Assembly (NCBI RefSeq): GCF_028583425.1
Contig: NC_072795.1
Location: 10,253,001-10,317,000 of the forward strand
Direction of reading: 5' to 3'
Length of the DNA stretch: 64,000 nt
Source of the DNA: Eublepharis macularius
Lineage: Eukaryota; Chordata; Lepidosauria; Squamata; Eublepharidae
Shown: positions 1 through 64,000 of the stretch, in pieces
How positions within the stretch are numbered: the stretch's first letter is position 1
Layout of the letters: each line of letters begins with the position of its first letter
Program-made: the position numbers and the translations under genes
Notes under the pieces: model-generated
Seen by the model: the letters and a program-made list of their open reading frames with translations, nothing else
What the model was told of the DNA's origin: nothing
The model's database searches: none

Positions 1-548
1 GGCGGGGGTGGGCAATGCCACCTGCTCCACTCCTGGTCCCACCTGAGTGAAGGGGAAGTGGGCATTGCTGCCTGCTTTGCTCCTGATCCGAGCTGGGTGA
101 AGTGGGGATGGACATTTCCACCTGCTCTGCTTCTGATCCCAGCTGGATGGGTGGGCATTGCCACCTGTTCAGTGCCTGATACCAGCTGAGTGAAGGTGGT
201 GGGTGGGCATTGCCACCAGCTCCATTCCAGATCCCAGCTGGGTGAAGGGGAGCGAGACTTTGCCACCTGCTCCACTCCTGACCCCAACTGGGTGAAGATG
301 GAGGGCAGGCATTGTCACCTGCTTTGCTCCTGATCCCATCTATGTGAAGACAGAGGGTGGACATTGTCACCTGCCCTGCTCCTGTTCCCAGCTGGGTGAA
401 GGTGGGGGTGGGTGGGAATTACCATGTACTATGCTCCTGATCCTAGCTGGTTGAAGGTGGGTGGCAGGCATTGTCACCTGCTCTGCTCCTGATCCCAGCT
501 GGGTGACGGTGCCTGGCAGACATTGCCACCTGTTCCATTCCTGATCCC
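1..548 (-). repeat. Minisatellite, about 50-60 bp unit, roughly 10 copies
   Basis: Degenerate tandem units carry the core TGGGATCAGGAGTGGAGCAG followed by GTGGCAATGCC, read on the minus strand. The array continues for about 45 bp after the transposon insertion that ends at 984. It is the same family, in opposite orientation, as the arrays at 45935-46909 and 51080-51775. The long open frames across it come from the unit having few stop triplets, not from a gene. Confidence 0.85.
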
Positions 549-585
549 GAAAAATACAAACAGAGAGAGGCACGGAAAGAATCCA

Positions 586-984
586 CAGCAAACTATGTAT
601 ATGACCATGCCTGACTAACTATGTAAATGAAGTACTATAATGGTTATGCTGAATCTTCAAAATTAATTTGAAAAAACTTTAAATACCATTCAAAAGCACA
701 AATGGCAATATCACACTCTTCTGTACGTGCATAAGACGGTTTCATTCAAATATTCAAATGTGTCATTCATATACAGTTAGTAACATTTCTTATACCAAAA
801 CATTATTTCATATTGCAAATGCCACTGAGGATTTTCAATGCAATAAATATAATACGAGTGTAACTGCTTTGTGCTTTTGAATGGTATTTAAAGTTTTTTC
901 AAATTAATTTTGAAGATTCAGCATAACCATTATAGTACTTCATTTACATAGTTAGTTGGGCACGGTCATATACATAGTTTGCTG
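586..984. mobile_element. 399-bp MITE with about 115-bp terminal inverted repeats
   Basis: The element starts CAGCAAACTATGTATATGAC and ends with the reverse complement, GTCATATACATAGTTTGCTG. The inverted arms extend to about 700 and from about 870, with a short unique AT-rich centre. CAG...CTG ends suggest a hAT-type non-autonomous element, but no clean 8-bp target duplication can be read because the target is itself repetitive. It interrupts the minisatellite of the Helitron at 1-1163, so it is younger than that array. Confidence 0.8.
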
Positions 985-1163
985 TCCATTCCTGATCCCA
1001 GCTGGGTGAAGGTGGGGGGCAGGCTCCATGTCTGATCATGACCTGGGATTTTCTGGAGGTCTGGCTGCCTCATCTGGGCTTCCCTCCGCAGCAGCACCTC
1101 TGTTGGTGCACCAGTGTAGGAAGTGAGTTGTCTTGAATACACTTAGCCTTTTATGTAATAGGA

Positions 1164-2261
1164 TGTCACATATGAATCCTGCACATGCACAGAGCTCACT
1201 TAAAGAAATTTGAAGAGATCTTGGCAAGGAAAGATTCTCTGGCTTGTCTTCTCAAGAGGTTCTCTACGCGCATTTTCTACATGGTTGCTTCATGACCACC
1301 ACGTGGATGCCCAAATCTAAGGAAAGGCACCTACAAAGAAGAACGGCGCCTTGTTTGACCATGAAACGAACAATGAAAGATCAACAGTTCCACTTAACCA
1401 ACCTGCTTGCTCTGTTTGTGTGCAAATATTTTGCCATCCTAACCTGAAGGAAGCAGGAAGGCTTTTAACTATGAATGTGAATAGCAAGAAAAAGCAATTT
1501 GGTCAGATTGCATCAATTCAGAGAGTGCAGAAATAGGAGGCATTCAACAAATGACATGGAAACATTCATTATCAGTGGGAAGGGGAAGTTTTGTTTCCAG
1601 TAGTATTGACTGGCATCTGCAGTAGAGAAGGATCAGCTGTTGCTTTTATGTAATGCAGAAAGGGCAGGATATAAGCCAAATAAAATAAATCAATAATAAT
1701 AATAAAAAATAACATAATGCTAGCATGGATGAATCATTCAGATACAACATTTTGGAAAAGGAATTCAGAGATGGGCAAAACAGCTCCATACATCCCTGCT
1801 AATTAATAAACTTGCCACAGAATCCACCCCCTCCTGGCCTGCAGCACAGCTGCTTAGGCTGGGGGCCATCTTTGCTGCCCCTGTGGAGAAAGTGTCAGGA
1901 CACTGCTTCTCTATCCGGGGCTTGAGCGTGAGGGTGGAGTCAGGTGCCTTATAAGGCAGCTCTGCCCTCTCAGCCCTGCAGTTTGCATCATGTAGAAAGC
2001 TCCTTCCAGGCCATCCAGCTCTTTGAGCCAGGGGCAGCGCCAGATGCATTAACAGGTGTCTCCACCCCTCAGGTTCCTGCAGTTGCCTCATGTTTGGTAG
2101 TAGTGCAGGTTTAGCTAATTGCTAATTAATCAGGGCCAGGTAGGAATTTTTTCTCTTTCCCATCCGGCACATCAATTTTTCTCCTCATTCTGCCATGGAG
2201 CACTCTATAAAAGCTCCATAACTGCAACCTTCATCTGTCCCTTAGGGTTTCCCCACTCTGT
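1164..2261. other. Unassigned sequence, no gene seen
   Basis: No coding signature is visible. A short tail reading GGATATAAGCCAAATAAAAT followed by AAT repeats (about 1668-1710) resembles the 3' end of a squamate SINE or LINE. The rest is unique-looking. Confidence 0.4.
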
Positions 2262-2570
2262 GTTGGGAAATTCCTAGAGATTTGGGGGTGAAACCTAGAG
2301 AGGGTGGGGTTTGGGGAGGGGAGGAACCTCAGCAAGGATATGATGCCACAGAGTCTATCCTCCAAAGCACCCATTGTCTCCAGGGGAACTGATGTCTGTA
2401 ATCTGGAGATCAGTTGTTATAATCTGGAGATCAGTTGTAAACCCAGGAGATCTCCAGGCCCCACCATCACCACTATGATGATGATGATGATAATGATGAT
2501 GATGATGATGATGATGATCTGATGTTATCACAGTCCTCCAGATGTTTGAGCTGGAATTTTTTGGTGATTC
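2262..2570 (-). repeat. Interspersed squamate repeat with (ATG)n microsatellite
   Basis: A diverged copy of a short repeat whose consensus contains CCTGGAGATCTCC, GATCAGTTCCCCTGGAG and GGGTGGGGTTTGGGGAGG. Other copies are at 13222-13428, 29632-29825, 43585-44750 (split) and 58458-58625. An ATG/ATA triplet microsatellite occupies about 2474-2520. I do not know the family name. Confidence 0.6.
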
Positions 2571-3500
2571 ACCAACTCCGATTTTATCCAAGAGTCTAGG
2601 AGTCAGTGAGGTGTCTCCTCAGTATGCGGTATATTCCAAGTAGTGTGGCTGCTTGCAACTGTCCAGTTGTTATACTATCTCTGCTGATTACTATTACTAT
2701 TACTCCTCCTCCTCCTCCTAATCCTACTTCTGCTATTGAAACCTGACTGCATGTTCACAGCACACAACAGGCAGGCAACAAAATATGAAAACCCTTAACA
2801 ACAGGCCCGTAATCAAGAAGTCAAGATTCACTCAGCATTTGCAGATAACCCAATCCATCAAAAACGTCAAAAATAGATCCAAAGCAGTTTCAACCTGTGA
2901 GGCTGCAAAGGATTCCAACTACATCTCTGTTCAGCACCATAATGTCATCTATTTTTGGCTTTTGAGTCGACTGTGTTCCATAGGTAGCTACCACAAGAAT
3001 AGTGATGGTATTATGCTACATTGCTATGTTGGAATACTATTGGCTTCCGTTACTACAAGGGAATTTCACGATGGTCGCATCATGCTCAGCAGTTGTAAAT
3101 TGATGATAAAATTGTTGTGTTAACCAACAATGGATTAGTTTGTGAATTACACAGTAAAGTTCCACAAATCTATCATTTATATGGGATTCATTTCCATCAG
3201 TTCAATAATACAAAATTTCAAGAATACACTGATTCAATTTTAACAGTCACACAAATGAAAAATATATGTCAACATTAACATCTATCTAAATCATTTCAGC
3301 TACAAAACAGTCCTCCGGAGTAAAAGATCCAGTTGGGCTAAAAGTAACACTCATTCAGCATGTTTCCACCCAGGAACTCGTGTCACAATTCTATAAAGAA
3401 GCATACATTATTGTTAATTGACACATTAATCTCATTCCAGTGTCATTCCCACCCTTAATCTCATTCAAATGCTGCTCCAGCATCTCCTAAACAGTCTCAA
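2571..3500. other. Unassigned AT-rich sequence
   Basis: A short run of ACT and CCT triplets is at about 2690-2720. No gene, terminal repeat or SINE promoter was recognised. Confidence 0.4.
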
Positions 3501-3946
3501 CAGCAGGGATCCCCAACATTTTTGAGCCTGCAGGCACCCTTGGAATTCTGAGATAGGGTGATGGGTGCAACCACAAAATGGCTGCCACAAGGGGTAAACC
3601 CAAACACAAAATGCAAGGGAGTGAATTCATGAATGATTCTAGTAGTAACTCTTTAACATTTCAGGCAGTTCTAATTAACAGAATGCCTTTTAAACGAACA
3701 TATTGCTCAAAAATATTTTCTTGCATACACACAGCTTACCTTCAGCCATGCAGTGAAGATCCTTGTGATGCAACGGCAACTGCTACTAAAGCAATTTTTA
3801 AAAATCTGCATAGCCAATCAGATCTCCAATGGTCAATCAGAAATCTAGTTGGGCACAAATTCCACTAAACACATGGCATTCACTGGGAAAGGTGTCAGGG
3901 GGTGCCCTGGTGTTGCTTGTGGGCAACAAATTGGGGAACTCTGCTC
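3501..3946. mobile_element. Probable hAT non-autonomous transposon
   Basis: The left end CAGCAGGGATCCCCAACAT and the right end AATTGGGGAACTCTGCTCT are imperfect inverted repeats of the CAGGGGTCCCCAAC type found on Charlie-like hAT elements. The interior has no transposase. The target duplication is not clear. Confidence 0.6.
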
Positions 3947-3959
3947 TAAAGGCTAACTT

Positions 3960-4290
3960 TTAAAAAAGCAAGATGGGTAGCCGTGTTTGTCTATATCTGT
4001 AGAAAAGAGCAAGAATCCAGTAGCACCTATAAGACTAACAAAATTTGTGGTAGGGCATGAGCTTTCGTGAGCCACACTGCACTTCTTCAGATACAGCTTG
4101 CTGTATCATTCAGATAGCTAGAATGATAAAATTAGCTGTATCTGAAGAAGTGAGCTGTGGCTATTAAAAGCTCATACCCTGTAACAAATTTTGTTAGTCT
4201 TATGGGTGCTACTGGACTCTTGCTCTTTTGTACTGTAACTTTTAATGTAACTTTTAATGTAATTAATTAACACGGCAAACTCCTTTGAAG
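3960..4290. mobile_element. Foldback repeat (CCAGTAGCACC...TAAGACTAAC family)
   Basis: The left arm holds CAGTAGCACCTATAAGACTA and GAGCTTTCGTGAGCCACA. The right arm (about 4135-4243) is its reverse complement, so the pair forms a large hairpin. Full copies elsewhere in the window end in GCTAACTCCTCTG and its complement, suggesting a hAT-like miniature transposon with very long inverted arms. Confidence 0.6.
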
Positions 4291-4436
4291 CCTCACCCAA
4301 GCTAACTGACCTGCACACCAAAAGGAGATGTTTACATTTACTAGCAAAGGAATGTTTTGGTTGCATCCTCCCTCTCCCCCCCTAACTGCATCTTCTCTCT
4401 CCTCCCCCCCCCGCTCTTCTATATTTGACCAGTTTC

Positions 4437-4570
4437 TGTACCATGCATCTGACGAAGAGAACTTGATTCTCGAAAGCTTATGCTACAATAAAATTGGTTA
4501 GTCTTAAAGCTGCTACTGGACTCTTTTTGATTTTGCTACTACAGACTAACACGGCTAACTCCTCTGAAAG
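4437..4570 (-). mobile_element. Half-copy of the TAAGACTAACC foldback repeat
   Basis: Contains GAAAGCTTATGCTACAATAA, TTGGTTAGTCTTAAAG and the terminus ACGGCTAACTCCTCTGA. This is the complement of the copy at 7998-8125, so it is one arm of that family. A further partial copy lies at about 4965-5040. Confidence 0.65.
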
Positions 4571-5379
4571 TAGACTCTGGAATCTAGAATTAAACCCACA
4601 CTCAAATCCTCAATCCCCCAGTGACCTTAGATCTCACTGGATGATCTTGAGCTGGTCATTCTCTCTCACAGAAGATAAAACAGATGAAAAATGTTCTACT
4701 CTGAGCTATCATATCAAAGGGAGGGAAATGTGTACTAAATGAACAAACAAATAATATATACCATAAGGGTTAATTTCCTCAAAAGAAATCATCAAGGTTT
4801 CTAGCTTCCGAGAATTAAAATGTTTTATGTATTTGCATAGAGAAGAGGAAAATACGATATGCAAATAATAAATACTTCAGAGGTGCCTACATTATTGGGG
4901 ATCGTTTCAGGTGGATAGCTGCATGGATCTCCAGTCAAAGAGCATGATCAGGGTTCAATACCAACTTAAAGACCAACTAGATTTCAAAGGTATGAGCTTT
5001 CGAGAGTCAAAGCTCCCTTCTTCAGAGATTGTTGGGGTGCTCTCTGAAGGAAAACATATGAATATTCCCAAGAGCTAGCATAAATATATGCAGTCTGCTG
5101 GAAAGAAATACGGCACTCCAATACACAGTTCTGAAGAGACCTGTTTCATTAGCAAACTACTTCATGAGAGCAAAACAAACAGGTTAAAGTTTCCCTCCAA
5201 ATACATAATCAGAAACAGAGTAGAGGCATACAGGGCTGGAGCATCAAGGTGCTATCCAGAGACCATACACAAGAATATGAACCTGTCCAATATAAACCCC
5301 CTATGTGCTATAGCATGGACCAGATGAAAAGTTAAGTAGCCTACAAGAAGCAATGGCTCATCTGGGGGCCAGTTTGTGG
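4571..5379. other. Unassigned sequence
   Basis: Apart from the partial foldback repeat at about 4965-5040, I see no gene or repeat boundary. Confidence 0.35.
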
Positions 5380-6425
5380 GAGATATGGAGGAGGCAGGTG
5401 GGGAGACGACATGGTGGCCGCCCTGTTGTGAGGGGCAAGGAATGACCAAGGGTGCATGCCCAAGTACATCTGGTGTGAGTCCCTGGTCTGGAGGCTTACT
5501 TCTGCCCCTCAGCACTTGGCTCCTGGCAGCAGGAGTCAGCACTGGCCTGCGAGCTGCGCGGGGATCTGGCAGTGGCCTGCAGAATAGGTGAGGCTTTGGC
5601 GGTGCCCTGTGGGCTGCATGGGGCTCCGGTGGCAGCCTGTGTGCTGTGCAAGGCTCTAGCGGCATCCTGCAGGTCACAGGAGGAGTTGGTGTGGCCTGTG
5701 GACCACACAGGGCCTCAGAGGCAGCATGCAGGATGCAGAAGCCTCAGCGCCAGCCTGCGGGTCATGGGAAGAGTTGGTGTGACCTGTGGGTCACATGGGG
5801 CTCCAGCAGCGGCCTCCAGAATGTGGGAAGCCTCAGTGCCAGCCTGTGGGTCATGGGAGGAGCTGGTGCTGGCTTGCAGGCCGGGAGGGGCTCTGGCGGC
5901 AGCCTGCAGGATGCAAGAGCCTCGGTGCTGGCCTGTGAGCTGCCTGTGGGCTGCAGGAGGAATTGATGCTGGCCTGTGAGCTGCACAAGTCTCCAGCACC
6001 AGCCTGCAGGATGCAGGAGGAATCGGCTCCAGCCGGCAGGTTGCAGGAGCTCCAGTGGCAGCCTGAAGGACATAGGAGCCTCAAAGGTGGCCTGCGAGCC
6101 ACTTGTGAGCTGCAGGAGGAATCGGCGCCAGTCTACAGGTCACCTGTGAGCCGCCTGCTGGCTGCAGGAGGAATCGGTGTTGGCCTGCAAGCTGTGTGAG
6201 CTCTGGTGGCCTGTTGTTCACAGAAGGAGGCAGCAGCAGCCTGCGGGCAGTGCTAGGCTCTGGCAGCAGCCTGCAGGATGCAGGAACCCTTGGCACTGGC
6301 CACAAACCATGCAAGGCTCTGGCAGCGGTCTGCGAACCGTAGGAGGAATAGGTTGCAAGAGGGACAGCAGCAAGCAGGCTGTGGGTGCTTTGCAGTGGCG
6401 GCAACAGCAGGAACGGTGAGAGGGC
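5380..6425. repeat. GC-rich degenerate minisatellite
   Basis: About 1 kb of imperfect tandem units built from GGCCTGYRGG, CAGCCTGCAGGATGCAGGAG and TGTGAGCTGC, with unit length varying between about 35 and 60 bases. Several overlapping frames stay open on both strands because the units lack stops. No initiation context, splice pattern or protein family supports coding. Confidence 0.75.
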
Positions 6426-6439
6426 TCCTCGAGCAAGAG

Positions 6440-6545
6440 TAGAAAGAGCAAGAGTTCAGTAGCACCTATAAGACTAACAAAATTTATGGTACGATATGGG
6501 CTTTTGTGAGCCACAGCTCACTTCTTCAGACACAGCTATAATGTG
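6440..6545 (+). mobile_element. Arm of the TAAGACTAAC foldback repeat
   Basis: Contains TTCAGTAGCACCTATAAGAC and a TTTTGTGAGCCACAGCTCAC-like segment. It matches the left arm at 3960-4100. Confidence 0.6.
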
Positions 6546-6808
6546 AGTTAAACCTGTAACCAGCTTTCAGAGACGGTTTAATTCTCACCAACAGCATTTA
6601 TTGAAATAAATATGCATTCATGTTTTCCAGGAATTTTAAATAAGTATAATACATTTCGTTAAAGTATGTTGCATGTCAAGGAATTCTGTTTTTAAATTGC
6701 AGAGATAAAATGCAGGCATACTGTACAGATAAAATGAATTAAATTGCCAGTGGCACTTAAAAAACTTCCAGCATGCAAGTTGGAGAGTGCTGCTCAGTGA
6801 AGGGACTT

Positions 6809-7050
6809 CTGAGAGCAGAACCACAAGTGACAAAAGGCACAGGTTGGACCCTTGTCAGCTTCCCTCAAGTTTTGATGGGAAATGTAGGCAGCTTGGCGGA
6901 ATGTTGGACAAGTGACAGTTGAAAAGTCCATTGGACAGCAGTCAGAGAGCGAAGCTGCGAGACCAGGATGCCTACATTTCCCATCAAAACTTGAGGGAAG
7001 CTGACTAGTGTCCAACCTGTGTCAGGCGTCACTTGTGGTCCCGCTCTCAG
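6809..7050. mobile_element. 242-bp palindromic MITE
   Basis: Ends CTGAGAGCAGAACCACAAGT and CACTTGTGGTCCCGCTCTCAG are inverted. The complementary arms run about 80 bases inward through TTCCCTCAAGTTTTGATGGG and its complement. The centre is short. The target duplication is not certain, so I do not name the superfamily. Confidence 0.75.
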
Positions 7051-7440
7051 TTAAAAAAACAAACAAACTTACAAACAAACAAAAACCCAGGGTATGCTGG
7101 AATGAGTTTGTGGGTGTCCAAGGTGACGCTGAGCTTAGGTTTTTAATTTGCAGTATCAGATTGGCATCTCTGTCCCTCTGTTATGACGGGTTCACTTAAA
7201 ATTTCGGGCATGGTTTCGATACCAGATTTAGGTCACTGGCTAGAAAAGAGATTCCAAGCCGGACAGCTGCCTAAGAGGTTCAGTACAGGCATCTTGAGCT
7301 ACTGTTTTGTTCCCTGGCTACACTAACTGCCGGCCTGGAAGAAGACGGGTGGCTAGGTTCACAAGTGAATATCTCGTACAGTTGTGCATGGGACTCATTG
7401 CAGAGCTACCATTTTAGTGTCTTAGGCTAGGCATGGTCCT
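7051..7440. other. Unassigned sequence
   Basis: A CAAA-rich simple stretch (about 7058-7085) is followed by unique-looking sequence with no gene signature. Confidence 0.35.
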
Positions 7441-7690
7441 ATGCCTGGTGGCATTAACAACAACAATTGATTGATATACTGCCCTTCAGGACAACTTAAT
7501 GCCCACAAAGTATGCCATTATTATCCCCATAACTAAACACCTTGTGAGGTGCGTGGGGCTGAGAGAGCTCCAGAGAGCTGTGACTAACCGAAGGTCACCC
7601 AGCTGCCTTCAAGTGGAGGAGTGGGGAATCAAATCCAGCTCTCCAGATTAGAGTCCCATGCTCTTAATCACTACACCAAACTGGCTCTCA
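7441..7690 (-). mobile_element. tRNA-derived SINE
   Basis: On the minus strand it reads GAGAGCCAGTTTGGTGTAGT, then an A box (TGGTGTAGTGATTAAGAGC-like) and a B box (GGATTTGATTCC), then AGCTGGGTGACCTTCGGTTA and a CAA/GTT-rich tail. It is the same family as 31524-31740, 44086-44290 and 62960-63205. It lacks tRNA folding beyond the promoter and is a transposon, not a tRNA gene. Confidence 0.75.
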
Positions 7691-7997
7691 CATTGTGCAA
7701 GGTGGACCCATCTCTTTCTAGTGCACCCACTGCCAGATTCCCACACAGGGGTATGGATTATAGTTTCGCCAACACACATTTTGGTTACTTCTTTGCAGAT
7801 TTCGCAGTGACACAGTCCCTCACTTTTCCTTACTTCAGAGTATAATACCCTGAATAGGTAGATCACGTTTAGTGCTGTGTAGTTGATGCACGTTTATTAA
7901 CTCAGTTACTCAGCGCATGCATTGGTAGATTTGTGGGTGTGTGGAGATTTGCCAGTAATGGCACGTTGCAAGTTCTCCAAACTGGAGAGGTCATAGA

Positions 7998-8125
7998 TGC
8001 AGAGGAGTTAGCCATATTAGTCTGTAGTAGCAAAATCAAAAAGAGTCCAGTAGCACCTTTAAGACTAACCAACTTTATTGTAGCATAAGCTTTCGAGAAT
8101 CACAGTTCTCTTCATCAGATGGAGA
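7998..8125 (+). mobile_element. TAAGACTAACC foldback repeat, one arm
   Basis: Begins CAGAGGAGTTAGCCATATTA, passes through TAGCACCTTTAAGACTAACC and ends near GTTCTCTTCATCAGATG. The CAGAGG terminus, matched by CCTCTG in inverted copies, is consistent with a hAT-type terminal repeat. Confidence 0.65.
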
Positions 8126-9060
8126 GGAGAGGAGCATTACGGTATGCTCTTATGAAGGAATGGCACAGCATTTGCTGCTGTAGAAGGGTTTGAAATCCTT
8201 ATAACCATGGTTGGAAGGGCAGATTCTTCCTCGCAATCAGACGCAGTGTTTCTTGCCTCTCTGGAAAATGGGAATAATAGAATAGCATGTCCCATATCCT
8301 TTTAGGGATTCAGTATTAGACGCTTCTGTGCTCTGCACCCCATAGTAGCACATAATACTTGTAGTGAGCTAGTACCTTAGCCTTAATTCTGTTCCGTGGA
8401 CATATCCCGGCAGAACATGTACAGAATTGTGGTCTGATGTTAGGAACATGAACACTAAGTTGCAGTTCCAGCAAGCCTACTGTAAAGGTGCTTGCCCCAG
8501 TACATAGTTGGTAATATAAATGAAGGAAGGATGGGAGTTCACACAGAGTGCAGGGAGGTTTCTACCACCATGTTCATTCCCCTCCATGTACTTGCAGTTC
8601 TCATCATTCTTTGAGCATAAATAAATAATCCCCAGCTTTCTCTTCTCTCACCTCCAAGTTTCCTTTAGGATCAGTCAATATATTTGTATAGGTAGATAGT
8701 TAGATAATTATAGGTGCATGTAGCTATAGATATGCAGCTGCAGCATGCATTAAATTATTTACTTTTGAAACGGGATATCGCTGCAGTGAAATGCTCTCGG
8801 GGGAGTCTGGGACAATTTGACGCTGTTCAATGGTGTGCACACTGTATCAAGCATTCTAAGGAGGTAGCCCTGAATTCTTATTCATGCACCCTATAAATAA
8901 ATTCATCTTGCTTTGTCTGCTAACAACTTTTTTCTTCAGCCCAGTATGCTGCAGGACATGGAATCCGCACTGCTGAACCCTAAGGGACTGGTTCTTCAAG
9001 TGCATCCTGGATGGATGCACTGTTAGCAGTGAGCTGCAGAAATTTGTAACCACTCACAAG
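8126..9060. other. Unassigned sequence
   Basis: No recognised gene or repeat boundary. Confidence 0.35.
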
Positions 9061-11160
9061 TTCAAGGGAGTTCTTGGATTGTTTGCTTCCTCCATCCTGC
9101 AGCCCTCTTAGATGGGGCCTTAGTATTTGGCCTTAGTCACCTGATGTCCATATCCAGATTGATGTCTGTAGCCGTGGCTGTACATATGCTGATTTTTCCA
9201 GAGGGCATGGGGCTTCGCCCCCAGCATCTAGAGCAGTTTGTGTAGGGTCTAGCTTAGAGGCCCCTTCTCATGTGCCCAGGGTAATGCTGATCACCAATTT
9301 GGGGTCAGGAAGGAATTTTCCTCCAGGTCCAATTGGCTCAAGGGTCCTGGAGGTTTTCAGCTTCCTCTGGGCATAGAGCAGGGGTCACCATGCATGGAGG
9401 GAGTGTCATGCAGGAGCCCCCTCTTGGAGGGCATGCCCTTGCTATTGGTTGTCCCCCTCCACCCATTTCTTGGGAGAGGTGGTCATCAGCTGGATGGCCT
9501 GGGGTCTTTTCCCTGCTGCAGATGGGTGGATCCGTACAACTGCAGGTGCCAAGCTACATTGATGCAGCCCAAACTCCCCGCTGATTCTGAGATGGTTCTG
9601 AGATGGTTCCAGTGAAGCCTTACTGGAGGGGATGGTAGCTGCCAGGTCCGGCAGTGGCAAGGTGGCCAGGACCTGGAGGGGTGTGCCAGCATGATGGATC
9701 CTAGCAGTGACCGTGTGGGTCTCCTGCAGTTCTTCAGGATCAGCAGGAGGGACTCCTCAGGGAGCCCTGGCTCAGCATGTGCCTCCTTGGACAATGAGCT
9801 AGAACAGGTCATGGTGCCCAACCTCGATCGAACAGGATGCAGGGGGCAGAGGCTGTGGGATGGCTGGTGGAGTCCCATGGGGTGATTCTTCTCTGGTCTG
9901 CTTTTGTGGAATGGTGGTGGTTCTTGCCTGGTAATGCCATCCAGCTGGGGTCTGGATGTGTTGTTATAGGATACTGAGGGGCCCTCTTGGTTGGTTTTGC
10001 AGCTCTGGAACACTAGTGGTGAGACATTTTGTGGCTCTTGTGGCGGATTGACATTGGGCACCGATCCGTTTGGGGGGAAACAGGGCCCTCAGGCTCAGTT
10101 TCCCTATTATGGGGATCCCCATACTGTGTCTGGGGAGCGAGGAATTGCCGATGCATGCCCAGACAGGGGCTGTCAGTCCGCCTCACTCCCTGGTGGCAGG
10201 GGATGTTTCACACAGGGGTGTATACCCATGTGGCATCCCACTGGCTGTCATCTCATGGTTCCCCCCTCAGCAGGGGTCTGAGGGGGCATGTAGGTCATCA
10301 ACTTGGCAGGCAGGTTGGTCAATGCTTGGATCCATGCCCTGTGTGTGCCTTCGCTCCCTGAGCTGTAATCTCAATAAAGTTGTGGCCTTCTTTACCTCCA
10401 GTACTGTGCTGTGCCACAGGTGTAGCCTGGGTATACCTGTGCCAAGAGGAGCCCCATGACTGTCCCCTGGGGCCAGTAGACTGTGCAGAAGGCTTTGGTG
10501 CAGCCTGAGCTCTGGAAGGGGCAGCCTTTGCCCTCCTGGTTGCTGGTATTTTTGTTTCTTCTTATTTTATTTTATTGTGACAAAAGCTGGGAGACAGCTG
10601 CTGAAATGGTGGGCTGTTGAGAAGAAGAAAGCTGTCAAGGACAATATACCACTGCAGACAAAAGAGAAGCTGCCATCGAGAAAATAACCACCGTGGAAAA
10701 GAAGCTGCTGCAGATGGAAGAAGCCGCCACCAAAGAGAGCCGCTGCCGAGAAACACAGCGAGGCCGCCATGGGAGCAGTTGCCCGATTCCACACATGCTG
10801 TCGATTCTGCTGTTGCCACCAAGTGCCACAACCCTGCTCGCAGCTTCTCTCACCTTGCAAACAAAATGAGCAGTGAGGAGAGGCAGAGAAGGAGGCCCAA
10901 TTTAAGCCCTGCTGCTGGATTTGAGGTGCAAATGCGCCTCCCATGTCTGATCCCCTGGATATGCTCCCCAGTCACTCATCTGGCTGGCCCCAAGCTTGGG
11001 ATTGTAAATTTTCTCTGGAGCAGGGTCGAGCACAAGAGGCTGCTGGGAAAGCCAACATGGCAGCCATCATGCCTCCACACCCCTCCAACACCCCGCAGGC
11101 TGCAACTCGGCCACCCAGGGAAATCTAGAGGCCGATATTTCCAACAATAAAGAACTCTTA
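9061..11160. other. GC-rich block, probably old retroelement sequence, unassigned
   Basis: A segment reading GGGGTCAGGAAGGAATTTTC at about 9301 recurs widely in reptile repeats in my memory. Polyadenylation-type AATAAA motifs occur at about 10373 and 11146 on the plus strand. Frames of 100-190 codons are open here on both strands but show no domain I recognise. A fossil retroelement is possible; I do not identify one. Confidence 0.3.
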
Positions 11161-11337
11161 CTCCCCTTTTCTAAACCTTGACTAAGGCTCTGAGTGTAAA
11201 TTTATTTTCTCTTTCCCAAACACACTATGTCACGCAAGCTCCTACACTCCATGCTTCTCTGCAAACTATGTAATTCTGCTCAGACAAGCTTTATTTTATT
11301 GGATGGACACACCAATTTGTTAATGATTATAGATTCA

Positions 11338-11503
11338 TGAGCAACGAAGCCTGTTTTTAAAAAAATGGGCTCTAGAGAACAGAATGCCCTCCAGAGGGGT
11401 GGGCTACCTCGCCTGGCCTTCCTGCCACGGTAGTACCCTCTGGAGGCGCATCAGGATAAAAGGTGAGTCATCAGCAACATGGCTTGCCTTTTATATAATA
11501 GGA
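11338..11503 (-). mobile_element. Short Helitron (about 166 bp)
   Basis: On the minus strand it starts TCCTATTATATAAAAGGCAA after an A. It runs through a CTCCAGAGGG...AGGCGAGG segment shared with the larger Helitrons and ends with CTCTAGAGCCC...GGCTTCGTTGCTCA followed by T. The 3' part matches the terminal hairpin region of the Helitron ending at 51827. It has no minisatellite, so it is the minimal form of the family. Its last four bases (CTCA) deviate from the usual CTRR. Confidence 0.6.
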
Positions 11504-11975
11504 TGGTAACGCCGACTCAAGTGATTTGTTTTGTTATGATATTTCGTTTGGATCAGGGTCATATGGTGGGGGCAGATGGAATCTTTGTCCAAAGGCCCTG
11601 GTGGCTCTGGGAAGCCCAGGACCCTCCACATCTTTCTATCTGCTACCCCCGTCTCCTAGATTCTCCATTCGTCAATCTTGACAGGCCAACCCTGCAGTTC
11701 TTCACTCAAAGCTTCCTCATCTCCTGGCTAGGGATCACTGCCCTTCTATCCTGACAATCCTTCCCCACTAAGTCCTCACTTTTTTCTCCCTCGCTTATCT
11801 TTTCTTTCTGGGTTGGGTTCTCTGGACTAGGCATGTGAGAAGAACACTGTTTAGGTTGAAAGTAATTTTAACCGGGTATTAGCTTAATTCAATAGAATTG
11901 GAAACTAGGATTAAGCAGCTATGAAATATTGTATTGAATTGCTCTGTCTTGATTCCATTTGAACAGCTTTGTCTC

Positions 11976-12095
11976 AGGGCCAAGCTACACATGACGAATG
12001 ACACTTGAACGGCAAGTGGATTGAGTGGAGGGCAAGTGAACAGGGAGAAATACACTTGCTGTTCAAGTGTCATTCGTCATGTGTAGCTTGGCCCT
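11976..12095. mobile_element. 120-bp palindromic MITE (AGGGCCAAGCTACACATGAC)
   Basis: Arms AGGGCCAAGCTACACATGAC and GTCATGTGTAGCTTGGCCCT are perfectly complementary at the ends and continue inward past CACTTGAACGGCAAGTG. A second, more diverged copy is at 24379-24496. It lies just outside the breakpoint of the inverted P450 duplication. Confidence 0.8.
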
Positions 12096-12835
12096 CACTA
12101 TCTTGACGACCACTGACGACCTTCTTTCCATTGCGGCTAGGATAATAAAGTTACTCGTTGGTTAAGCCTTAACCTGGAGCTCAAACGGAGCCTCAAAATT
12201 ACACAAAAACATTCATATTATGTATCACTCTCTTATTTTGTGTTCATTCTTCATCTTTTTATTGTTAAGGCTCGAGACCTCAAAAGCTAGAAGTGGCCTA
12301 GGGGTTTCAGGACCCTTGAGGGTGTCTGGAAACAGAAAGGCTGCCATTCTTAAACTACACCAGGAAACCTCCTGTCAAGTGCTGCCACGTAGTAAGCTGG
12401 TAGGGATAAAGGAGAAAACCACTGTCACATTGATGGTGTGACATCATTTCTGTAGTGAACCCAGAAGTATTGTCATATGACTTCATCAGCAAAACTGTTT
12501 ATTTATTTACTTACTTATTTATTTATTTCAAATTTCTATTCCACCCTCCCCGCGAGTGGGCTCAGGGTAGATAACAACAAAACCTATGGCAAAACCATAG
12601 AGTTTTCACTGAATCCTAGAGTGGTGTGACCACTTCCATGTTCAACCCAGGAATGATGTCATGCTGTAAATGCAGTGACACCAACCATATCCCTGTCACC
12701 CAATCTTCTTCTGGATGCAGGCCACCAGCTGCCAACTTTTGGAAACAACAAAGCTTAGTATTAAGTAAGCGACACTGTAAAATTCAATGTCCTTGTCTGT
12801 ATGCAGCCTGAGTTTCAACCATTTCATTCTTGCAG

Positions 12836-12977
12836 GATACCGTTGTTCTTCCAGATCTACGCTCTGTTCTTCTTGATCCTAAGCAATGGGAGACACCTGA
12901 GGCATTCAACCCAAATCATTTTTTGGACAAGGATGGAAGTTTTCTGGAAAGAGAAGCATTTCTTCCATTCGGTGCAG
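12836..12977 (+). CDS. CYP2J-like: CYP2J-like exon 8, duplicate copy
   Basis: This is the 142-bp phase-matched exon encoding [19 protein letters not shown] to EAFLPFGAG, including the PERF-type segment FNPNHFLD. The donor GTACAA is present. It differs from the minus-strand exon 8 at only a few residues (DTV for ETI, ER for EK, GAG for GTG). Confidence 0.8.
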
Positions 12978-13221
12978 GTACAATAAAATTCTGAACTAAT
13001 TTGCAGTTAAGTTGTGTATAGGGTTGTCTGAAGGACTAAACTCAGGAATATTTACTCTGTGTGTAGAACATTCTTACAAATCACATTACCAAAATCCTAC
13101 ATATCGAATGTTATGCAAACTTGTAGTAGGATTTTGTTGAGGAAAATAAAAATATTTAAAAATATTTTAAAAATATTCTAGATCTCTTAAATGAAGAAAG
13201 AATTTTGGCCCTATAGTTATG

Positions 13222-13428
13222 ATTGCCAACCTCCAGGTGAGGCCAGGATTTCTCCCAGAATTCCAACTGATCTGCAGACTGTAGAGATCAGACGTCCTGA
13301 AGGAAATGGTAGCTTCGGAGGGCAAACTTTATGGCATTATACAAGATTGAGGTCCCTCTCCTGCCCAGGCCACAGCCCCAAATCTCCAGGCATTTCCCAA
13401 CCTGGAGTTGACAACCCTACCTGTACCA
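13222..13428 (+). repeat. Interspersed squamate repeat in intron 8
   Basis: A copy of the CTCCAGGTGAGGCC...CAACCTGGAGTTGACAACCC family. A related copy sits at the matching place in the other arm (29632-29825), so this insertion predates the duplication. Confidence 0.65.
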
Positions 13429-13456
13429 TCTGCTATGATTTCACCATAGTGCATAG

Positions 13457-13868
13457 TAGAGATGGACACAAACCAAAATACAAACCAAAATTCATGATGT
13501 ACCTGGCCAGTTTGTGGTTTGTGAACCAGCGGTTAGTCAGATCCCATTTCTGACGAACCGCCACGAACTTTAGACTGGTTCATTAGGTTCATTTTTCAGT
13601 TCGTTACTGCGGACAGCCTGGCACTGAGCAATCAGTTTTCTAGGCAACAGGGGATGGAATTCCTGCAGACCTTCTGCTGACTTGGACGTGACCTTCTGCT
13701 GACCCGGAAGTTGTGATTTGCTGGCCTGGAAGTGACATTTTCACAAACCAAAACGAACCAATTCATGAACTGGGGCAGGTTCATGGAAGTTCGTGATTCA
13801 TGGTTCATGAAACATGACAAACCACGAACCGCATGGTTCGTTTTTTTTCTGGTTCATGCCCATCTCTA
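13457..13868. mobile_element. hAT non-autonomous element, 412 bp
   Basis: Ends TAGAGATGGACACAAACC and GGTTCATGCCCATCTCTA are inverted. Both sides carry the 8-bp target duplication GTGCATAG (13449-13456 and 13869-13876). It is absent from the matching place in the other arm, so it inserted after the duplication. Confidence 0.9.
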
Positions 13869-14821
13869 GTGCATAGCATCCAGTGGCATCTGAGACAGAA
13901 ACCCAACCCTGAGCTCCTTAAGTAATGCAAGCAGGAAAAGAATGTGGGCATTTCTGCATGCAAAGCATGGAGCAATGAAGCCTCCTTTTTAGCCTTTTTC
14001 TATGTCAATATAGCATTGCAAATGCTATGGTTTGGGGAAAATAGTGACTTGCAAGATTTGGTTATGTAATCAAATCAATGCAGGTTTAGTAAAGCAGAGC
14101 AATTTAGTCCCCATGTGCGATGATGAGGCAAGAAATTCACGTAGAGTCTACTTACATTAGCAAGGAAAATAAGAGTCCTGTTATTTAGAAACTCCACTTA
14201 GGACAGGAGAGAAGAGAGAATCTAGTCTAATCTATATATGGAAGGATGCCTGTGGATGCACCGACTGAGCCCTGAATGCTCCATGGTGGCAAGATGGAGA
14301 GAGCATGCATATGCAAGTGAGGGAGATGAAAAAGACATAAGGAAGGAAGTTCCCTGAGAGTACCAATCTACTCCTCAAATGGATAGCATCAGACAGAACA
14401 GTATAGAGTGTCTTCCTATGTAGCTTTCTGTCTTAATCATAAGAACCTCTGTAACCTGAGACCAGGAACAAGAGAAAGCAAATACGTCCTTCACTACTTC
14501 CAGGTCAGATGTCTGAAAATATCTCAGAAGGTTTGATGCAGAGTCAAACCAGTGGCCTTCCACTGGTAGTTACTTTCAGGCATTCCATTCAGATTCAGCA
14601 ATGGAGGGAAGGGGTCACACCCAGCCTAGAGTGTGCACTCCACCTCTTTCATGACTTTTGCAACTGATTTATATTTACATGGCCCTCAGTTTAAACTGTT
14701 CAACCGCCCAGAGCCCCTGGGAAGGGCGGTATATAAGTTGAAATATAAATATAAATAAATACATTTTCTGCACCTTCTTCCCCTCCCCTCACCACGTATA
14801 TATCTCTGGCCAGTTTCTTCA

Positions 14822-14925
14822 CACCCTCCATGCATCTGACAAAGAGAGCTATAGATCTTGAAAGCTTATGCTACAATAAAGTTAGTTAGTCTTAAAGGTG
14901 CCACTGGACTTTTTACTATTTTAGT
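14822..14925 (-). mobile_element. TAAGACTAACC foldback repeat, one arm
   Basis: Contains GAAAGCTTATGCTACAATAA and TTAGTTAGTCTTAAAGGTGC. A SINE- or LINE-type tail (GGGAAGGGCGGTATATAAGT) lies just before it at about 14700-14760. Confidence 0.6.
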
Positions 14926-15351
14926 ACCCATGAGGAAATCTTCCAAAGTTTCTTTAACTATTTTATGGGCATTAAGTCTGTGCTAGAGTTGGGGTTTCTT
15001 GCATATAGAAAGGCGGGGCAGCTTTGCCCACATATCACACATGCCCAGCCTCATGGCCTCCTCAAGCAGTCAGGACACTTGGAATTTTGTTCCCGTAGTG
15101 CCCCCCCTCACCCCATGACCCTGCTATTCTGTGTATAATGATTAAACACTTAAAGGGATTGATTAATGATTTGATGGCCAGACACCGGACGTGGTGAGAC
15201 CTCTCCCAGAGACAGTAATATGATTTTAGTTAAAGTGATGAAATTAAGACTGGTCCTGCTCTTGTTTGGGGTGGGGGAATAAAATATGAAGGAAGCTGCT
15301 TGGTAATGAAACGTGGTATGGATGGTGCTAATGTTGCAACACAACTTGCCG

Positions 15352-15440
15352 ATGAATTACTTTATTCATTTATTTTTCTTTATTTTATTTATGTCATTTG
15401 TAGTCCGCCTTTCTCACTGAGACTCAAGGTGGATTACACA
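15352..15440 (-). mobile_element. 3' tail of an L2/CR1-like LINE
   Basis: Reads TAGTCCGCCTTTCTCACTGA and CTCAAGGTGGATTACACAGT. The complement of this is the common 3' end also seen at 39450-39510 and about 34160-34215. No coding part is attached. Confidence 0.45.
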
Positions 15441-15563
15441 GTATGAGATTAGTGGAGGTGGTGGGAAATCTTGGCCCATCCATTCATCTGGGGGAGGTGT
15501 GTGTCCTGGGAAATACGTAAAAAGACACTATTCATTTGCAGTTTTCCCTTATTTCCTTTACAG

Positions 15564-15754
15564 GGGGCCGTGAGTGCCTGGGACAACAAATAGTAAAGAA
15601 TGAGCTCTTCATCTTCTTCATCAACCTGTTGAGGTCATTCACTTTCCAGCTGCCAGAAGGAGTAAAGCAGCTCAGTGAAGAACCTATACTTGGGACATCA
15701 TTGTCCCCCCAACCTTATAAGATCTGTGCTGTTCCCCGCTGCAGCACATCATAA
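15564..15754 (+). CDS. CYP2J-like: CYP2J-like exon 9, duplicate copy
   Basis: This terminal exon completes the haem loop (GRECLGQQ) and encodes [20 protein letters not shown] to the stop at 15752-15754. Its length equals that of the minus-strand exon 9 (191 bp). Confidence 0.8.
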
Positions 15755-16352
15755 GCTATACAAATTGGAGTGTCCACTTGTTACCTTCAATTTCTTCTTC
15801 ATTCCTTTCATGTCATCCTAACCCTGAGCTGACCTGATCAGTTCATTCTTTCCTTGATTCCTCTGTCAGAGTTTGACTGATGCCTCCTCAAGATAGAATT
15901 CTGGCAGATCTACGATGTGGCTGGTTGCTAAACTTGTACTATTACCTGACTAATGATCTTATTTGTAGTCTGAGATCTTCAACTAAATACTCGATATGGA
16001 ATTCTGGTAATATATAACACCCGACATTTCTCTTTTTTTTATATGCTTTTCAAAGAAGTGACGGGTTGCATAGAGGAAAGAGATGTATCAGAACTGAGTT
16101 AAAGAACAAATTTATGCATAAAGAATATTTACACACAAGCCTTACATCTACTGCAGTCTTTACGAATGCTGATTTTTAAAATTGTTAATTGATAAGGGGA
16201 TTACAGGGGAGGCATTTGTACTGTGTATGAGAACTTGGAATAATGTTGGTCCTGCATTCACATTAGAGAGCAAATGAAGGAAAGAGACATTCAAACCTCA
16301 TGTATGAAAAGAGCCTTAGAAGAATGTGTATTGAAGCATCAAAAATGGAATT

Positions 16353-17140
16353 TAAAACAATAGTTTAACTCAGTCTGCTTGTCTTCAGCTGAGAACTCGA
16401 GACAGCAAGGACAGCAAGACTCCCTATGAATGGGCAACCAAGGATGGATGAGAGAGAAGAAGGGACAGTAAAAGACAACAAAAGACAATAAAAGACAACA
16501 AAAGAATTGCCACAGCATCCTTGGAATGTGATATGAATGGAGGATTAGGGCACAATAAACAAGACCTGACACAGTAGACATAATTGTGAGGAATTCAAAT
16601 GCCCTAGCCACTAAAGAAAATTTAGACTCGAGAGGTCATAAGAGTCACATTAGAAGCACAGTGCTACTTCCTGCTTTATCAGGCAAATAGGAAATGCATT
16701 TTTAAACCTCAGGTGCCAAATTAAACACCTGTTGTAAACGTGAGTGAAGTGATCACCACTGAGTTCCTTCAAGGGGACTGTCAACCTGGGAGATGACTTG
16801 TGTTCTTCATCAGGAATGGATTTCTTATCTCCCTCAACAACTACTTATCTCCTTATAGTACATACCTCAAGTATACATTGTGAGGTCATACATTTAGATA
16901 GCAGAAGTTGCAGATGGACATTGAACAAGGAGAGCAGTCACACCAACTGGACCGATAAAGTTTCAGGTATGTAGCTGTGTTGGTCTGCAGTTGAACAGCA
17001 GGATTTGGGTCAATTGGCACCTCAGAGAGCAACAAAATATTCAGGGTGTGAGCTTTCGAGAGTCAGATCTCTGAGTCTTTAGATCTCAGCCAAAAGGTGG
17101 GTTAGGGAAGGTAAAGAAGGGAGTTAGGATGCCAATCTCA
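16353..17140. other. Unassigned spacer with a diverged foldback repeat
   Basis: At about 16960-17080 a diverged TAAGACTAACC-family arm is visible (GTAGCTGTGTTGGTCTGCAG, GTGTGAGCTTTCGAGAGTCA). The rest shows no gene. Confidence 0.4.
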
Positions 17141-17393
17141 TTTTACAGAGGAGTCTAAGAAGGGCACCCCCCTCAGCTCTGCTCTTGATTTTTCCCTTAA
17201 ATCTTTAGAAAGCACGATTAAAGCAAAGAAATGTAAAGGTTTTGAGACTGGCTCTTGTCAGTATGTAATCTCTATATATGGAGATGATATTGTATTATTT
17301 CTAACTGATGTGGTCCGTTTTAATGCTGAATTAAAAGTTATTATTGATCTATACTCAACTGCAGAAGGTTATAAGATAAATGTTGAAAAAAGT

Positions 17394-19486
17394 CAATTCC
17401 CTCCTGGGTGGTTCCTTACGAAGTAATAGATCCGAGAACTGTCGATAGAGAACAACAGTGTTTAATGTATAAGGAGATAACACGAATAGAATCTTCTAAA
17501 TTAAGAATAAAGACGCAAGACGAGCTGTCTCCAAGTTACGACTGGTTTCAATACAGACAGATTAGAGATCTTTATAACTCGGACTGTGTGAAGGGAGGGA
17601 TAAGAACGGAGAATTCGGAATTAGAGGAGGTAATTCTACAAGAGGACAAAAAGGAAATCTCTAAGGTTTATAAAGTGTTGTTAAAGTGGTATACTGAAGA
17701 TGAGACAGTTAAAGTGCAAATGGTGAAGTGGGCTATAAACTTTAATAAGGAAATAACAATGGAGGCGTGGGAATACTTGCGGAAAAATACGTTGAAGATC
17801 ACGACATGCACCAATATCAAAGAGAATGTCTACAAAATGATTCATCGTTGGTATATGACACCAAAGAAAATTGCGCTAGGGAATTTGAACACTTCTAATA
17901 AATGCTGGAAATGTAAAAAGTACGAGGGATCTTTGTATCATATGTGGTGGACTTGTGAGGTAGCTAGGCAGTACTGGGGGGAAATAATAAGAGTAATAAG
18001 TGAGATTTTACAATTTCAAATTAATAAGAACCCAGAACTCCTGCTACTGAACTTGGGAATGGAGGACATTCCAGCACAATACAGGACATTGCTATTTTAC
18101 ATGACAGCAGCGGCTAGACTTTTGTATGCGCAAAAATGGAAAGTGCAAGAAGTGCCAACTATCGAGGACTGGATTTATAAATTGCTGTACATGGCGGAAA
18201 TGGACAAAATGACAAGGAAACTGAGAGACCTTGATCCAGGACAGTTTAACACGGATTGGGAGAAGCTGAAACAATATTTGGTGAAAAAATGGGAGGTGGG
18301 AGGAGATCTGTGGCAGTTTGAAAATTACTGAAATACAACAAATGAAGAGGGAAGTGACTTTACCGGGGGTAGGAAAGTTAAAGGAGAAATTCTAAGCAAT
18401 TATATTATCTGACTATTAAATATAGTATTAAGTAATAGAGGTGTTATTATAATAATTATAAAGAATTATAAGGATAGAAATTAATTAGTTTTATTTCTGG
18501 CAGATAACTGATTAACGGAGAAAGTATATAATCAAAATATAATCAAAATAGAATGAATATAAGAAAGGTGGAAAGAAATATATAGTAATATACAGAATAT
18601 GAGTTAAATTGTTTAACCTGTGCCAAATGTATATTGTGTTCATAGAAGTACTCAGAAATATGCAGTGTATGGGTCAAATTGTTTGATCATTGCCAGCAGA
18701 TAATTGTATAATGGAGAAATTATATAATTAAAATATAATGAACATAATGAAAATATAATGATAGAAATTAACTAATTATAAGGATAGAAACTAATTAATT
18801 TCATTTCTGGCAATAATTGTATAATGGAGATATTTTATAATTGCAATGAAGAAACTTAAGCTAGGTGGGAAAAATACATAGTAATGTATAGACTATATGT
18901 TAAATTGAGTGACTTAGGTTGGAGGTATATATGGGTCAAATTGGTTGACTATTTCTGGTGGATAGCTGTATATTGGAGGAATTATATAATTAAAACAGTA
19001 CGAAGATAAGATGTGCAGAAAAAGTAATATAGAGAGTATAAGTTAAATTGGTTGACTTATATTGAATGTATTGTTTATAGAAGTATCTAAAATTATGTTA
19101 AATGAGGGATAAATTGTTTGTCCCATATTGAAGATGAGATTATAAGATAGAGTATAGAGTACCAAAATTAGTTAAATGACTATTATTAAAAGAATATGCC
19201 AAGAATGTATTATTTAGTTATGCATTATTTAGTTGTTAAAGTAAGCAGGAAGACAGAAGGAGCACTGTGTTATATAGATAAGCTTAGAAGAAAGTGAAAG
19301 TTAATGTTTGACAGATAGAATAAATTTGAAATGAGTAAGGGAAAAGGGACAAGGGGTTGGAAAACTGTTGGAAGTCAACAAAAGGGGGGGAAAGGGAGGG
19401 GGTTAGAACTGGGAAAATTAAAGGAAATTTACTGTAATGTACAATTCAATGATTTCTAATCGAATATATATATATATATTTTTAAA
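17394..19486 (+). mobile_element. 5'-truncated L1 with long AT-rich 3' UTR
   Basis: The target duplication AGATAAATGTTGAAAAAAGT flanks the element (ending at 17393, and at 19488-19507). It holds the C-terminal third of ORF2, then about 1.15 kb of AT-rich 3' untranslated sequence with repeated AATTATAA-type blocks. The 3' terminus is TATATATATTTTTAAAA. It is close in sequence to the L1 at 35691-38461. Confidence 0.85.
17408..18331 (+). CDS. L1 ORF2p C-terminal fragment
   Basis: This 307-codon open frame covers the part of L1 ORF2p downstream of the reverse transcriptase. It contains the cysteine-rich CCHC motif [18 protein letters not shown] and the conserved [14 protein letters not shown] segment, and ends WQFENY. 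The first Met is incidental because the element is 5' truncated; the frame is open from about 17400. In a full element the protein nicks target DNA and reverse transcribes L1 RNA. This fragment lacks endonuclease and reverse transcriptase, so it cannot do either. Confidence 0.85.
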   Translation: MVPYEVIDPRTVDREQQCLMYKEITRIESSKLRIKTQDELSPSYDWFQYRQIRDLYNSDCVKGGIRTENSELEEVILQEDKKEISKVYKVLLKWYTEDETVKVQMVKWAINFNKEITMEAWEYLRKNTLKITTCTNIKENVYKMIHRWYMTPKKIALGNLNTSNKCWKCKKYEGSLYHMWWTCEVARQYWGEIIRVISEILQFQINKNPELLLLNLGMEDIPAQYRTLLFYMTAAARLLYAQKWKVQEVPTIEDWIYKLLYMAEMDKMTRKLRDLDPGQFNTDWEKLKQYLVKKWEVGGDLWQFENY

Positions 19487-19790
19487 AAGATAAATGTTGA
19501 AAAAAGTTAAGGATTTCTATTAAACATAAATTGAACACATCTCGCCTGTCAGAGCTGGATAGCTAGAATGAGCCTATTTTTTTAAAAAAATCACTTATTT
19601 AGGAGTAGTAATTGGACAAGATAACTCTATGATGTTTGATAATTTCTAGAGAGCAATGAGATATATTAAAACAAATTCATGTTGTGGAAAACATTTAAAT
19701 TTTCTCTATTAGGGCAAACTAATTCAATACAAGTATCCTACACTTACGTACGGTTAGCTAATCTCCCAGCAGCAATTCCTGGGGCTACCT

Positions 19791-21303
19791 TTTTTTTTTT
19801 TTTTTCCATAGCTACAAAACACTACACAAAACTATCACAAGGAAAGGGGAGAGGGAAGGGACAAAGGGGGGGGGTGGAAAAAGAAAAGGGGGGGAATGAA
19901 CTACAAACACTAAACACTACACTTCAATGTTTCCCTTCATACTGTCATAATACAAAAATAGCTCCATAAAATAATGATGGAGTGGTTAATCATACAGAGA
20001 ATAAACATTTCAAATTCTGATTAAACTTTCCTCCCCCTTCTAGGTCCCGGACGCAATTCTCTCTGTGCAACTGCTGTTGCGATGCTCTCCTCCTCCCCCC
20101 CCCTCCGGCTCCTCCTTTTCTTCGTTCTTGGTGCAGCAGAGTTCTGGGTTTTTATTCTCAAAATCCTTTAGTTGATCTTCTGATAATATCTTATAGGCCT
20201 GATCTTTATATCTGAACCATATTCCTTCCGGGAATAACCATTTGTACTTTATTCCATGGTCCCTCAGAAGTGCTGCAAACTTTTTATATTTAAAACGCCG
20301 TTTCTGGACTAGAAATGGAACGTCCTTCAAAATCTTGACTTTCAAACCCATAAAGTCCAAATCCGCATTGTATGAGTTATATAGGATGGTGTCCCGAATC
20401 TTTTTAGATGAAAAGTCAATAATGATCTCACGAGGCAACTGTCGCTTTGTTGCATATTTTGAAGAAGCCCGACGGACCTCCAAAATGGCGCTTTTGACCT
20501 CTTCTTTAGTCGTCCTTGCGGGCGTCGCCAGTAGTTCCGAGACCAAATCCCACAGATCCTCATTTTCCTCCTCTTTCACGTTTTGGAGATGCAAAATTGT
20601 CTGCGTTCGTTCCACCTGTAGCCCGATCAGCTGGTTCTCCACCAACTTCAGCTCCTTTTTTGTAGCCTTCACAAGTGACGCACTTTCCAGAGCAGACTTT
20701 TCTGCCCCCCCCCGCTGCTGCCTTAATGGTTTTCACCTCGCTTTCAATTAAGCCCACCCTTTGATCAGTTTCGTTCAGCTTATCAACAAAGGGTTTTATA
20801 GCTTCCACCACCGCCCTGCGTACCAACTCTTCGAGCGACTCCCCCTTCTGCAAGGTAGCCGAGATTGACTTACCGAGAGCGGGACTTTGCTTCTTTGCTG
20901 CCATTTGGGGGGGGGGGGGCGCCAACAAAATTCTGGAACTCAACGAAGGGGAAGAGCGAGTCTTCTTCAGATCAACCTCTCCTTCACAAACGCTTGTAGA
21001 ACAGAAGGGATTCGCTTGTTTACAGGCTTCCGCCTGTTTCTTTTACTTGCCGTTTCTCGTTGCCTGGCGGCACTCGAGGCGCCGCGCACATCTGCCGGCC
21101 TCCATAGGGACAAACGGGCAATTCCCCCCCCCGCATTGATTTCGGGGAGTTCTTCCCGCCGCGTCCCGGACCCTGGCTCCCTCCCTGGGAGTCCTGGGGG
21201 CTAATCCTTGCGGGTCAGCCGCCCGGTCAGGGTGCCCAGTCGTTTCCTCCCGGACCAGCCGAGAGGAGCGTCTGGCATGGCTAAGAAAACGAAACCGAAT
21301 CCC
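19791..21303 (-). mobile_element. ORF1-only (HAL1-like) L1 element
   Basis: The target duplication ATTCCTGGGGCTACCT lies at 19775-19790 and 21304-21319. On the minus strand the element has a CpG-rich 5' region (21303-20950), one ORF1, about 240 bp of 3' sequence and a poly(A) tail (the T run at 19791-19806). No ORF2 sequence is present. A complete 5' end, a tail and an ORF1 without ORF2 is the layout of the half-L1 (HAL1) elements known from mammals. Confidence 0.8.
20040..20901 (-). CDS. L1 ORF1p of the HAL1-like element, one frameshift
   Basis: From MAAKKQSPALGKS the protein runs through a coiled-coil region (SLEELVRRAV, FVDKLNETDQRVGLIESE) and, after a frame change at the nine-C tract 20705-20713, continues ATKKELKLVENQLIGLQVER. 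It then enters the RRM-type domain (PREIIIDFSSKKIRDTIL) and C-terminal domain (FPEGIWFRYKDQAYKIL). ORF1p is the RNA-binding trimeric chaperone of L1. The start at 20901 was chosen because MAAKK follows a G-rich leader; an upstream in-frame ATG at 20943 would add 14 residues. The frameshift in a homopolymer could be real or a sequencing error. Confidence 0.8.
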
Positions 21304-21708
21304 ATTCCTGGGGCTACCTTGAAAGAGCAGCAAAATATAATCAACTAGTTTATCTGTGAAGGAAAGAAACCAAGAATTAGATGGGTAATTGCCCAAAATA
21401 AATGGCAATTCAATTTTATCAAGATACAACAATGTCAATTTTATTCAATTTTATCAAGATACAACAACGTCAATGTGGATAATTATATGGTTTTTGAACA
21501 GTGATGATTAATCTGAAACGGCTATTGAGCAGGCATATATAAGGATGCCTTTAAAATCATTCTCATGGCTTAAAATCCCAGAAAGGAAAAAGGTCTATAA
21601 TTTTGTAATAAAATACCTCTTAAGTTGTTGGGATATGGCATCAATGGGCTTAGAATGGAATAACTCTGCTTAGGATTTCACGGTTAGATCAGCTTCAGTG
21701 TTGCCAAG

Positions 21709-22452
21709 TAGAGATGGGCATGATCTGCATTATGATAAAAAAAAACCCCACGATAATGGCGATCGCGCAATCGTGAACCAGCGGATTGTGATCGGCCACG
21801 GCCAACGATCCAGTGATCGGGAGAGGCCTGGATCGGGGCGATCGGGCTTGGATTGGGGATCCAGACACTCAGGCGCCAGCAATCTATTCCCCTGAAAACA
21901 GAGCCAGGAGAATGTCTGAGCTCTGTTTGCTCTCCTTCTGTCACCCTGTAAACCCCAATGGAAGCCCAGCTTTCCTTGATCAGCAGGGCTTCCTTCCAAC
22001 CATGGAGCAGCTGGTGAGTGGCCAGACCCCCTGCCCCCTGAGGGGAGGCGGCTTTCTGCTGCCTCCCCTTGCTCGCCAGGCCCGGCAGCCGCCGCCAGTA
22101 CCCACCATTCCTTTCTTGCTGGGAATACCAGCACACTCCAGTTTGGCCTGGTGGGCAGGCACATGGGGGTGCTGCCGGTGAGCGGCCAGACCCCCTGCCT
22201 CCTGAGGGGAGGCAGCTCATCGCTGCCTCCCTGTGCCCACCAGGCCCGGTGGCCGCCGCCACCACCCATCTTCCCACATAGCTGGGAATAGCAGTGTGGC
22301 TCGCTTTGGCCTCCATGATCCACAATCCACAATCCACGATCCATGGCTCGGGAATGGGAGATGATCGGTGCAGATCGTTAATTCCAGATCGTCGCCAGCA
22401 CCGATCCACGATCAGCTGGATCGTTTATTTTTTTGGATTGTGCCTATCTCTA
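21709..22452. mobile_element. hAT non-autonomous element, 744 bp
   Basis: The ends are TAGAGATGGGCATGATC and GATTGTGCCTATCTCTA-like sequence, with the 8-bp duplication TTGCCAAG on both sides (21701-21708, 22453-22460). The GC-rich interior has an internal repeat (two CGGCCAGACCCCCTGCC blocks) and GATCG-rich subterminal arms. It differs from the interior of the other hAT copies in this window. Confidence 0.9.
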
Positions 22453-22860
22453 TTGCCAAGTTCGATCTCTCTGTAAATGAGAGAAAGCAGGATTAGACAC
22501 CTATAAATCTCTAATTGTCAATAACAATATTAAATTGTTTAAGGGCATAAGATATAAGTCATAGTCAAGCTAGCATATAGGAGTGTCTACAACTTAAAGG
22601 GATCTTTGTCAAATAATAATAATAATATTTTGAAAGGATCAAATTGAAGGGATTGTACTGAGTTTGAACAACTATTGTTGAAAGAGGGAAAACATCTTGG
22701 TTATATGATATAATTCATAGGTTGAATTGGTTGAAAATAGTTTTTCAAAATAAATGGACCCATGATTTGAGCTGGGACATTTCAGAACAAACATGAAGAT
22801 ACATCCTTTCATATGGTCTCTTTTTTTCTCAATTTGTCTTCAATTTAAGGAGAACCTCAT

Positions 22861-23919
22861 TAACAACAACAACAACAACAACAATAGCAGCAGTCTAGGG
22901 GGTCCTATCCTCTGATGTCATATTAGCCTTGTAGTTCTGGTCTCAAGAATGTCCTCATCACCATTCAAGTGATGCCTCAAAGTTCTCACTTTATATTTAC
23001 AACTTTACCTGCATTAGGTCCCTTCCTAAGGACAAGGCATAGCACTTCCGAAGAACCTCAGAGTGGAGTAGGCAGAAAACAAACCCAGCACATTCGATTG
23101 GCAAGTTTTTTTTAAAAAAATCTTATTTGGCCCCAAAAGGCAACCAGCTCATGGCCGCTCTGGGAAGCAGGGGCAGCACTTTCAATACGATGCCCCAGGC
23201 TCATCTCATTATGCTGGCACATGCTCCTGCAGTCAAGTGGCTGACCACAAGAGGGCACCAGAGTATGATTGTTCAGTACTGTTGTCCGCAGTCTTTGCAA
23301 TTTAATGAACTGCATAAATCATAGTTCCAGGAATTAAGCTGTTTGGTGGGGAGGGCATAAGAAGAGCCCTGCTGGATCAGACTTGTGTTCCACCCAGGCC
23401 AGTATCCTGGCACTCACAGTAGCCTATCAGTTGCCGAGGAAGGCGAGCAAACAGAGCATATAGTCAAAACCCGGAAGGCAGGGCGGTGGGGGGGGGGACT
23501 AGAGTCTCTGTTCACACTTCCCCTTAATTAAGTTTCTCCTAAAGTTATAGAATAGGAATCTTGTGTCCAGTGGTAAAAATATTTTTTCTAAGACTCTCTT
23601 TGAAGTCTATTGCATTCCAAGAACAAAAGTAGTATTACTGGGGCTAATTAATGCATACTGTCCAAAAGTCTGTGTAAAGGTTGTGAAGAAAATGGGTTCT
23701 GTTACAAATTTTTGCCATCTTAGAATCTTTGGTTCAGGAGGAAAGGCCGAGTTTACAGAGTTTGTTAATGAAGACCAGTACTCAGTGATCTTGCAGATAA
23801 GAGATTGCTTGCATGGGAAGCTTTCTCAAATGCCAATTAACATTTTAAGAACAGAGCACATATCCTCTGCACCTGTGGGAAAGAGGTGGGCCTAAGCTTC
23901 ACTTCTTCCCTGTCATGTG
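22861..23919. other. Unassigned, with a (CAA)n run and an interspersed repeat
   Basis: A (AAC)n microsatellite is at about 22862-22885. At about 23350-23470 a segment reads AGAAGAGCCCTGCTGGATCA, a motif of a widespread amniote repeat. No gene seen. Confidence 0.4.
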
Positions 23920-24378
23920 TAGACATGAGCATGAAGAGAAAAAAAACAAACATAATGTTCATTGCCATCCATGAACAATGAACATTGATGAACATGACCT
24001 GTTCACGAACACATTCGTTGTTTGTTTCTTGTGGGGGCCAGCAAGCTCTCCTCCAGCCATCAAGATCCCTACCACACCACTCCCAGAAACCCTACCTGAG
24101 CAGGCAGCAAGAAATATACCAATAATAAATAATAGCTTGGCCCCAGAGCCTGGCAGCAGCCCTGGAACCTGAAGGGGTAGATCCCTACCACACCACTCCC
24201 AGAAACCTTACCTGAGCAGGCAGCAGGAAAGGTACCAGTAATAAATAATAGCTTGGCCCAGAGCCTGGCAGCAGCCCTGGAACTCAAAGAGGTAGATCCC
24301 TATCCCACCACACACAAAGAAAATTCAAGCTCCAATGCACTCTCCCTGTCTCTCTTTCAAAATGCCAACAGCAACACT

Positions 24379-24496
24379 CAGGGCCAAGCTACAAGTGACA
24401 AATGACACTTGAATGGCAAGTGTATTTCTCCCTGTTCACTTGCCCTCCACTCAATCCACTTGCCAGGCAAGTCTTTTGTCATGTGTAGCTTGGCCC
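24379..24496. mobile_element. Second copy of the AGGGCCAAGCTACAC palindromic MITE
   Basis: Arms AGGGCCAAGCTACAAGTGAC and CATGTGTAGCTTGGCCCT are complementary. It shares its centre (TTCACTTGCCCTCCACTCAA) with the complement of the copy at 11976-12095. Confidence 0.75.
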
Positions 24497-24497
24497 T

Positions 24498-24498
<1 letters not shown>

Positions 24499-24560
<62 letters not shown>

Positions 24561-24602
24561 GCAATATCACACGCAATATCACACTCACACTCACACTCAC
24601 AC
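24499..24602. repeat. (CT)n(CA)n microsatellite
   Basis: A run of CT dinucleotides passes into CA dinucleotides and then short ACTC and ATCACACGCA variants. It directly abuts the right end of the nested MITE. Confidence 0.9.
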
Positions 24603-24945
24603 TCTGCAAAACCAGAGCTGGGAGCCCCCCCTCCCCACTGCTCTTTGCTTCCTTTTAACAAATTTGGAGCTCCACACTTGAAAGGAAGACCTGCCTATCA
24701 AGCTAAATTGGGCTTAGATTGGGGTTTCCAGGGCAACAGCAGGAGTTCAGACAGAGTTCAGGCAGTGCCTGCCTCCGGTTGCCAAGGGAATTGATTGCAG
24801 GTGCCAGCAACGATCGAGGCTTGCAATGACCACCTTTTCGTTTAGAATGGGGCCTCGTCAACAGCTTGTTCATGAACAGCTGACTGGGCTGTATGTGGCT
24901 TTTTTTTAGTTCGTATTGCTGTTCATGCCCATCTCTAGTCACATG

Positions 24946-25580
24946 TCCTATGCTAGCAACAGTGACATCAATTTACTCAGGCTAACAGGCCTGAGCAAAT
25001 TAAAACCCTCACCCTTAAAGTTAGTTAGCTTTACCATAGAAGAGAGGAACTAAGAAACAGAATAGTTTTTGGCTTGCAGAGTGGTGTTGTGACCTTCTTG
25101 AATATGGCTACCCCAATGCAACAATCATCTGGTTTGCTGTTATGGTCCTGTTGTCTCTGAGAAAGAGAACTTGTTATCTTTTGTTATCCTCCCCCCCCCC
25201 AGTCTGTCTTGTCTTTTAAAATATCTTTGCACCAAGTAAATAATTATATTTTTAACTTGTGGTTCTTGACTTCCTAACCTCAAAAGGCTGCAACCATGTC
25301 TTGACTCAAAACCACCTACCAGGTAAACATTGTTGAGAAACTACTTGCAAACCAACGTTGTGAGGTAGACTTTCTGGTTAATTTCCCTGAAGGAAATTGC
25401 TCCTGTGCTGTTGGCATAGATAAAAAGGACTGATGGCAACTAACAGAGCTGGTATGAGAATAGTCTCTCACTGGCAATGTTGTAACTTTGTTCGTGTTTC
25501 TGACTCAAAGCGCCTTTGTCCCTGGCAGGAAGTGAAGAAGTTTTGACATGGTTGGCAGAAGACTGGCAGAATCCAAAAGC
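24946..25580. other. Unassigned sequence
   Basis: A ten-C tract is at about 25191-25200. No gene or repeat boundary was recognised. The sequence just before the LINE at 25590 could be its decayed upstream part. Confidence 0.35.
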
Positions 25581-25589
25581 ATTTCCCAC

Positions 25590-26830
25590 TGCTTTTGTAT
25601 GCAGATGACGTGGTGCTCCTGTCTGTCTCGGAAATAGGAATGAAAAGGATGTTATCTCACTTTTTAGACTATTGTGAATTGAACAAATTGACTTTAAATT
25701 GTGATAAATCCAAAATCATGGCTTTTGGGAAAACCTGGAAACTGGTTAAGTGGAATATAAGAGGGAGAGTGGTTGAACAGGTCAAAAGTTTTAGATACCT
25801 AGGAGTCTATTTCCACCATAAAGCTAGTTGGGTAACTCACAAAAAAGAAGTGATAAAATCTGTGAACAGCATATTAGCGATTACTCACTTTTTCTGCACT
25901 AAGGGAAATCAATATATCCCAGCAGCCCTTAAAGTGTTTAATCATAAAATTAGTGCTAACCTGCTCTATGGCATTCCAATATGGATCATAGTCTTTAATA
26001 AAGAAGTTGAATGAATACAATCTAATTTTCTAAGGAAAATTTTAGGGCTGCCATCATGTGTGCCCTATGTAGCTATTTGTTTGGAGACCAACCAAAGACG
26101 CCTAGAGACAAAAGCCTGGATTCTAACAATTAAATTCTGGCTGCGTTTGCACTTCAGGAGCAGTCCCAATAGTCTTATTGCATACATGCTAACTGAATCC
26201 CAGTCTTCTGCATGGTTAGCTGATATTGAAAAAAAAATCTCTGTAATTGGGCTTTGCCTTGATGAATTAGTTTTTCTTTCTGAGAGGTTTGCATTTGCTT
26301 TGATTAAACAAAGACTTGTAGATATTGAGATGCAAGAACTTAGGAGCCTCGCCTCTGGTAGATGTTCCCCTATGAGATGGGGGATTTCCTCTAATGGTAC
26401 TTTGGCAGAGTATTTTTCTGGTTTGACTTCCTCTCACCTTCGGAGAGCATTTATGTTAGCGTGCTTTAATGTTCTTCCTTCTGTGGTACTCCATGGGAGG
26501 TTTAAGAAAATTCCTTACTCCACAAGGTATTGTGCCTGTGGCTTGAGAGATATAGAAATTTCTCCTGTTCTGCTTATTGTATTGTGATATCTGCGCCATT
26601 TATCTAGAACCTTTGCTTCAAAATCATGAAGGTCAATTGGACGACAGTAAGACACGCCTTTTACTATCCACACACAACCCTGGGATCATTGGGTCTGTGG
26701 CTAAATTTCTTCGTTGTGCATTGAAGAGGAGAAGAATGGTTTAAGTGATGGGGCAAGGGATTTTTTTTGGTCTCCTTGCTGACTGTGCATATGTATGTCC
26801 TGTTATGCCAATAAAGGGATTCGATTCAAC
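25590..26830 (+). mobile_element. 5'-truncated LINE, not L1 (family unassigned), reverse-transcriptase part
   Basis: The first open stretch (25595-26014) holds the reverse transcriptase active site YADDVVLLS and the downstream KSFRYLGVYF and AALKVFNHKI segments. The second (26060-26587) carries the C-terminal portion with AFMLACFNVLPSVVLHGRFK and the start of a CxC-type finger (CACG). A stop at 26012-26014 and a frame change separate them. The 3' end has GCCAATAAAGGGATTCGATT. The same family occurs at 58640-60260. The motifs fit an I/R1/L2-type clade, but I cannot place it by eye. Confidence 0.75.
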
Positions 26831-27236
26831 TTCTGGGAAATACTGCAATTCAAATAGAGAGCTTCCCCACTACTGCACTCTGCTGACTGTTGCTATGCTT
26901 TTCATGGCATCAGAGTTTATATGTAAACCATTTTTAATTCCATTTTTAATGCTTCAAAACACACTCTTCTAATGCTCTTTTCATACATAAGGTTTAAATG
27001 TATCTTGCCTTCATTTGCTCTGTAATGTGAACGGAAGACCAACATTATTCAGAGTGTTCATACACAGTACAAATGTCTCCGCTATAATCCCCTTATCAAT
27101 TAACAATAAAAAATAGCAGCATTTGTAAGGACCACAGTAGATGTCAGGCTTGTGCAACCCGGATCTTCCTTGAAAAACATATGAAAAGAATGAGAAAGGT
27201 CGGATTTTATATATTGCCAGAATTCCGTATTGAGTA

Positions 27237-27242
27237 TTTATT
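27237..27242 (-). promoter_or_regulatory. Candidate polyadenylation signal of the P450 gene
   Basis: AATAAA on the minus strand, about 230 bp past the stop codon. The corresponding position in the duplicate copy reads AACTAAA, so the signal is not kept there. Confidence 0.45.
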
Positions 27243-27470
27243 TGAAGACCTCAAACTACAAAGAAGACCGTTTTGTCAGGCAATTGTACAAGTTTAGCAA
27301 CCAGCAGCATCGCAGATCGGCCAGAATTCCATCTTGAGGAGGCATCAGTCAAACTCTGACAGAATAACCAAGGAAAGAATGGACTGAGAAAGTGAGAGCA
27401 GGGTTAGGATGATGTGAAACGAATGAAGAAGAAATTGACAGTAACAAATGGACACTCCAATTTGTATAGT

Positions 27471-27661
27471 TTATGATGTACTGCAGCGGGGAACAGCACA
27501 GAGCTTATAAGGTTGGGGGGGCAATGTTGCCCCAAGTATAGGTTCTTCATTGAGCTGCTTTACTCCTTCTGGCAGCTGGAAGGTGAACGAATTCAGCAGG
27601 TTGATGAAGAAGATGAAAAGCTCATTCTTTGCCATTTGTTGTCCCAGGCACACACGAGCCC
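27471..27661 (-). CDS. CYP2J-like: P450 exon 9
   Basis: 191 bp including the stop; acceptor TTCTTTTCAG. It encodes [20 protein letters not shown] with the haem-ligand Cys, then [20 protein letters not shown] and the C-terminus. A near-identical copy is at 15564-15754. Confidence 0.93.
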
Positions 27662-30600
27662 CTGAAAAGAAAATAAGGGAAGAAAGTATGTCTGAACCCC
27701 CTTCACTCTCCCCACTGTGAGGCAGAATTTCCCGCCAAAATTCAGTTTCTCTGCTTTGACTGAGCTGTCCCAAGTAGTTTGTTAATAATTGTGATTTAGA
27801 AAGTCTGTTTGTCCCACCCTGATATGCAGGTATAATTTTTGGCTTTTAGCCCAGACCAGGGCCGATTCCAGACGACTAACCTTAAGTCGCCTCATGCCGC
27901 CCTCTTCCGGATCGCGACGGGGAAAATGCGAAATATCGCGTTTCCTCGCGCGAGTTTTGCGCGTCGTCGCGCAAAACTCGCGCGAGGAAACGCGATATTT
28001 CGCATTTTCCCCGTCGCGATCCGGAAGAGGGCGGCATGAGGCGACTTAAGGTTAGTTGTCTGGAATCGGCCCAGGAACTCAGTGGTGAAAAGCAGGAGAC
28101 CTCTTCCTTTTGTGCTTGGAAATGGAACTAGAGACTGTATATCATCCAAAAAGAAATAATAACTTTATTTAACAGGCAGGGATTGAGTAAGTGTAGGCAG
28201 GGGATGGAAATGTGAAGGTAAAAAATTTCTGGTACTACAGAACACACTTTGTGTAACAGGCACAATAGTACCCCCGAAGCTTGTTTTCACATATTCTTGG
28301 TTCTTAACAGCGATGTTCTACTTTGTAATTTAGTTAAAGCAACATTTCTTCAGGAAGTTTTCTATGACAGTTAAGGTTTTCTGGAGTTAATCACTTTCTT
28401 TGTGCACCTAACTCTACTTCATAATTTCATTAAAGCAACAACATTTCTTCAGGAAGTTTCCTATGATAGTTATACCATTTTCCCTTCACAACAGACCCGA
28501 GGTCCTCCTTAGAGCCAAATCTCCTTGAAAACTGGACAAGAATTAATCTTCTCCTCAGAAGATATAACCTCTCTTGTTTTTGGCTTCAACCCACTACCAA
28601 ATCACTCTCTTCCGAAACACACTGCCAACTCTCTGGTGTCTTGGTAAAGCACACTTCTATTTATGCTGACGCTTAGACTTCTAATTCTTAGATAGAGCAG
28701 GCAGTCACTCAAGCTTTCTATTCTAGGGAATAGTTAACCATTCCAGCACTGTAGAAACCTACTGTTAAGTGCAGTTTGCCACAGGCAGCAAATGAATAGT
28801 ACTTTTCCATGTATTTCCGAGGATGCACCATACTCTCCAGATGAGCATATAGCTTGGACTTTGATAAGGTCACATTACATCGCTGCACAATACGAAATGT
28901 CGCTGTTTTAAATGTTGTTTTAATATTTAATATTAATATAGATGTAATGTTTTAAATTGTTTTTTAATATTGTTAGATGCCCTGAGCCCACTTGCGGGGC
29001 GAACGGGATATAAATATGAAATCATAAATAAAATAATAAATAGTGGGTGGGCCAAGGTTTCCCTTCATCTTTTAAAGTAGCTCATTGGCAAGTTCCATTG
29101 TGACTTCCTTTTGTCTTATTCATCTACTTCGCTTGCACATGCACTCTCTCTCCATATTGTCATCATGGAGGACTCGGTGCTCAGTCATTGTATCCATGGC
29201 ATCCTTGCTTAGATAGATGAGACTAGATTTTAACTCTCCCTTTTCCTATTCTGGGTGGAATTCCTAAATAAAAGGACTCTTATTTTCCTTATTAAAGGAA
29301 GTAGACTGTACATGAGTTTTTTGCCTCATCAGCACTCACAGAGACTCCTTGCTCCACTCACTAAACTTTACTAAACCTGCACTGATTACATGACCAAAAC
29401 TTTCACTATTCCCCCCAGCCGCAAACCATAACATTTGCAATGTTATACTGCCATAGAATGAAGCTAAAAGGGAGGCGTCATCGCTTCATAGAAAACGACA
29501 TACTTTGAGTGCAGAAATGCCAACATTCTAGACCTGCTTGCATTACAAAAGGAGCTCAGAGTTGGGATTCTGTCTCAGACCCCGCTGGATGCTATGCACA
29601 GTGGTGCTATCATAGCAGGCAGTACAGGTAGGGTTGTCAACTCCAGGTTGGTGAACTCCTGGAGATATGGAGCTGCAGCGTGGGCAGAAGGACCTCAGTG
29701 TGGTATAATGCCATAAAGTTCACCCTCCAAAGCTGACATTTCCTCCAGGGTAACTGATATCTACATTCTGGACATAAATTATAATTTTGGAAGAAATCCA
29801 GGCCGCACCTGGAGTTTGGCAAACATAACTACAGTGACTAAATCCTTCCTGAATATAAGAATTCTAGAGTTTTATGAAAAAAGGAAATAAGTTATGTCCA
29901 AGCTGCATTTAATAGAATTTTACCTTTCTTTTCTTTCCTCAACAAAATCATACTAAAAGATTGTATAATGTTTGATATAAGATTTTGGTAATGGGGTTTA
30001 TAAGAACATTCTATATAAGGAGCAAATATTCCTGAGTTTAATCCTTCAGACTGCCCTATATACAACTATCAAGCACAAATTCGTTCAGAATTTTACTTTT
30101 ACCTGTACCGAATGGAAGAAAAGCTTCCTTTTCCAGAAAACTTCCATCCTTGTCCAAAAAATGATTTGGGTTGAATGCCTCAGGTGTCTCCCATTGCTTG
30201 GGATCAAGAAGAACAGATCGTAGATCTGGAAGAACAATGGTCTCCTACAAGGATGAAACTGTTGAAACTCAGGATGCATACAGTCAAGGAGATTAATTTT
30301 TTCTCAGTCACTTTCTTAATAGTAATCTTTCTTGTTTCCTAGAGTCACAAACCAACTAGTGTCTGGCCTCCAGAAGAAGATTGGATGACTGGGACATGGT
30401 TGGTGCCATCTCATTGACAGCATGATGTCATTTCTGGGTTGAACCTGGAAATGGTTATGCCATTCTAGCATTCAGTGGAAAATCTATGGTACTTCCTTAG
30501 GGTTTCTGATGAAGTCATATTACATCACTTCTGGGTTCACTGCAGAACTGATGTCATACCATCCATGTGACAGTGATATTCTCCTTGTTTTTTTCACTGC

Positions 30601-33600
30601 CAGCCTACTGAGTGGCAGCAGGGATCAGAGGGTTTCTGAGAGGAGGTTTCCCGCTATAGTTGAAGAATGGCAACCCTTCTGTTTCCAGATACCCTCAAAG
30701 GTCCAGAAAGGCCCAGGCCACTTCTAGCTTTTGAGGTCTTGAGCCCTAACAGTAAAAAGATGAAAAATGAAGACAAAATAAGGTACTAACAGGAGAGTGA
30801 GCCATAATGTGAATACTTTTGTGTACTTTTGAGGTTCCATTTGAGCTCCAGGCCCAGGCCAAATGACCCTCCTGGATCCCCAGGTTAGCCCTGGCGTTCT
30901 CCCAAATATACATGCTTCATTCTCTTGGAAATCAGGAATGTAAGCTGGATTTATAAGCATGAACCCATCAACTCATCTTGATAAAACAGAAGCTGCTTGC
31001 AGGATGAAAATGGAATGTGCCTTTGGGGGGGGGCAACATTGAGAATAAAGTAGAGCAAGCAGCTATATGTACTCCTGAAGAACTGATTGGCCACAGAAAA
31101 CTAAAAACACATTATAGTCTGTTTTACTTCTGATTTCCTCTCTTGAGTCTGGTAGGCAACCTCTGCTTAGTTGGGAAACCATGAGATGTCAGTATAAGGA
31201 GAGCTTTCCAAAGTGCTACCATTATTGTAGTACTACAGCATTTATGCTGGAAAAGTTTCTTAATAAACAAATACTAAATACATGAACACTTTGGGTACTG
31301 ATGGTTGTTCAATCATGGGATAAACTTTGAATGAAATAGAGAAGCTCAACCACAAATAGATCAGCATTGATGGGGACAGATATTGAGGGATGACACAATA
31401 ATCCCTGTATTATTTAGTATATTTCTGGGAAACAGTTCTGGTTTTTAGCCTTCAAATTTTGCCAGAGGAAGCTCCTCCTCCTATGAGGCTCCTAAACATA
31501 TAAAGTGCACCCTCTTATAAAGTCAGTTTGGTGTAGTGGGTTAAGAGCAGCGGGACTCTAATCTGGAGAACCAGGTTTGATTCTCCACTCCTCTGCTTGA
31601 AGCCAGCTGAGTGACCTTGGGTCAGTCACAGCTTCTCAGAGCTCTCTTAGCCCCACCCACCTCACAGGGTGATTGTTGTGAGGATAATAACAACACACTT
31701 TGTAAACTGCTCTGAGTGGGCATTAAGTTGTATAAATCAAATGTTATCATTATCATTATCATTATCATTATCATTATCATTATCATTATCATTATCATTA
31801 TCATTATCATTATCATTATCATTATATTGCTCTTAGGATCCAGGAGTGCAACCATAACAATTTGCTGCACCTTTGGAATGACAAAACCCATCATGTTCAC
31901 ATCCTTTGTAGTTTGTCTGGGGAGCCCAAATAATAAGATATATTGGGAACGCTGGATCTCATGAACCACAGCATTGGTGTAGGGCAGCCTCTTCCGATCT
32001 TGATAGGTGAATGACTGAGAAGAACCCAAAACCTCTTCCATCTCCTTGTGGACTTTCTCTGAGGAAACCAGTAATAGAAAAATGACACTGCATTTGCTTG
32101 TTAGAAAATCAGTGAAATTGCTGTCTCGTACATTCAATGAAGTGGAATGTATGTTGAATGAAAGGCTTTGGTCAACATCCTGAAATAGTAAGGGAGTCTT
32201 CTCAGGTCCATGCAAGAGCATATATTAAACATGAAAAGAAACCAAGAGATAAAGGGAACCATTGTTACCCTGAAGGAGAGGTGAAATTGACAGAGCCTTT
32301 GGTGATCCAAAGATTAAATTAACAAACCCTCTGAGCAGCGTTCTCTGCCAGCTCGGTGTAGAGAGGTGAAATTGAACTTTTTAAACTACACTTCCCAGCT
32401 AATATTGCATTCTCGTGTAAGATATCCCGTGCAGAAAGACTCAATGTAGGCAACTTTGAAGTATTCATTATTTGAATATCACATTTTCCTCTTCTCCATA
32501 AAAAATATATGATAAATTTTGCTAAGGAATTCTGGAATATGGTTTCATTGTTCATAAAGAAAATGTTGGAATTGCATATTACCCTAGATCCCACGATATT
32601 TTTATTGTCTATGTTTGATAGCAAGTTTTCAAAGGAACAAAAATACTTATTGCAACATATTATTACTGCTGCAAGACTGGTTTATGCACAGGTCTGGAAA
32701 CAAAAGTGTGTACCTGATGAGAAAAAATTAATAGAGAAGTTGTTACATTGTATAGAAATGGACAGACTTACCTCAATTCTGAATTTAGAAAATAACAAAA
32801 CTTTTGTAGACAGATGGAAAGACATATATCTTAAGCTGAATTTGACAACCAAGTATATTATTTTATGAAACTTATATTAGTTATTATATTGGATGTATAA
32901 TTAAGTTATATAAGAATATTACTTTGCAGTATTTTCGCATCGCTCCCTTGTGTAAATAATTGAAAATTCTTAATAAAAATATTGGGGAAAAAATATATGA
33001 TAAATTTTAAGTCTATCAAGAGGAAACGTTGATGATTTCTTTTGAGGATAAGTTACATAAACTATTAATCCTTATGGCGTATTTTGTATGTTCATTTAGT
33101 ACAGATTTACCCTTCTCTTGTTCAAATAGATCAGAACAGCACATTTCACATCTGTTTTATCATCCAGAGAGACAATAACGGGCCTAAGATCATCCAGAGA
33201 GGTCTACGGTCACCCGGGGAGTGAGGATTTGAACGTGGGTCTAATTCTAGATTCCAGATTCTAGTTCAGCACTTTAATCATTCTATCAAACCGACTTTCT
33301 CAGATGGAAATCAAACATCTTTATTGTGCCTCTAAGTCCTTTAGCCTTTTAAAAACTTCAATAATAATCCCATCATTTAACCCATTTTTCAATGCAATTT
33401 GCTTTAAAATTCTTGGGAAGTTTATTCTAGAGGCATGTATTTTACACAGCCAATACCCCGTGTGGATCCAAAGAGAGTGCCACTTTATTCATTCGTTCTT
33501 ATTTCCATTTAAGGATGAGTAGGGTTGTGCTAATGATTAGCTACTCAATATGAAAATTTAAAAGAATCAGAACCTGTTTACTAAAGATAGGAAGAAAAAT

Positions 33601-36600
33601 CTGCCCTGTGGTCTTCCCTTGAACCAATGCAGAAGTCCCTCTTACCTTGGATGTCTGGGTGATTTGCCATGAAGAGCAGCGCCCACTGCAACGTGAAGGA
33701 TATTGTTGCTGTTCCTGCGATGAAGAGGTCAAAAATACACTGAGTCAGATTGTCTTCACTGTATGTCGAGTTAGGGTCATTCTTGCTCTGTTGTTGATAA
33801 GAAAAGGCGATATCGTATTATCAGAAAATTCTAATCATTTGGACTCTGTAGCCAGGGATATTAAGGCTCCTTAAAAATACAGAGAGGAAGCATCAGGCCA
33901 ATTACAACCCTCCTCCCCCAAAGGCACATTCTACTAGAATGTTATTGAGGCCATGAATTTGACCCATGGGTCCAGGCAAGTTTTCTTGTCCAAAATAGCA
34001 ACAATAAAAAGCTTGAGGAGCAAAGTGATCAGTACAAATCACATATAATCTTCAGAAGAACAACAACAAAATCTGAACAGATTTTACATTTATAACCTAT
34101 TGGATAAATTGTAATAACAAATGTAATAACAAAGTGTTATTACAAATTATTATTATTATTATTATTATTATTCCTTTCTCACTGAGATCCAAGGCAGATT
34201 ACAATCCCATTCATTGCCGATTATGTGTCAGTGCATCAAAATTCGTTATATGACACAAACATTATCGGAAATTTCCCTCTTCTGGACTTTGCACTTTGGT
34301 TCTTTCATTTGAAGGGTTTCTTCCTTTTTGCTTTGGGTTGCTTATGAATCTGAATACTTGGGAAATGCTCTTTCTTTAGTTGAATCAGTTCCCTTTCCAA
34401 CAATACTGCACAGCATCATGAAATCCTCTGTGTGCTTAAAATGTGTTAAAATTTCTGAGTAGTTTACATGTTTGTAAGCAACGCATAGCACCTCAACATC
34501 TTAGCCAGTGACCAGAGAGAAGCTTTCCTTTCAATCTTCTGAACCCAGAGCTCATACAGCAAATAGGCATTCATGGAATCCAGTTTGTCTTCATTATTTT
34601 CATATGTATTGAATGTATCTTGTGTCACATACAAGATGGATACTTACTTTCTTCATCTGACATAGGTAGAAATCAATGAAATCTTGTGGCTCGTGTGCAG
34701 CCTGATGCTCTTTATGCTTTTCTATCTCCTTCTTTGCAAATGAATGCACAGCCTCTATGCTCAAAAGCACCTTTTTCTGAGGCCCCGGGAGGCGTTCCAT
34801 GAGCCACGGGAAAACTTCATACAGCTACAGGAAACAGGAGAGCAAAATCCTATCAGTACCATAAGATAGCTCCGTCCATAAGATAACTGTTTTGGCTCTC
34901 CTATCAGCATCAATGCTCGGGTCATACCAATTAAATTTGCTCTCTGTGAGTATAAAGTGGGACAAATGGTAGAACTGGCTAGAAAGGAAATGCTTAAGCA
35001 GCCCTCCTGACAACTTTCTTCTCCTGATTCCAGAATCCAAAGGTACTTTCCTGTAATAAAATACATGATCAGGAGATTGTCATACTTCTGCTATCAATTG
35101 CTTTGCATAGCCATCACCAGGTCCTTCTGAGTGCTTGGTGCTACCCATGTTACTCAGTTGCACCCAAATCATACAGATGTTTAGTGGCACCTTATACACT
35201 AACAACTTTTATTCTAGCATAAACTTTTGTGAATCACAGCATCAGATGCTGGAATAAATGCTATTAGTCTTTGAGGTGGTTCTGGACCTCTCTTTAATAA
35301 TAAAAGTATTTTAATAAATACCCTTGGTGGAATGTGTAAAATTAGTCGGTATAGTTATAGCTAGATGTTCTGTTTATAGTGAATGGGCTTGGCTAATGTA
35401 GTATGCCTCAGGGGAGAATGATAATGAGTTGGATTCTGCGATCAGTGGAAGATACAAACAACTGAAAATATTCCCTACTTTCCCTTCCCCTAGCACCCAT
35501 TTAAGATGCTTTTTTATATGATCAGAATTCAGAATAAAACATGAATCCAAATACTATACCAGTATCTTGGACCCAAATATTGGGAATACTGAATATATAT
35601 AGTATTCTGGATACCCAAATCTGAATACCCAGATCTGATTTTCTTCTTTTTACCTAGCTGGTTTCATCCCAATGTTTCTTAATAATTCTATTTTTTTTTG
35701 AAAAATTTTTTATTGGGTTAGAATCCATCATTTTTACATTTACATTCAATTTACCCCAGTTTTTCATTTCTAACCCCCTCCCTTTCCCCCCCCCTTATTG
35801 ACTTCCAACAGTTTTCCAACCCTTTGTCCCTTTTCCCTTACTTCTATTAAATTCCTCTATCTAAAACAAATATATATTCTCCATTATTCTAAGCAGTACA
35901 TCCTTAACTATTTTTAATATTATATACCCAAACTGTAAGTCTTTGTTTCCATCTTAGATAAACAATTTATCCCATTCTCCAATTTTAAATCCTTCTATAT
36001 ATCATGAACCATATAAATCTTACATTCATTTAAATCAAACAATTTGACTTATTCTCTATATATTGCTCATTCTATCTCTTTATAATAATTCTATATAACT
36101 ATCATCACATAGTCAATCAATTTAACTCATCTATACCTTCAGACATTCAGTTTGGTGCATTGTACACATCTTATCAAAGAAAGAAAATATTATTGGTTAC
36201 TCAGTCCTTATATTTAATCCTTATAGTTGATTATTTTCTATCAATATTCTGTTTATTAGCCTATATATATAGCCTATATATATCTATATATATGTCAATC
36301 TGTTAATCTAACTGCTTATAAATTCACATTTATCTCTTCTCCCCCCGGTAAAGTCACCCCCCTCTACATTTTATTATACTTCAGTAGTTCTCAAACTGCC
36401 ACAGTTTTCCTCCCACCTCCCATTTCTTCTCCAGATATTTTTTCAGCTTCTCCCAGTCTGTGTTAAACTGCCCTGAGTCCAGATTTCTCAGTTTTCTTGT
36501 CATCTTGTCCATTTCAGCCATGTACAGCAATTTATAAATCCAATCTTCAATAGTTGGCACTTCTTGTACTTTCCATTTTTGCGCATATAAAAGTCTAGCT

Positions 36601-39600
36601 GCTGCCGTCATGTAAAATATCAGCGTCCTATGATGGGCTGGAATTCCCTCCATTCCCAAGTTCAGTAGCAGGAGTTCTGGATTCTTATTGATTTGAAATT
36701 GTAAAATTTCACTCATTTCTCTTATTATTTCCCCCCAGTACTGCCTAGCTACCTCACACGACCACCACATATGATAGAGGGAGCCTTCATGCTTCCTGCA
36801 TTTCCAGCATTTATTAGAAGTGTTCAAATTCCCTAGCGCAATCTTCTTTGGTGTCATGTACCAACGATAGATCATTTTATAAATGTTCTCTTTAATGCTA
36901 GTACATGTCGTTGTCTTTATTGTAGTCTTCCACAAGTATTCCCATGCCTCCATTGTTATTTCTTTGTTGAAATTTATAGCCCATTTCACCATTTGTGTTT
37001 TAACCGTCTCATCCTTGGTATACCATTTCAACAGTACTTGGTATACCTTGGATATTCTTTTCTTGTCCTCTTTAAGAAGGGTCTGCTCTAGTTCCGAATT
37101 CTCTAATCGTATACCTCCCTTTACAGAGTCCGAGTTATACAAGTCTCTGATCTGTCTATACTGGAACCAATCGTAATTAGGTGATAGTTCCTCTTGCGTC
37201 TTTATTCTAAGTTTAGCTGCTTCAATTTTAGTTATTTCTTTGTAAGTTAAACATTGTCATTCATTATCAACAGCTCTCGGGTCTATCACCTCATATGGAA
37301 CCACCCACCAAGGAGTTCCTTCTTGTAAATAATTTCTGTACTTCTTCCAGATTGTGTATAGACTTCTCCGTACAAAATGGTGCAGGAACATCGAGTTGAC
37401 CTTTACTTTGTCATGCCATAGGTATGCGTGCCATCCGAATATTTTTTTATATCCCTCTAGGGCTAATAATTTCTTGTTCTTTAATGTCATCCACTCTTTC
37501 AGCCAAAGTAGGCAGATTGCATCGTGGTAAAGTCTCAGATTGGGCAGTTGCATTCCGCCTCTTTCCTTTGCATCTTGTAAAACTTCCATTTTCACTCGAG
37601 GCTTCTTGCCTGCCCATACAAAATCTGATATTTTCCTCTGCCATTTTTCAAATTGTTTAGAGTCTCTGATGATTGGTATTGTCTGTAGCAAAAACATCAC
37701 TCTTGGTAACACGTTCATTTTAACTGCTGCAATCCTACCCAACCATGACAGATTGAGCCTATTCCATTTAATCAAATCTCTCTCTATCTGAGTCCATAGT
37801 TTTTCATAATTGTTCTTGAATAAATCTATATTCTTTGCAGTCAGTTCAATTCCCAAGTATTTCACCTTACTTGTTACTTCACAGTCCGTTGTTTCCATTA
37901 GCAATTGTTGTTTCTGCTTAGTCATATTTTACATAATATCTTTGACTTCTTTTTGTTAATATAAAAACCTGCCAAGTCTCCAAACTCCTTGATCTTGTCT
38001 ATCACTTTTGGCATGTTCTCCAATGGGTCCTCTACGATTAACATTATATCGTCCGCAAATGCTCTGACCTTGTATGAATAGTCCTTTATTTTTATTCCTC
38101 GAATTTCCTCGTCTTGTCGTATTTGTATCATCAGGATCTCCAATACTAAAATGAACAACAGTGGAGACAACGGGCAACCTTGTCTTGTTCCTTTACTTAT
38201 AATCAGTTTCTTAGTCAGTTCATCATTCACCACAATTGCTGCAGTCTGGTCTCTGTAAATTTCCTTGATTGCTCTGATGAATCTTTCTCCTAATTGTAGC
38301 TTTTCCATAGTGGCAAACATAAAGTCCCAGTTTAAATTGTCAAATGCCTTTTCAGCGTCAACAAAGAAGAAACCAACCTCTTTATCACAACGCTTGTCAT
38401 AATATTCAATAGCATCAATCACTGTCCTTAAATTGTCTCTTATTTGTCTGTCTGGCAAAAATTTCTTAATAATTCTAGATATTGCCTTCATGGATCACAA
38501 ATGTTAAAAAAATAGCTCAAATCACTCATCAGCTCTTATAGAACATTACCCCCACCCTGCTGAGGAGGGAAGCACACATTTACTTGTTTGTGAGGAAACC
38601 GTTTTAGATTTTGAAAAAGTAAAGAGATGCATACATGTGTGCATTCATGCATTCCTTCTCACAGGTGATGAAATTTCTGTCCAGACTAGACATAGGCATG
38701 AACTGGGAAAAAAAAAACGAACCACAAGGTTCAAGGTTCGTACAGTTTTACAAACCATGAACCATGAACTTTCACAAACTTGCCTCAGTTTGCGAACCGG
38801 TTCATGTGGTTCGTGAAAAAATCACTTCCGGGGCAGCAGAAGGCCTGCAGAATAGGGGTGTGGGCTTCCGGTTTCCCCCTTTTAAATGCCAGCTGCTTTT
38901 CATCTGATGGGAGGGGAATCCCCATCAGCTGAAAAAAGCTGCCGGCTGTTCTGCTTCCCATGTTTGCAGAAGTTTGCTTATTCCCTGCTGGCTTATTCCC
39001 TGCTGGCTTTTAAAGCCAAGAAAGGGCTAAATGATTGGTTTTCCCTTCCTCCTTTGGGGTATGCACACACAGTCTTTTTTTTCAAAGGGAAGAAAGTGTA
39101 GCAATATTGTAACATTGCAGGATTGCATCATTGTAACATTACTGCACTTTCCTCCTGGCTTTAAAAGCCAGGAAAGGATTTAATAGCTGCTTTTCCCTCC
39201 CTCCATGGCATGTTTCAGGCTTTGCAAAGAGAAAAAAAACCAAGCATTTTGCACAGCCCTTTGGAAACAAAGTGGCAGGGAAGCAGAAGTAGCTACTGCT
39301 GCTTTCTTTTTCCATAGTTGGGTGGTTTCTATTGCCAGATCTCTATATTTAATCATTTTTTTCTTGTTCTTTTTCTTTGACTCTGGCACCCCCAGGAATA
39401 ATAATAATAATAATAAGAGGAGGAGGAGGAAGAGGAAGAAGAAGTCTGCCTTTATTACTAAGATCCAAGGTGGATTACACGCTGCAAGTGAATATTGTGT
39501 AATCAGTTGCTAGGGCCTAGAGCAAACTGTAACTGGTGCAAAATGCAATATAATCAACAGGACAATCAATGAAAAAGACATACAATAGGCTATGTAAATT

Positions 39601-42600
39601 TGAAAACGAGTGTAAGGCTTTCTGAAACAATGCATAATTAATTAACATTACATCTTTAGCAACATCATACTACCCAGTAGGATCATATCTACATCAGCAG
39701 ATCATATCTAATAGCATAGTCTATAGATCCTTTCCCCTTACTAGAATATCTCTTTGATACAGTTCCCCAGGGCCTGTAAAATGGAGATGTTCTGTCAGGC
39801 CTTTGGCTGAGGACCAGCAGGTGTCCTCCCCCTCTCCACTTAAGACCACCACTTTTTCTATGACTGCCCTCGGCCATGTGTTATGCCCATATGCTATGGT
39901 ATATGGGGACTCCCAACTGTTTATTTAAGTAGCATATGTATAAAGCGCCTGGACTATAACAACTGTTAAGATTGCAATAGATTTTTACAGTTTTTATGAT
40001 TAATTTATTCTATTTTATGGATGTTGTGAGCTGCCCTGAGCCTATTCGTGGGGAGGTGAGGTATAAATCGAATCAAATAAAATAAATAAATAAACTATTT
40101 CTGAGTAGAAAGCCCACGTGAATAATTCAGTTTTACTTAGCTTGTAGAAAGCAAGGAGAGCAGGAGCTTTTCTGCTCTCCTTGGGCAGGCCATTACATAA
40201 GGTTGGGGCTACCACAGAGAAAGTGTGTGTGTGGGCAGCTATCGATTCTGCACAATTGCAGGATCGTATATGCTGTTCAGATGAGCAAAGCTGCCATGGT
40301 GGAACATAGGGGGAGAGGCAGTTTCACAGATATGATGGATCATGGTCATCAAGGACTTTGAGTATGACAGTCCTGACCTTGAAATGAGCCCACTAACTGA
40401 CAGGTAGCAAATGGACAGACTGCAGAATGGCCATGATATGCACAATTTGTCTCGCTCCTGAGAGTAAATGAGCTGCAGCATTTTGCACCATCTAGAGACT
40501 CCAAGTTGACTCTGAGGGGAGACCTATGTTGAGTGTATTGCAGTAAACTAGTCTCGACTACCATGGCTTGAATCCAGGAGGCCAGATTGGTTGTGTTGAA
40601 GTAGGGGGACACCTTCCAGGGTATCTTGAGTTGGGAGAAGACCTTTTTGGCTGCTACATTTTCTTGCTTCTCTAGCAGCAGTGCTGGATCCAGTATAACC
40701 CCCAGATCTGAATCAGTCAGTATCAACTGAACTCCATCAAAGGTTGGGCACACAATGTTCTTAAAGATCTTGTTTTTTCAACCAGCATTATTTAGAGTAT
40801 AGAAAATCTTAGGCTGACTGCAAAGCAAATTCTTTTCAACCAAATTTTTTCCAAAGTGACTCAAATCCTTCTATTGTGTAGCCTGAAGATCTTCTTATCT
40901 GAAAATTGACTGTGCAGGATGTTAACCTGCTAAACATGAAGTCTTGAGTTGACCTGCTGGAAATCCTAGAATGATGTACTAAATGGATCCTGTTAGAAGC
41001 CTTAATAATATGTGGATAAGCATTCCATTACACTGTTTAGTGGGAACCTTCTAAGAGTACTATGAAAGCAGTCAAGAACTATGAGTGGTTCCGCACACGT
41101 TGGATAATGCACTTCCAATCCTCTTTATAGATCATTTGGAACAGATTTTTTTGTGTGCGGAACAAAAAATTCACCTCAAACGATTGATAAAGTGTGTTGA
41201 AAGTGCATTATCCAACGTGTGAGGAATCAGCCATAATTTGGAAACTTAACTGAAAAAAATGATGAAGTTGGTAGTATGCCTATGACAGAGCCGTAACAAA
41301 GCTGAAGACCTAAGACAAGTCATGAAGAGGGTATTTATTTATAGGAATGTGGAAGATGTTATCAGAACACTGGTCATATTGGTCTCAGGCAAATAAATGG
41401 AATGAAATTATACATGAAATTTTGGAAAGTGGTTTATGTAATCACCTGTTGTATGTCTTTAGGATTTCTCTGCTTTACATGTGTTGTATCTCAATAAAAC
41501 ATTTTTCTGTGAAACTACTGAGTCAAATGTTCCTCACTGGTTCAACATGGCCCATGGGGGCAAAAAGAACACAGATTTACACAATATATATATCAACTAG
41601 TTTATCTGGAAGATCAGCCAGCAGAGGTAAAGTGTGAATAATGATGCTTATATCCAAGCCTATGAACAGGAGTCTCCCATCTATTTTTTGGTTGTTCATC
41701 ATCAAAATGAGTAAGTTTTCTTATCCTGAAAGAACCCATTCAAACCATCAATGTTTGAGTGAACCAATTAATAAGTGAAATTCCTCTGCATCCTTGTTCA
41801 TATTCAGGCTGGAAGGAAAGGAAATCAGAGGGATACCTGTCTGGCCCAATAGGAAAACAAAAGAAAATGACTTACACCATGACCGATGCTACCTGTAAAT
41901 TGTAACATGTAGTCAATGGCTTCCATCAACTTGAGAAATTCTTTATCTTCAACAGAAAAACTGTGTCCAAAAGTCGCATCACAGATCATATTGGAGACAG
42001 AAATAGTGATGGGAATTGAAGGGTCAAAGGGCTGCCCTGCAAATAATGTTGTTTGCAAAATATTAATATTTCCCCCCTTCTGTGAATATTCAGAATAGAT
42101 TTATAGTATTTCTAGTAGCTGGAGTGACAGACTAGGAATTACCTGCTCCGCTATGGAATCTTGCTGGGTGACATTGGGTGAGTCACATATAGAGATGGGC
42201 ACGAACAGAAAAAAAACCCCGAACATTCACAAACAGGGACTCACGAACAACCACAAACATGGCCCCGTTCACAAACATGTTCGTGGTTGGCTGTTCATGG
42301 GGCCCAGCAGGCTCTCCTCCAGCCATCATCCAAGTCAAGATCCCTCCTGCACCACTCCCAGAAACCTGACCTGAGCAGGCACCAGGAAAGGCACCAATAA
42401 TAAATAATAGCTTGGCCCCAGAGCCTGGCAGCAGCCCTGGAACCTGAAGGGGTAGATCCCTACAACACAACTCCAAGAAACTTTACCTGAGCAGGCAGCA
42501 GGAAAGGTACCCATAATAAATAATAGCTTGGCCCAGAGCCTGGCAGCAGCCCTGGAACTTGAAGGGGTAGATCCCTATCCCACCACACACAAAGAAAATT

Positions 42601-44249
42601 CAAGCTCCAATGCACTCTATCAAAATGCCAACAGCAACTCTCTCTCCTCTGTCTGCAAAGTCAGAGCTGGGAGCCCCCCTCCCCCCTAGTCTTTGCTTTC
42701 TTATTGTAACAAATTTGGAGCTCCACACTTGAAAGGGAGACCTGCCTATCAAGCTAAATTGGGCTTAGATTGGGGTTTCCAGGGCAACAGCAGGAGTTCA
42801 GACAGAGTTCAGACAATCCCTGCCGAAGTTGCCACAGGAATTGATTGCAGGTGCCAGACTGTCTGGCTTGACGAACAGCAATGAACGAGGCTTGCAACGA
42901 CCACCTGTTCATTTAGAAAGGGGCCTCATGAACAGCTTGTTCACGAACAGCAGATTGGGCTGTTTGTGGCTTTTTTTGGTTCGTATTGCTGTTCGTGCCC
43001 ATCTCTAGTCACATACTCTCAGCCTAACCTATCTCACTGGGTTGTTGTGACGAAAAAATGGAGGATTGGAGAATGATGTAAGCCACTTTGGGTCCCCATT
43101 GGGGATAAAGGTGGTATAGACGGATTAAAATAAAAGAAATAACATGAATTTTGTAGTGGAGTTCATAGCTATGCAACAGATCTTCACAATAGCAGGGGAT
43201 TAGCACTGGCCCCAAACCAGACAGCCAATTTCCCTCTTCTCAGCTTGTGACAGCCAAAGCTACTTATGGAACTGGGCTTCAGCAGGACAATCTTTGCAGA
43301 CTCTAGGAGAAGCAGCTTTCCGTCCTCCAAATATGAGCCTCTAGCCCGGCATAATCTATTGCATCCTGTGTTGGATTTAGGCCTTGGAGGAAGATGAACC
43401 TGTTTTTCAATTACCTGCTTATCTCAGGCCCAACTCCATTTACACCTCTCACCCAAGTAAGCCCAGAGACAGCGTCGTCTTCCTTCAACAGCTGAAACTG
43501 TAAGCCCATAAGAACTCATTTCTGGTAGATCCCAGCATATAATAAATATGGTACCATCTAAGGCACTTGTTATTTATAGTCCTTATAGGGTTGTCAACTT
43601 TGTGGGCAGAGCCTGAGGAGGGCAATGTTTGGGGAAGGGAGGTGCCTCAGTGGGGTGTAATAATGATACCACAGCCAAGCTCAACTATAATAATTAACAA
43701 TTAATAGAATGCTGATAGATCTAATACAATCAGTGATTTCTTGGTTATGTGTTTGATATAAGCAATACAATTGCTTGGTTGCTCTGTTAGTTATAGTAAG
43801 TGATGACCATAAGAATTAAGAACTCTGTCTCAGAGACAGAGTATAAGCAAGCATTAGATTCAGAGGAGTTAGCTGTGTTAGTCTGTAGTTGCGAAATAGT
43901 AAAAAGTCCAGTAGCACCTTTAAGACTAACCAACTTTATTGAAGCATAAGCTTTCAAGAACCATAGTTCTCATCGTCAAATGCATGCAGGGTATCCATGC
44001 ATCTGACAAAGAGAACTGTGGTTCTTGAAAGCTTATGCCTCAATAAAGTTGGTTAGTCTTAAAGGTACTACTGGACTTTTTACTATTGAAGCCAGCTGAG
44101 TGACCTTGGGCTAGTCACGGCTCTCTGGAGCTCTCTCAGCCCCACCCACCTCACAGGATGTTTTGTTGTGGGGATAATAATAATGGCATACTTTGTAAAC
44201 TGCTCTGAGCGAGCATTAAGTTGTCCTGAAGGGCGGTATATAAATCGAA

Positions 44250-44283
<34 letters not shown>

Positions 44284-47200
44284 ATTGTTATTAAGCAAGC
44301 AAGCATTGCATTTTTGTCAGACAGGCAAAGGAATGCTTAAAAGGTAACATGTTCAGACAATAGCTTATTCTGTCGGGTCACACATGTGTAATGTAACAAA
44401 CTGACTTTGCACTTTAAAGGGTGACATGCATACTAAAATTTCTAACTGAAATATAACTGTGAATTGATCATTGCTATAAAAGTTGGTTGCTTAGGGGAGG
44501 GTTAGAAGATACCATTTTGCTTTGGATTATCCTGTCATTTCATTGTAATTAAAGTTTGTGATCCATTCTCCTTACTCCAGCCTTTGTGTCTGATTGGATA
44601 AGCCATCGAAGAGCCGACTTCGGCTTAACAATAACATAAAGTCCACCTTCCAAAGCTGCCATTTTTCTGTAGAGGAACTTATGCCTATAGTCTGGAGATC
44701 AGTTTTAATTCTGGGAGATCTCCAGGCCTATTTTGGGGCTGGCAACCTATTTGTACAGTTAAATTATTCCAAACATCCAGTGAGTAATTTAAAAAAAAAG
44801 TTATACCACAGTAACCATGGACCAGCTGTTTCCTAATATCACATACCCTTTGAAGATGCAAAAGTCTCAATAAGCTGTTGGGCCTCCTGTTGTATTTGGT
44901 GCTCCAGGCCTTTATTCCCCAGTCCCAGCTTCCGCATGGCAACTATGCCACATTTCCTCTGCTGCTTCCAGGTGTGGCCATTTGACAATATCATACCTAC
45001 GGTCAGGAAGAAACAATGAGAAATTAGTACTAAAAAAATCCCTGTTAATAATGGTTTGGTTGTCAGCCTAGAAAAGAGACTGTGTGATGAAAAGTTACCA
45101 CCTTTTAAAAAAAATATAGAACTGCAATCCCATTGCAGAATCAATGCCATGTGTTTTGGTGATATGTCTCCGATACTGGCCAACTATATATGCTCCAGAA
45201 AAGCAAAGCTTATTCACTCCCTTCTTCCAGCATTCAAACATTCAGGGCTAGTATACAGTACATTTTGTCCTATCTAACTGATCTTGACTATCCCTCATTT
45301 TAATGCTATTTTAATTAGGGATGCCATGAAGTTTATGGGGAACATCTCTGATAATTGAGGATACCTTATTCAATTTTAAAGGCCAGATGTGTTTCAATCA
45401 ACAAAGGACTTATTGATTCACCAGCAAAGGACTTGAACATGAGAATAAGATTTAAATGTAACGCCCAAAATACAAATGTATAAAGAAGTAGATCTTGAGC
45501 AGAAATATCCTTTATTTTCTTATAATTAGATATATGATAAGAGTTTACTGTTGTATTCTGGTATATTATCTATTAATGTTAAAAGTTATAGTGTTTATGT
45601 AGAAGTGGCAAAAGTAGGTAGTATTAAATATGCAGCAATGATGGAACAAACAATGTACTTGTAAAAGAGATTAGTTATGAAATTTGAAAATTGAGAATGT
45701 TGAACATAAGTTTACCCAATATAAGTAGGTATCATTTTATTTTATAGATAATGTCCTTAAAAAATTAATGAACGAGATGTTGGGAAAAATATTTCCTGTT
45801 TTATATATTGTATTATTTAGAATTATTTTAGATCTATGCTATTATCTTACTATATAAAAGAGTAAGTGTGTTCTAGACAACTTACTTCCTATCCTGGTGT
45901 GTCACCAGAGGGTGCAGCTGTGAAGGAAACCCAGGCTGGGATCAGGAGGAAAGCAAGTGGCTATGCCCACCCCCTGCCTTCACCGGCTGTGATCATGCAT
46001 GGAGCAGCTGGCAATGCCCACCCCACACCTTCACCCGACCAGGATCAGACAAAGAGCAAGTGGCAATTCCCATTCCCCTTTCACCTGGCTGGGATCAGGA
46101 GTGGAGCACGTGGCAATGCCCGCTCCCCTTCACTCAGCCAGGATCAGATATGAAGCAGCTAACAATGTGCACCACCCCTTCACATGACTGGGATCAGGTG
46201 TGGAGCAGGTGGCAATGCTCACCCCCACCATCACATGGACAGGATTTGGAGCAGAGCAGATAGCAATGCTGGCCCCTGCTTTCACCCAACTGGATTCAGG
46301 TGTGGAGAAGGTGGTGATTCACGACACCCAGCTTCACTTACCTGGGATCAGGAGTGGAGCAGGTGGCAATGCCTGTCCCCCACCATCACCCAGTTGGGAT
46401 TGGGAGCAGAGCAGGTGGCAATACCTGCCCCCTTCAGCTAGCTGGGATCAGGATCAGAGCAAGTGGAAATGACCCCCCAACCGTCACACAGGTGGGATCA
46501 GGAGCAGAGGAGGTGGCAATGTCTTCCTTCTTTACCCAACTGGGATCAGGAGCAGAACAGGAGGCAATGCCTGCCCACTGCGATCACCCAGTTGGGATCA
46601 GGAGCATAGCAGGTGGCAATGCCCATCCCTTTCACCTGGCTGGGGTCAGGAGCAGAGAAGGTGGCAATGCCCACCCCCACCATCACTCAGTTGGGATTAG
46701 AAGCAGAGCAGGTGGCAATACCAGTCTCTTTCACCTGGCTGGGGTTAGGAGCAGAGCAGGTGGCAATGCCCACCTCCTGCCTTCACCTAGCCAGGATCAG
46801 GCATGGAGCAGGAGGCAATGCCAACTCTCCCTTCAACCAGCCGGAATCAGGCATGGAGAAGGAGGCAAGGCCTTTCCCCCATTCACCCAGCTGGGATCAG
46901 GTGTGGAACTGACAAACAAAATCGGCCGTTCTTGTACCAAGCTATCGAATACAGAGGGAAACCACACCCACAGGAAACAGGTTAACAATTAGTAGAAAAA
47001 TTGTAATTATTAAGTGCAATTGAAAGTGCAAAGTGCTACTAATTCATAAATACTTCCATAAATCCATTCATAAATACAGGAGACAATAGTACATTCTTAA
47101 CACTCATACAAAAAGACCTTATCAAATAACTAATTCCGGGTACCTAGCAGTCTTTATACAAATACCTCCATTCATCAAACCAATTCCAATACATTAATAC

Positions 47201-50200
47201 AGAAGTCTTCTATTTTTTTTTTCAGTCCTTCAACACGGTAGAATTGTCACAGCTGCAATGAGGCATGTCTCAAATTAACGTTCTTGTAAGGGTTAAACTA
47301 TTCAGACCTTGACGATCCTTCAGCCTAATAAGGTGTTAATAGCTGCAGTAAAGTATATTTCCACATAGCATCCTTCCCATCAAGGTGCAATTATGTCAGC
47401 AGCAGCAGAGCATAAAACAGCAAATGCTCAATCTGACGCCGGCTGCGAGCAGATTTCGCGCCTGCTTGGCTTCTTCAGGAGTGTATGCTCTATATAAGAT
47501 ATAAATTCAATCAGCCTTTCTACAAAACAGCAGCATAATCCAATAAACATTTCAAAAAGTGTAATTCACACTTACATAATGGTTGAAAGACGGCATCATA
47601 AACACTTGAATCAAATGGCCCGGTAAAGGCGGCAATACTCTTTCGCACGCATCTGTTAATTAGGGCAGTCCTCTTAAATCTCCAATAGCCTCGAAGCTTC
47701 ATTTGGTTCTTAAAGGCTCCCACTAGAAAGGACCCTTTACAGATAACAATTTAGTAATAGCTCACTATTTAGCCCTTCGGTTTGGCTGACTCAAGCCTAA
47801 AGATCCAAAACGCTTCTCTTTGCAAAAGCTTAGCCTGTATGGACTCACGATTAGGGATGTGCGTTTCGGCATTCAGAATGCCGAAAGAATGCCGAAACAA
47901 AAGTGTTTCGGCTTCTTTCGGGGAATGCCGAAACGTTTCGGGGAATGCCGAAACGTTTCGGGTAGCCGAAAGAAAAAAGCCGAAACGTTTCGGGATTCTT
48001 TCGGCTTTCTTTCGGCTTTTCAATGGGAAAATGCCTCCGTCTTCCCGGACGTCTGGGGGAGGCATTTTCCCACCGAATAAGCCCAAAATTGGTGGGGACC
48101 TTCCTCTAACCCTTCTCTAACAACCATCCAAGTTTCAGACAGATTGGACTTTGGGGGCCATGTTATGGCCCCCCAAAGCAGGTCCCCCCATCCTCCCATA
48201 AGAAAGCGAAGGAGCAGCATATTGTTAGCATGCTGCTACTCATCTTCTTCATTATTTCCTATGGGGAAAAAATGAAGAGGCAGGCTTCCTTTGCCAGGGG
48301 TGGCATTTTGCATGCAAAATGCCCCCCAGCACTCAGGGGCCTTTCTCCCACCCCTCCTCCCACCCCCCACCAAGGCTCAGCCTGCTCCCACTTGGGGGGG
48401 GGCATTTCATGGCCTCCCCAAGTAGGTGCTCTTTTCTCTACCACTGACAGCTGGGGAAGGCTTGTCTTGCCAGGGGTGGCATTTTGCATGCAAAATGCCC
48501 CCCAGCCCTCTGGGGCCCTTCTCCCACCCTTCCTCCCACCCCCCACCAAGGCTCAGCCTGCTCCCACTTGGGGGGGGCATTTCATGGCCTCCCCAAGTAG
48601 GTCCACTCAGCCCCTAAAGTCCACCCCTTACAGCCCCACACAAACCCAATTCCCCCCCAGCTGCCACACACAGACCCAAATCCCCACATTAGCCCCTCAC
48701 AGACCCAAATCCACCCCCACCTGCTCCACACCCATAACCCCAGGAACAGGCTGGCAAAGGCCAGCCCTCTCCCTTTGTTCCCTATGCTGGGAACTTCTAA
48801 ACTCTCTTTCCCTGGGCAATTCTGCACAGCCCAGGGGTGCCACAATGGTGGGCACACTTCTGAGTGCCAGCTGGTCCCTGTGAAAGAGCACCTGAACCAC
48901 AGACACCCTCCCTCAAATTCCCCCACCACCTACAGAGATGGCTGGCCAGCCAGCCCCATTGTTCCCTATGATGGGAACCAACTGCACAACAAAGAATAAA
49001 ACAAGAACAACACAAAATAAAGTTTTAATTTTTTTTCTCCCTTCCAAAGTACAAGTAGGCAAAGCATTATGACACATTACACCAGCAGTCCCCCACACAG
49101 ATAAATAACACAACTCACTTAACATTCAGAGAATCACAAAGCATGATTCCTGTCAAAAACACTTTATTTCTTGAACAGCTTTAGGTTACACAGCAGGGGG
49201 GAACACCAAAGGGCATGGCAGCATTATCTTACACAAAAATAACACAACTCACTTAACATCAGAGAATCACAAAGCATGATTCCTGTCAAAAACACTTTAT
49301 TTCTTGAACAGCTTTAGGTTACACAGCAGGGGGGAACACCAAAGGGCATGGCAGCACTATCTGACACAAAAATAACACAACTCACTTAACATCAGAGAAT
49401 CACAAAAACACAATTCCTGACATCATAGGGAACAATGGGGCTGGCTGGCCAGCCATCTCTGTAGGTGGTGGGGGAATTTGAGGGAGGGCATCATAAACAC
49501 TTGAATCAAATGGCCCGGTAAAGGCGGCAATACTCTTTCGCACGCATCTGTTAATTAGGGCAGTCCTCTTAAATCTCCAATAGCCTCGAAGATTCATTTG
49601 GTTCTTAAAGGCTCCCACTAGAAAGGACCCTTTACAGATAACAATTTAGTCATAGCTCACTATTTAGCTCTTCGGTTTGGCTGACTCAAGCCTAAAGATC
49701 CAAAACGCTTCTCTTTGCAAAAGCTTAGCCTGTATGGACTCACGATCTTTCCTATTGACAACTTCTAAAATTGTCACCATAAAATCGTTCTCTAGATGTT
49801 TGTATTCCTTAAAATGTTGGGTAAAGGGAGCTTCCTGAATGTCATTGCGAATGCGAGATATGTGCTCCAAAATGCGTACCTTAATTGGTCTCGAGGTACA
49901 TCCCACATACAATAACTTGCACGGACATTCTATAACATAAACAACTCCCTTGGTTTGGCAATTAGCAAAGTGATGAATCACATGTCTGTAGTCTTTGAAG
50001 TTAAACTCCTTTCCTTCCAGAAACAACTTACATATTTGGCAACGGCCACATTTAAAGTTACCCTCTGGTAGATGTTTTAAATCCTCAGTGTAACATATAT
50101 CTGCCCAAATTAAATTGTTTCCCTTAATTCTGTGTCCTCCGAAATCCAATTTTTGGCTTAGATTCACACCCCTTTATGCTCTCTATGAGGTTCCAATGTT

Positions 50201-53200
50201 TATGAATTATTTTCTTAATATGGTTAGCCCTTGGAGTAACCTTCAGCCAAACCGAAAGGGCTAAATAGTGAGCTATTACTAAATTGTTATCTGTAAAGGG
50301 TCCTTTCTATTGGGAGCCTTTAAGAAACAAATGAATCTTCGAGGCTATTGGAGATTTAAGAGGACTGCCCTAATTAACAGATGCGTGCGAAAGAGTATCC
50401 CCGCCTTTACCGGGCCATTTGATTCAAGTGTTTATGATGCCTTCTTTCAACCATTATGTAAGTGTGAATTACACTTTTTGAAATGTTTATTGGATTATGC
50501 TGCTGTTTTGTAGAAAGGCTGATTGAATTTATATCTTATATAGAGCATACGCTCCTGAAGAAGCCAAGCAGGCGCGAAATCTGCTCGCAGCCGGCGTCAG
50601 ATTGAGCATTTGCTGTTTTATGCTCTGCTGCTGCTGACATAATTGCACCTTGATGGGAAGGACGCTATGTGGAAATATACTTTACTGCAGCTATTAACAC
50701 CTTATTAGGCTGAAGGATCATCAAGGACTGAATAGTTTAACCCTTACAAGAACGTTAAGTTGAGACATGCCTCATTGCAGCTGTGACAATTCTACCGTGT
50801 TGAAGGACTGAAAAAAAAAATAGAAGACTTCTGTATTAATGTATTGGAATTGGTTTGATGAATGGAGGTATTTGTATAAAGACTGCTAGGTACCCGGAAT
50901 TAGTTATTTGATAAGGTCTTTTTGTATGACTGTTAAGAATGTACTATTGTCTCCTGTATTTATGAATGGATTTATGGAAGTATTTATGAATTAGTAGCAC
51001 TTTGCACTTTCAATTGCACTTAATAATTACAATTTTTCTACTAATTGTTAACCTGTTTCCTGTGGGTGTGGTTTCCCTTGGGATCAGGTGTGGAACAGGT
51101 GGCAATGCCGCCTCCCTCTTTAACCTGCTGGAATCAGATGCAGAGCAGGTCGCAATGCCCACCCCCCTTCATCCAGCTGGGATCAGGAGCAAAGCAGGTG
51201 GCAAAGCCTTCCCCCAACCTTCCCCCAGCTGGGATCAGGTGTGAAGCAGGAGGAAATGCCCGCTCCTGCCCTCACCCAGTTGGATCAGGCATGGAGCAGG
51301 CAGCAATGCCCGCCCCCTTCTCCCAGTCGAAATCAGGTGTGGAGCAGGAAGCATTGCCTGCTCCCCATTCATCCAGATGGGATCAGGAGTGGAGCAGATG
51401 GCAATGCTGGCATCCCTTTACTCAACCTGGATCAGGCATGAAGCAGATGGCAATGCCCACCACCCCTTCAGGTAAATGGGATCAGGCATGGAGCAGGTGG
51501 AAATGCCTACCACCACCTTCACCAGCCAGGATCAGGAGCAGAGCAGGTGGCAATGCTCACCCCCCACCTTCACCCAGCTGGGATCAGGAGTGGAGCAGGT
51601 GGCAATACCTGCCCTCCCCCCTTCACTCAACCGGGACAAGGATCAGAACAGGTGGCAATGCCAACCCCCCTTTCAACCTGCCAAAATCAGGCTCTGAGCA
51701 GGCAGCAATGCCCACCTCCCCTTCACTCCACTGGGATCAGTCATGGAGGATGAGACAATGCCCACCTGCCTGCTCTCCTCTTTCTAGAGCTCGTTTTATT
51801 ATTTCCCACAACGGGTTTTGTTGCTGGTGTTATATAATCTTCTTTTTTCCTTTCTGTATTCCCTTTATTCTATAACTTTGTTTCTTAAAATATAAAAAAA
51901 GAAAAAAGGACTTGAATGCATTTACTGAACAGGTTTGCATTGGGCTTTCTCAAAACTGTACGTGTACCTAAACCCTGCCAATACAAATGCTTTGGCAGCA
52001 ATTAATGTCACAGTAATATTTGAGTGTGTATATATGAAGAGCTGTTGCTACATAGCCTTCTGCAGAGACATTGACAGAGATAAGAGAGCATCCACACAGT
52101 AATTTTGCCTGTGTTTTCCCTGCTTCAACCATCTTTAGCTACCATTATCTCCCAAGGCACTCATGCTTTCTCAGGCTTGTTCAAATATCAGCAATTGGTA
52201 TTATGCTAATATGCAATAATGGTAAAATGGTCTTTGCCACAATCTCCTATCTTTTTTAGTTATTTTCCATAATAACTAAAGAAGTCTCTAGCTCTCCTCT
52301 TTACAGACTGCAATGACAAGGACTAGACTCTTGGAAGGAAGAAGGGAGGAAGGAAGGAAGGAAGGAAGGAAGGAAGGAAGGAAGGAAGGAAGGAAGGAAG
52401 GAAGGAAGGAAGGAAGGAAGGAAGGAAGGAAGGAATTCAGAGATCATGGCATAAACAGTTATAATGTGACTGTGAGTTATTTGTTTATAGTTATTAAAAT
52501 ATTTATACTCTGTCTTTCCCATAACTCCAGGCAGCTTACAAGTTCAAATTTCAAGGCATACCAATTACAATAAGCCCCCACGTAACTCCTCCCCCCAAAT
52601 TCCTACAGCATATATTCCATTAAATGTCCTGCCAAACAGAGAAGACTCAAAGCACTTCATACAAATGTTTCCATGTAGCACGTTCCTTCACCTTCTCAGG
52701 AAGCCCATTCCACAGGGCAAGAGCTATGGTGGGAAAAGCACAGGCTGTGTGCCAGAAAGGCTGCCCTAAGCGGAGTCTGCTTTTCCAGCAGGAACACTTT
52801 GTGTCCAATTGGACGGAAAATCCTGGCGGTCTTTAATGGGCCACTGGACTCCAATCCTGCTGCTGTGCTGCAGACCAACATGGCTACCTGTCTGAAATGA
52901 TCTTCATGGTAGATTTAACAATAGTAACAAGGATGTCTTTCTCCCGTCCACCTTTAAACAAATATGCTCCACCAGTGCAACTATCACAACCTTGCTTCTG
53001 AAGCCATACCTGAAGCTAGATTGAAATCATACACAAGAATAAAGGGCAGATGTGTCATTCAAGAACCCAAGTTTATTGCCTTTGCAGAAAAGGTAAATTG
53101 GAGACTCACCTGTAACTGGCCACCTCATCTTGAACCAATAAAGATCTCTAAAGCAAATTTCTAACACCTCTCCCTTCACCCAGTCAGTGAGGCGTTCATT

Positions 53201-56200
53201 ACTGATTTTAACCAAAGGCTTTGATAATTTTTCCCAGCATGATTTTAAAAGCTAGGACTGGCATGGGTCAAGTGGTGGCTCTCACATTCCTAAGGAGCCT
53301 GTTCAGTATTCATTGGCAAGATACACTGCCATCTATTCATAACTATTCATAAGCAGGTACTTCTTCTGACAACTTGGGTACTGGCTGTACTCTCAACTTG
53401 GCTTCCAAGTTGGAACAGGTAAGAGCGATGTTATCATCAAAGAATGTTAATTCAGTCATAGGGGCCAAATTAACATTATTAACAGGGTTGAACTTAGGTG
53501 TTATCAAGTCTTCAAGTTCAGCTGATGCAAGAGTGGCAGAGAATATTCTCTTTGCCAGCAATACTGCCACCTCGTAGGCCTGAAAATGGGTTGTATGGCA
53601 TGCTATGACTAATTCAAGCTAAGTCTTCCACCAACAACATTCTAGTCACCTCCCAGACCACTTTCTATCTTATGACAACCCATTATCCCATGCTGAGACA
53701 GTCATCAGGGAGGCTTTCAAAATCCCTCAGAGTCACCTGGAAATCTTTAGTGTCCATTAATCTCCAAGAGCATCTGAAACGGCCCTCCATCCCCACAGAA
53801 CAGCGAAAGAAATAAGCATGCTTCAACCTAATTAGATTAGCAGAACTTTTCAAGGTTATGAGGAGCCCCAAGCAACAGATGCGGGGTACCCAAAGTAGCT
53901 TCTAACACATTCCGAAGGAGGGAAGATTGCTCCCCTCTCCCTGTACCCAAAAGGAACAATCTCTGCCTGTAAAGTACAAGGTTGTTGAAGCAACATTTAG
54001 ACACCTTTGGCAAATGTTACATTGTCAAGAGGGCAGGAAATAATATTAACTTTATGAATGGGAAAGTGTGAGAAAGGAAAGAGATGTTCCTTGAAGAGAT
54101 AAAACAATGCACTAAGATGATAAGCAATGCTAATTGGGAAATATTGTAATTGAGTTGCTGACCAGAATTATTCTTCTAATAAGAGACCACTAGATCATTG
54201 GAGGTGGTCACCAGCATAAACCAATGGGGGCCATAATTATGTTTGAGCCAACAGGACCCCCAACATTGTAATGAACCAAAGGGTGTCAGGGCTTGTTGCT
54301 GCCGCCACTGGGCGGGGCCCCAGCTGGGCTGGCCCTGACACCAGAGGGGCACCAGGGATACTGCAGGACCCTGCTCTGTGGAAGGAGGGGCGGTATACAT
54401 CACCCAGACTCCCTCTCAGTCCACTCGCTGGCCTGCTCAACCTGGCCTGCTTACCCTCTGCGTCCTCCATCATCTCCTCCTCCCAGAACTCTCCTCCAAG
54501 CCTCCACTCTCACACTGCTCTGCTCTCACTCCACACCATCACTCCTTACTCACACCCACCACCTCAGAGCTCTTCCTAGCCACCTTATATAGGGCTTCCT
54601 TGCCCCGCCCTCCTTCTAGGCTTGTTCCCTCTCCTGACTTGGCCCAGCTCTGCCTTCCCTCAGGTGTTTCCCTCCTACCACTAATCCCTTCTTGGCTTCC
54701 TTGCCTTGCTGGCAGGGTGGGGCTGAATGCGAGCCATCCCCAGCTGAGGTCTCCTTGGCCTTGCTCACAAGGAGCTGCCCCAGCCAGCTTCTGTGCTGCT
54801 GAGCATGCTTGGCCTTGCTCGCGAGGAGCTGCCCCAGCCAGCTTCTGTGCTGCTGAGCATGCCTGGCCTTGCTCGCGAGGAGCTGCCCTGGCCAGCTTCT
54901 GGGCTGCCTGCTCATTGATGCCAGGCGGGGCTACCCATCTCCTCCCCCAGAATGCCTCTGGTAGCTCCACCTGGAGGGGCTTGGCTCCTAGCACCTCCGG
55001 AGCCAGGCTGCTGTCCTCTAGCCAGGGTGTGGCTCTGGGCTGTAGTGGCTGCTTCTCCTCCTTGGAAGGTAAGGGCTCTGTTTGGGCTGTTGCTGGGTCC
55101 CTATTCCCCCTGCCTTGGCCCTTTTCCTCTAGCCTGCTTAGTCCCCTCTCTTCCCCCTGGGGGGAGGGACTAGCTGGCTTCTCCCTGCTCCCTCCAGCCT
55201 TCTGAGGCTTTGGCCTTTCGCCCCTTCCCCCTGGAGTAGGCAGGTTCTGACTCTGTTTGCCAGACAGAGCAGTTGAACTGCTGTCTCCCGGCTGCCCCCT
55301 GCCGCTGCCTGTCAGCAAGTCCGGGAGCTGGGCTGCTGACCCCAGACACAGGGTACAAAATGTCTTGCACAGCTATTGTAGCTTCGATGAGCATTGGACA
55401 CGATGGAACCTTCTACTCTCTGTGCAACTGATGCTTCTCCACATTTAATAAACATAGTAGACTTGTTTCATTCACAGGACTCTGGGTCTGTCTCTTCTTG
55501 GAATTGGCTGAGGGACCTTCAAACCACTGATTGTGTGGAACAGAAAGAAACACTACCTCCCCCACCCCCATTCCATTTCAAGGTTTGTGAAGAACTTTCT
55601 ATACAGCTGCTGGCAAATGTGCTTGACTAACAACATCAGATTCATCTAATTAAAGTTTCCATCAAGTACTCCAGGCTACCTGTTCCTCATACAACAAATC
55701 TGATATTACAGATCTTATTTTTCATTGACCTGGCCTTACAAAGGACCAAGGCTGAAGTGGAGTTCCATAAGAACCTCAGCACATGCATCTCTTTAGATGG
55801 AACAGAGAGTACACATGCAAGGTGTGCCACCATGTCTCCTTGGATGTCTTCATGCACCAACACTCCTTCCACTTCCATATCTTCCCACTCTGTGCACCAT
55901 TTATATCAGAGATGAGCCAAAACACATGCTGTATCAAACCACCAGTATCATTTCATCTCCCTTGGCATCCAACACTACTGCTTGCAGGAATGGGACTCCA
56001 AGCATTATAAAGGTCAGCAGATGGCTGATAAAAGAACCTGCTGTGTCAAGAGCTATCCTTCTGGAGCAGGGAATCAAACAACCCATTGTCCTCTTCCCAT
56101 GCACTCACACTATTTTCACAGGGCTCTCCTCAATGACTAGAGGCAAGCAGATAATAACAAGAGGTTGGGAGGAATAGATGGCTCAATCTCCCCTTCTTTC

Positions 56201-59200
56201 TCCTTGTTGGCAGGGCAGCCTGCAAGCACTCACTGGCTAGGCAAAAGGGCAGCATTATAAAGACCAGTAATAGTAACTTTGCACCAACAATTGTTATTTT
56301 TTTAAAAAAAAACCTTGGGAAACTCTGTGGAGTTGGGAGTGGAATAACCTAGTTTTAAAAAAATTGCCTGCTGAGCAGCAAGAGGGGCAGTAGAACTCAA
56401 ACGAGCGGCATGAAGATGCATTTGTGAAAAGTTAATTATGCTGTTCTGTGTGGTTATGAAGGAGAAGCAACCTGCCAAACAAATGGGTCGACAAGGAACA
56501 GTCTACTGAAAAACTGGATCCCTGTTAGCGACCAGGAAGCAGAATATGAGCTGACTTGGTGGGTGATCGAGCATCCCTAAATGTGATTCATGAGAAGATA
56601 GTTACAGTACTTCTGTGACTACAGTGTTTGCTAGAAGTGCCGGCTCAGAGCTGTTCTACACATCACATCTCCTGCAGTAAACATTGGTGTTACACTGGTG
56701 TTTCTCACTGTAAACATACACAAGCCCACTCGTATCTTTAACAAACACAAATTGGAGGGGAAGGAGGGGGGAAATCAAAGCATCACTTCCAACTAAGGGG
56801 GTACTTTGGAGAGGTATTTTAGTCCAACATTAAAACTGTGAACCTAAAACTGTGAATTAGCTTAATTGGTGTAGGTTTAGTTGATCAAGGTTATCCAATG
56901 GGCAAATACCCTTAGGTATCTACAGATTAGGAGAGATAATCAAACCAGGTCCACTGACCAGGGAAGCTACTTGATTAATACCATAATCTGCATACATCAG
57001 GATGGAGCTGACGGTCAGCATCTTTTGGCACAGTCTACCACACAGGCTGTGGTAAATGTGAAGTGGCCAAACTGCTGCTCTGATATCAGAGCCAGGGTGG
57101 AATTGCCCAAATGTTGGCATATCCTTTTTAACAGCCTCGTAGGGATCGTGCATTAAATGTTGGGAGGAGGGGGGAGACTGAAGTCATTAGTTGTACCTCA
57201 CTGGTTTAAGAACTGTATAAATCCTAGTTTGACCCATACTTGGTGTCTCATCTTCCTTTTGGAACCAGGAGGAAATTAAAACAAAACTAAACTAAACAAA
57301 ACACAGCTGGCCAGTTTTCTCTCATATTATCCACTTTCCCCTTTTCTACCTGAAGTACAACTAGAGATGGGCACGAAGAGCAATACGAACTAAAAAAACC
57401 CATGAACAGCCCAATCTGCTGGTTGTTGGGGGTTTTCCGGGCTGTATTGCCGTGGTCTTGGCATTGTAGTTCCTGACGTTTCGCCAGCAGCTGTGGCTGG
57501 CATCTTCAGAGGTGTAGCACCAAAAGACAGAGATCTCTCAGTGTCACCTCTGCTACACCTCTGAAGATGCCAGCCACAGCTGCTGGCGAAACGTCAGGAA
57601 CTACAATGCCAAGACCACGGCAATACAGCCCGGAAAACCCCCAACAACCATCGTTCTCCGGCCGTGAAAGCCTTCGACAATACAGCCCAATCTGCTGTTT
57701 GCGAACAAGCTGTTCATGAGGCCCCATTCTAAATGAACAGGTGGTCGTTGTTGTTCATTGCTGTTCATCAAGCCAGACAGTCTGGCACCTGCAATCAATT
57801 CCCATAGCACCTCAGGCAGGGATTGTATGAACTCTGTCTGAACTCCTGCTGTTGCCCTGGAACCCCCAATCTAAGCCCAATTTAGCTTGATAGGCATGTC
57901 TTCCTTCCAAGTGTGGACTGGAGCTCCAAATTTGTTACAAGAGGAAAAGATCGGGGGGGGGGGCTCTCAGCTCTGGCTTTCAGGGAGAGAGAGCTGCTGT
58001 TAGAGAAACAGGGTGAGTGCATAGTAGCTTGAATTTTCTTTGTGTGTGGTGGGATAGGGATCTACCCCTTCAGGTTCCAGGGCTGCTGCCAGGCTCTGGA
58101 GCCAAGCTATTATTTATTATTGGTACCTTTCCTGCTGCCTGCTCAGGTAGGGTTTCTGGGAGTGGTGTGGTAGGGATCTATCCCTTCAAGTTCCATGGCT
58201 GCTGCCAGGCTCTGGGGCCAAGCTATTATTTATTATTGGTACCTTTCCTGCTGCCTGCTCAGGTAGGGTTTCCGGGAGTGGTGCAGTAGGGATCTTGATG
58301 GCTGGAGGAGAGCCTGTTGGCCCCCACGAACAATGAACAATGAACATGTTCTTGACATGATCATGTTCATCAATGTTCATTGTTTGTTGTTCGTGGATGG
58401 CAATGAACAACAAACACCATGTTCAGGGTTTTTTTTTCTGTTCATGCCCATGTCTAATTACAACTAATCTCCAGTCTACAGAAATCTGTTCCCCTGGAGC
58501 AAATTCATTTTTGGAGCGCAACCTCTATGACATCACATCCCTGCTTAGCTCCACCCCAAACTCCACCCTCTCTGGATTCTGCCTCCTAATCTTCAGGAGT
58601 TCCCAACTCAGAGTTGGAAAACCTAGCCCCACCTCTGCCACCTTCCTCTTTTTGAATAGGACGAGCACTTTGGAATCTTCCTTTCAAACTCTCCCTTCAA
58701 ATTACAGCAAACTCATATCTTCTTTGTTGACCACCTAGTCAAGAAACTTCCTAAAAGTAGAATGCAGTCCTCAAGACCATCTCTCCCAAAAGATCCCACT
58801 TGATAAAAGAGTTAAGTAGGGTTGTATTCTGGCCCCTATCCTTTTTAACTACTATATTAACTCCTTGGTGCAACATCTAAGAAATCCAAGCTTCCATTCA
58901 CCAAAATTTGCTGACAAAACAATTCCTGCTTTATTATATGCAGATGATACTGTCATCTTATTTATGTGGGCCTCAGGAGAACACTTCACTATATACTGTA
59001 AAGAGGAGCGACTTGTGATAAACTGTCAAAAACCAAAAATCCCTATATCAAAAAAACATTGAATTCAGAGATAGCAAATAAAGGGGCCGTTTCCAGATGG
59101 CTTACCTGAAGCTGCTCCATGCCGCAATGTTGTGGATCGTGCTGGGGAAAACGTGAAATATCACGTTTTCTCGCGCGAGTTTTGTGCAACGTCGCGCAAA

Positions 59201-61051
59201 ACTCGCGCAAGAAAATGCGATATTTCGCGTTTTCCCCAGCACAATCCACAACATTGTGGCATGGAGCGGCTTCAGGTAAGCCATCTGGAAACGGCCAGGG
59301 CCTCAAAATCAAACAAACAAAAACCTTTAACCTTGAAATAGTCTTCCAGTTGTCTGTACTTTGGAGACCTCAAGCACTGCATTGCTGCAGAGACTGCCCA
59401 TAGAGCATCCTCCACCATTTTAAGATTCTACTCCACAAAAGGAGCCTCCTTTATCCCTGCTGCAATCGAGGTCTTCCTAGGAGTGGTTGCATCTCAGCTG
59501 TTATATGGTTCTCAGCCCTGTATCTACTGGAAGTTGTACAATCCAAGTTCCTGCAAAAGCCTTGAAGTCCCAAATGCCCTTCTTAGACTAGAGACTGGGT
59601 TGATCTTCTTGAAGACACATATGTGGCTACATGCATCCACCTATTGGTTAAAACTCATCTTCAATGTGGTGGGTTTTGTACCCTTGATTCTTGTTGATAG
59701 CTAATGTTCAACCTGGCAAAGAGCAATCAAGGGGAAACTTCAGGAGTTTGACCTTTCCCTCCAAGTTTTATTGCATCTTGATTACCAAAAAGCAAAAGAA
59801 ACAATTAAACAGCAGCTCTGGGATCACACCCTACAACCAGATAGCGCACAGATACAGAAGTATCTGCAGTATCCCAAATACTTCCAACCAGCAGATTACC
59901 TTACATCTCTTGAGATTCCCAAATATTAGAGAACTTTTATGCTTGCACACTTCAACATTCTACCTTCGGCCCTCCTGGATGGTAGATACCATGTTCCACT
60001 CCCTCAACTGCTCTGCCCATTCCCTAGAGAGAAAGTAGAGTCTATTGAATGTGTTCTGCTGCTCTGCTTATTCTATAACGACATCCAATGTCAATATATA
60101 GCTCCAATGTTGTCAACTTTACCAGGAAGATCTGAATGAATTCATGCCTCCTTCCTTCTTGCAGACTCTTCCCAGGAGATAACGAATAAAGTTGCTAAAT
60201 TTTGCCTTCCGGCATGCAGGAGAGCAAGCAACTGACTGAGCATTAATAACTTTATTTCTATGTCGGAGGAAGGTATCTTATCTCTGCCCCCCAATCTGCA
60301 TTTACTGCTCTGTGCATTTCACACTGCATGTGGGCTCCCTATTTTTTAATTTATTTTTTGTTTTATTTTACTTAATTTTTATTCATATTTCCATTATTGC
60401 TGACTTTCTGGAACGGATCTTCTATCATAATAGACTTATTTTATTTATTTATATCATATTCATATTCCGCCCTCCCTGCGAGCGGGCTCAGGGTGGATAA
60501 CAACAACTCGATTGTTGTTGTGGGTTTTCCGGGCTGTATTGCCGTGGTCCACGGCAATACAGCCCGGAAAACCCACAACAACCATCGTTCTCCGGCCGTG
60601 AAAGCCTTCGACAATACAACAACTCGATTAATTGATTAGTTGCTTGGTTGATGGACTGCTGAGTTTATGTAACAATGAAACCAATGACAATCAGTCAGAT
60701 GGCAGTGCCAAAGGACAAATATCATAAATGCGGAAAAAAATCATTTTCCGGTTTTCGCCAACCGGAGGAATCTAAAAGTGACTGCAATGTTTGAAGGCTT
60801 TCTCTGCTGTCTCTCGTGTCTTGTACCTGCCGGGAGGACAACGACAATCTTGTTCTTTCCCCAGTTTTTACTCTTTCCAGCAACTTACCTCGGCCTTTTG
60901 CTATAGCAGTCAGGTAAGGGGTCAACGGCCGGTCAGCAAAGTCTTCAGAATGGTTGATTAGCCCTTCCTTCACTGCCTCAAATCCAGACAGTACAATGAT
61001 AGGTACAGGTCCTACCCATACAGTGTAAATGTTTCCATATTGCTTTGCCAG
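27471..61051 (-). CDS. CYP2J-like: Cytochrome P450 family 2 (CYP2J-like), exons 2-9, exon 1 outside the window
   Basis: This is a microsomal monooxygenase of the CYP2 family; mammalian CYP2J enzymes oxidise arachidonic acid and drugs in the ER, but the substrate here is unknown. Joined exons are 61051-60889, 44996-44847, 42036-41876, 34824-34648, 33787-33646, 32058-31871, 30244-30103 and 27661-27471, giving about 437 residues. With a usual exon 1 of about 60 residues the protein would be near 497, normal for the family. Visible motifs are the C-helix GHTWKQQRK, the I-helix AGTAT (usually AGTET), the K-helix ExxR in HEIQR, FNPNHF in the PERF region, the haem loop PFGTGARVCLG, and the C-terminus CAVPRCSTS. 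The frame is intact and every border is GT/AG. The membrane anchor and the proline-rich PPGP would be in exon 1. Introns 2 and 4 are swollen by transposons. Confidence 0.92.
27859..28072. mobile_element. 214-bp almost perfect CpG-rich palindrome
   Basis: Two 105-bp arms (27859-27963 and 27968-28072) are complementary with a single mismatch I can find, around a 4-nt TCGT loop. The ends are GGGCCGATTCCAGAC and GTCTGGAATCGGCCC. The arms are rich in CpG (CTCGCGCGAGTTTTGCGCG). A diverged relative lies at 59084-59296, so it is a dispersed foldback element. I cannot read a clear target duplication. It lies in intron 8 of the P450 gene. Confidence 0.85.
28150..29041. other. Intron 8 sequence with a local duplication and a SINE-type tail
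   Basis: The segment AACATTTCTTCAGGAAGTTT recurs at about 28340 and 28443, each preceded by TAAAGCAA. At about 28980-29041 a tail reads GCCCTGAGCCCACTTGCGGG then GGATATAAATATGAAA, the usual 3' end of a squamate SINE or LINE. Confidence 0.4.
29632..29825 (-). repeat. Interspersed squamate repeat in intron 8
   Basis: The counterpart of 13222-13428 in the duplicated arm. Landmarks are GTTGTCAACTCCAGGTTGGT and ATGCCATAAAGTTCACCCTC. Confidence 0.6.
30103..30244 (-). CDS. CYP2J-like: P450 exon 8
   Basis: 142 bp; acceptor CCTTGTAG, donor GTAAAAG. It encodes [20 protein letters not shown] to [13 protein letters not shown], the start of the haem loop. A near-identical copy lies at 12836-12977 on the other strand. 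Confidence 0.93.
31524..31830 (+). mobile_element. tRNA-derived SINE ending in a (TTATCA)n microsatellite
   Basis: A box TGGTGTAGTGGGTTAAGAGC, B box GGTTTGATTCTCCAC, body AGCTGAGTGACCTTGGGTCA, 3' end GGGCATTAAGTTGTATAAAT. It is followed by about 14 units of TTATCA (31742-31825), which give artefactual poly-isoleucine and Met-Ile frames. It lies in intron 7 of the P450 gene. Confidence 0.85.
31871..32058 (-). CDS. CYP2J-like: P450 exon 7
   Basis: 188 bp; acceptor TTTCCTCAG, donor GTGCAG. It encodes [17 protein letters not shown], the K-helix [13 protein letters not shown] with the ExxR pair, and [20 protein letters not shown] ending PK at a codon boundary. A TTATCA microsatellite begins about 45 bp into the following intron. 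Confidence 0.93.
32521..32987 (+). mobile_element. 5'-truncated L1 fragment in P450 intron 6
   Basis: The target duplication AAAATATATGATAAATTTT is present on both sides (ending at 32520 and at 33008). The open stretch to 32868 encodes an L1 ORF2p C-terminus ([29 protein letters not shown]). It ends AATAAAAATATTGGGG. It belongs to a different subfamily from the L1s at 17394 and 35691. Confidence 0.8.
33646..33787 (-). CDS. CYP2J-like: P450 exon 6
   Basis: 142 bp; acceptor CAACAACAG, donor GTAAG. It encodes [20 protein letters not shown] and the I-helix [23 protein letters not shown]2 enzymes normally have AGTETT; here Glu is replaced by Ala (codon GCA), while the following Thr is kept. Confidence 0.93.
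34648..34824 (-). CDS. CYP2J-like: P450 exon 5
   Basis: 177 bp; acceptor TTTCCTGTAG, donor GTAAGT. It encodes [20 protein letters not shown] and [15 protein letters not shown], covering the F-G region and the DFID motif typical of CYP2 exon 5. Confidence 0.93.
35691..38461 (-). mobile_element. Young 5'-truncated L1 in P450 intron 4
   Basis: The 16-bp duplication TTTCTTAATAATTCTA lies at 35675-35690 and 38462-38477. On the minus strand the element starts within the reverse transcriptase ([20 protein letters not shown]) and ends with an AT-rich 3' UTR and poly(A) (the T run at 35691-35699). ORF2 is broken only by one frame change near 37925 and one in-frame stop at 37257-37259, indicating recent insertion. 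It is the same subfamily as 17394-19486. Confidence 0.9.
36381..38461 (-). CDS. L1 ORF2p, reverse transcriptase to C-terminus, two breaks
   Basis: Segment 1 (38461-37922) carries reverse transcriptase motifs [34 protein letters not shown] and the active site FADDIML. Segment 2 (37925-37257) holds [20 protein letters not shown] and [20 protein letters not shown]. Segment 3 (to 36381) carries the CCHC motif [18 protein letters not shown] and ends WQFENY. Segments 2 and 3 share a frame and are split by one TGA. The endonuclease domain is lost by 5' truncation. Confidence 0.88.
38687..39200. mobile_element. Left end of a hAT non-autonomous element
   Basis: Starts TAGACATAGGCATGAACTGG with subterminal AACGAACCACAAGG and TTCGTGAAAAAATCAC arms like those at 13457-13868. 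I could not find a matching right end or target duplication, so the right limit is arbitrary. Confidence 0.5.
39391..40790 (-). mobile_element. L2/CR1-like LINE, 3' part
   Basis: On the minus strand 40753-40349 translates to a degraded reverse transcriptase tail with the order [55 protein letters not shown]. This matches the layout of L2-type ORF2 (LGVxxDPxL...FxQL...LPxLxxxDLAxVxxALV). Downstream is a 3' region ending GTGTAATCCACCTTGGATCT and an AAT/GGA-rich tail (39395-39440). Confidence 0.6.
41084..41232. mobile_element. 150-bp palindromic MITE
   Basis: The left arm GTTCCGCACACGTTGGATAA and the right arm TTATCCAACGTGTGAGGAAT are inverted, with a looped centre containing TTTTTTTGTGTGCGGAACAAAAAA. 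The arms differ at a few sites. No clear target duplication. It lies in P450 intron 4. Confidence 0.7.
41876..42036 (-). CDS. CYP2J-like: P450 exon 4
   Basis: 161 bp; acceptor TATTTGCAG, donor GTAAGT. It encodes [20 protein letters not shown] then [20 protein letters not shown], matching the CYP2 exon 4 landmark FDP...VSNxIC...FG. Confidence 0.92.
42150..43140 (+). mobile_element. SINE fragment interrupted by a hAT element
   Basis: The body TTGCTGGGTGACATTGGGTG stops at 42189 and resumes at 43008 as GTCACATACTCTCAGCCTAA, then CTCACTGGGTTGTTGTGACG and GCCACTTTGGGTCCCCATTG. This is a typical squamate tRNA-SINE 3' half ending in an ATAAAGGTGGTATAGACG-type tail. Confidence 0.65.
42190..43007. 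mobile_element. hAT non-autonomous element, 818 bp
   Basis: Ends TAGAGATGGGCACGAACAG and CTGTTCGTGCCCATCTCTA-like sequence are inverted. The perfect 8-bp duplication GTCACATA lies at 42182-42189 and 43008-43015. The interior contains two diverged AATAATAGCTTGGCCC blocks and is shared with 23920, 57362 and 62013. It lies in P450 intron 3. Confidence 0.93.
43862..44085. mobile_element. Complete TAAGACTAACC foldback element, both arms
   Basis: The left arm begins CAGAGGAGTTAGCTGTGTTA and the right arm is its near complement ending TACTGGACTTTTTACTATT. The centre is GCATGCAGGGTATCCATGC. This copy shows that the family is a long hairpin rather than a SINE. Confidence 0.7.
44086..44290 (+). mobile_element. 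tRNA-derived SINE, 5' truncated, with (GTT)n tail
   Basis: Begins within AGCCAGCTGAGTGACCTTGG, runs to CTGAAGGGCGGTATATAAAT and ends in about ten GTT units (44251-44283). Confidence 0.8.
44847..44996 (-). CDS. CYP2J-like: P450 exon 3
   Basis: 150 bp; acceptor ACCGTAG, donor GTATGT. It encodes [20 protein letters not shown], with the C-helix WxxxR haem-propionate contact (Trp and Arg present as WKQQR), then [20 protein letters not shown]. Confidence 0.92.
45935..46909 (+). repeat. Minisatellite array, left block, about 20 units
   Basis: Units of about 48-58 bp carry TGGGATCAGGAGTGGAGCAG and GTGGCAATGCCCACCCC. It is continuous with 51080-51775 before the Penelope-like insertion. Each unit has an E-box-like CAGGTG. 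Open frames of up to 212 codons here are not considered genes. Confidence 0.9.
47851..49488. mobile_element. Chimeric insert inside the Penelope-like element
   Basis: Starts TAGGGATGTGCGTTTCGGCA, a hAT-like terminus with GCCGAAA-rich subterminal repeats. I find no matching right end. It contains a duplicated block of about 170 bp (about 48285-48430 and 48462-48603, GGTGGCATTTTGCATGCAAA), another duplicated block (about 49115-49250 and 49245-49395, CTTGAACAGCTTTAGGTTAC) and an inverted pair (about 48905-48975 and 49418-49488). Confidence 0.55.
49664..50167 (-). CDS. Penelope-like GIY-YIG endonuclease domain
   Basis: This 167-codon frame contains a cysteine pair cluster CGRCQIC, then the GIY-YIG core [20 protein letters not shown], the catalytic-Arg region [10 protein letters not shown], and a C-terminal [17 protein letters not shown]. 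This is the layout of the C-terminal endonuclease of Penelope-like retroelements, which nicks the target DNA. The upstream reverse transcriptase is missing, so this is a remnant. The first Met may not be a true start because the domain is normally internal. Confidence 0.8.
   Translation of the reverse strand: MNLSQKLDFGGHRIKGNNLIWADICYTEDLKHLPEGNFKCGRCQICKLFLEGKEFNFKDYRHVIHHFANCQTKGVVYVIECPCKLLYVGCTSRPIKVRILEHISRIRNDIQEAPFTQHFKEYKHLENDFMVTILEVVNRKDRESIQAKLLQREAFWIFRLESAKPKS
51080..51775 (+). repeat. Minisatellite array, right block, about 14 units
   Basis: Same family and orientation as 45935-46909. It continues to within about 50 bp of the Helitron 3' end. Confidence 0.9.
52335..52434. repeat. 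(GGAA)n microsatellite, about 24 units
   Basis: Uninterrupted GGAA tetranucleotides follow a GAAGAAGGGA lead-in. The poly Lys-Glu-Gly-Arg and Leu-Pro-Ser-Phe frames over it are artefacts. Confidence 0.97.
52490..52870 (-). mobile_element. L2/CR1-like LINE 3' region
   Basis: Contains TATACTCTGTCTTTCCCATA, then AGGAAGCCCATTCCACAGGG and AGAGCTATGGTGGGAAAAGC, a layout comparable to 40150-40230 (GGGCAGGCCATTACATAAGG, CTACCACAGAGAAAG). Confidence 0.5.
52871..54286. other. Unassigned intron 2 sequence
   Basis: No motif recognised. Frames of about 60-75 codons on both strands look accidental. Confidence 0.35.
54287..55530. other. GC-rich block, possibly an old LTR, with 54-bp tandem repeats
   Basis: It starts TGTCAGGGCTTGTTGCTG, has a TTATATAGGG box-like motif at about 54583 and AATAAA at about 55447, a composition seen in some reptile LTRs. 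No flanking duplication or 3' CA end was found. If it is an LTR it is a fossil without coding parts. A 259-codon minus-strand frame (54539-55318) depends on the tandem repeats and GC content. Confidence 0.3.
54757..54915. repeat. Three tandem 54-bp units
   Basis: Units begin GGCCTTGCTCGCGAGGAGCT and contain CCAGCCAGCTTCTGTGCTGC. The first two are nearly identical and the third diverges at its end. Confidence 0.85.
55531..57361. other. Unassigned intron 2 sequence
   Basis: No gene or clear repeat seen. The stretch at about 57205-57300 (GAACTGTATAAATCCTAG, then CTCATCTTCC) has a TATA-like motif but no partner repeats. Confidence 0.3.
57362..58456. mobile_element. hAT non-autonomous element, 1095 bp, with nested foldback retroelement
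   Basis: Ends TAGAGATGGGCACGAAGAG and CTGTTCATGCCCATGTCTA-like sequence are inverted. The flanks AGTACAAC and ATTACAAC match at 7 of 8 bases. The interior is shared with 42190-43007 and 62013-62719. The element at 57422-57681 is a later insertion. Confidence 0.9.
57422..57681. mobile_element. Foldback retroelement with hammerhead-like core
   Basis: Flanked by the 16-bp duplication ACAGCCCAATCTGCTG (57406-57421, 57682-57697). The left part GTTGTTGGGGGTTTTCCGGG and the right part are complementary over about 100 bp (GGCAATACAGCCCGGAAAAC). The right tail ends GTGAAAGCCTTCGACAAT. The long duplication points to target-primed reverse transcription rather than a DNA transposon. The core CTGAAGA, stem GCCAGC/GCTGGC, GAAACGTC (57561-57595) resembles the hammerhead motifs known from Penelope-like elements. 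Confidence 0.75.
58458..58625 (-). repeat. Interspersed squamate repeat
   Basis: Contains ACAACTAATCTCCAGTCTAC, TTCCCCTGGAGCAAATTCAT and GAGTTCCCAACTCAGAGTTG, the family also at 2262, 13222 and 29632. Confidence 0.6.
58640..60260 (+). mobile_element. Decayed LINE, same family as 25590-26830
   Basis: At 58865-59060 a reverse transcriptase piece reads [19 protein letters not shown]. At 59939-60139 the C-terminal part reads [34 protein letters not shown] and [10 protein letters not shown] 213-bp foldback element (59084-59296) is inserted between. Many frames are broken. Confidence 0.65.
59084..59296. mobile_element. Diverged copy of the CpG-rich palindrome
   Basis: Arms GGGCCGTTTCCAGATGGCTT and AAGCCATCTGGAAACGGCC match the ends of 27859-28072. 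The centre keeps TCGCGCGAGTTTTG and CGCGCAAAACTCGCGC. Several CG sites read TG or CA, as expected for an older, methylated copy. Confidence 0.8.
60430..60660 (-). mobile_element. SINE/LINE-type tail split by a foldback retroelement
   Basis: The minus-strand tail (CCGCCCTCCCTGCGAGCGGG then CTCAGGGTGGATAACAACAA) is interrupted at 60514 by the element below and resumes at 60616. Confidence 0.5.
60514..60615. mobile_element. 102-bp foldback retroelement
   Basis: Flanked by the 14-bp duplication ACAACAACTCGATT (60500-60513, 60616-60629). It has the same termini as 57422-57681 but lacks the middle with the hammerhead-like core. The hairpin GTTGTTGTGGGTTTTCCGGG to CCCGGAAAACCCACAACAAC is perfect, followed by the same tail GTGAAAGCCTTCGACAAT. 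Confidence 0.8.
60889..61051 (-). CDS. CYP2J-like: P450 exon 2
   Basis: 163 bp; acceptor TTGGCAG, donor GTAAG. It encodes [20 protein letters not shown] then [20 protein letters not shown], the A helix to beta-1 region of CYP2 proteins, and ends in a split Gly codon completed by exon 3. Confidence 0.9.
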
Positions 61052-62012
61052 CTGCCAATTGAATCACAAGAGACAAGAGGAAATTTATATTTATTCAGTT
61101 AGTTTGTTTGACAGAGACACGTGCAGTTCACTATTCTTTACCTCTTCATCTCCTGGCCATATGTTCATCTCTGCCACTTCTTTCTTACAGATTTCCTTTC
61201 TCTTAGATTCCTGCCTTTCCCTCCCCCCAGCTCCAGTTCCTTCTCCTGGGGGCACTCTCACTTCTAAGCTTTCCATTATAGGCTTCTCTTACCTGTCCAC
61301 CCTCTCAGCTACTCAAGGCAAGTCTGAGAAATCTGTATTCTAGAGAATGGTTCATTTATTTAGTACATTTTATCGTCTTCATCTTCCAAGGAATTTTGTT
61401 TGTCATACACTATTTTTCCCTCCATCATATCCTCACAACAGTCCTGTAAGGTAGGCTAATCTGAGAGAGAGTGACTGGACTAAAGTCATCTATTGAGCTT
61501 CCCAGCAGACTGGGGATCTATTCTAAATCTTTTGCTTCTATATCCTGTTCATGTGAAACTGCCATAGATAATCAGAGCGGATCCACAGCTGAAGCAGAAA
61601 CACAACACAGAGTACCAGAGTTTATCCCACCTTTTGGTTCCTTCTCCCCCTTCCCCACACACACAATTAGAAGAAAGACAAGTTTTAGGAGAATGCTAGA
61701 AGTGCTTGAGGGTTTTCTAACTGAATATGGTTTAGAGATTTTTCATCTTCTTTTAAAATGTTGCTTTAAAAGAGGAGGGTACACTTTTATTTGGGCACCT
61801 GCTATTTGTTCTATAGATCTGTTTGGAAAGTTTACCCCTTTCCAAAGTCTGTAGTCTGTTGCTGGGAAGATTCAACTTCCATTGTGCCGAAAGAGAAATC
61901 AGGACACTCTTGCTAGATGAAACGTTTCTGTGCTGGTGCTCCCTGCGGTCAGACACCAGCTGAAAGATACTGCTTCTTTTTTAAAAAAAGAGAGTTCAGA
62001 CTAGCTCAGAAC
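61052..62012. other. P450 intron 1 sequence, no exon 1 seen
   Basis: This is the stretch upstream of exon 2. It includes part of a SINE- or MIR-like segment at about 61435-61500 (CCTCACAACAGTCCTGTAAG). I looked for a minus-strand leader peptide and PPGP-encoding exon and found none. Confidence 0.5.
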
Positions 62013-62719
62013 TAGTCATGGGCACGAACAGAAAAAAAATGAACATGGTGTTCATTGTTCGTTGCCATCCATGAACAATGAACAACGAACACTGATGAGC
62101 ATGATCCTGTTTATGAACATGTTTGTTGTTCATTGTTCATGGGAGCCAGCAGGCTCTCCTCCAGCCATCAAGATACCTACCACACCACTCCCAGAAACCC
62201 TACTTGAGCAGGAAGCAAGAAAGGGATCAATAATAAATAATAGCTTGGCCCCAGAGCCTGGTAGCAACCCTGGAACTTGAAGGGGTAGTTCCTTATCCCA
62301 CCACACACAAGAAAATTCAAGCTCCAATGCCCTCATTCTGTCTCTCTAACAGCAGCTGTCTCTCCCTGAAAGCCAGAGCTGGGAGCCCCCTCCCCCTGGT
62401 CTTTTCCTCTTGTAACAAATTTGGAGCTCCATTCCACACTTGGAAGGAAGATGTGCCTATCAAGCTAAATTGGGCTTAGATTGGGGTTTCCAGGACAACA
62501 GCAGGAGTTCAGACAGAGTTCATACAACCCCTGCCTAAGTTGCCATGGGAATTGATTGCAGGTGCCAGACTGTCTGGCTTGATGAACAGCAATGGACAGC
62601 AATGAACGAGGCTTGCAACGACCACCTGTTCATTTAGAATGGGGCCTCACGAACAGCTTGTTCGCGAACAGCAGATTGGGCTGTTCGGTGGCTTTTTGTG
62701 CTGTTTGTGCCCATCTCTG
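62013..62719. mobile_element. hAT non-autonomous element, 707 bp
   Basis: Ends TAGTCATGGGCACGAACAG and GCTGTTTGTGCCCATCTCTG are inverted. The 8-bp duplication CTCAGAAC is perfect (62005-62012, 62720-62727). The interior is shared with 42190 and 57362. Confidence 0.92.
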
Positions 62720-62959
62720 CTCAGAACAGGGCCACAGGAAGAAGAAAGGCTCATGCCCTCCACACAATGCCATTTTCTGGCATGAAAACTGTATGTGACA
62801 ATAGATACTTTGTATGCACAGATTCTCCATGTGGAGTAGCAAAGTCAACAAAATAACTCCCCACACATGTAGGCATGTATATGGGAAAAAAACAGTAATT
62901 TTGGGTTTGGTAATACTGAACTGGGGGGAAAACCCTGGTATCCACAATTCCCAAGAGAA

Positions 62960-63205
62960 GCCAGTTTGATGTAGGGGTTAAGAGCAGTGGGACTCTAATC
63001 TGGAGAACTGGGTGTGATTCCCCATTCCTTTGCTTGAAGCCTGGTGGATGACCTTGGGTCAGTCACAGCTCTCTCTAAGCTCTCTCAACCCCACCCACCT
63101 CACAGGGTGATTGTCATGAATATAATAATAACACACTTTGTAAACTGGTCTGAGTGGGCATTAAGTTGTCCTGAAGGGTGATATATAAATCAAATGCTGT
63201 TGTTG
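62960..63205 (+). mobile_element. tRNA-derived SINE
   Basis: Starts AGCCAGTTTGATGTAGGGGT with an A box, B box GGTGTGATTCCCCATTC, and 3' end CTGAAGGGTGATATATAAAT followed by GTTGTTGTT. Confidence 0.85.
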
Positions 63206-64000
63206 TTATACCGAATTGATTCTCTAGTTCAATTTGGTATTACAGAGCAAATTTGGTAACATTCTGCCATTTTCTATGGGAAATACAATTCAGAAATAGC
63301 TGATAGCCTGAGAGAGGGTCATTTTTAGACCGAATTTCACCAAATTTGCTGGTGACCTACTCCTGTTCTCTAATGATGCCCATGGTTCATAAAGTTTGGA
63401 CCCTTGGAGCCACTTTATGGCTTCCCAATGAATGTGCCCTCAGCCACCTCCTCTCTGCATTCTTTAGGGGGAAAACTATCTGGGAGCTATCCAGGGGTTG
63501 GGGGTGGTTTCCCTTTACGATGTATGGTGTGCCGTTCTCTCCTTTCCCTAACATCTCTCTCTGACTCTTCCCATCCCAGTGGCAAGATATCATTTCTGTG
63601 ACTTCTCATTTATCTGCAGAAATGTGTGCTAACACAGACTGGTGGTTTTCTAGAGTGTATGTGTGGTGGTGGGGTGTCTAAATTGCAGTGTGTTTTAGTT
63701 GTGCCAGATGAATCAACTGTCCTTCTGCTGGTTTTCTACTTAAGTTTTAAGTCTTGGGCAGAGCATTTCCCCCCACATTACAGACTCCCAGAGGATTCAA
63801 GCCAAAAGGTGGGCTCACCTCATTCACTCTGGAAATCCAAAGTTTGGAAAGTGAAGAGAGGCATGTTGACCATCAGGAAGACCAACTGCTCAACTCTCCA
63901 GGGGAGCAGGCGAGTGTGATGTGAGCTGAAAAGTTCACCCAAATGAGAAAGATGTACTCACTCACTATGCTTGTCGAAGGGCATGAGAGGAGCTTCTGAG
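63206..64000. other. Unassigned sequence at the window end, no exon 1
   Basis: No signal-anchor or PPGP coding on the minus strand. A palindromic ACCGAATTGATTCTC...CAATTTGGTAT motif is at about 63210-63260. The first exon and promoter of the P450 gene must lie further on. Confidence 0.4.

Follow-up and report, generated by a model that had tools for sequence, protein, structure and literature searches.

The genome of Eublepharis macularius holds what is, by its terminal and insertion features, a large family of canonical, non-autonomous Helitrons, and in most sampled copies an array of a minisatellite of about 50 bp is joined to the 5' terminal segment (head) at a fixed place. It is very probable that the array was already present in an ancestral mobile copy and was carried along as RepHel-coding relatives mobilised the element in trans by rolling-circle transposition, with the number of units altered later. 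Since the minisatellite sits inside a many-copy jumping gene, the arrays were most likely spread by this rolling-circle element. The original prediction had proposed such spread, and the shared ends, fixed junction, orientation, A|T insertion, empty sites and high copy number found in our samples all agree with it.

The window, a stretch of 64 kb, contains three copies of the family, with the following features:

45845..51827, plus strand: a non-autonomous Helitron, complete with both ends (5' A|TCTTAC..., 3' ...GTTGCTGG|T); about 4.1 kb of it was inserted later
45845..45937, plus strand: conserved 5' terminal segment (head); first repeat unit 94 nt from the 5' end
45938..46901, plus strand: left part of the minisatellite array, with a period of about 50-52 bp (19.3 copies by TRF at 45929-46901)
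46955..51078, no strand assigned: later insertion splitting the array; inverted arms of 823 nt (46955-47777 and 50256-51078), 99% complementary; GIY-YIG frame at 49667-50173, minus strand
51079..51770, plus strand: right part of the minisatellite array (12.8 copies by TRF at 51096-51740)
51776..51827, plus strand: conserved 3' terminal segment (tail), ending in CTGG here versus CTAG in 12 of 16 complete elements
1..1163, minus strand: second copy, incomplete because it runs off the window; its head lies at 1163, and its minisatellite is oriented relative to the head as in the complete copy
579..991, no strand assigned: inverted-repeat insertion in the second copy; arms of 124 nt, 96% complementary
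11338..11503, minus strand: third copy, 166 bp, with head and weakly matching tail and no array; 5' A|TCC, 3' CTCA|T

The 5' end predicted to be common to these copies was recovered in pairwise matches, and all three begin A|TC. The second copy aligned with the complete copy over 91 bp (78%, E 1.7e-14), the third with the complete copy over 94 bp (70%, E 3.6e-4), and the second with the third over 104 bp (69%). At the 3' side, the complete copy ends in CTGG|T at 51827 and the 166-bp copy in CTCA|T at 11338, the tail of the latter being a weak match (74%) detected solely at a permissive cut-off; the 3' end of the second copy is outside view because the window edge cuts it. Two of the elements had been described as filled with the minisatellite in one orientation. 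The array is present in both and oriented alike relative to the 5' end, but part of what fills them is other material, namely the later insertion at 46955-51078 and the inverted-repeat insertion at 579-991. The 166-bp copy contains no unit match, in line with its description as free of the minisatellite. The left boundary of the larger insertion lies between 46901 and 46955, and beyond its right end the array continues from 51079. By eye, 17 nt at 46893-46909 recur at 51080-51096 and may represent a target duplication. From its GIY-YIG frame and layout, we take this insertion to be Penelope-like.

The window's own genome (2.24 Gb) was then searched, with reversed patterns as controls. The last 24 nt of the family gave 4,069 matches, a 25-mer spanning the junction of head and array gave 1,573, and a 29-nt head pattern with at most two mismatches gave 204; every reversed control gave 0, which for the head excludes sharing by chance. 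Loci were hand-picked, not randomly drawn, from the listed places. Two of 99 head places, on contigs of unknown extent, were excluded. L001-L008 coincide with the window copy and L009-L015, and each of these places was counted once; L013 and L014 form one duplicated, non-independent segment.

Among 20 loci chosen by the first 29 nt of the head, 18 had one or more unit matches, oriented alike and placed at the fixed offset, and 17 had three or more, unit matches being absent from L040 and L042. An earlier sample had given the repeat in 20 of 20 loci, a figure biased because the query itself held about 23 bp of repeat. Loci chosen by the last 24 nt carried the repeat in 8 of 12 cases; the four tail-sampled copies lacking an array of this kind, together with the third window copy, show that members of the family can do without it. 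At 12 of the 20 head-sampled loci, the next 1.9 kb or so downstream revealed no tail; truncation, interruption or divergence has thus affected many copies. Unit matches occurred in 40 of 42 regions scanned, with the first unit 92-99 nt from the 5' end in 25 regions, 141-145 nt in 14 and 127 nt in the second window copy. From 43 oriented regions, 16 complete elements were obtained, leaving out L028 (whose tail is its neighbour's), L010 (in which the tail match does not reach the terminus) and L053, a coding copy. These elements measure 293 to 5,983 bp, the longest being the one with the later insertion, and hold 3 to 33 unit matches between their ends. Arrays found mostly without these flanks had been named as evidence against the proposal; in an array-centred sample (8 loci hand-picked by repeat similarity from 40 scored among 3,141 candidates), 7 loci had a head, a tail or both in the right orientation, and L067 had neither within its 2 kb.

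The termini and insertion sites of the family are those of canonical Helitrons: 5'-TC and 3'-CTRR ends, insertion at A|T without target duplication, and a 3' palindrome. Among the 16 complete elements, the 5' end is TC in 14 and CC in 2; the 3' end is CTRR in 13 (12 CTAG, 1 CTGG), the others being TTAG, TTAG and CCAG; and the flanking base is A on the left in 16/16 and T on the right in 15/16. Three insertions on different contigs break one host repeat at an identical point, and the unsplit host repeat (27-nt pattern, at most two mismatches) has 64,396 genome matches versus 0 for the reversed control. The paired ends thus delimit empty sites, as had been anticipated. Insertion at A|T also differs from the oligo-T insertion that marks Helentrons and HINEs. 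The 3' end consists of a 9-bp palindrome followed by CTAG. Of 44 tails, 41 were aligned. In the palindrome, 89.2% of 360 cells were paired, versus 31-55% when slid; column shuffles paired equally (89.3%), so the palindrome carries no covariation signal beyond them. Among single folds of five tails, only those of L053 and L065 were clear, and those of the window tail, the third copy and L012 were not clearly better than shuffles.

The transposition machinery would have come, in trans, from relatives that encode RepHel and have similar ends. A PF14214 search returned 14 matches, among them several fragments of a single copy. One locus, L053, is a decayed coding copy in which a head (E 1.4e-4) and a tail (E 1.7e-8) flank broken frames, its helicase part being recognised by eye. 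Similar ends were absent from the coding loci L029, L031 and L032 in stretches including about 1.5 kb on each side.

Exact tail-to-head abutments of family members are far commoner than chance. CTAG|TC junctions numbered 49 and 124 for two head variants, in lists that overlap in at least three places, whereas controls gave 0 and random A|T insertion would yield about 0.02-0.09 for 4,000-8,000 copies. All ten abutted loci examined have repeat units on either side of the junction. The 3'-side flanks of insertions favour the motif A|T N6 W W A. Of 42 tails with a clear end, 29 were kept; abutted and duplicate flanks were dropped, by a rule that also removed the ordinary flank of L070 but let through the abutment at L028 and, at one locus, two tails that face each other. 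The p value of the motif is descriptive, since the motif was derived from the same flanks later counted. The 5' end of the family itself (A|TCCTACTATATAA) resembles this target preference, and residents' 5' ends could therefore receive new copies. We offer only tentatively the reading that they have repeatedly hit that exact position and built head-to-tail chains of minisatellite arrays, in which case the element would both disperse VNTR-like arrays and stack multi-array clusters, commoner near contig ends.

A doubtful alternative is that the abutments are rolling-circle concatemers and that array growth stems from the same read-through. The excess of junctions over controls and chance would suit it, and tandem Helitrons are known in plants and bats according to the portion of PMC5876387 that treats them. 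However, of eight abutted loci with comparable heads or tails, seven have halves as unlike as random pairs, the exception being the L056 tails, which fall within the top 5% of random pairs; an origin of the abutments as rolling-circle dimers is accordingly unsupported. One L061 tail, moreover, lies on the opposite strand, and insertion into the A|T offered by each resident 5' end yields an identical junction, as considered for maize in the relevant part of PMC2267711.

The units themselves bear on when the arrays formed. Mean unit identity was 0.756 within arrays and 0.750 between them, which suggests that most divergence of the units preceded dispersal of the arrays. The best match of a unit was 0.856 in its own array and 0.848 in another (p 5e-4), a slight excess that points to some turnover after insertion. 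It is unlikely that the Helitron spreads a seed of one or a few units from which each array regrew after insertion: the 166-bp array-less copy, copies with 1-3 unit matches and the slightly higher own-array matches are compatible with such regrowth, but fresh local expansion would not leave identities so nearly equal within and between arrays unless it were very old. First units were slightly more alike across loci (0.802 vs 0.775; 0.778 vs 0.747), and last units were so in one group only (0.803 vs 0.699, partly via shortened units; 0.697 vs 0.724 in the other). Under the favoured reading, in which an ancestral array was carried along, unequal exchange or replication slippage would afterwards have altered unit number, and differences in array length were seen between loci of one genome. 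Two candidate origins of the unit inside Helitrons found no support: its Smith-Waterman score against the head was matched or exceeded by 62% of 500 shuffles, and L053 contains no significant unit match. The head of one subfamily contains a 35-nt partial duplication.

It is highly improbable that Helitrons just happened to land many times in or next to ordinary dispersed minisatellites. Other-unit arrays elsewhere in the window and the array of L067, with no Helitron end within its 2 kb, would fit, but in 40 regions the array runs collinear with the head, in a single orientation and from a fixed junction, the junction recurs 1,573 times, and the outer flanks of the 16 complete elements differ and meet at repeat-free A|T sites.

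A Xenopus MITE carrying tandem repeats was reportedly described by Hikosaka and Kawahara in 2004, a work cited in PMC12628747; compared by title alone, it is likewise a vertebrate transposon with tandem repeats aboard, but a MITE and not a Helitron. Minisatellite-carrying rolling-circle elements are already known, as DINE-TR1 in flies and HINEs in oysters. In the parts of PMC9957191 used here, Drosophila DINEs and DINE-TR1 resemble the present family in having a tandem-repeat core between two conserved terminal blocks and more than 1,000 copies, and their repeats are able to grow into satellites; unlike it, they are insect elements of non-autonomous Helentron type with central repeats of about 150 bp versus about 50 bp. 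Oyster Cg_HINE, by the excerpted account in PMC7492417, also places dispersed satellite-like arrays in the cores of non-autonomous rolling-circle elements, but is of Helentron type, with monomers of 140-180 bp mostly in up to 5 units; HINEs have subterminal inverted repeats and oligo-T insertion, in contrast to A|T here, and an autonomous partner could not be linked to Cg_HINE. Bat HeliBat and Helraiser, in the pertinent sections of PMC4778049, share TC...CTAG ends, the 3' palindrome, A/T insertion and an AT-rich preference strongest on the 3' side; Helraiser forms circles with precise head-to-tail junctions, and those sections describe no minisatellite cargo. Two unlike maize Helitrons abut exactly at CTAG|TC, interpreted as consecutive insertion in the corresponding part of PMC2267711, a single case compared with the many junctions of the present family.

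The family offers a testable route for minisatellite dispersal in a large animal genome, with one repeat, one orientation and identifiable insertion sites. Because its units are almost equally diverged within and between arrays, it can be used to study array-length change after a known starting event, and the frequent exact self-abutments, mostly of unlike halves, open Helitron target choice to study from sequence alone. The window also holds tandem arrays with other units, as well as P450 and reverse-transcriptase frames.

The three Helitron copies in the window have a 5' end in common, as had been predicted: about 90-104 bp are alike at 45845 (plus), 1163 (minus) and 11503 (minus), and all three begin at A/TC, where the slash marks the element boundary.

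45845-51827, plus strand: copy 1; 5' end A/TC, 3' end CTGG/T
5' end at 1163, minus strand: copy 2, cut by the window edge; 5' end A/TC
11338-11503, minus strand: copy 3, 166 bp; 5' end A/TC, 3' end CTCA/T
46955-51078: later insertion within copy 1; 823-nt near-perfect inverted arms and a GIY-YIG frame

A repeat of ~50-52 bp fills copies 1 and 2 and points the same way with respect to the head in both, in agreement with the original prediction. For copy 1 that prediction stood only in part: the minisatellite is present on the plus strand, but because 46955-51078 is a later insertion, the array proper is limited to ~1.7 kb. The insertion itself contains a 269-nt direct repeat (47583-47851 and 49478-49746; 98%) with other sequence between. 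Copy 2 is interrupted at 579-991.

Searches of the genome (2.24 Gb, 72 contigs) recovered 204 matches to a 29-nt head pattern (≤2 mismatches), 1,637 to another head variant (21 nt, ≤1 mismatch), 4,069 to the last 24 nt of the family (≤1 mismatch) and 1,573 to the head-array junction (25 nt, ≤2 mismatches), with 0 matches in each reversed control. Head, tail and array loci were then sampled, all by hand. Among 20 heads taken from 100 listed of the 204 matches, each with 0 or 1 mismatch, 18 had units (at least three unit matches in 17), two had none, and a tail lay within ~1.9 kb in eight. A second sample of best-scoring head matches had units in 20/20, although its query held ~23 bp of the repeat, which biases this sample and leaves it only partly independent. 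Of 12 tails chosen among 100 listed of the 4,069, all on contig C1, eight had an array and four did not. Most of the arrays sampled lie next to these flanks: 7 of 8, sampled from 40 scored among 3,141 candidates, had a head and/or tail in the correct orientation, and the remaining array (L067) had neither within 2 kb.

Unit matches were found in 40 of 42 regions scanned. The distance between the 5' end and the first unit is 92-99 nt in 25 regions, 141-145 nt in 14 and 127 nt in window copy 2. The 16 complete elements, with both ends, contain 3 to 33 unit matches each, and start with TC in 14 and end with CTRR in 13. The family tail consists of a 9-bp palindrome plus CTAG. In the palindrome 89% of cells are paired, and variation among aligned tails is what column composition alone gives, as expected of copies that decay once inserted.

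Insertion between A and T was likewise borne out, the left base being A in 16/16 and the right base T in 15/16 complete elements. Three loci on three contigs (L018, L038 and L049) interrupt one host repeat at the same point, AAAGCTTA/TG, and empty sites do exist: the unsplit host repeat has 64,396 genome matches (27 nt, ≤2 mismatches; control 0). The right-flank motif T N6 W W A accompanied 20 of 29 tails kept vs 535 of 4,893 A-T sites in the window, a descriptive comparison, the motif having been derived from the same flanks in which it was counted. It fits the way Helraiser favours AT-rich DNA, above all on the 3' side (PMC4778049).

In the end and insertion features tested, the gecko family matches canonical Helitrons; the oligo-T insertion of Helentrons was not found. 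DINE-TR1 (PMC9957191) and oyster HINEs (PMC7492417) are likewise non-autonomous rolling-circle elements built around a tandem repeat, and a 2025 review (PMC12628747) names arrays at the centre of Helitrons/Helentrons as a common case. A tandem-repeat core in such an element is a known phenomenon, and the gecko family adds to this known kind. Among the titles and abstract starts at the top of the literature listings, none described a Helitron-borne minisatellite in a lizard or other vertebrate, which is weak evidence.

Unit identity was 0.750 between arrays vs 0.756 within them, and the best unit match was 0.856 in the same array vs 0.848 in another, a small excess (p 5e-4). Most simply, the founder element would have held a mixed array from the start, and transposition of the Helitron would have copied entire arrays with it, units being gained and lost later. 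Regrowth of each array from a carried seed is less likely. As to what would mobilize whole arrays, PF14214 (RepHel family) gave 14 genome matches, several of which are fragments of a single copy. In one coding copy (L053), whose frames are broken throughout, a head (E 1.4e-4) and a tail (E 1.7e-8) resembling those of the family lie on the two sides, and the ends read A/TCC and CTAG/T; L053, itself decayed, is a likely example of the type of driver. Similar ends were not found in the other three coding loci fetched, ~1.5 kb on each side included.

Tails directly abutting heads were recovered at CTAG/TCYTACTATATAAAAGAG (49 genome matches; 29-nt pattern, ≤3 mismatches) and CTAG/TCCTACTTTATAAT (124; 28-nt pattern, ≤2 mismatches), with controls of 0; the two lists have at least three places in common, and segmental duplication may account for some of the entries. 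Random A/T hits would give ~0.02 to 0.09 abutments for 4,000 to 8,000 copies. In all 10 fetched loci of the 49, unit matches lie both to the left and to the right of the junction. In 7 of 8 loci compared the halves were no more similar than random pairs; this favours one element inserting after another, into the A/T at a resident 5' end, a process considered for maize Helitrons (PMC2267711). At CTAG/TCCTACTTTATAAT, 3 of 4 fetched copies are 93-99.7% alike from ~300 nt upstream through the junction; this junction may have been copied as one unit, and the 124 matches thus possibly represent fewer events.

Among 100 listed of these 124, six opposite-orientation (-/+) pairs lie 34.7-44.7 kb apart in the window's own genome (G000):

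Contig C11: 21939518 and 21974186
Contig C3: 31889738 and 31934408
Contig C4: 30111725 and 30150845
Contig C7: 78212034 and 78248130
Contig C8: 119091243 and 119130300
Contig C9: 85548578 and 85586845

Three more neighbour pairs are closer than 50 kb (-/- at 34.7 and 7.3 kb, -/+ at 17.6 kb). By our own arithmetic ~0.2 pairs within 45 kb are expected, and the paired junctions may delimit some large repeat or mobile element whose ends are inverted. A further locus (L066:1567-1715) holds a pair of Helitron tails in facing orientation, separated by ~15 bp; behind each tail lies a separate array.

Among 97 heads (≤1 mismatch) whose contigs have a known length, 44 were within 10% of a contig end vs 19.4 expected; the p of 1.5e-8 is too strong, duplicated segments being included. 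Four loci (L072, L073, L083 and L081) form a younger-looking subfamily with the family tail and different cargo. When L081 is compared with itself, a match appears at an offset of 60 nt (76% over 94 nt), suggesting that its cargo may be a second minisatellite.

Other tandem repeats in the window, at 54754-54907 and 5650-5937 (units of 54 and 88-89 bp), were not matched by a blast of the Helitron unit against the window. Cytochrome P450-like frames are present on the minus strand at 27474-27845 and 31625-32224, the latter containing a (TTATCA)n run at 31744-31825.
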